The notes beneath the pieces were generated by a model. The model saw nothing but the letters and a program-made list of their open reading frames with translations. It was not told where the DNA came from and ran no database searches. Position numbers and translations under genes: made by a program. Below, in pieces: positions 1 to 23,408 of a DNA stretch of 23,408 bases. The DNA comes from Streptomyces wedmorensis (GTDB taxonomy: Bacteria; Actinomycetota; Actinomycetes; Streptomycetales; Streptomycetaceae), in the NCBI RefSeq assembly GCF_000716445.1, contig NZ_JNWK01000084.1, positions 1 through 23,408 on the forward strand, written 5' to 3'. Position 1 is the first letter of the stretch; each line of letters begins with the position of its first letter.

Positions 1-55
1 CACCCGCCCCCGCCGCACCCTCCCCCAGGCCGTCCCCGTCCCCACCGCCGCCTGA
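1..55 (+). CDS. 3' end of an unidentified gene (partial)
   Basis: One frame is open from the left edge to a TGA at 53-55 and reads as an Ala/Pro/Arg/Val-rich tail ending VPVPTAA. Only 17 residues are visible, so the product cannot be identified. The call rests on codon usage with G/C third positions and on the terminator-like hairpin that follows 16 bases after the stop. It could still be non-coding. Confidence 0.4.
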   Translation, partial: TRPRRTLPQAVPVPTAA

Positions 56-70
56 CCCTCGTCCGCGGAC

Positions 71-95
71 CGGGCGCTCTCCCCCGGAGCGCCCG
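71..95 (+). terminator. Hairpin after the partial gene
   Basis: A perfect 9-bp stem (71-79 with 87-95, core GGGCGCTC/GAGCGCCC) encloses a 7-base loop. It has no U-tract, as is common for Streptomyces terminators. Its position just after the stop at 55 supports a plus-strand gene ending there. Confidence 0.5.
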
Positions 96-360
96 CCGCC
101 GCTGCCTGCCCCTGTGGGTGTCGACTGCTGATGCCGGACGTCAATGATCGACTTGACAGCCCGATTACGGGGCAAGGCCACTGGGATCAGACAAGCAGCG
201 GCACGACACACACGGTGACCGGCTGATTCGCGGAGTCGAGAATTCCGGCAAGAGCGGCGTACGGAAAGGGCGATGCCGCCTCTCGACCCGGATGCCGCAC
301 ACGCGGCAGCCCTCCCGCGTGTCCACAATGGGATGCCCTGCCCATCATGTGACCCACGGT
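96..360. other. Gene-free stretch
   Basis: I see no convincing coding region here on either strand. The open frames lack ribosome sites and recognisable products. A TTGACA hexamer occurs at 153-158 but has no good -10 partner. The stretch is the upstream region of the small secreted protein gene at 448. Confidence 0.4.
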
Positions 361-389
361 TTGACACGCCCGATAGGCGCTACAAGCGT
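361..389 (+). promoter_or_regulatory. Putative promoter of the small secreted protein gene
   Basis: There is a perfect -35 TTGACA at 361-366, followed after 17 bases by a weak -10 (AAGCGT, 384-389). A short inverted repeat CGCC/GGCG (369-379 region) sits in the spacer. The -35 is convincing and the -10 is not, so the exact start point is uncertain. Confidence 0.35.
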
Positions 390-447
390 TGCCAAGGACA
401 AACGGCGGAAGACTTCGCCGCGCAGCCGAGAAGGAGGCTGAGTCCAG

Positions 448-690
448 ATGCCGAGGAGACTGACAGCCAGACGGCTGGGGGCCGCACTTGCCGCGGGCGC
501 CGCAGCGTTCGCGTTGGGCATCGGCGGCGCAGGTGTCGCCGACGCCAAGATCCAGCCGGTCGACACCCAATGCACCAACAACGGCGGCCAACAGCCCGGC
601 GGCCAGCAGCCGAGCTGTACGGGCGGCGGGCTCACCCAGGAGAGTGAGAACCAGAACCCGTCCGGCCACGCCCCACCCGGACAGAACTGA
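448..690 (+). CDS. Small secreted protein, unknown function
   Basis: This encodes 80 residues. The ATG at 448 is preceded by AAGGAGG (431-437) at about 10 bases, which fixes the start. Residues 1 to about 33 form a classical signal peptide: a positive RRLTARR start, an Ala-rich hydrophobic core, and an ADA-like cleavage site. The mature part is only about 47 residues, rich in Gln, Gly, Asn and Pro, with two GGQQP repeats and two cysteines (CTNN and SCTG contexts) that could form one disulfide once exported. I do not recognise the family. A hairpin follows the gene directly, so it is probably monocistronic. The start and secretion are well supported; the function is unknown. Confidence 0.8.
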   Translation: MPRRLTARRLGAALAAGAAAFALGIGGAGVADAKIQPVDTQCTNNGGQQPGGQQPSCTGGGLTQESENQNPSGHAPPGQN

Positions 691-725
691 CGTCACATGA
701 CGCGAGGAGGGAAGCACCCTCCGTA

Positions 726-750
726 GCAGCGGGTCTCGGCGACCCGCTGC
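726..750 (+). terminator. Terminator of the small secreted protein gene
   Basis: A perfect 10-bp stem, GCAGCGGGTC (726-735) and GACCCGCTGC (741-750), has a 5-base loop and is followed by TTCCTT. It lies 36 bases past the stop at 690. Confidence 0.75.
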
Positions 751-774
751 TTCCTTACGCGCCTGAAGCTCGCT

Positions 775-1141
775 GAGGGCACCTCGATCCTCCGGCGTGG
801 CGGCGTCATCCTGATCCCATCGGTCGGCACCCGCGTACGGGCCCCCTCCATCCCTGAGCCCAAGCACCCCTGCCGGAACCGGGCGCACGACCTGCGGCAC
901 ACCTGCGCCTCCCTGCTGCTCGCGCAGGGCGCGGATGCCCGGATCATCATGGAGACGCTCAGCCGCAGCACGATCACGATGGCGCTCGACACCCATGCGC
1001 ACGTCCACGCAGACGACCCTCAGGGCGGCGGCCGAGCGAATGGACGACGCTTCGGGGTGGGAACCCGACCAGGACGAGGACGACCACGACTCGTCCCCGC
1101 CCCGTCAGCCGAACGGGCGCCAGGACCCGAAAGCGGAGTAG
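775..1141 (+). pseudogene. Tyrosine-recombinase (phage integrase) remnant
   Basis: The plus strand encodes the C-terminal catalytic part of a tyrosine recombinase without a start or the N-terminal domains. The box-II signature HDLRHTCASLLLAQGAD lies near 886-936, followed by a helix reading ARIIMETLSRSTITMAL. Three defects are visible. The frame is truncated upstream and short between the preceding strand and the HxxR box. The usual nucleophile context (Y-T/A-H-V) reads DTHAHV, so the catalytic Tyr appears to be His. After about 1010 the homologous tail (TLRAAAERMDD) continues in the +1 frame to the TAG at 1139-1141, so one extra base has shifted the frame. It lies on the 3' side of tRNA-Arg (1785-1857), a typical integration site. 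It is almost certainly non-functional. Confidence 0.75.
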
Positions 1142-1173
1142 CGCGTCTGAGCGCGTGGTCGGACGCTGATGCC

Positions 1174-1701
1174 ATGAACCAACCCCCATCCGGGCAGGAG
1201 CCCCGCCCAGATCCGTACCAGCAGCCGTGGGGACAGGGCGCACAGCAGCCTCACGCCGGGGCCGGCTGGCAAACCCCGCCGGGCGGTGGCGCACCTTATG
1301 GAGCAGCACCGCCCAAAAAGAAGCGACGGAAGTGGCCGTGGGTGCTGCTCATCCTGGTCCTGCTGGCGGCAGGCGGGTGCGTAGCCCTCATCGCGGGCAT
1401 CTCCAACGAAGTGTCAAAAGAAGTCACCGTGGAGTACGCGGTCACTGGCGACGCCAGAGACGTAACCATCGCCTACTCCGTCTGGAACGACGACGGCATC
1501 TCGTCAAGGTCCGAAACCGTCGAGAAGCTGCCGTGGCGGAAGACCCTGAAGACGAAGGGCTTCATGAAGGGTGGATCACTGCTCATCAGCCTGAGCGGGT
1601 CAGGAGGGACGGCCACCTGCTCGGTGAGCGTGGACAACGACTCGCCGAAGACGGCCATCGCCTCCGGGCCATCGGCGGCAGCCACCTGCAGCGGGTTCTG
1701 A
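1174..1701 (+). CDS. MmpS-family membrane-anchored protein
   Basis: This encodes 175 residues. Residues 1-47 are a Pro/Gln/Gly-rich cytosolic tail. A basic KKKRRK patch then leads into one transmembrane helix (about 54-76). The remainder is an extracytoplasmic beta-rich domain (about 82-175) with the pattern VTVEYAVTGDARDVTIAY and two cysteines (149, 172) that could pair. This layout matches the MmpS/PF05423-like accessory proteins, which in mycobacteria partner MmpL transporters and in Streptomyces are often solitary. No MmpL gene is nearby. The ATG at 1174 has only a weak upstream ribosome site. The frame stays open upstream into the integrase remnant, but the residues there do not fit this family. 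The family assignment is fairly secure; the role is not known. Confidence 0.75.
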   Translation: MNQPPSGQEPRPDPYQQPWGQGAQQPHAGAGWQTPPGGGAPYGAAPPKKKRRKWPWVLLILVLLAAGGCVALIAGISNEVSKEVTVEYAVTGDARDVTIAYSVWNDDGISSRSETVEKLPWRKTLKTKGFMKGGSLLISLSGSGGTATCSVSVDNDSPKTAIASGPSAAATCSGF

Positions 1702-1741
1702 ATCGAGTACGAGTGAAGGACGTTGATGTCACCCGCTGATG

Positions 1742-1778
1742 TCGAAGGCCCCCTGGACGATGTCCAGGGGGCCTTCGA
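1742..1778. terminator. Shared terminator of the MmpS-like gene and tRNA-Arg
   Basis: A perfect 17-bp stem (1742-1758 with 1762-1778, core GGCCCCCTGGAC) closes a 3-base loop. It lies 40 bases after the MmpS-like stop on the plus strand and 7 bases beyond the tRNA-Arg 3' end on the minus strand. It therefore probably stops both transcripts. Confidence 0.85.
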
Positions 1779-1784
1779 TCTGTG

Positions 1785-1857
1785 TGCACTCGGCAGGATT
1801 CGAACCTGCAACCTTCTGATCCGTAGTCAGATGCTCTATCCGTTAAGCTACGAGTGC
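1785..1857 (-). tRNA. tRNA-Arg(ACG)
   Basis: The reverse complement folds as a 73-nt tRNA. The acceptor arm is GCACTCG/CGAGTGC with discriminator A, the TPsiC arm contains GGTTCGAATCC, and the anticodon stem TCTGA/TCAGA encloses loop CTACGGA with anticodon ACG. CCA is not encoded. The A34 is expected to be converted to inosine, so it reads CGU, CGC and CGA. Its 3' end faces an integrase remnant. Confidence 0.96.
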
Positions 1858-1917
1858 TTGTTTTTAGTTTTTGTCTTCGCTCCCCGGTCTTTCGACCCGC
1901 TCGCGGCGACAGGAAGA

Positions 1918-1946
1918 ACATTACATGACTGCCGCCGTCATGTGAA
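1918..1946 (-). promoter_or_regulatory. Putative tRNA-Arg promoter with a palindrome in the spacer
   Basis: On the minus strand, TTCACA (1941-1946) and TAATGT (1918-1923) are separated by 17 bases, a good HrdB-type promoter about 60 bases upstream of the tRNA. The inverted repeat ACATGAC/GTCATGT (1923-1929 and 1937-1943) nearly fills the spacer. It may be a protein site or chance. Confidence 0.5.
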
Positions 1947-2108
1947 ATCCATTCCCCACACCCGTTGTGACCTGCGGAAACGTCCTGACGGGGGGCGAGG
2001 GGGAGGTGGCTGGGCGGTGGGCGCGAGGGGGGATCGCGGGGGTGGAAAACGCGGAAAGAGACCGGGGTCACACGGGTGGGCCGCGAGGGGTTCGGGGCGG
2101 GAATGAGT

Positions 2109-2137
2109 GAAGCCCCGGCCTTGGGGGCCGGGGCTTC
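2109..2137 (-). terminator. Terminator of tRNA-Ser(GCT)
   Basis: A perfect 12-bp stem, GAAGCCCCGGCC (2109-2120) with GGCCGGGGCTTC (2126-2137), has a 5-base loop. It begins 6 bases beyond the tRNA-Ser 3' end on the minus strand. Confidence 0.85.
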
Positions 2138-2142
2138 GGTGG

Positions 2143-2233
2143 CGGAGGCGGAGGGATTTGAACCCTCGATGGGCTTGAAGGCCCAAACCGCATTAGCAGT
2201 GCGGCGCCATAGACCGGACTAGGCGACGCCTCC
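2143..2233 (-). tRNA. tRNA-Ser(GCT)
   Basis: The reverse complement folds as a 91-nt class II tRNA. The acceptor arm is GGAGGCG/CGCCTCC with discriminator G, the anticodon stem CCGCA/TGCGG encloses loop CTGCTAA (anticodon GCT), a long variable arm is built on TTGGGCC, and the T-loop is GGTTCAAATCC. It reads AGC/AGU serine codons. Confidence 0.96.
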
Positions 2234-2530
2234 TCGCACCTCGCGCATGCGCGGTGGTGCGTGCAGATGATGACACAGGCGAACCGGCTGTCACCAATCG
2301 ATTCTCACCGTACTAGGAGGGTGGGGTCCAGGGCAAAGCCCGACGGCGGGGCGCGGAGGAGCGGGAAGGGCCTCGGGCGGGGTGCGCGGGCTGGGGTGGG
2401 GCACCGGCGGCACGGGTTGCGGCACGGGTGGCGCACAGGGGTTGCGCAACGTGGGGGCGGCGGGAGCGTTAGAGGGGCGGGCGCGTCGTGCGTCCGCGTC
2501 CGTCGTCACCTCGTGCTGCTGGAGATCCGA
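2234..2530. other. Intergenic region upstream of the SSI-like gene
   Basis: No gene is visible. It should hold the minus-strand promoter of tRNA-Ser and the plus-strand promoter of the inhibitor gene, but I could not pick a convincing pair of hexamers for either. A 10-bp perfect palindrome GTTGCGCAAC lies at 2441-2450, about 80 bases before the inhibitor start, and could be a regulator site. Confidence 0.35.
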
Positions 2531-2953
2531 ATGCTGCGCAGTCTCGTCCTCGCGACCCTCGCCACCGCCGCAGGGACCGCGGGGTTCGGCCCGTTGCCGC
2601 CGTTGCCGTTGCTGTCGGGGCCCGACGCGCTGACGGTGACGGTGGAGAAGAGCGGGTATCCGACGGCGGACGGCATCTTCGAGCTGACGTGCGACGGCGG
2701 GCCGGAGGGGAACCACCCGGCGGCGGCGGACGCGTGCAAGCGGCTGGAGCAGCTGGCGGAGGAGGGGGCGGACCCGTTCAGGGCGGTTCCCGGGGACGCG
2801 CTGTGTACGCAGGTGTACGGCGGGCCCGCACTCGCGCACGTCACCGGCACCTGGCAGGGCCGTAAGGTCGACGCACGGTTCTCCCGGGCGAACGGATGCG
2901 AGATCGGCCGCTGGGAGAACCTGGAGCCGGTCCTTCCGATCGTCCGGGGATGA
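2531..2953 (+). CDS. SSI-family (Streptomyces subtilisin inhibitor-like) secreted protease inhibitor
   Basis: This encodes 140 residues. The ATG at 2531 follows GGAG (2521-2524). Residues 1 to about 30 form a hydrophobic signal sequence. The mature domain has the SSI layout: an opening strand LTVTVEKSG, then cysteines 54 and 69 around the NHPAAADAC motif, then C92 in LCTQVYGG, the TWQGRKV strand and C123. These match the two conserved disulfides (C35-C50, C71-C101 in the classical protein). SSI proteins act outside the cell as tight homodimeric inhibitors of subtilisin- or trypsin-like proteases and influence mycelial development. By alignment to the CPMVY loop of the classical inhibitor, the P1 residue here is Gln94, where Met, Lys or Arg is usual, so specificity may differ. 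The C-terminal end is also slightly divergent. Confidence 0.85.
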   Translation: MLRSLVLATLATAAGTAGFGPLPPLPLLSGPDALTVTVEKSGYPTADGIFELTCDGGPEGNHPAAADACKRLEQLAEEGADPFRAVPGDALCTQVYGGPALAHVTGTWQGRKVDARFSRANGCEIGRWENLEPVLPIVRG

Positions 2954-3065
2954 CGCCCGGAGGCTCCCTTAGACTCCCTTCAGTGACAGGCTGCGGCCCG
3001 AGGGGCAAGATGGGGCCGCGGTCGGTGGGCAAGCACGTGCAGTGGTTCTGGGAGGAAGCGTCGTC

Positions 3066-6000
3066 GTGAGCAGCAGGCCATCCCGAGGCGCTGCTCGCCT
3101 CGCAGCGATACTCGACGCCCTCCCCGACGGCCTCGTGCTCGTGAACTGCAACGGCACGGTCGTCAACGCCAACACGATCGCCCTCGGCATGTTCGAGACG
3201 CCGGGCACCGCGCTCGTCGGACGCGGTCTGCTCGACCTGCTGCCCGGCTTCGACTCGCGCCTCATCCCCGGTTCCATGCGCCGTCCCGAGGGCACCGACG
3301 AGCGGGGCCGTACCAAGCCCGCCCGGATGATCGCCCGCCGTACCGACGGCAGTGAGTTCGCCGTCGAGGTGACCAGCGCCAGCCTGGAGGACGGCCGCGA
3401 GGCCTACGACTCGTACGGCGGCTACACCGGCGACGAGCTGCTGATGCTCGTCGTGCGGGACCTCACCGGCACCCTCGACACCGAGGCCGAACTCGCCCGC
3501 TCGCAGCGCCAGACCGAGATGATCCTGCGCGCCGCGGCCGAGGGCGTCGTCGGCACGGACACGGACGGCCGGGTCGTCCTGGTCAACCCCGCCGCCGCGC
3601 AGATCCTCGGCTACCGCGCCGGCGAGCTCGGCGGCCAGGAGCTGCACCCGCTGATCCTCGCCAAGCGCGCCGACGGAGAGCCGTTCCCGTACGAGGAGTC
3701 GCCGCTCGCCGACACCCTCAAGTCCGGACGGAAGCACCGGGTGCGCGGGCAGGTCCTGTGGGCGAAGAAGGGCGACCGGGTGCCGGTCGACCTGACGACC
3801 GCTCCGGTACGGGACGGGGACCAGCTCGTCGGCGCGGTGATGACCTTCACCGACCGCAGGCCGTACGAGGAGCTGGTCGAGCAGCACGCCGCCGAACTCG
3901 CCGAACTCACCGAGCGGCACGCCGCCGAGCTCGCCGACCGCGCGGAGCGGCACGCCGCCGAGCGGGAGGCGCAGCAGGAGCGGTACGCCTCGCTGGCCGC
4001 CCGCCACGAGCAGCTGACGGCCGTCCTCGCCGAGTCGCTGCGCGGTCCCCTCGAGGAGCTGCGCACCCAGTTGGGCACCCTCGCGGCCGACGACGCCGGG
4101 CAGCTGTGGCCCGAGGCCAACCAGGTGCTGCACCACCTCGCCGCCGGGTACGCCCGGATGACCGCGCTCGTGGACAACGTCCTGGGCTTCCAGCGCCTCG
4201 ACGCGGGCGCGGAGGAGCTCGACAAGCGGGTCGCGCTCCTCGACGGGGTCGTGACGGCCGGCATCGACGCGGCCGTCGAGCTGATCGGGCCCGGCCGCGC
4301 GCAGTTCGCCGTGCACGCGCCGCCGATCGAGGCCGAGGTCGACCCGGTCCGGCTCGCGACCGCGCTGGCGCACCTCGTCGCGGACGTCGCCGGCGTCGAC
4401 GCCACCGGCAAGAACCGGACCACCGCCCAGGGCACCGTGCCCGCCGACTCCACGATCGTCGTCGCGGCCGCGCAGCGCGGTGACGTCGTACGCATCGAGG
4501 TCCGCGGCCCGTACGCGGGCGGCGACCCGGTCCACGGGCCGGTCGTGCGCGGGATCGTGGCGGCGCACGGCGGTGTCGTGCAGACCCACGAGGTGCCGGG
4601 CACGAGCGGGGGCGCGTACGTCCTCGAGGTGCCGGTCGGCGCCGGGCGTGGCACGGTCCCGCCCGCACCGAGGAACGACCCGCCGGAGGGCGGCGGCCGG
4701 GAGGCCCTCGCGCTGCCGGCCCAGGCCACCGCGTCGGCGACGGGCACGGGTCCGGGTGCCGGTGCCGGAGCGGGTGCCTCCGCGGGCGGGGGTGCCTTCG
4801 CGGGTGCGGGTGCCGCCGCAGGTGCAGGTGCGGCCGTCGATGCCAGTGCCGGTTCCGGCGCCGGTGCGGACGGGTACCCCGCCTCCGCCTCGGACACGTC
4901 CGGTGGGGGGCGGCGGCGGGCCCGGCGCGGGTCCACCGACGCCTTCCTGGAAAGCGCGGTCGCGCCCGAAGGGGAGAACCGGGTCGGCGCCGAGCCCAGT
5001 GGGCGCCGCCGTGCCCGTACGGGAGAGGCGGCCGGTCCGGCCGAGCTGATCCCGGCCCAGCAGAACGCGGCCGTGGACGCCGTACCGGCCGGAGCCGCTG
5101 TCGGCGACCCCGCGGGGCGCGTCGAGCCCACCGGGCGCCGTCGGGGCCGTCCCGCCGAGGGCTCCGTGGTGACCGCCGCCGAGGGCGCGCAGGGGCGTGC
5201 CGCGCTGGGGGCCGCCGTGCCGCCGCAGGGGGTCGCCGTCGAGCCCACGGGGGCGCCCGCCCTCGCCCGGGCCCTGCCGGCCGTGTCCTCCGGCGAGGAC
5301 GTGCCCCAGGAACGGCCGAGCGGACGTCGCCGCAGGGCGCTGGCCGCGGCGCAGGAGCGTGCGGCGGCGGCCGACGCCGGGCCGCGGACGCCGTTCGCGC
5401 TGCCGCCGGCCGATGCCGACCGCGCGCCGGACGAGCCGGTCCATGGCGACCCGCTGCCCGCCGGTTCCGTGCCTTCGGGCCCGCCGGCAGCCGGTTCCGT
5501 GCCCGGACTCGGTTCCGGTCCCGTACCCCTCGACTCCGTGCCCGCCGATCCGCTGCCCGCCGGGCTGGGCCCCGTCTCCCCGGCCTCGCCCGCTCCGGGA
5601 GCCGGTGCGCTGCCCGTGTCCGACGAGGGTCGGCACGAGGCGGTACGGGGTGTGCCGGGGGGCGATCACACGCCGCCGCAGCCGCACCCGATGCCGCGGT
5701 CCCCGCTGCCGGACGAGCTCCGGGACGGGCCGGCGGCCGAGGCGACCGGGCGTCGCCTGGCCGTCGCACCGCCGGCCCCGCGGTCCGAGTCCGGGGTCGA
5801 TGCCCGGAGCGTCACCGGCTCGGGAAGCACGGGTTCGGTGAGCACGGGTTCGGGGAGCACGGGTTCGGTGAGCGGCACCGGATCCGTGCCGTTGCCGCCC
5901 GAGTTGCCGATGCCGAAGGACTCGACGCAGGGGCGGGCGTTCAGCGTGCGCACGCTCGGGCAGGGCGTGCCGTTCGTCCCGCCCGCACCGGCCGCCGTGC

Positions 6001-7040
6001 CGGCCGCGCCGCCCGCCGCGACTCCTGTCGCGCCGTCCAACGGGTCGGGGCGGCGGCGGAAGCTCGCCACGCCGCCCGAGGTGGACCCGCCGGTGCCGGC
6101 GGCGCTGCCCGCGCCGGCCGAGGCCGAGGCGAGGCCGCACCCGCAGGCGTCGCCCGAGGCCGCGCTCGGACTGGTACCGGCCGCGCCCGAGGGGCGCGCG
6201 TACGCCATAGGGGCGCCCGCCGAGGGCTCCGCCGAGGGGCCCGAGCCGCTGGACGGCCCCGGTGGGGCCATCGAGGTCGCCAACCGGCCGGCCCCGCGTC
6301 CCGTGGACGACGAACTGCCCCCGGAGCCCCTCGACAACCCGCGTCGGCTGCTCGTGTGGCCCGCGCCCGACGTCGCCACCCAGCAGGCGCTGAGCGACCG
6401 CGGCTACCGACCGGTGATCGTGCACTCCCGCGAGGAGGTCGACGCGCAGATCGCCGCCTTCCCGGCCGCGCTGTTCGTCGACCCGCTGACCGGGCCCATC
6501 ACCCGTACCGCGCTGCAGTCGCTGCGTCAGGCCGCCGTCGCGGCCGACGTACCGGTGCTGCTGGCGGCGGGTCTGGGGCAGGCGACCCGGGAGGCGGCGT
6601 ACGGCGCCGACCCGGCCGTGCTCCTCAAGGCGCTCGCGCCGCGCGACAGCGAGCAGCACCCGTCCCGGGTCCTGCTGATCGAGGAGCACGACGACATCGC
6701 GCAGGCGCTCGCGGCCACGCTCGAGCGGCGAGGGATGCAGGTGGCGCGGGCCGCGACGGACACGGAGGCGGTCGCGCTCGCCACGGAGACGCGGCCGAAC
6801 CTGGTGGTGATGGACCTGATGCAGGTGCGTCGCCGCCGGGCCGGGATCATCGACTGGCTGCGGGCGAACGGGCAGCTGAACCGTACGCCGCTCGTCGTCT
6901 ACACCTCGGTCGACCTCGACGAGGAGGAGCTGCCGAAGCTGTCCTCCGGCGAGACGGTCCTCTTCCTCGCCGAGCGGTCGAACAGCACCGAGGTCCAGGC
7001 CCGGATCGTCGACCTGCTCGCGAAGATCGGCACCAACTAG
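3066..7040 (+). CDS. Large PAS-PAS / degenerate histidine kinase / tandem receiver-like signalling protein
   Basis: This encodes 1324 residues. The GTG at 3066 is chosen because GGAGG (3051-3055) stands 10 bases upstream; an in-frame GTG at 3042 has no such site. Domains in order are: PAS (about 10-130, ILDALPDGLVLVNCNGTVVN), a second PAS (about 150-262, AEGVVGTDTDGRVVLVNPAA), a coiled coil of HAAEL-type heptads (265-340), and a kinase-like dimerisation helix followed by an ATPase-like fold (about 320-530). The phosphoacceptor box reads AESLRGPL where SHELRTPL is usual, so the His is missing, and no clear N or G boxes are seen. A low-complexity Ala/Pro/Gly linker of about 540 residues (540-1085) carries recurring [S/T]GRRR motifs. 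At the end are a weak receiver-like domain (about 1090-1190) and a better receiver (1200-1322) with D1250 in VVMDLM and a conserved YTS. There is no transmembrane helix, so it is probably cytosolic. It looks like a scaffold or pseudo-kinase; the family role is unknown to me. Confidence 0.85.
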   Translation: MSSRPSRGAARLAAILDALPDGLVLVNCNGTVVNANTIALGMFETPGTALVGRGLLDLLPGFDSRLIPGSMRRPEGTDERGRTKPARMIARRTDGSEFAVEVTSASLEDGREAYDSYGGYTGDELLMLVVRDLTGTLDTEAELARSQRQTEMILRAAAEGVVGTDTDGRVVLVNPAAAQILGYRAGELGGQELHPLILAKRADGEPFPYEESPLADTLKSGRKHRVRGQVLWAKKGDRVPVDLTTAPVRDGDQLVGAVMTFTDRRPYEELVEQHAAELAELTERHAAELADRAERHAAEREAQQERYASLAARHEQLTAVLAESLRGPLEELRTQLGTLAADDAGQLWPEANQVLHHLAAGYARMTALVDNVLGFQRLDAGAEELDKRVALLDGVVTAGIDAAVELIGPGRAQFAVHAPPIEAEVDPVRLATALAHLVADVAGVDATGKNRTTAQGTVPADSTIVVAAAQRGDVVRIEVRGPYAGGDPVHGPVVRGIVAAHGGVVQTHEVPGTSGGAYVLEVPVGAGRGTVPPAPRNDPPEGGGREALALPAQATASATGTGPGAGAGAGASAGGGAFAGAGAAAGAGAAVDASAGSGAGADGYPASASDTSGGGRRRARRGSTDAFLESAVAPEGENRVGAEPSGRRRARTGEAAGPAELIPAQQNAAVDAVPAGAAVGDPAGRVEPTGRRRGRPAEGSVVTAAEGAQGRAALGAAVPPQGVAVEPTGAPALARALPAVSSGEDVPQERPSGRRRRALAAAQERAAAADAGPRTPFALPPADADRAPDEPVHGDPLPAGSVPSGPPAAGSVPGLGSGPVPLDSVPADPLPAGLGPVSPASPAPGAGALPVSDEGRHEAVRGVPGGDHTPPQPHPMPRSPLPDELRDGPAAEATGRRLAVAPPAPRSESGVDARSVTGSGSTGSVSTGSGSTGSVSGTGSVPLPPELPMPKDSTQGRAFSVRTLGQGVPFVPPAPAAVPAAPPAATPVAPSNGSGRRRKLATPPEVDPPVPAALPAPAEAEARPHPQASPEAALGLVPAAPEGRAYAIGAPAEGSAEGPEPLDGPGGAIEVANRPAPRPVDDELPPEPLDNPRRLLVWPAPDVATQQALSDRGYRPVIVHSREEVDAQIAAFPAALFVDPLTGPITRTALQSLRQAAVAADVPVLLAAGLGQATREAAYGADPAVLLKALAPRDSEQHPSRVLLIEEHDDIAQALAATLERRGMQVARAATDTEAVALATETRPNLVVMDLMQVRRRRAGIIDWLRANGQLNRTPLVVYTSVDLDEEELPKLSSGETVLFLAERSNSTEVQARIVDLLAKIGTN

Positions 7041-7069
7041 GGCCTGTCCGGAGGGGAGCGCGTCCGGGC

Positions 7070-7231
7070 GGCAGCGCCTTGTCCGGACGGCAGCGCCCTG
7101 TCCGGACGGCAGCGCCCTGTCCGGACGGCAGCGCCCTGTCCGGACGGCAGCGCCCTGTCCGCGCGGCAGCGCCCTGTCCGCGCGGCAGCGCCCTGTCCGC
7201 GCGGCAGCGCCCTGTCCGCGCGGCAGCGCCC
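7070..7231. repeat. 19-bp tandem repeat array, 8.5 copies
   Basis: Eight complete 19-bp units start at 7070, 7089, 7108, 7127, 7146, 7165, 7184 and 7203, with a 10-base partial copy at 7222. The first four units end TCCGGAC and the last four end TCCGCGC. The shared part is GGCAGCGCCCTGTCC; the first copy has CTT where the others have CCT. The array begins 30 bases after the signalling-protein stop, between two convergent genes. No spacers are present, so it is not a CRISPR. A role in RNA 3'-end structure or as a protein site is possible. Confidence 0.95.
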
Positions 7232-7279
7232 GTCTGCCCGAGCCGGGCGGGACCTTCCGGCGAGGTCCTTGGTGCCTGT

Positions 7280-7293
7280 CCGGTCATGACCGG
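7280..7293. repeat. 14-bp perfect palindrome CCGGTCATGACCGG
   Basis: This loop-less palindrome lies between the 19-bp array and the large terminator hairpin. It extends to an imperfect 20-bp arm pair (CCTG..CAGG). It could be an operator, but no promoter is evident here; it may simply be part of the convergent 3' region. Confidence 0.5.
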
Positions 7294-7313
7294 CAGGACA
7301 CCTCCCGGCAACG

Positions 7314-7347
7314 GGAGAGGGGAGGGCGCCCCCGCCCTCCCCTCTCC
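7314..7347. terminator. Bidirectional terminator between convergent genes
   Basis: A perfect 15-bp stem, GGAGAGGGGAGGGCG (7314-7328) with its complement (7333-7347), has a CCCC loop. It lies 17 bases beyond the acyl-CoA synthetase stop on the minus strand and also downstream of the signalling gene on the plus strand. Confidence 0.85.
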
Positions 7348-7364
7348 GTACGGGATGTGCCCGG

Positions 7365-9017
<1,653 letters not shown>

Positions 9018-9062
9018 GGGGCGTCCTCCCGGTGGGCGCTACGTGGCAGAAAGGGTGTGGAG

Positions 9063-9092
9063 ATTCTGCGCACATACCAAGCGGTATGTCAC
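9063..9092 (-). promoter_or_regulatory. Putative promoter of the acyl-CoA synthetase gene
   Basis: On the minus strand, GTGACA (9087-9092) and CAGAAT (9063-9068) are 18 bases apart, close to the HrdB consensus. The predicted start point is near 9056, about 40 bases before the GTG at 9017. The operator below lies between and over the -35. Confidence 0.5.
9072..9089. promoter_or_regulatory. Operator-like inverted repeat ACATACC-N4-GGTATGT
   Basis: Seven-base arms are perfect, with spacer AAGC on the plus strand. The repeat fills the spacer of the putative synthetase promoter and touches its -35, an arrangement typical of TetR-family repression. The cognate regulator is not in the window. Confidence 0.6.
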
Positions 9093-9112
9093 TACCCGGG
9101 AGTACGGAATTT

Positions 9113-9128
9113 GCCAGTGATCACTGGC
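9113..9128. promoter_or_regulatory. 16-bp perfect palindrome GCCAGTGATCACTGGC
   Basis: It lies 35 bases after the sigma-factor stop and about 95 bases before the synthetase start, just upstream of the putative promoter. Without a loop it is a poor terminator, so a dimeric regulator site is more likely. It could serve as a second operator for the synthetase gene. Confidence 0.5.
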
Positions 9129-9162
9129 GGATGTGCGCGGACGGGGCCCGACGCCCGTTTCG

Positions 9163-9708
9163 CTACCGTACGGGGGTCAGCTCCGGGTCCTCCCGGAGCT
9201 TGCCGAGCGCCCTGGACACCGCGCTCTTGACCGTGCCGACCGACACCCCGAGCACCTCCGCGGTCTGCGCCTCGCTCAGGTCCTCGTAGTACCGCAGGAC
9301 CACCATCTGCCGCTGCCGCTCCGGCAGCTTCAGGACCGCGCGCCACATCGCGTCGTGCAGCACCTGACGCTCGGCCGGGTCCGGCTCCGGAAGACCGGTC
9401 GGCTCCGGCAGCTCCTCGCAGACGAACTCGTCGACCTTGCGCTTGCGCCACTGCGACGTGCGGGTGTTCAGCAGCGCCCGCCGGACGTAGCCGTCCAGCG
9501 CGCGGTGGTCCTCGATGCGCTCCCAGGCCACGAAGGTCTTGGCGAGCGCCGTCTGGAGCAGGTCCTCGGCGTCCGAGGGGTTGGCGGTCAGCGAACGCGC
9601 GGTGCGCAGCAGTACGGGCCCGCGCGCCCGGACGTACGAGGAGAAGGTCGGGTACGACGCGTACTGCGAGGCACCGGCGCAGACGGGGCCAGAGGGTGGC
9701 GGAGTCAT
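9163..9708 (-). CDS. ECF RNA polymerase sigma factor, SigE family
   Basis: This encodes 181 residues. The N-terminal sigma region 2 (about 24-90) includes YVRARGPVLLRTARSL, the core-binding DAEDLLQTALAKTFVAW, and YVRRALLNTRTSQWRKRK. After an acidic-proline linker, region 4 (about 120-175) carries LPERQRQMVVLRYYEDLS and the helix-turn-helix AEVLGVSVGTVKSAVSRAL. This matches the actinobacterial SigE family of short sigma-70-like factors, which direct RNA polymerase to a small regulon. No anti-sigma gene adjoins it. The ATG at 9708 has GGAG very close upstream (2-base gap), so the start is plausible but not certain. It is flanked by minus-strand genes with gaps of 145 and 225 bases, so it probably has its own promoter. 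Confidence 0.93.
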   Translation of the reverse strand: MTPPPSGPVCAGASQYASYPTFSSYVRARGPVLLRTARSLTANPSDAEDLLQTALAKTFVAWERIEDHRALDGYVRRALLNTRTSQWRKRKVDEFVCEELPEPTGLPEPDPAERQVLHDAMWRAVLKLPERQRQMVVLRYYEDLSEAQTAEVLGVSVGTVKSAVSRALGKLREDPELTPVR

Positions 9709-9796
9709 GACTCCACGCTAGGAGGGGACGCACCCCCGGCGGATCGGCCCCAGGTCCCGAACCGCGGTCCGCCTCAGGTTGTAGGGGCGGCGACGG

Positions 9797-9817
9797 CTCC
9801 ACCTCCTCTGGGTGGAG
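9797..9817. terminator. Weak hairpin between the DUF1906 gene and the sigma gene
   Basis: A 7-bp stem, CTCCACC/GGTGGAG, has a 7-base loop. It lies about 117 bases after the DUF1906 stop and 89 before the sigma-factor start on the minus strand. It could be a terminator or a leader structure of the sigma gene. No convincing sigma-gene promoter was found in 9709-9933. Confidence 0.3.
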
Positions 9818-9933
9818 TACCCCCACCCCCACCTCAGGGTCGAAACCCACCCCGGGGCGGGCTCGCCGGAGGTCAGGGCGGGGACTCGGCCGGGTCGCGG
9901 CCGGCGGTTCGGGCGGTCGTGGGCGGGTGGTGG

Positions 9934-10974
9934 TCAGGGGGTCGGGGCGGTCGTGACGACGGCGACGGGTGCGTCCACCGCGCTGCGGTCGATCTGGAGA
10001 CTGCGACCGCCGTGCGACTCGGCGACGTCGCCCACGTACTGGTGGATCCGGGCGTGCGGCGTCCAGGCCGTCGGGTGCAGCGAGGACTCGACGTACAGCG
10101 AGGGACTGCCCCGCCAGCGCGCGAACCACATCACGGACGGCAGGTCCTTCGTACCCGCCTTCCGCTGCGCCTCCATGTCCCGCACCCCCGAATCGGCGCT
10201 GCTGTAGAAGCCCGGGACGTAGCCGAGGCGCCGCACCTCCCGGTTCCAGGCGCGGACGAAGCTGAGCGTGGTCGCGACGCAGCGCGCGTCATCCCGCCGG
10301 TAGGCCTCGATGTCGAGGTAGAGCGGGCTGCCGGCGCCGATCCCCAGGGCCCGCGCCGCCCGCACGGCGTCGCCCGCCTCCTGGGTGCCCTGCAGCGAGG
10401 GGCTGGTGCCGATGGCGTACTTCCGCTTGGCGGGTGCGATCACGCACGGTGCCTGGGAGCCGACGAAGAGGGGCAGCAGTCGCCAGCCCATGTCGTGGAC
10501 CGAGGTGACCCACGCGCGGCTGAGCTCCCGCTGCCCGGGGCATCCTCGGCCGCGGCCCCCGAAGTAGATTCCGACGGCCCCGTACGACGAGCTGCGCCAC
10601 GCCTTCATCACCGCGAGGGACGGCGCCTCGCAGGTGTCGAAGGCCTTGCCCACGTAGTACGCGGGTGTGGGCGCCGGAGCGGGTGCGGGTGCGCCTGGTC
10701 GTGTCCCCGCCGAGGCCGGGGCCGTCAGGAGCGCCGCCCCGGCCACCGCGGCCATCAGCGCGGCCACCGCGGCCCGCACCCCGGGACGGCGACGCGCCGC
10801 GGACGGGGAGCGGTTCGACCACTCACGGGGTACGGGTACGGGGCCGGGCTCGGGTACGGCGTCGGGTTCGGGTTCGGGTGCATCGTCGGCGGGGCCGGGT
10901 ACGAGGTCGGTCGGCGCGGCGGTGGGCGCGTCGTCGTCGGCGGGGGGTCTGGGGGGCCGGGATCCTGTGCTCAT
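9934..10974 (-). CDS. DUF1906 (Rv2525c-like) secreted glycoside-hydrolase-like protein
   Basis: This encodes 346 residues from the ATG at 10974; a GTG at 11010 in the same frame, 16 bases after the preceding gene, would add 12 residues. Neither has a good ribosome site. A Pro/Asp/Glu-rich stretch (about 1-60) precedes an RRRPG patch and a hydrophobic segment (about 66-88, ending APASA) that is a late signal peptide or anchor. The rest is a TIM-barrel-like DUF1906 domain: GKAFDTCEAPS (109-119), IYFGGRGRGC, LPLFVGSQ (167-174), YLDIEAY (219-225, with acidic D221 and E223 where GH25-like enzymes hold catalytic acids), GFYSSAD and HQYVGD. Family members such as Rv2525c are exported and linked to cell-wall biology; the substrate is not established. 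It may be co-transcribed with the operon above. Confidence 0.85.
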   Translation of the reverse strand: MSTGSRPPRPPADDDAPTAAPTDLVPGPADDAPEPEPDAVPEPGPVPVPREWSNRSPSAARRRPGVRAAVAALMAAVAGAALLTAPASAGTRPGAPAPAPAPTPAYYVGKAFDTCEAPSLAVMKAWRSSSYGAVGIYFGGRGRGCPGQRELSRAWVTSVHDMGWRLLPLFVGSQAPCVIAPAKRKYAIGTSPSLQGTQEAGDAVRAARALGIGAGSPLYLDIEAYRRDDARCVATTLSFVRAWNREVRRLGYVPGFYSSADSGVRDMEAQRKAGTKDLPSVMWFARWRGSPSLYVESSLHPTAWTPHARIHQYVGDVAESHGGRSLQIDRSAVDAPVAVVTTAPTP

Positions 10975-11026
10975 GGCGCGAGTGAAGAACCGCGAGCGCC
11001 GCCCGGCCACCGCTGGGCCCGTCGCC

Positions 11027-12193
11027 TCAGCCGTCCGTGCCCAGGATCAACCCGGACGTGGGAACACCGGTGCCCGCCGTGACCAGGGTCCGGGCCGCGC
11101 CGGGTATCTGGTTGACCGAGGTGCCGCGGAGCTGGCGTACCGCTTCCGCTATGCCGTTCATGCCGTGGAGGTAGGCCTCGCCGAGCTGGCCGCCGTGGGT
11201 GTTGATCGGGAGCGCGTCGGCCGCCACGAAGTCAGCCGCCTCGCCCGGCCCGCAGAAGCCGAACTCCTCCAACTGCATCAGCACGAACGGGGTGAAGTGG
11301 TCGTAGAGGATGCCCACGTCGATGTCGGTGGGGGCGAGCCCGGACGTCCGCCACAGCTGCCGGGCGACCACGCCCATCTCCGGAAGGCCGGTCAGTTCGT
11401 CGCGGTAGAAGCTGGTCATGGCCTCCTGCTTGCGTCCGGCGCCCTGCGCCGCCGCCAGGATCACGGCGGGCGGATGCCGCAGGTCGCGGGCGCGCTCGGC
11501 GGAGGTGACGACGATCGCCTGGCCGCCGTCGGTCTCCTGGCAGCAGTCGAGGAGCCGCAGCGGTTCGACGATCCAGCGCGAGGCGGCGTGGTCGGCGAGG
11601 GTGATGGGCTTCCCGTGGAAGTAGGCGGCGGGGTTGCGTGCCGCGTACCGCCGGTCGGTGACGGCGACGTGGCCGAAGGCGTCCGGCGTGAGGCCGTAGG
11701 CGTGGAGGTACCGCTGGGCGGCCATCGCGGCCCAGGAGGCCGGGGTGAGCAGTCCGAACGGCAGCTGCCAGCCGAGGGCGGCGCCTTCGGCGGAGGGCTC
11801 GCGCTGCTGGACGCCGGAGCCGAAGCGGCGGCCGGAGCGCTCGTTGAACGCCCGGTAGCAGACGACGACCTCGGCGACGCCGGCCGCGACGGCGAGCGCG
11901 GCCTGCTGCACGGTGGCGCAGGCCGCCCCGCCGCCGTAGTGCACGCGGGAGAAGAAGGACAGCTCGCCGATGCCGGCCGCCTGGGCGACGGTGATCTCGG
12001 GGTTGGTGTCCATGGTGAAGGTGACCAGGCCGTCGACGTCGGCGGGGGCGAGTCCGGCGTCGTCGAGGGCCGCCCGCACCGCCTCGACGGCGAGCGAGAG
12101 TTCGCTGCGGCCGGAGTCCTTGGAGAACTCGGTCGCGCCGATGCCGACGACGGCGGCCCGGCCGCCCAGGTCGTCCCGGGTGTGGAGGCTCAT
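11027..12193 (-). CDS. Ltp2-like thiolase-fold protein (probable retro-aldolase of steroid side-chain degradation)
   Basis: This encodes 388 residues. The ATG at 12193 overlaps the stop of the preceding gene (ATGA), with GGAGG 7 bases upstream. It is a thiolase-superfamily lipid-transfer-protein homologue: AAVVGIGATEFSKDSGRS at the start, GGGAACATVQQAALAVAAG around 87-105, and the C-terminal NTHGGQLGEAYLHGMN at 331-346. It lacks an ordinary thiolase Cys/His set. Tyr297 (ILYDHFTP) and Tyr341 (GEAYLHG) correspond to the two active-site tyrosines described for Ltp2 aldolases. In mycobacteria Ltp2 binds the DUF35 half of ChsH2 and cleaves the hydrated side chain, releasing propionyl-CoA from a 17-hydroxy steroid CoA ester. 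The ChsH2-like gene is in the same operon, which supports this. The natural substrate in this organism is inferred. Confidence 0.85.
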   Translation of the reverse strand: MSLHTRDDLGGRAAVVGIGATEFSKDSGRSELSLAVEAVRAALDDAGLAPADVDGLVTFTMDTNPEITVAQAAGIGELSFFSRVHYGGGAACATVQQAALAVAAGVAEVVVCYRAFNERSGRRFGSGVQQREPSAEGAALGWQLPFGLLTPASWAAMAAQRYLHAYGLTPDAFGHVAVTDRRYAARNPAAYFHGKPITLADHAASRWIVEPLRLLDCCQETDGGQAIVVTSAERARDLRHPPAVILAAAQGAGRKQEAMTSFYRDELTGLPEMGVVARQLWRTSGLAPTDIDVGILYDHFTPFVLMQLEEFGFCGPGEAADFVAADALPINTHGGQLGEAYLHGMNGIAEAVRQLRGTSVNQIPGAARTLVTAGTGVPTSGLILGTDG

Positions 12194-12573
12194 CGTCCGA
12201 CCTCCACGGTGACCGTCCCGGTGACGTGGTGTCCGAGCCCGTTCGCCCCGACGACCCTGACGTCGACCGTGTTCCCGTCCACCTCGGTCACCGTGCCGGT
12301 CAGGACCATGGTGTCCCCGGGGTGGTTGGGGGCGCCGAGCCGGATGGCGACCTTGCGGAGGACGGACTCGGGGCCGAAGTGGTCGGTGATGTAGCGGCCG
12401 ACGAGTCCGTTGGTGGTGAGGATGTTCATGAAGATGTCCGGGGACCCCTTCTCCCGGGCCAGCTCGGCGTCGTGGTGCACGTCCTGGTAGTCGCGCGATG
12501 CGACGGCCCCGGCGACGATCAGGGTGCGGGTGATCGGGATCCGCAGCGGCGGCAGCTCGTCCCCGGGCCTCAT
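12190..12573 (-). CDS. ChsH1-like MaoC-domain enoyl-CoA hydratase subunit
   Basis: This encodes 127 residues, a single hot-dog domain. The ATG at 12573 overlaps the TGA of the upstream dehydrogenase (ATGA) and has AAGGGAG about 9 bases before it. The hydratase-2 signature is present as D28-Y-Q-D-V-H33 (ASRDYQDVHHDAELAREKG), giving the Asp/His pair that activates water. FMNILTTNGLVGRYITDHFG and the later IRLGAPNHPGDTMVLTGTV complete the fold. In mycobacteria ChsH1 supplies the catalytic half of a heterotetramer with the MaoC half of ChsH2, hydrating a three-carbon enoyl-CoA steroid side chain. Its size and neighbours match that role. The reading frame runs far upstream as an antisense shadow, but only this part has a start signal and homology. 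Confidence 0.9.
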   Translation of the reverse strand: MRPGDELPPLRIPITRTLIVAGAVASRDYQDVHHDAELAREKGSPDIFMNILTTNGLVGRYITDHFGPESVLRKVAIRLGAPNHPGDTMVLTGTVTEVDGNTVDVRVVGANGLGHHVTGTVTVEVGR

Positions 12574-13844
12574 GACGGATCTCCCTTCGCGAGCAGGTCG
12601 CCGAGTTCGGCGAGGAGTTCGGTGCCGCAGCCCAGATAGGCGTCGAGCTGGCGGCCCCACAGGAAGTGGCGGTGGACGGGGTGGTCGAGGTCCGCGCCCA
12701 TGCCGCCGTGCAGGTGCTGCCCGGCGTGCACGACCCTCTTCCCTGCCTCGGAGGCCCACCAGGCGGCGGTCAGGGCCGCCGCCTCGGCGTCCAGGCCCTC
12801 GTCGAACCGCCACGCGGCCTCGTAGGCCGTGACCCGGATGGCCTCGGTGTCCATATGGGCGTCCGCGGCCCGTAGTTGCACCGCCTGGTGCGTGGCGAGC
12901 GGCCGCCCGAACTGTTCCCGTACCGAGGTGTACGCGACGGCTCTGGCCAGCGACCCGGCGCACACCCCGGCCTGCAACCCGGCGAACGCGATCCGCGCGG
13001 CGGCGAGCACGTCGTCGTGGGCCGCCGCCCGGGCTTCGGTGGGCGCCCCCGGCCGCTCGGCCGCCGCCCCCAGTCGCTCGGCGGGCGTCTCGGCCAGGAC
13101 GAGTCGGCCGGCCGACCAGGGCGCGGTGAGCTCGACGGACTCGACGGCCGCCGCGTCCTCCGTGCGGACCAGCCACAGGGCGCGGTCCGCGTCCGGGACG
13201 AGGACGTGGGTGGCGTCCCGGAGCCACGGCACCCAGTCCACGACGCCGCTGAGCCGTCTGCCGCCCGAGGCCGGAGGGAGTGGCTCGCCGCCGGAGACCG
13301 GAAGGAGTGACTCGCCGCCGGAGACCGGAAGGAGTGACTCGCCGCCGGAGACCGGAGGGAGTGGCTCGCCGATCGGGCCGGGCGGTGGGCCCGGCGTCGT
13401 CGGGTTCGGAGCGCGGCCCTGGCGAAGTTCGCCGCCATCGGCCGGGGCCGTGGCCCGGCCCCGTGCCTCGTGCGCCGTGGAGACCACGCCTCCTGCCGGC
13501 AGGGCGCCGGTGATCACCGTCGTGCCGTCGCGGAGGCCGGGGAGGAGGCGGGCGCGCTGCTCCGCGGTGCCGTGGCGGGTGACGGCGAGGAGCCCGTACA
13601 CGCAGGTCGCGGCGAAGGGGACCTGGGCGGTGACGCGGCCCTGTTCCTCCAGGAGGAGGACGAGGCCGAGGAGGCCGGTGTCCTCGACGGCGCCGGGGAG
13701 GCCGGCCGCGCAGAGTGCCTTCCAGAGTTCGGCGTCGGTGCCGGTGCCGGCGGCCCTGAGCCGCTCGTGGGTGGCGAGGTCGCCGAAGACGCGGGCGGCC
13801 AGCTCCCGGGCGGCCTCCTGCTCCTCGGTGGGGGTGAAGTCCAT
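12570..13844 (-). CDS. Acyl-CoA dehydrogenase, FadE28/ChsE1-like, with a tandem-repeat insert
   Basis: This encodes 424 residues. The ATG at 13844 lies 1 base after the ChsH2-like stop and has GGGGAGG 6 bases upstream. The N-terminal helical domain (about 1-95, MDFTPTEEQEAARELAARVF) and the C-terminal helical domain (about 260-420, with YTSVREQFGRPLATHQAVQ, AWWASEAGK, and QHLHGGMGADLDHPVHRHF) are clear. The middle beta domain is reduced and interrupted by a Pro/Gly/Ser-rich insert at about 125-200 containing four 9-residue repeats (GESLLPVSG type). In mycobacteria FadE28 and FadE29 form an alpha2-beta2 dehydrogenase in which the subunits share one FAD site. A partner gene is in the same operon. 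The weakened flavin-binding region suits the non-catalytic-partner idea, which is inference. Confidence 0.9.
   Translation of the reverse strand: MDFTPTEEQEAARELAARVFGDLATHERLRAAGTGTDAELWKALCAAGLPGAVEDTGLLGLVLLLEEQGRVTAQVPFAATCVYGLLAVTRHGTAEQRARLLPGLRDGTTVITGALPAGGVVSTAHEARGRATAPADGGELRQGRAPNPTTPGPPPGPIGEPLPPVSGGESLLPVSGGESLLPVSGGEPLPPASGGRRLSGVVDWVPWLRDATHVLVPDADRALWLVRTEDAAAVESVELTAPWSAGRLVLAETPAERLGAAAERPGAPTEARAAAHDDVLAAARIAFAGLQAGVCAGSLARAVAYTSVREQFGRPLATHQAVQLRAADAHMDTEAIRVTAYEAAWRFDEGLDAEAAALTAAWWASEAGKRVVHAGQHLHGGMGADLDHPVHRHFLWGRQLDAYLGCGTELLAELGDLLAKGDPS
13257..13364. repeat. 27-bp in-frame tandem repeat inside the FadE28-like gene
   Basis: Three near-identical 27-bp units (13284-13310, 13311-13337, 13338-13364) follow a diverged fourth copy at 13257-13283. 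The unit core is GGAGACCGGAAGGAGTGA. Being nine codons long, changes in copy number keep the reading frame. Confidence 0.9.
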
Positions 13845-13845
13845 G

Positions 13846-14784
13846 TCAGTCCTCCCCTCCCGCGCGGAAGACGGGGAGCTCGAGCTCCTCGTCGGCCCGC
13901 AGGAACTCCAGCCGGACCGGCATCCCGATCCGCACCTTGTCGTACGGCACTCCCACCACGTTGCTGATCATCCGTACGCCCTCGGCGAGTTCGATCAGTC
14001 CCACCGCGTAAGGGGGGTCGAAGGCCGGGAAGGACGGGTGGTGCATCACCACGTACGAGAAGACGGTCCCGGCGCCGCTCGCCTCGACCGTGTCCCATTC
14101 CCCCGAGCCGCAGTCGGCGCAGCCCGGCAGCCAGGGGAAGCGGAGGGCCGCGCAGTCGCCGCAGCGCTGGATGAGCAGTCTGTGCGCGGCCACCCCCTCC
14201 CAGAACCCGGCGTTGTCCCGGTTGACCACGGGTCGGGGCCGCCTGGCGGGCGGCCGCTCAGCGCCGGTGCCGGTCGCGGGGGGCCGGCCGGCGGGGGCGT
14301 ACTTGAGGATGCGGAAGCGGTGGGTGCCGGCGAGGGTGCCGCCGGTCCGCACGTCCATCCGCGTCGTCACGAAGTGCCCCGTGCCGAGCTTGGTGGTCTT
14401 GCGCGGCGAGACGGACTCGATGACGGCGTCGAAGGTGATCTCGTCGCCCGGCCGCAGGGGCCGCAGGTACTCCTGCTCGCAGTCCGTCGCGACCACCGAG
14501 GTGTATCCGGCACCGTCGAGGAGGGCGGACAGCTCCTCGTATGCCCCAGAGCGGTCGGTGTGCCCGGAGAGGCCGCCCATCGTCCACGCCTGGAGCATGG
14601 TCGGGGGAGCGATCGCGTCGGGTCCGCGGTAGGCGGGGTGGGTGTCCCCCATGGCCTCGCACCAGTGCCGGATCATGGGCAGGTTGACCGGGTCCTTGCC
14701 GGTGCCCCCGGTGGCGGCCGGCCGGCCCTCGTACGCGGCGAGCAGCTCGTACAGCCCGTCCGCGGTCGGTTCGGTGCCGCTCAT
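13846..14784 (-). CDS. ChsH2-like MaoC + DUF35 bifunctional protein
   Basis: This encodes 312 residues. The ATG at 14784 overlaps the stop of the upstream gene (ATGA), with GGGGAGG 7-8 bases before it. The N-terminal half (about 10-165) is a MaoC-like hot-dog domain (MIRHWCEAMGDTHPAYRGPD, and EQEYLRPLRPGDEITFDA). A Pro/Arg-rich linker (about 165-190) leads to a DUF35 domain (about 190-310): a zinc ribbon with cysteines 208, 211, 222 and 225 (QRCGDCAALRF, LPGCADCGSGEW), then an OB-fold (GTVFSYVVMHHPSFPAFDPPYAVGLIEL). The size is nearly that of mycobacterial ChsH2 (about 311). There the MaoC half pairs with ChsH1 for hydration and the DUF35 half docks Ltp2 for aldol cleavage. All partners are encoded alongside, strongly supporting a functional complex. 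Confidence 0.92.
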   Translation of the reverse strand: MSGTEPTADGLYELLAAYEGRPAATGGTGKDPVNLPMIRHWCEAMGDTHPAYRGPDAIAPPTMLQAWTMGGLSGHTDRSGAYEELSALLDGAGYTSVVATDCEQEYLRPLRPGDEITFDAVIESVSPRKTTKLGTGHFVTTRMDVRTGGTLAGTHRFRILKYAPAGRPPATGTGAERPPARRPRPVVNRDNAGFWEGVAAHRLLIQRCGDCAALRFPWLPGCADCGSGEWDTVEASGAGTVFSYVVMHHPSFPAFDPPYAVGLIELAEGVRMISNVVGVPYDKVRIGMPVRLEFLRADEELELPVFRAGGED

Positions 14785-15992
14785 CGCCGTCCCCTCCCCT
14801 TCATGCCGAGCCGCATCCTCGCGACGATCTCGCGCTGCACCTCGCTCACCCCTCCCCCGAAGGTGTTGATCTGCGCGGCGCGGTTCATGCGCTCCAGCTC
14901 ACCGCCGTCGAACTCCCCCGGCGATCCCGCTCGCACCGTGCCCGCCCCGCCCGCGATCTCCTGACATATTCGATACACCTCCACCGCCGATTCGGTTCCC
15001 GCGAACTTCACGCCGCTCGCGTCCCCCGGGGCCAGCCGGCCGGCCCCCACGTCCCCCACGAGACGCCAGTTCAGCAGGCGTGTCGCGGCCAGCCGGGCAT
15101 GTGCCTCGGCGGCCCTGATCCGGACCCACGACTCGTCAACGCGGCGCCTACCCGTCACCGGATCGGGGGTACGCGCTCGGTCGAGCACGGCCGCGAAGAA
15201 GTCCTCCGCCTGCATGCCGATCGCGGCGAGCGCGACCCGCTCGTGGTTGAGCTGGCTGGTGATGAGCCCCCAGCCGCCGTGCTCGGGCCCGACGAGGTTC
15301 CCCGCGGGGACCCGGATCCCGTCGTAGTACGTCGCGGTCGTCGTCAGCCCGCCCACGGTCGCGATCGGGGTCCAGGAGAAGCCGGGGGCGTCGGTGGGGA
15401 CCAGCACGATGGAGATGCCCTTGTGCGGGGGCGCGTCGGGATCGGTGCGGCAGGCGAGCCAGATCCAGTCGGCGTTCTGCGCGTTGGAGGTGAAGATCTT
15501 CTGCCCGTCGATCACCCAGGAGCCGACGTCGCCGGGACTACCGCCCGGCGTGCTCCCCGCCGGCCCGGCCGGGTCCCGCACGGCCCGGGTGCGGAGCGAG
15601 GCGAGGTCCGTGCCCGCCTCGGGCTCGCTGTACCCGATGGCGAAGACGGTCTCGCCCCGCAGGATCCGGGGCAGGAAGTAGGCCTTCTGCTCCTCGGTCC
15701 CGTACGCCATCAACGTGGGCCCGACGGTGTTGAGGGTGACCATCGAGACGGGGGCGCCCGCCCGGTACGCCTCGTCGAAGAAGACGAACTGCTCGTCGGG
15801 GCCCCGCCCCTGCCCGCCGTACTCCTCGGGCCAGCCGAGTCCCAGCAGCCCGTCGGCGCCGATGCGGCGGAGCAGCCGGCGCTGTGCGCCGGTGTCGTCC
15901 GCGGGAGGCGGGCCGTCGGGCATCAGCTCCCTGAAGTACGCGCGGAGTTCGGCGCGCAGCCGCAGCTGCCGCTCGGTCGGGGCGAGGTGCAC
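14781..15992 (-). CDS. Acyl-CoA dehydrogenase, FadE29/ChsE2-like
   Basis: This encodes 403 residues. The GTG at 15992 is chosen because GGGAGG stands 8 bases upstream and the protein then starts HLAPTERQLRLRAELRAYF, as in FadE29; the frame is open for another 45 codons upstream without homology. Motifs: GLGWPEEYGGQGRGPDEQ (51-68), the FAD/substrate motif FAIGYSEPEAGTDLASL (117-133), NADWIWLACRTDP (173-185), LNHERVALA (248-256, probable catalytic Glu251), and the C-terminal NTFGGGVSEVQREIVARM (376-393) close to that of mycobacterial FadE29. It is the first gene of the operon and probably forms a mixed dehydrogenase with the FadE28-like protein, introducing the double bond into a short side-chain CoA ester. 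FAD is the expected cofactor. The assignment is by motif order and context; the substrate is inferred. Confidence 0.92.
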   Translation of the reverse strand: MHLAPTERQLRLRAELRAYFRELMPDGPPPADDTGAQRRLLRRIGADGLLGLGWPEEYGGQGRGPDEQFVFFDEAYRAGAPVSMVTLNTVGPTLMAYGTEEQKAYFLPRILRGETVFAIGYSEPEAGTDLASLRTRAVRDPAGPAGSTPGGSPGDVGSWVIDGQKIFTSNAQNADWIWLACRTDPDAPPHKGISIVLVPTDAPGFSWTPIATVGGLTTTATYYDGIRVPAGNLVGPEHGGWGLITSQLNHERVALAAIGMQAEDFFAAVLDRARTPDPVTGRRRVDESWVRIRAAEAHARLAATRLLNWRLVGDVGAGRLAPGDASGVKFAGTESAVEVYRICQEIAGGAGTVRAGSPGEFDGGELERMNRAAQINTFGGGVSEVQREIVARMRLGMKGRGRR

Positions 15993-16023
15993 GGCGACGG
16001 CCTCCCGTGGGACGACTGAGGTT

Positions 16024-16040
16024 TCTGACTGTCCGTCAGA
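16024..16040. promoter_or_regulatory. Operator-like inverted repeat TCTGAC-N5-GTCAGA
   Basis: Six-base perfect arms flank TGTCC, and the repeat covers the -10 of the operon promoter. TetR-family repressors of acyl-CoA catabolic genes often bind sites of this form. It does not match the KstR or KstR2 consensus as I know them. Confidence 0.55.
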
Positions 16041-16057
16041 TTCAGGACCCCTGTCAA
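16028..16057 (-). promoter_or_regulatory. Putative promoter of the igr-like operon
   Basis: On the minus strand there is a perfect -35 TTGACA (16052-16057) followed after 18 bases by GACAGT (16028-16033), a weak -10. The start point would be near 16021, giving a leader of about 29 bases before the GTG at 15992. The operator overlaps the -10. Confidence 0.5.
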
Positions 16058-16129
16058 GGTCGCCGACGGCCGCACCCGCCTCCGGAGCTCGCCGGAACCC
16101 CGGGCACGACAGCGCGACGGCCCGCACGC

Positions 16130-16145
16130 CGGTGCCGAAGCACCG
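16130..16145 (-). terminator. UUCG hairpin after the small secreted protein gene
   Basis: On the minus strand, CGGTGC-TTCG-GCACCG forms a 6-bp stem with a stable UUCG tetraloop, 64 bases after the stop at 16209. The stem is short, so termination here is only plausible. Confidence 0.4.
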
Positions 16146-16208
16146 CCGTACAGGCCGTCGTTCACACCGCGGTCACGCCCCCCGTCGGGCCGGCTCCCGT
16201 GCTGCCGG

Positions 16209-16514
16209 TCACCACCACGGAAGGAAGTTGACCACGTTGTTCGACTGGGCGATGTGGGTGAAGGCGGAGCCGTTCACACTCGCGGTGTTGTTCTGGTTGG
16301 AGGCACCGGAACCGGTCGCCACCTGCTGCGTCGTGGTCGAGTTGCCGTGGTTGTCCCCGCCCACGCCGCTGCCGATGATCGTGGCGACGCTCGTGTTCGA
16401 TCCGTCGTCCGCGAACCCGCCGTTGTCGGCCTGGGCCACCCCCGTGAAGAGCGCGGCGGCGAGGGGCAGGGCGGCGGCAGCGGCGAGGATGCGGGCGGTA
16501 CGGATGCTTGCCAT
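16209..16514 (-). CDS. Small secreted Asn/Gly/Ser/Thr-rich protein
   Basis: This encodes 101 residues. The ATG at 16514 has GGAGGA 7-8 bases upstream. Residues 1-29 are a signal peptide (SIRTARILAAAAALPLAAALF then GVAQA cleavage site). The mature 72 residues contain no Cys and many Asn, Gly, Ser, Thr and Gln (GNSTTTQQVATGSGASNQNN, SVNGSAFTHIAQSNNVVNF) and end in LPWW. Alternating polar and small hydrophobic residues resemble beta-rich surface proteins such as curlin-type or rodlin-type polypeptides, but I cannot match it to chaplins or rodlins. Export is well supported; an aggregating or surface-coat role is speculation. It is monocistronic, with about 420 gene-free bases upstream. Confidence 0.8.
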   Translation of the reverse strand: MASIRTARILAAAAALPLAAALFTGVAQADNGGFADDGSNTSVATIIGSGVGGDNHGNSTTTQQVATGSGASNQNNTASVNGSAFTHIAQSNNVVNFLPWW

Positions 16515-16935
16515 GTGTGTTCCTCCGGGAACTGAAACTGGTGCTGGTGCACGGAGCTGCTTCTGAACTGATCTGAAGTACGGCCATTCCCAAGGCGGTT
16601 GGCCCACCGCCCCGGTCGTTCTCTGCTCGACGTCGCGAATCCAGAGTTGCCCACCGAATCCCCGGCGAACCACCCCGGAGCGGCCGATTCCCCCTCAAGC
16701 GTGAGGACAAGCAGATAAACCCCGGCACTCCGAGGAAAGCCGCAGCTCACCGCCGTACAGGAGGTTCGGGGCAGGCACGACCGGTGCGCCACAAGAGAGG
16801 AAGCGTTCCGGCACGTTTTGCGCCAATCTGCCCCTCGGCCGAACACCACGGCGCGTCCCCACGCCGAGGAGATCGAGCACACCCACGATTCCGGAGCGGA
16901 CGTTCGACCACCGACGGCGATCCGCCGCCCCCGCC
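16515..16935. other. Gene-free region upstream of the small secreted protein
   Basis: No credible gene is seen. It should contain the promoter of the 16514 gene on the minus strand and the 3' region of the macro-domain gene. A modest 6-bp hairpin GGCGGT/ACCGCC (16594-16611) lies in the upstream leader. I could not assign clear -35/-10 boxes. Confidence 0.35.
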
Positions 16936-17457
16936 CTACCGGGCGGCGTCCCCCACCGCCGCCTCGAAGGCCGCGTACGCGGACGCGTCGAACAGCACGA
17001 ACCGCACTTCCTCCACCTCGGTACGGGCCGCCCGTACCGTCTCGACGGCGATCCGGGCGCCGTCGTCCATCGGCCAGCCGTACACACCGGTCGAGATCGC
17101 CGGGAACGCGACGGTACGGTCCCCCAGCTCGTCGGCCACCCGCAGGGACTCGCGATAGCAGGAGGCCAGCAGCTCCGAACGGTCCTCGTCACGCGACCAG
17201 ACCGGCCCGACCGTGTGGATCACGTGGCGGGCCGGCAGCCGCCCCGCCGTGGTCGCCACGGCCCGACCGGTCGGCAGCCCCTTGCCATAGTGCGAGCGCC
17301 GCAGGTCCTGGCAGGCCGCGAGGATCTCCGGACCGCCCTTCCTGTGGATGGCGCCGTCGACCCCGCCGCCGCCGAGCAGCGACGAGTTCGCGGCGTTGAC
17401 CACCGCGTCCGCCGCCTCGGCGGTGATGTCCCCCTGCACGAGCACGATGCGCACCAC
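16936..17457 (-). CDS. Macro-domain protein (MacroD/YmdB-type ADP-ribose hydrolase)
   Basis: This encodes 173 residues from the GTG at 17457; the next codon is also GTG. The purine-rich stretch GGAGGAAGGGG ends 6 bases upstream, and the family N-terminus (VLVQGDITAEAADAVVNAAN) begins here. The frame is open for 125 more codons upstream across a repeat array, but that part has no homology. Key motifs: NAANSSLLGGGGVDGAIH (21-38, ADP-ribose binding), GPEILAAC, TVGPVW (82-87), and FPAISTGVYGWP (118-129, phosphate loop). Such proteins remove O-acetyl-ADP-ribose or mono-ADP-ribose from proteins in the cytosol. It is a stand-alone full-length domain, probably transcribed alone. Confidence 0.92.
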   Translation of the reverse strand: MVRIVLVQGDITAEAADAVVNAANSSLLGGGGVDGAIHRKGGPEILAACQDLRRSHYGKGLPTGRAVATTAGRLPARHVIHTVGPVWSRDEDRSELLASCYRESLRVADELGDRTVAFPAISTGVYGWPMDDGARIAVETVRAARTEVEEVRFVLFDASAYAAFEAAVGDAAR

Positions 17458-17537
17458 GACGGGCCCCTTCCTCCGATCGACTCCCACCGGATTCAAGCCC
17501 CCCGCGTACGCCCCCTGCCACTCCTTTGAACCCGGGC

Positions 17538-17650
17538 CCGCTTCCCGCGGTCCGCTTCCCGCGGTCCGCTTCCCGCGGTCCGTCTCCCGCGGTCCGTCTC
17601 CCGCGGTCCGCTTCCTGATGTCCGCTTCCTGCAGTCCCGCTTCCTGCGGT
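17538..17650. repeat. 14-bp tandem repeat array, 8 copies
   Basis: Units of CCGCTTCCCGCGGT start at 17538, 17552, 17566, 17580, 17594, 17608 and 17622, with a 15-base last copy at 17636-17650. The first three are identical. Copies four and five read CCGTCT at the start, and the last three have CCTG in place of CCCG. The period is not a multiple of three, so coding selection is unlikely. It lies 81-193 bases upstream of the macro-domain start. Confidence 0.95.
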
Positions 17651-17683
17651 CCGCGCACCGCCACTCCGGCTTCGCTCAACCCC

Positions 17684-17721
17684 GAAGGGGTGCCCCGGGA
17701 AGAACCCCGGGGCACCCCTTC
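17684..17721. terminator. Terminator of the MT0933-type gene
   Basis: A perfect 16-bp stem, GAAGGGGTGCCCCGGG (17684-17699) with 17706-17721, has a 6-base loop. It is 56 bases beyond the stop of the minus-strand gene at 17777 and insulates the macro-domain gene. Confidence 0.88.
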
Positions 17722-17776
17722 ACGGTCCGCTGTACGGGCGCGCACGCGTTCCGCCGACTGCGGTCGCGGCACAGCC

Positions 17777-17989
17777 CTACGGCTGGGGCGGCTGGGGCGG
17801 CTTGTCCTGACCCTGCTGCCCCGGGTCGCCACCCAGCTGCTGCTTGAGCTTGTCCTGGGCGGTGTCGACCTGGCCGCTGTACTTGCCCTGGGTCTTCTGG
17901 TCGACGAAGTCGCCGGCCTTGTCGATGCCCTGGGATGCCTTGTCCTCGTGACCCTTCAGCATTCCCTTGAGCTTGTCCATCATGGACAT
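17777..17989 (-). CDS. MT0933-type short protein (annotated elsewhere as antitoxin-like)
   Basis: This encodes 70 residues. The ATG at 17989 has AGGAGG 5 bases upstream. The N-terminal part MDKLKGMLKGHEDKASQGIDKAGDFVDQKTQGKYSGQVD matches the small charged PF14013/MT0933 family, common in actinobacteria, with helical DKA/DKL repeats. The tail from about 50 is Gln/Gly/Pro-rich and unstructured (ending PPQPPQP). Some members have been proposed as antitoxins, but no toxin gene is adjacent here, so that function should not be assumed; a stress-linked, CsbD-like role is equally possible. It is divergent from the TPR gene and ends at a strong terminator. Confidence 0.85.
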   Translation of the reverse strand: MSMMDKLKGMLKGHEDKASQGIDKAGDFVDQKTQGKYSGQVDTAQDKLKQQLGGDPGQQGQDKPPQPPQP

Positions 17990-18083
17990 TCTGGCCTCCT
18001 AGCGCGATTCCAGCCCCTCCAGCATCAGGGCACCCCGCCCAAACCGCATCCGCTGAGCCCCGGCCCCGCCCCCACACGGCTGA

Positions 18084-18133
18084 CGTCCATGAACTTCCAC
18101 GAACGTCCACGAAGTTCCACGAAGTTCGCCGAA
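18084..18133. repeat. 10-bp periodic repeat between divergent genes
   Basis: Five consecutive 10-bp units: CGTCCATGAA, CTTCCACGAA, CGTCCACGAA, GTTCCACGAA, GTTCGCCGAA. Most include TTC-N3-GAA or a close variant, and the last leads into GTTC-GCC-GAAC. The period is about one helical turn, so all units face the same side of the DNA. Confidence 0.85.
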
Positions 18134-18161
18134 CCCTCCGAACTGGCGTACGCCGCATTCG

Positions 18162-18167
18162 TATGCT
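18162..18167 (+). promoter_or_regulatory. Putative -10 of a leaderless TPR gene
   Basis: TATGCT ends 6 bases before the ATG at 18174, so transcription would start at or next to the start codon. No ribosome site is visible before this ATG, which agrees with a leaderless mRNA. The -35 partner is poor. Confidence 0.4.
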
Positions 18168-18173
18168 CGGGCC

Positions 18174-19022
18174 ATGACATTCTCTCGGCCCTACGGCGGG
18201 TACGAAGCCGGTCTGAAGACGATGGAAGTGTTAGCCCAGGTCAGGGCCCTCTACCAGGCGGGACGCTATGCCGAGGCCGAGGCCGAGGCGCGCGCCGTGG
18301 CCGCGGCCCAAGCCCGGCCGCACGACGAACCGTTCGCGCCGATGGCGTTGGGCATCGTCGGGCTCGCGGCGAGCGCCCAGGGCCGCCACGCCGAGGCGCT
18401 CACCACCTACGACGCCCTGCTGCCGGACTACGACAAGCTCTTCGGCGCCGAACACTCGATGACCCTGAAGCTGCGGACCGACCGGGCCCAGGTGCTGAAC
18501 ATGCTCGGCCGGCACGAGGAATGCGAAGCCGAGTGCGTGGCCGTCATGGAGACCGCGGCCCTCACCGAGACGCCGGAGACGCCGTTCCTCGTGATCGCCG
18601 CCCTCAACGGGCAGATCGCGGCCCTCAACGCACGGGGCGACCACCCGGCGGCCGAGGGACTGGCGCGTGAATTCCTCTCCGTCCACTCCGATCCGGACCA
18701 GTTCACCCTGATGGTGCGGCTGTCGCTGGCCCTCAGCCTCAATGGCCAGGGTCGCCACGAGGAGGCCCTCGCCGAGGCGAAGCGCGCCGACGAGATCCAC
18801 CGCGGCCTGCCGCCGGAGCACCGCGGCCCGGAGACCGCGGCCCCCGACCTGGCCGCGGCCACCGCCCTCCACGGCCTCGGCCATGACACCGCGGCCCGCG
18901 CCCTGGCCACCACCGCCCACGACGCCTGCCTGACCGCCTTCGGCCCGGACAACATCCGCACCACCCAGGCCCGGGCACTGATCGACCGCATCGACGGCGT
19001 CGACGGCGTCGACGGCACCTGA
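18174..19022 (+). CDS. Tetratricopeptide (TPR) repeat protein
   Basis: This encodes 282 residues from the ATG at 18174; an internal ATG near 18222 (MEVLAQVRAL) is an alternative, also without a clear ribosome site. The sequence is a chain of paired helices with TPR spacing: YQAGRYAEAEAEARAVAAA (about 28-46), AQGRHAEALTTYDALLPDY, MLGRHEECEAECVAVMETA, NARGDHPAAEGLAREFLSV, NGQGRHEEALAEAKRADE, and GLGHDTAARALATTAHDAC. The fold is a protein-interaction scaffold with no catalytic motif, signal peptide or membrane helix, so it is probably cytosolic. The C-terminus ends in a short GVDG repeat. A similar protein is widespread in Streptomyces; no function is known to me. Confidence 0.88.
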   Translation: MTFSRPYGGYEAGLKTMEVLAQVRALYQAGRYAEAEAEARAVAAAQARPHDEPFAPMALGIVGLAASAQGRHAEALTTYDALLPDYDKLFGAEHSMTLKLRTDRAQVLNMLGRHEECEAECVAVMETAALTETPETPFLVIAALNGQIAALNARGDHPAAEGLAREFLSVHSDPDQFTLMVRLSLALSLNGQGRHEEALAEAKRADEIHRGLPPEHRGPETAAPDLAAATALHGLGHDTAARALATTAHDACLTAFGPDNIRTTQARALIDRIDGVDGVDGT

Positions 19023-19058
19023 GCGAACACCCCGCGCCCGGCCCACCGGGACGAACGC

Positions 19059-19093
19059 GGAGGGCGGCCCCCGGCTCCCGGGGCCCGCCCTCC
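19059..19093. terminator. Terminator between the convergent TPR and Cys-rich genes
   Basis: A 16-bp stem with one mismatch (19059-19074 with 19078-19093, core GGAGGGCGG) closes on a 3-base loop. It lies 36 bases past the TPR stop and 50 bases past the stop of the minus-strand gene. Confidence 0.75.
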
Positions 19094-19097
19094 ATCC

Positions 19098-19136
19098 GAC
19101 CTGCCGCTCGGACCTACCGCTCCGGCCTACCGCACC
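19098..19136. repeat. 13-bp repeat, three copies
   Basis: Units GACCTGCCGCTCG, GACCTACCGCTCC and GGCCTACCGCACC lie head to tail just upstream of the stop codon of the minus-strand gene. It is probably replication slippage in GC-rich DNA. Confidence 0.7.
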
Positions 19137-19143
19137 GACCGCG

Positions 19144-19662
19144 TCAGACGGGCGGCTCGGAGCGGCAGCACCCGTACCTGTTGGTCATGTCGTACTCGTG
19201 GCCGACGAGGATCCTGCGCGTACAGGCGGGGCACACGGCGGAGTTCACGGGATTGACCCGCATGACGTAGACGCCCTCAAGGTCGAACACCGCGTCCACC
19301 TGATCCTTGCCGTGCTCCGCGATGCCCTGCTGGACGAACTCGAACGCGCCGTAGACGGCACCGCATTCGCACACGACCCGGTTGGAGTACGAGTGACCCA
19401 TGTCCTCGACCCTCAGCTCGGTCCCGATCCTCTGCAGCTCCTCGTTCGAGACGGGCTCCAGCCCCCGCTCCGCGACCCGCTTGGGCGTCCAGTACCAGGA
19501 CTTGACCGCCGCGGCCTGCTCCGGGGTGAGGTAGAACGTCGCGGACCTGCCGTCCCGCAGGGTGTCCTGTACGGCGGCCACGACCGTGCTGTCGTCGGCC
19601 GAGATCACGGCCCTGCCGCTGCCGACGACAGCTCCGACGGAGTCGAGCGAGAAGCCTCCCAT
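19144..19662 (-). CDS. Uncharacterised protein with a zinc-ribbon-like Cys pattern
   Basis: This encodes 172 residues. The ATG at 19662 has GGAGG 8 bases upstream; an upstream TTG in frame is less likely. I do not recognise the family. Residues 1-60 form a mixed alpha/beta region (AVISADDSTVVAAVQDTLR, FYLTPEQAAAVKSWYW). The C-terminal half carries three cysteine pairs: C98/C100 (VCECGAVYG), C144/C147 (VCPACTRR) and C165/C166 (YGCCRSEPP), plus several His, consistent with zinc binding. There is no signal peptide or membrane segment. It is transcribed alone, convergent with the TPR gene. Function is unknown; a regulatory or nucleic-acid-binding role is only a guess. Confidence 0.8.
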   Translation of the reverse strand: MGGFSLDSVGAVVGSGRAVISADDSTVVAAVQDTLRDGRSATFYLTPEQAAAVKSWYWTPKRVAERGLEPVSNEELQRIGTELRVEDMGHSYSNRVVCECGAVYGAFEFVQQGIAEHGKDQVDAVFDLEGVYVMRVNPVNSAVCPACTRRILVGHEYDMTNRYGCCRSEPPV

Positions 19663-20150
19663 GACGCGTACCTCCAAGAAGGGCAGAAAGGACAGGGCCT
19701 CTCCGACCGCCGGAGATGACCCCGGCCGGGGCCCCGAGCGCCTGCACCGCGGTCACGAGCCCATGCCTGCTGCGATCGTCACCCACCGCACGGCCCCCCG
19801 CCATCCGGGACCTCCGACCGGACGACGAAGGGGCACCCCGTCACCGGGACGCCTTTCCTGGTCGGCGACCCGCGGCGACCCGTCCGCGGGAGGACGGCCG
19901 CTTTACCACCTCTCCGGACCGGGAAACCCCAGTCCGGAGCATCCGGCGGCCACCGCACGGGACGATGCATACGTACGGGCTGACGACGGTGGAAGCGGCG
20001 TCACGCGTACGAGTGGGTGTCGGGACGCCGCGCCCGGCTCCGCGGCAGCCGCCCCGTGGGGACGCGCGCTTCCGGATCCCGTGGGTCGGGAGAAGCGAAA
20101 TGCCCGGCCCAGAAGGCGTTTCCGGCCCTCAATCGATCAGCGCTGTGTGC
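19663..20150. other. Gene-free region between divergent Cys-rich protein genes
   Basis: About 490 bases hold no gene I can support: the open frames lack ribosome sites and have shifting codon bias. An inverted repeat CTCCGGAC/GTCCGGAG with a 12-base gap lies at 19912-19939. The stretch may contain long leaders, a degraded gene or a small RNA. Confidence 0.35.
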
Positions 20151-20179
20151 GTGTCTAACCCCAAGCCGACGCCTAGATT
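20151..20179 (+). promoter_or_regulatory. Putative promoter of the 415-residue protein gene
   Basis: A good -10, TAGATT (20174-20179), is preceded after 17 bases by a poor -35 (GTGTCT, 20151-20156). The start point would be near 20186, leaving a leader of about 56 bases that contains an inverted repeat GAAAC/GTTTC (20208-20223). Confidence 0.4.
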
Positions 20180-20241
20180 GTTCAGAATGTCACCTACTGC
20201 CCCAGTTGAAACTACGAGGTTTCGTCGCCTAGGAGCGTGTC

Positions 20242-21489
20242 ATGCAGATTCGCAGGTGGCTCCCGGACCAGCCCACTCTCATCGGCCGTCACAACTGGCC
20301 GGACGAGGACGGCAAGGGAACACATCTGCGACTCCGGGCCGGCTCCATCGTCGTGCTGGACCGGCGGGCGTGGCGTGTCCTGGAGATCACCGGTTACCCC
20401 GACAACGCATGGCCGAAATCCTATGAGAAGGCATGGCGCGACCACGTGGAGCTGTGGTGGCACGCCAACGAACTGCGGCGGGCCGAGAACCAGGCGCTCA
20501 AACCGGCTCCCGAACGCGCCGAGTTCTACAGGCGACCGTTGGTGCTCGTGCTGCGCGACGAGAACCTGCCCCGGTCGGCGGTGAAGCACTGGTGCGCCCC
20601 CGCCAGCCTGGACTGGCAGGTCCTCCCCGAGCACTACGCCGTCTGCCGGGCCTGCGGCGAACTGCCGCCCTGCCACCACGGGGAGTACTTCCCGGAGGGC
20701 GGCCCCCGGCGTCCGGAGCAGAGCGGTGGCATCCCGCTCATCGTGCCGGAGGGCTGCTGCATGGGGTGCGCCGAGCAGATCAAGCCCCGCATGCGGACCG
20801 TACGTTTCCCCGGCCCCAACCTCTGGTACCCGGACCTCGGCGACGACACCGCGGTCTTCCACTCCCGCTCCTCCTGCGAGGACCAGGTGGAGTACTACCG
20901 CGCGCAGTGGCAGAGCGAGTACCCCCAGCCCGCCGCGCACCCGACGACGCCGACGTTCCCGGGCTTCGACCACATGGTCCTGCCGCGGGCCCGCCAGTCC
21001 CAGCTCCCGGCCCCGACCCCCCAGCACGGGAATGCCCCGGCCACGGTCCCGCAACACGACCAGGCTCAGGTCCCCCAGCACGGACAGGGTTCAGTTCCCC
21101 CGCACGTACAGGATCACTTCGCGGTCCCCCAGCACGAGCAGAACCACTTCGCGCTCCCGCACACCCGGGAGGAGGCGCGCACCTCCCTGGCCGTCGGCTC
21201 CGGCGCCTTCTCGCCGTCCTTCGGCGGCTACCGGACGGAGCCCGAGTCGTACCCCTCCGCCCCTCCGCCTCCCCCTCAGAGCGCGGCGCCCGTGCCCGCG
21301 CCCCCTCCCGTAGCCGCCGGTGACGCCGGCCCCGCCGTCCGGGCCGCGGAGGAGCTGAGCCGCTCCCTCACGGACCGGCCGGTCTTCCACAACGCGGAGC
21401 AGGCGGCCCGGGTGATCGAGGAACTCACCGCGGCGGTCCGCAACATCGCCCTCTGCCTGAACGACCCACAGGCCCGCAGCCACCCCTGA
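20242..21489 (+). CDS. Uncharacterised protein with Cys cluster, PQH repeats and C-terminal helix
   Basis: This encodes 415 residues. The ATG at 20242 has AGGAG 7 bases upstream. No known family is recognised. Residues 1-225 look folded: beta-rich start (LRAGSIVVLDRRAWRVLEIT), a Trp-rich helix (YEKAWRDHVELWWHANELRR), and a Cys/His cluster (C135, C138, C144, H145, H146, C172, C173, C176) that looks like a metal site. Residues about 228-365 are disordered and Pro/Gln-rich, with repeated PQH motifs (260, 270, 278, 296 regions). The last 50 residues form an amphipathic helical segment (RAAEELSRSLTDRP and EQAARVIEELTAAVRNIAL). There is no export signal. The layout suggests a cytosolic metal-binding protein with a flexible linker and an oligomerisation or partner-binding tail; the role is unknown. 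Confidence 0.82.
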   Translation: MQIRRWLPDQPTLIGRHNWPDEDGKGTHLRLRAGSIVVLDRRAWRVLEITGYPDNAWPKSYEKAWRDHVELWWHANELRRAENQALKPAPERAEFYRRPLVLVLRDENLPRSAVKHWCAPASLDWQVLPEHYAVCRACGELPPCHHGEYFPEGGPRRPEQSGGIPLIVPEGCCMGCAEQIKPRMRTVRFPGPNLWYPDLGDDTAVFHSRSSCEDQVEYYRAQWQSEYPQPAAHPTTPTFPGFDHMVLPRARQSQLPAPTPQHGNAPATVPQHDQAQVPQHGQGSVPPHVQDHFAVPQHEQNHFALPHTREEARTSLAVGSGAFSPSFGGYRTEPESYPSAPPPPPQSAAPVPAPPPVAAGDAGPAVRAAEELSRSLTDRPVFHNAEQAARVIEELTAAVRNIALCLNDPQARSHP

Positions 21490-21501
21490 ACCCACCCGCA
21501 C

Positions 21502-21541
21502 CACGGCACCACGGCGCCACGGCGCCACGGCGCCACGGCAC
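21502..21541. repeat. 8-bp tandem repeat, five copies
   Basis: Units CACGGCAC, CACGGCGC (three times) and CACGGCAC run from 13 bases after the stop of the 415-residue gene to just before its terminator. It is a simple microsatellite-like run. Confidence 0.85.
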
Positions 21542-21552
21542 CGGGAACGCCG

Positions 21553-21587
21553 ACGGCCCCTGACCGTTCCATCCGGTCAGGGGCCGT
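21553..21587. terminator. Bidirectional terminator: 415-residue gene and tRNA-Ser(TGA)
   Basis: A perfect 14-bp stem, ACGGCCCCTGACCG (21553-21566) with 21574-21587, has a 7-base loop. It lies 63 bases past the plus-strand stop and 7 bases beyond the tRNA 3' end on the minus strand. Confidence 0.88.
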
Positions 21588-21594
21588 TCGTCTG

Positions 21595-21679
21595 CGGTGG
21601 GTGTGGGATTTGAACCCACGGTGACTCGCGCCACGACGGTTTTCAAGACCGTTCCCTTAGGCCGCTCGGGCAACCCACC
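21595..21679 (-). tRNA. tRNA-Ser(TGA)
   Basis: The reverse complement folds as an 85-nt class II tRNA. The acceptor arm is GGTGGGT/ACCCACC with discriminator G, the anticodon stem ACGGT/ACCGT encloses loop CTTGAAA (anticodon TGA), the variable arm is long, and the T-loop is GGTTCAAATCC. It reads UCA and related serine codons. Confidence 0.96.
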
Positions 21680-22072
21680 TCGGCCCCGCCTCGCCTGCTG
21701 CGGAGCGGCTACAGCCTACCGGCTGGGTGCGGCTGCGGGGGTACCGGCTTTCCCGGGTGGGGAGGGGGGCACGGGGACCGGAGGCATCGGGCGGGAGTCG
21801 CGTACGAGGAGGGGAAGAGGAGCGGGGGGCGGGGGATCGTCCCGTTCGGTGCGGGGAACGACTGCGAACCGGGCGGGAGTTCGTGGGCGGTCTCCTTGCG
21901 TGACGCTTGTGCTCGGCGTGATCGGTTCACGGCGGGAGTGGCGTTCGGGGGGGGCGCCCCGCCGGCGCGTCGTGTCTGGCGCCGGACTACGGACCTTCCG
22001 CCTGACGTGCCGCCCGCCGTGACTGCTCGCGGCTGATTCGGCCGCGGGGGGGGGGACCACGGGTGGGCCTCA
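21680..22072. other. Gene-free region
   Basis: No gene is supported on either strand. The left part should carry the tRNA-Ser promoter on the minus strand: TAGGCT (21713-21718) is a fair -10, about 34 bases upstream of the tRNA, but no good -35 is seen. The rest is G-rich on the plus strand and lies downstream of the HtrA-like gene. Confidence 0.35.
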
Positions 22073-22118
22073 CACGAGCGAGGGGAGCACCGGTGTCCGG
22101 GTGCTCCCCTCGCTCGTG
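22073..22118 (-). terminator. Terminator of the HtrA-like protease gene
   Basis: A long perfect 18-bp stem, CACGAGCGAGGGGAGCAC (22073-22090) with 22101-22118, has a 10-base loop. It begins 13 bases beyond the protease stop on the minus strand. Confidence 0.88.
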
Positions 22119-22131
22119 ACCGGCGGGGCGG

Positions 22132-23408
22132 TCAGCTGTCGCCGGTGCGCTCGCCGAGGGTGACGGTCGCGGTGGCGGTCTTGCCGTCGCGCTCGTAGGT
22201 GACCTTGACGGAGTCGCCGGGCTTGTGGGTCCAGATCTCGCTGATGAGGGTGGGGCCGCTGTCGATCTGGTGGCCGTCGAAGCCGGTGATCACGTCGCCC
22301 GCCTTGAGGCCCGCCTTCGCCGCTGGGCCGTCCGGGGTGACCGGGGCGGTGCCGCCGGCGCCCTGGGCGGCGATGGTGGCGCCGGCACCCTTGCTGTTCA
22401 TGTTCACGGTCGCGCCGATCACCGGGTAGACCGGCTTGCCCGTCTTGATCAGCTGCTGGGCGACGTTCTTGGCCTGGTTGACCGGGATCGCGAAGCCGAG
22501 GCCGATCGAGCCCGCCTGGGACTGGCCGAAGCCGTTGCCGGTGGACTGGATGGCCGAGTTGATGCCGATCACGGCGCCGCTCGCGTCGAGCAGCGGGCCA
22601 CCGGAGTTGCCCGGGTTGATCGAGGCGTCGGTCTGCAGCGCGCTCATGTACGAGTTGCTGCCGCCGGAGCCGTCGCCCGAGGCGACCGGGCGGTTCTTGG
22701 CGCTGATGATGCCGGTCGTGACCGTGTTGGACAGGCCGAAGGGCGCGCCGATCGCGATCGTCGAGTCACCGACGGCGACCTTGTCGGAGTCGCCCAGCGG
22801 CAGCGGCGTCAGTCCCTTCGGGGCGTCCGTCAGCTTCAGGACGGCCACGTCGTAGCCCTCGGCCCGGCCGACGACCTCGGCGTCGTACGACTTGCCGTCC
22901 GAGAAGGTCACGGAGAGCGCGCCGCCGTCCGCCGCCGAGGCCACCACGTGGTTGTTGGTGACGATGTGGCCTTCCTGGTCGTACACGAAGCCCGTGCCCG
23001 TGCCGCCCTCGCCCTCGGTGCCGCCGGACTTCGCCTGGATGGTGACCACGCTCGGCAGTGCCTTCGCCGCCACCGCGGCGACCGTGCCCGGGTCGCGCTT
23101 GAAGGAGGCCGGGGCGTCGCCCGAGGAGACCGTGGTCGAGCTGAAGCCGCCGTTGTCGCCGCGCTCGGCCGCCCAGTAGCCGATGCCGCCGCCGATGCCG
23201 CCCGCGACGAGCGCCGCCACCAGGACGGCCGCCACGATGCCGCCGGTCCGCTTGCGGGCCCCGGGGGCGGGCGGTGCGGGCGGGAGCGGCGCACCCCACG
23301 CCGGTACGGCCGGCGGAGGCGGCGGCCATCCGCCGGCGGAGGCCGCCGTGGCATGGGCCGGGGCCTGCGCGTAGGCGGGCGGCTGGGGGTGGGAGGGGGC
23401 CTGGGGGG
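22132..23408 (-). CDS. Membrane-anchored HtrA-like serine protease with PDZ domain (5' end missing)
   Basis: The frame is open from the right window edge to the TGA at 22132 (425 codons visible), so the start lies outside. An internal GTG at 23235 is not the start, because the upstream codons continue a typical Pro/Ala-rich cytosolic tail ending in ARKRTGG. One transmembrane helix follows (AVLVAALVAGGIGGGIGYWAA cut short here). The extracytoplasmic trypsin-like domain has a full triad: His in NNHVV (near 22949), Asp in YDVAV (near 22850) and Ser in GNSGGPL (near 22604). A C-terminal PDZ domain contains AGLKAGDVITGFDG. Such proteins degrade or refold damaged exported proteins at the membrane outer face. 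The gene ends at a strong terminator, with no downstream partner in the same direction. Confidence 0.93.
   Translation of the reverse strand, partial: PQAPSHPQPPAYAQAPAHATAASAGGWPPPPPAVPAWGAPLPPAPPAPGARKRTGGIVAAVLVAALVAGGIGGGIGYWAAERGDNGGFSSTTVSSGDAPASFKRDPGTVAAVAAKALPSVVTIQAKSGGTEGEGGTGTGFVYDQEGHIVTNNHVVASAADGGALSVTFSDGKSYDAEVVGRAEGYDVAVLKLTDAPKGLTPLPLGDSDKVAVGDSTIAIGAPFGLSNTVTTGIISAKNRPVASGDGSGGSNSYMSALQTDASINPGNSGGPLLDASGAVIGINSAIQSTGNGFGQSQAGSIGLGFAIPVNQAKNVAQQLIKTGKPVYPVIGATVNMNSKGAGATIAAQGAGGTAPVTPDGPAAKAGLKAGDVITGFDGHQIDSGPTLISEIWTHKPGDSVKVTYERDGKTATATVTLGERTGDS

Follow-up and report, generated by a model that had tools for sequence, protein, structure and literature searches.

A five-gene igr-type operon in Streptomyces wedmorensis and its occurrence in Streptomyces genomes with and without steroid-ring genes

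Gene content and layout of the operon

Five minus-strand genes at positions 11027-15992 of the window (the whole 23,408-nucleotide stretch of Streptomyces wedmorensis DNA analyzed) encode together all five igr subunits: ChsE1, ChsE2, ChsH1, ChsH2 and Ltp2. An earlier note on this DNA had called the set complete, and protein families and solved structures agree with that call. Two further genes, present downstream in 20 of 20 loci examined, have a putative role in the same module.

16024-16040, minus strand: palindrome TCTGACGGACAGTCAGA, putative operator, 32 bases ahead of the start codon
14781-15992, minus strand: FadE29/ChsE2-type acyl-CoA dehydrogenase subunit, first gene (PDB 6wy8_B, 396 bits)
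13846-14784, minus strand: ChsH2, MaoC-like half with zinc ribbon and DUF35/OB domain (Pfam and PDB)
12570-13844, minus strand: FadE28/ChsE1-type acyl-CoA dehydrogenase subunit (PDB 6wy8_A, 4x28_D)
12190-12573, minus strand: ChsH1, catalytic MaoC half (PDB 4wnb_B/4w78_B; Pfam PF01575)
11027-12193, minus strand: Ltp2-type retro-aldolase (NCBIfam NF005892; PDB 6ok1_A)
9163-9708, minus strand: ECF-type sigma factor (Pfam Sigma70_r2/r4)
7365-9017, minus strand: acyl-CoA ligase (NCBIfam PRK06187, 677 bits, cut-off 476)

The junctions within the operon measure one to four bases. They had all been described as overlaps, which holds for three of them (4-base, ATGA-type) but not for ChsH2/FadE28, where a one-base gap (13845) separates the genes. 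FadE29 starts at the GTG at 15992, with GGGAGG 8 bases ahead, and three close relatives (L071-L073) align over 403 of 403 residues from this codon; an in-frame GTG upstream at 16127 is a less likely start. The neighboring ligase matches no known steroid ligase family above cut-off, scoring only 218 bits against the steroid-24-oyl-CoA synthetase CasG (cut-off 750).

The encoded enzymes are of an already known kind. For all five proteins, the ChsE, ChsH1-ChsH2 and Ltp2-DUF35 complexes give the best matches among solved structures, and those catalytic residues that were checked are intact, in line with the igr comparison made in the earlier note. Ltp2 scores 666.7 bits against its own family (NF005892, cut-off 469) with the next family at 226, a gap that led us to reject a non-igr thiolase; among PDB entries 6ok1_A reaches 564 bits and the runner-up 174. 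In the Ltp2 tree, the window protein groups with igr-type Ltp2 of Streptomyces and other genera, not with unrelated thiolases. Alignment with 6ok1_A places its active site in YDHF at 297-300 (Y297, H299) and a second tyrosine, Y341; the Thermomonospora curvata residues are Tyr294, His296 and Tyr344 (PMC12329534, excerpt). None of the 40 core Ltp2 rows examined has lost YDHF.

ChsH2 contains Pfam domains PF13452, PF12172 and PF01796 and matches 6ok1_B (158 bits) and 4wnb_A/4w78_A (103 bits); in its MaoC-like half, which is fused to DUF35, tyrosine replaces the catalytic histidine (GDTHPAY). ChsH1 matches 4wnb_B/4w78_B with 114 bits and PF01575 barely above cut-off, and it retains an Asp...His pair (RDYQDVHHD), the position of the dyad being judged by eye. 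These residue roles follow the excerpt seen of PMC11321319. FadE29, queried from the earlier GTG at 16127, matches 4x28_A (357 bits) after 6wy8_B, with the next best at 131 bits; FadE28 matches 6wy8_A (200 bits) and 4x28_D (97 bits). The two subunits match opposite chains of both structures. FadE28 also holds a repeat-rich insert, in frame.

A conserved palindrome upstream of the operon

The palindrome TCTGACGGACAGTCAGA has no second match in the window when up to two mismatches are allowed, and none was expected. Of 40 core loci, 39 have a TGAC-N5-GTCA site ahead of the operon; among the 80 nearest loci, 61 of the 62 with the upstream gene in view have a palindrome within 600 bp upstream, and it is retained ahead of reduced three-gene operons as well. 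At 8 of 8 loci, the stretch separating FadA5 from CYP125 holds palindromes too. The palindrome would be the operator of a predicted regulator. An operator shared by the igr operon and the ring cluster was rejected, since the palindrome was not found at the same genome's own ring cluster. Nor is the palindrome regulon taken as proof, with only 4 of the 14 palindrome sites directly preceding catabolic genes (the window operon, an acyl-CoA dehydrogenase, an acyl-CoA synthetase and an SDR locus); for these sites, a control pattern gave one match against 17 rows. The KstR motif TnnAACnnGTTnnA (PMC1995591, excerpt) has no match in the window at up to one mismatch, and our literature search for the operator letters found nothing.

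Pathway partners elsewhere in the genome

No ring genes were recognized in the window, as had been observed before, and the genome search proposed at the time located them on other contigs. A steroid-ring cluster on contig C16 contains KshA, HsaA-C, HsaE-G, a KstD-like gene and FadD3. KshA (293 bits), HsaA (627, cut-off 450) and FadD3 (688, cut-off 657) score above cut-off; HsaB, HsaC, HsaE and KstD are best in their families and below cut-off; further genes are putatively named IpdA, IpdB, IpdC and KshB from their position. Within the 60 kb of C16 that were read, Ltp2, ChsH1 and ChsH2 have no match. FadA5 (694 bits, cut-off 515; 520 bits to the PDB FadA5) and a divergently oriented CYP125 (510 bits to the PDB CYP125) are present in the genome, yet unlinked to the igr operon, on contig C37. 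In another genome (G318), the operon and FadA5 are on one contig about 1.75 Mb apart. Two loci from another family (L187, L188) have FadA5, CYP125 and igr side by side.

The conserved partners do not point to another pathway; the ring cluster and the FadA5-CYP125 pair indicate steroids. Because the same genome has both, the operon most probably acts on a C22 steroid acyl-CoA, which narrows by inference a question that the earlier note had left open among sterols, other branched acyl-CoAs and secondary-metabolite precursors. CYP125A13, an S. peucetius enzyme, adds a hydroxyl group to C27 of cholesterol (PMC9728343, excerpt), and Streptomyces deplete yeast sterols with cyp125A13 and choD induced (PMC13170338, excerpt); among the eight strains of the yeast study, sterol loss is poor with S. 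lividans TK24 and strong with S. platensis.

Gene order and comparison with known systems

The order FadE29-ChsH2-FadE28-ChsH1-Ltp2 is present as previously described. The igr order of Mycobacterium tuberculosis is chsE1-chsE2-chsH2-chsH1-ltp2, an arrangement that the window operon does not match and that we saw in the same-class loci L187 and L188. The window order is, however, not peculiar to this genome: it is kept in all 57 complete operons among the 80 Streptomyces loci nearest by identity, in 4 of 4 igr operons examined inside Streptomyces steroid clusters and in 2 of 12 loci of other genera. Since the window order occurs inside steroid clusters too, the mycobacterial order was not treated as defining.

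The M. tuberculosis system shares the same five genes, with a dehydrogenase predicted to be heteromeric in the window operon as well, a heteromeric hydratase with DUF35 and an Ltp2 aldolase, but differs in order, in that FadA5 and CYP125 are unlinked here and in that the window lacks the KstR motif. Identities of the mycobacterial-type locus L188 to the window are 47% (FadE29), 32% (FadE28), 40% (ChsH2), 46% (ChsH1) and 68% (Ltp2). The best structural relatives of Ltp2, DUF35, FadE28 and FadE29 are the T. curvata Ltp2-ChsH2(DUF35) and ChsE proteins (6ok1, 6wy8); for that species, the available excerpt of a 2025 paper (PMC12502768) states that no chsE1E2 had been identified close to the rest of the set, whereas the window operon holds all five together. 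The igr operons in Streptomyces ring clusters (G179, G155, G195, G289) have an identical order and 69-71% identical Ltp2, but are flanked by ring genes on a chromosome arm or cluster contig; the Ltp2 tree puts ring-cluster Ltp2 together with three rows from another family (100/100) and outside the core group (92/77). ORF40-44 of Comamonas testosteroni with Sal/Shy, acting on bile acid side chains, share the step types and the aldolase-DUF35 partnership (PMC12502768, PMC12329534, excerpts); they are proteobacterial and of low identity, with YDCY in Sal where the window has YDHF, and Sal (9myr) scores 143 bits against window Ltp2, far under the 564 of 6ok1_A.

Distribution across Streptomyces and reduced operons

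Across the genus, carrying the operon does not depend on ring degradation. Ltp2 and FadA5 orthologues occur together in 244 of 343 Streptomyces genomes, with Ltp2 only in 1, FadA5 only in 5 and neither in 93; KshA or HsaA was found in 36 of the 244 and neither in 208, all as raw genome counts not corrected for phylogeny. Four genomes (G073, G142, G201, G237) with only paralogue-level matches (~50%, E 1e-90 to 1e-102) were scored Ltp2-negative, and G036, G180 and G195 (E 1e-154 to 1e-174), which may have another type, were kept as carriers. S. venezuelae is among the carriers, with an Ltp2 at 95-96% identity. Of 34 genomes, 26 have CYP125; those without it are the seven Ltp2-negative ones and G008. 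Acquisition of the operon with the genome's own ring cluster was rejected as the general case, as the part of C16 that was read has no Ltp2, ChsH1 or ChsH2 match and the Ltp2 orthologue occurs in 245 of 343 genomes against 36 for each ring marker. Our literature searches found no report of this genus-wide uncoupling; a 2016 survey, in the excerpt available, lists 55 of 57 Streptomyces genomes as lacking steroid pathways (PMC4810484).

Many carriers are without both dehydrogenase genes and retain ChsH2-ChsH1-Ltp2, as do 22 of the 80 Streptomyces loci, which were chosen as nearest by identity rather than at random and overlap with genomes of the wider survey. Going by position and best E-value among the matches listed, core FadE29 was recognized in at least 127 of 245 Ltp2 carriers (at least 31 of 35 KshA-positive vs at least 96 of 210 KshA-negative). 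ChsH2, ChsH1 and Ltp2 hold 65-96% identity across loci. Loss of FadE28/FadE29 is repeated: the Ltp2 tree shows five changes, of which no fewer than two are forced. That ring genomes keep these genes more often was not upheld by a paired test on this tree (p = 1, too few pairs, four independent). L078, with FadE29 on another contig, was left out as an assembly break.

Proposed role and alternatives

Judging from these sequence comparisons, the operon would carry out the final beta-oxidation round of the sterol side chain as one arm of a dispersed module, often without ring degradation (probability about 0.8). ChsE1-ChsE2 would desaturate the steroid C22 acyl-CoA, ChsH1-ChsH2 would hydrate the product, and Ltp2 on the ChsH2 DUF35 domain would release propionyl-CoA by retro-aldol cleavage, giving a 17-ketosteroid; the unlinked FadA5-CYP125 pair would belong to the same Streptomyces module. 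In this genome, the 17-ketosteroid could pass to the ring cluster on the other contig. In most carriers, where no ring marker was found, the cells may use the side chain and leave the ring product behind.

The repeated loss of FadE28/FadE29 and the higher count of core FadE29 in KshA-positive carriers could also be expected of an inherited, decaying relic of full steroid degradation that works only in the minority with a kept or regained ring cluster. We consider this unlikely, given that the three remaining proteins are still well conserved, YDHF is intact in every core row, the palindrome is kept before reduced operons and the ring association gained no support from the paired test. Less likely still is a non-steroid substrate of the same geometry, such as a terpenoid or secondary metabolite in which a ring carbon bears a branched acyl-CoA. 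It would explain the operon in genomes lacking ring genes (208 of 244 carriers have neither marker), and it is consistent with the ligase scores and with the 32-47% identity of all window proteins except Ltp2 to the mycobacterial-type set. Against it stand the co-distribution with FadA5 and CYP125, relatives of steroid enzymes, and their contiguity with igr in L187 and L188, along with the inert steroid-binding half retained in ChsH2 and the steroid enzymes that are the top structure matches. That the hydratase-aldolase part runs in reverse, building a propionate-branched product by aldol addition, is highly improbable: the missing dehydrogenase of reduced operons is the sole point in its favor, the direction would be unfavorable given the catabolic FadA5 and CYP125, and no biosynthetic cluster adjoins the loci examined.

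Building on the side-chain role, we tentatively put forward a wider picture, to which we give somewhat less than an even chance, in which most Streptomyces would be sterol side-chain strippers. Co-retained CYP125, FadA5 and igr, probably together with a second Ltp2-DUF35 set and a FadE29-like dehydrogenase encoded at an unlinked site, would convert the side chains of fungal or plant sterols to propionyl-CoA and acetyl-CoA, a potential supply for polyketide precursors, and leave the rings as 17-ketosteroids. Ring degradation would be an accessory in about a tenth of genomes, and the three-gene operon a working variant that borrows a dehydrogenase. If so, side-chain metabolism would be widespread in Streptomyces and overlooked through its split from ring degradation; it would provide a source of enzymes yielding 17-ketosteroids with rings intact, put the loss of sterols during Streptomyces predation on yeast (PMC13170338, excerpt) on a genetic footing and allow capable strains to be predicted.

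Operon layout and protein assignments

Five tightly coupled genes make up the operon, and the contig that carries them (C84, 23,408 bases) is the whole window, out of a genome of 9.38 Mb. The earlier note gave the overlaps as ATGA or one base; four-base overlaps stand at three junctions, but the fourth is a one-base gap.

Features of the operon region
9934-11010: Rv2525c-like glycoside-hydrolase-type protein, between Ltp2 and a sigma factor gene
11027-15992, minus strand: FadE29, ChsH2, FadE28, ChsH1, Ltp2, in that order
13260-13371: 27-base repeat, 4.1 copies, in frame within FadE28 (SGGE..PPV/LLPV units)
16024-16040, minus strand: TCTGACGGACAGTCAGA, putative operator palindrome
16209-16514: small secreted-looking protein, upstream of the operon

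Against the PDB, FadE29 scores 396 bits to 6wy8_B and 357 to 4x28_A (then 131), and FadE28 scores 200 bits to 6wy8_A and 97 to 4x28_D (then 65). ChsH1 matches 4wnb_B/4w78_B at 114 bits. ChsH2 comprises a MaoC-like half (4wnb/4w78, 103 bits), a zinc ribbon and DUF35, the DUF35 half matching 6ok1_B at 158 bits. We take 4x28 and 4w78 to be M. tuberculosis structures. The repeat in FadE28 sits where its alignment to ChsE1 splits into two halves. Ltp2 belongs to NCBIfam PRK07855 'lipid-transfer protein' (666.7 bits, cut-off 469; second family 226), and its closest named relatives, in a list that may omit its own genome, are 96% identical proteins of S. griseoluteus and S. zaomyceticus. Its best structure is 6ok1_A (564 bits; runner-up 174), which comes from T. 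curvata according to PMC12329534.

Tyr294, His296 (YDHF) and Tyr344 of T. curvata Ltp2 correspond to Tyr297, His299 and Tyr341 here, and YDHF is present in 60 of 61 Ltp2-family rows inspected, a paralogue on contig C31 having YDAF. By sequence, an Asp...His pair is retained in ChsH1, whereas in ChsH2 a Tyr takes the place of the His, as in the mycobacterial pair described in PMC11321319.

Steroid genes elsewhere in the genome

The search for ring genes outside the window that the earlier note had proposed located a cluster on contig C16 around the single KshA match of the genome (293 bits), with HsaC and KstD as best family below cut-off.

Genes near KshA on C16
HsaA: 626.9 bits, cut-off 450
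FadD3: 687.8 bits, cut-off 657
HsaF, HsaG, EchA20-type hydratase, FadA6-type thiolase: above cut-off
HsaB, HsaC, HsaE, KstD: best family, below cut-off

IpdA, IpdB, IpdC and KshB of C16 are presumptive names, given by gene position; an NCBIfam search at 1e-40 returned no match for IpdA/IpdB, and IpdC and KshB matched general families only. Two HsaA-type oxygenases are adjacent (76871-78019 and 78340-79485; 530 and 627 bits, both above cut-off). The 60 kb read from C16 contained no match to Ltp2, ChsH1 or ChsH2, and the six DUF35 sites of the genome all lie on other contigs. Contig C37 carries a FadA5-family thiolase (693-694 bits, cut-off 515; 520 bits to PDB FadA5) divergent from CYP125 (510 bits to PDB CYP125).

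Proposed route and distribution across Streptomyces

In our analysis, the enzymes of the operon most likely act after CYP125 and FadA5 in the pathway. Judging from the protein families, CYP125 and earlier beta-oxidation would shorten the sterol side chain, FadA5 would yield a C22 acyl-CoA, ChsE1-ChsE2 would desaturate it, ChsH1-ChsH2 would then hydrate it, and Ltp2 on DUF35 would release propionyl-CoA and a 17-ketosteroid. Ring-positive strains, including this one, would continue to ring cleavage, and ring-less strains would halt at the 17-ketosteroid.

Ltp2 was found in 249 (E <=1e-60) of 343 Streptomyces genomes sampled evenly from a larger set, or in 245 after removal of four at paralogue level, and FadA5 exceeded its cut-off in 249. 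Both occur in 244 genomes, Ltp2 only in 1 (G144), FadA5 only in 5 (G003, G111 and G266 among them) and neither in 93. CYP125 was found in 26 of the 34 genomes searched, the other eight being seven Ltp2-negative genomes and G008, and it is adjacent to and divergent from FadA5 in all 17 genomes with both positions listed. In these raw genome counts, the link of Ltp2, FadA5 and CYP125 could stem from a few clade losses; independent support for it is contiguity, FadA5 and CYP125 immediately adjoining the operon in two loci of another family (L187 and L188), which we take to be the M. tuberculosis layout.

Several results count against the proposed route. Most carriers of Ltp2 and FadA5 have no ring marker: HsaA exceeds its cut-off in 36 of the 343 genomes, KshA is likewise found in 36, and either marker is present in 36 of the 244 carriers. 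(One genome, G152, has ring genes without Ltp2 or FadA5.) The neighbouring CoA ligase is of no known steroid type, and the dehydrogenase pair is missing from many carriers. Across 20 core loci, Ltp2, ChsH1, an ECF sigma gene and the CoA ligase are present in all, ChsH2 in 19 and FadE29 in 13; since one locus (L078) is an assembly break with FadE29 on another contig, the reduced ChsH2-ChsH1-Ltp2 state occurs in 6 of the 20. It occurs in 1 of 19 further loci, all picked from HsaA-positive genomes. A set of 80 named loci comprises 57 complete operons, each in the window's order, 22 reduced ones and 1 partial. Genus-wide, core FadE29 was recognised in at least 127 of 245 Ltp2 carriers. The reduced state requires five changes on the Ltp2 tree, at least two of them forced by well-supported branches. 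In raw counts, the complete operon accompanies ring genes in 31 of 35 genomes versus 96 of 210 without them; a paired test of this link on the tree fails (4 pairs, p = 1).

A solo FadE29-like dehydrogenase could serve the three-gene operons. This genome has such a second copy (C88:10285-11475, 55% identical), and the spread of the family (E <=1e-100) tracks Ltp2 almost exactly (together 241, Ltp2 only 4, FadE29-like only 3, neither 95).

The small protein upstream of the operon occupies the same place in 20/20 core loci, and its longer ORF had no match in Pfam and NCBIfam searches; the Rv2525c-like protein is present in part of the core loci only.

Bergstrand et al. 2016 (PMC4810484) report that 55 of 57 Streptomyces genomes had no steroid pathway and that 1 of more than 50 had the one for cholesterol. 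S. peucetius CYP125A13 is a cholesterol C27 hydroxylase (PMC9728343), and sterols vanish from yeast preyed on by Streptomyces as choD and cyp125A13 rise, S. lividans TK24 leaving up to 60.5% of sterols (PMC13170338). A literature search of titles and abstract openings, with subscription papers mostly outside it, found no description of a genus-wide igr/FadA5 module in Streptomyces.

A second igr type and other genera

Four ring clusters chosen by top HsaA scores (G179, G155, G195 and G289) contain, amid the ring genes, an igr operon whose genes are ordered as in the window; igr was not found in the fetched stretches of three further clusters (G318, G023 and G012). Ltp2 of this type is 69-71% identical to that of the window and clusters with three sequences from another family (support 100/100); the 40 core sequences cluster by themselves (92/77, slightly below the usual mark). 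Across the class, Ltp2 at E <=1e-100 was present in 58 of 246 genomes, of which 14 are Streptomyces, and in 19 of 103 genera. Twelve loci of other genera show FadE28-FadE29-ChsH2-ChsH1-Ltp2 in six, the window's order in two and other layouts in four; in L192, FadA5 and a partial CYP125 match flank ChsH2-ChsH1-Ltp2, with no FadE28/29 in view.

Palindromes and further lipid-transfer protein loci

The putative operator TCTGACGGACAGTCAGA lies 32 bases upstream of the first start codon and is the sole match in the window at up to two mismatches (expected 0). A TGAC-N5-GTCA site occurs once each in 39 of 40 core loci. Among the 62 named loci whose upstream gene is visible, 61 have CTGAC-N5-GTCAG ahead of the operon, and these include reduced operons. 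Between FadA5 and CYP125 there is a looser palindrome (8/8 loci), seen also near other beta-oxidation genes of this genome. It was not found in the ring-cluster stretches read, and a search of the window for the KstR motif gave none.

Contig C37 also encodes a 728-residue acyl-CoA dehydrogenase and a lipid-transfer protein (PRK08256, 618 bits; L105:4099-7496) with the palindrome TTCTGACGGAAGGTCAGAAA ahead. The YDAF paralogue on C31 (within L009:4586-8595), another aldolase of the PRK07855 family, scores 587 bits against the cut-off of 469 and shares about 47% identity with the window's Ltp2. Next to it are a FadD3-family ligase, a hydratase and a stand-alone DUF35 protein, and the divergent gap holds palindromes; the locus may act on branched sterol side chains.
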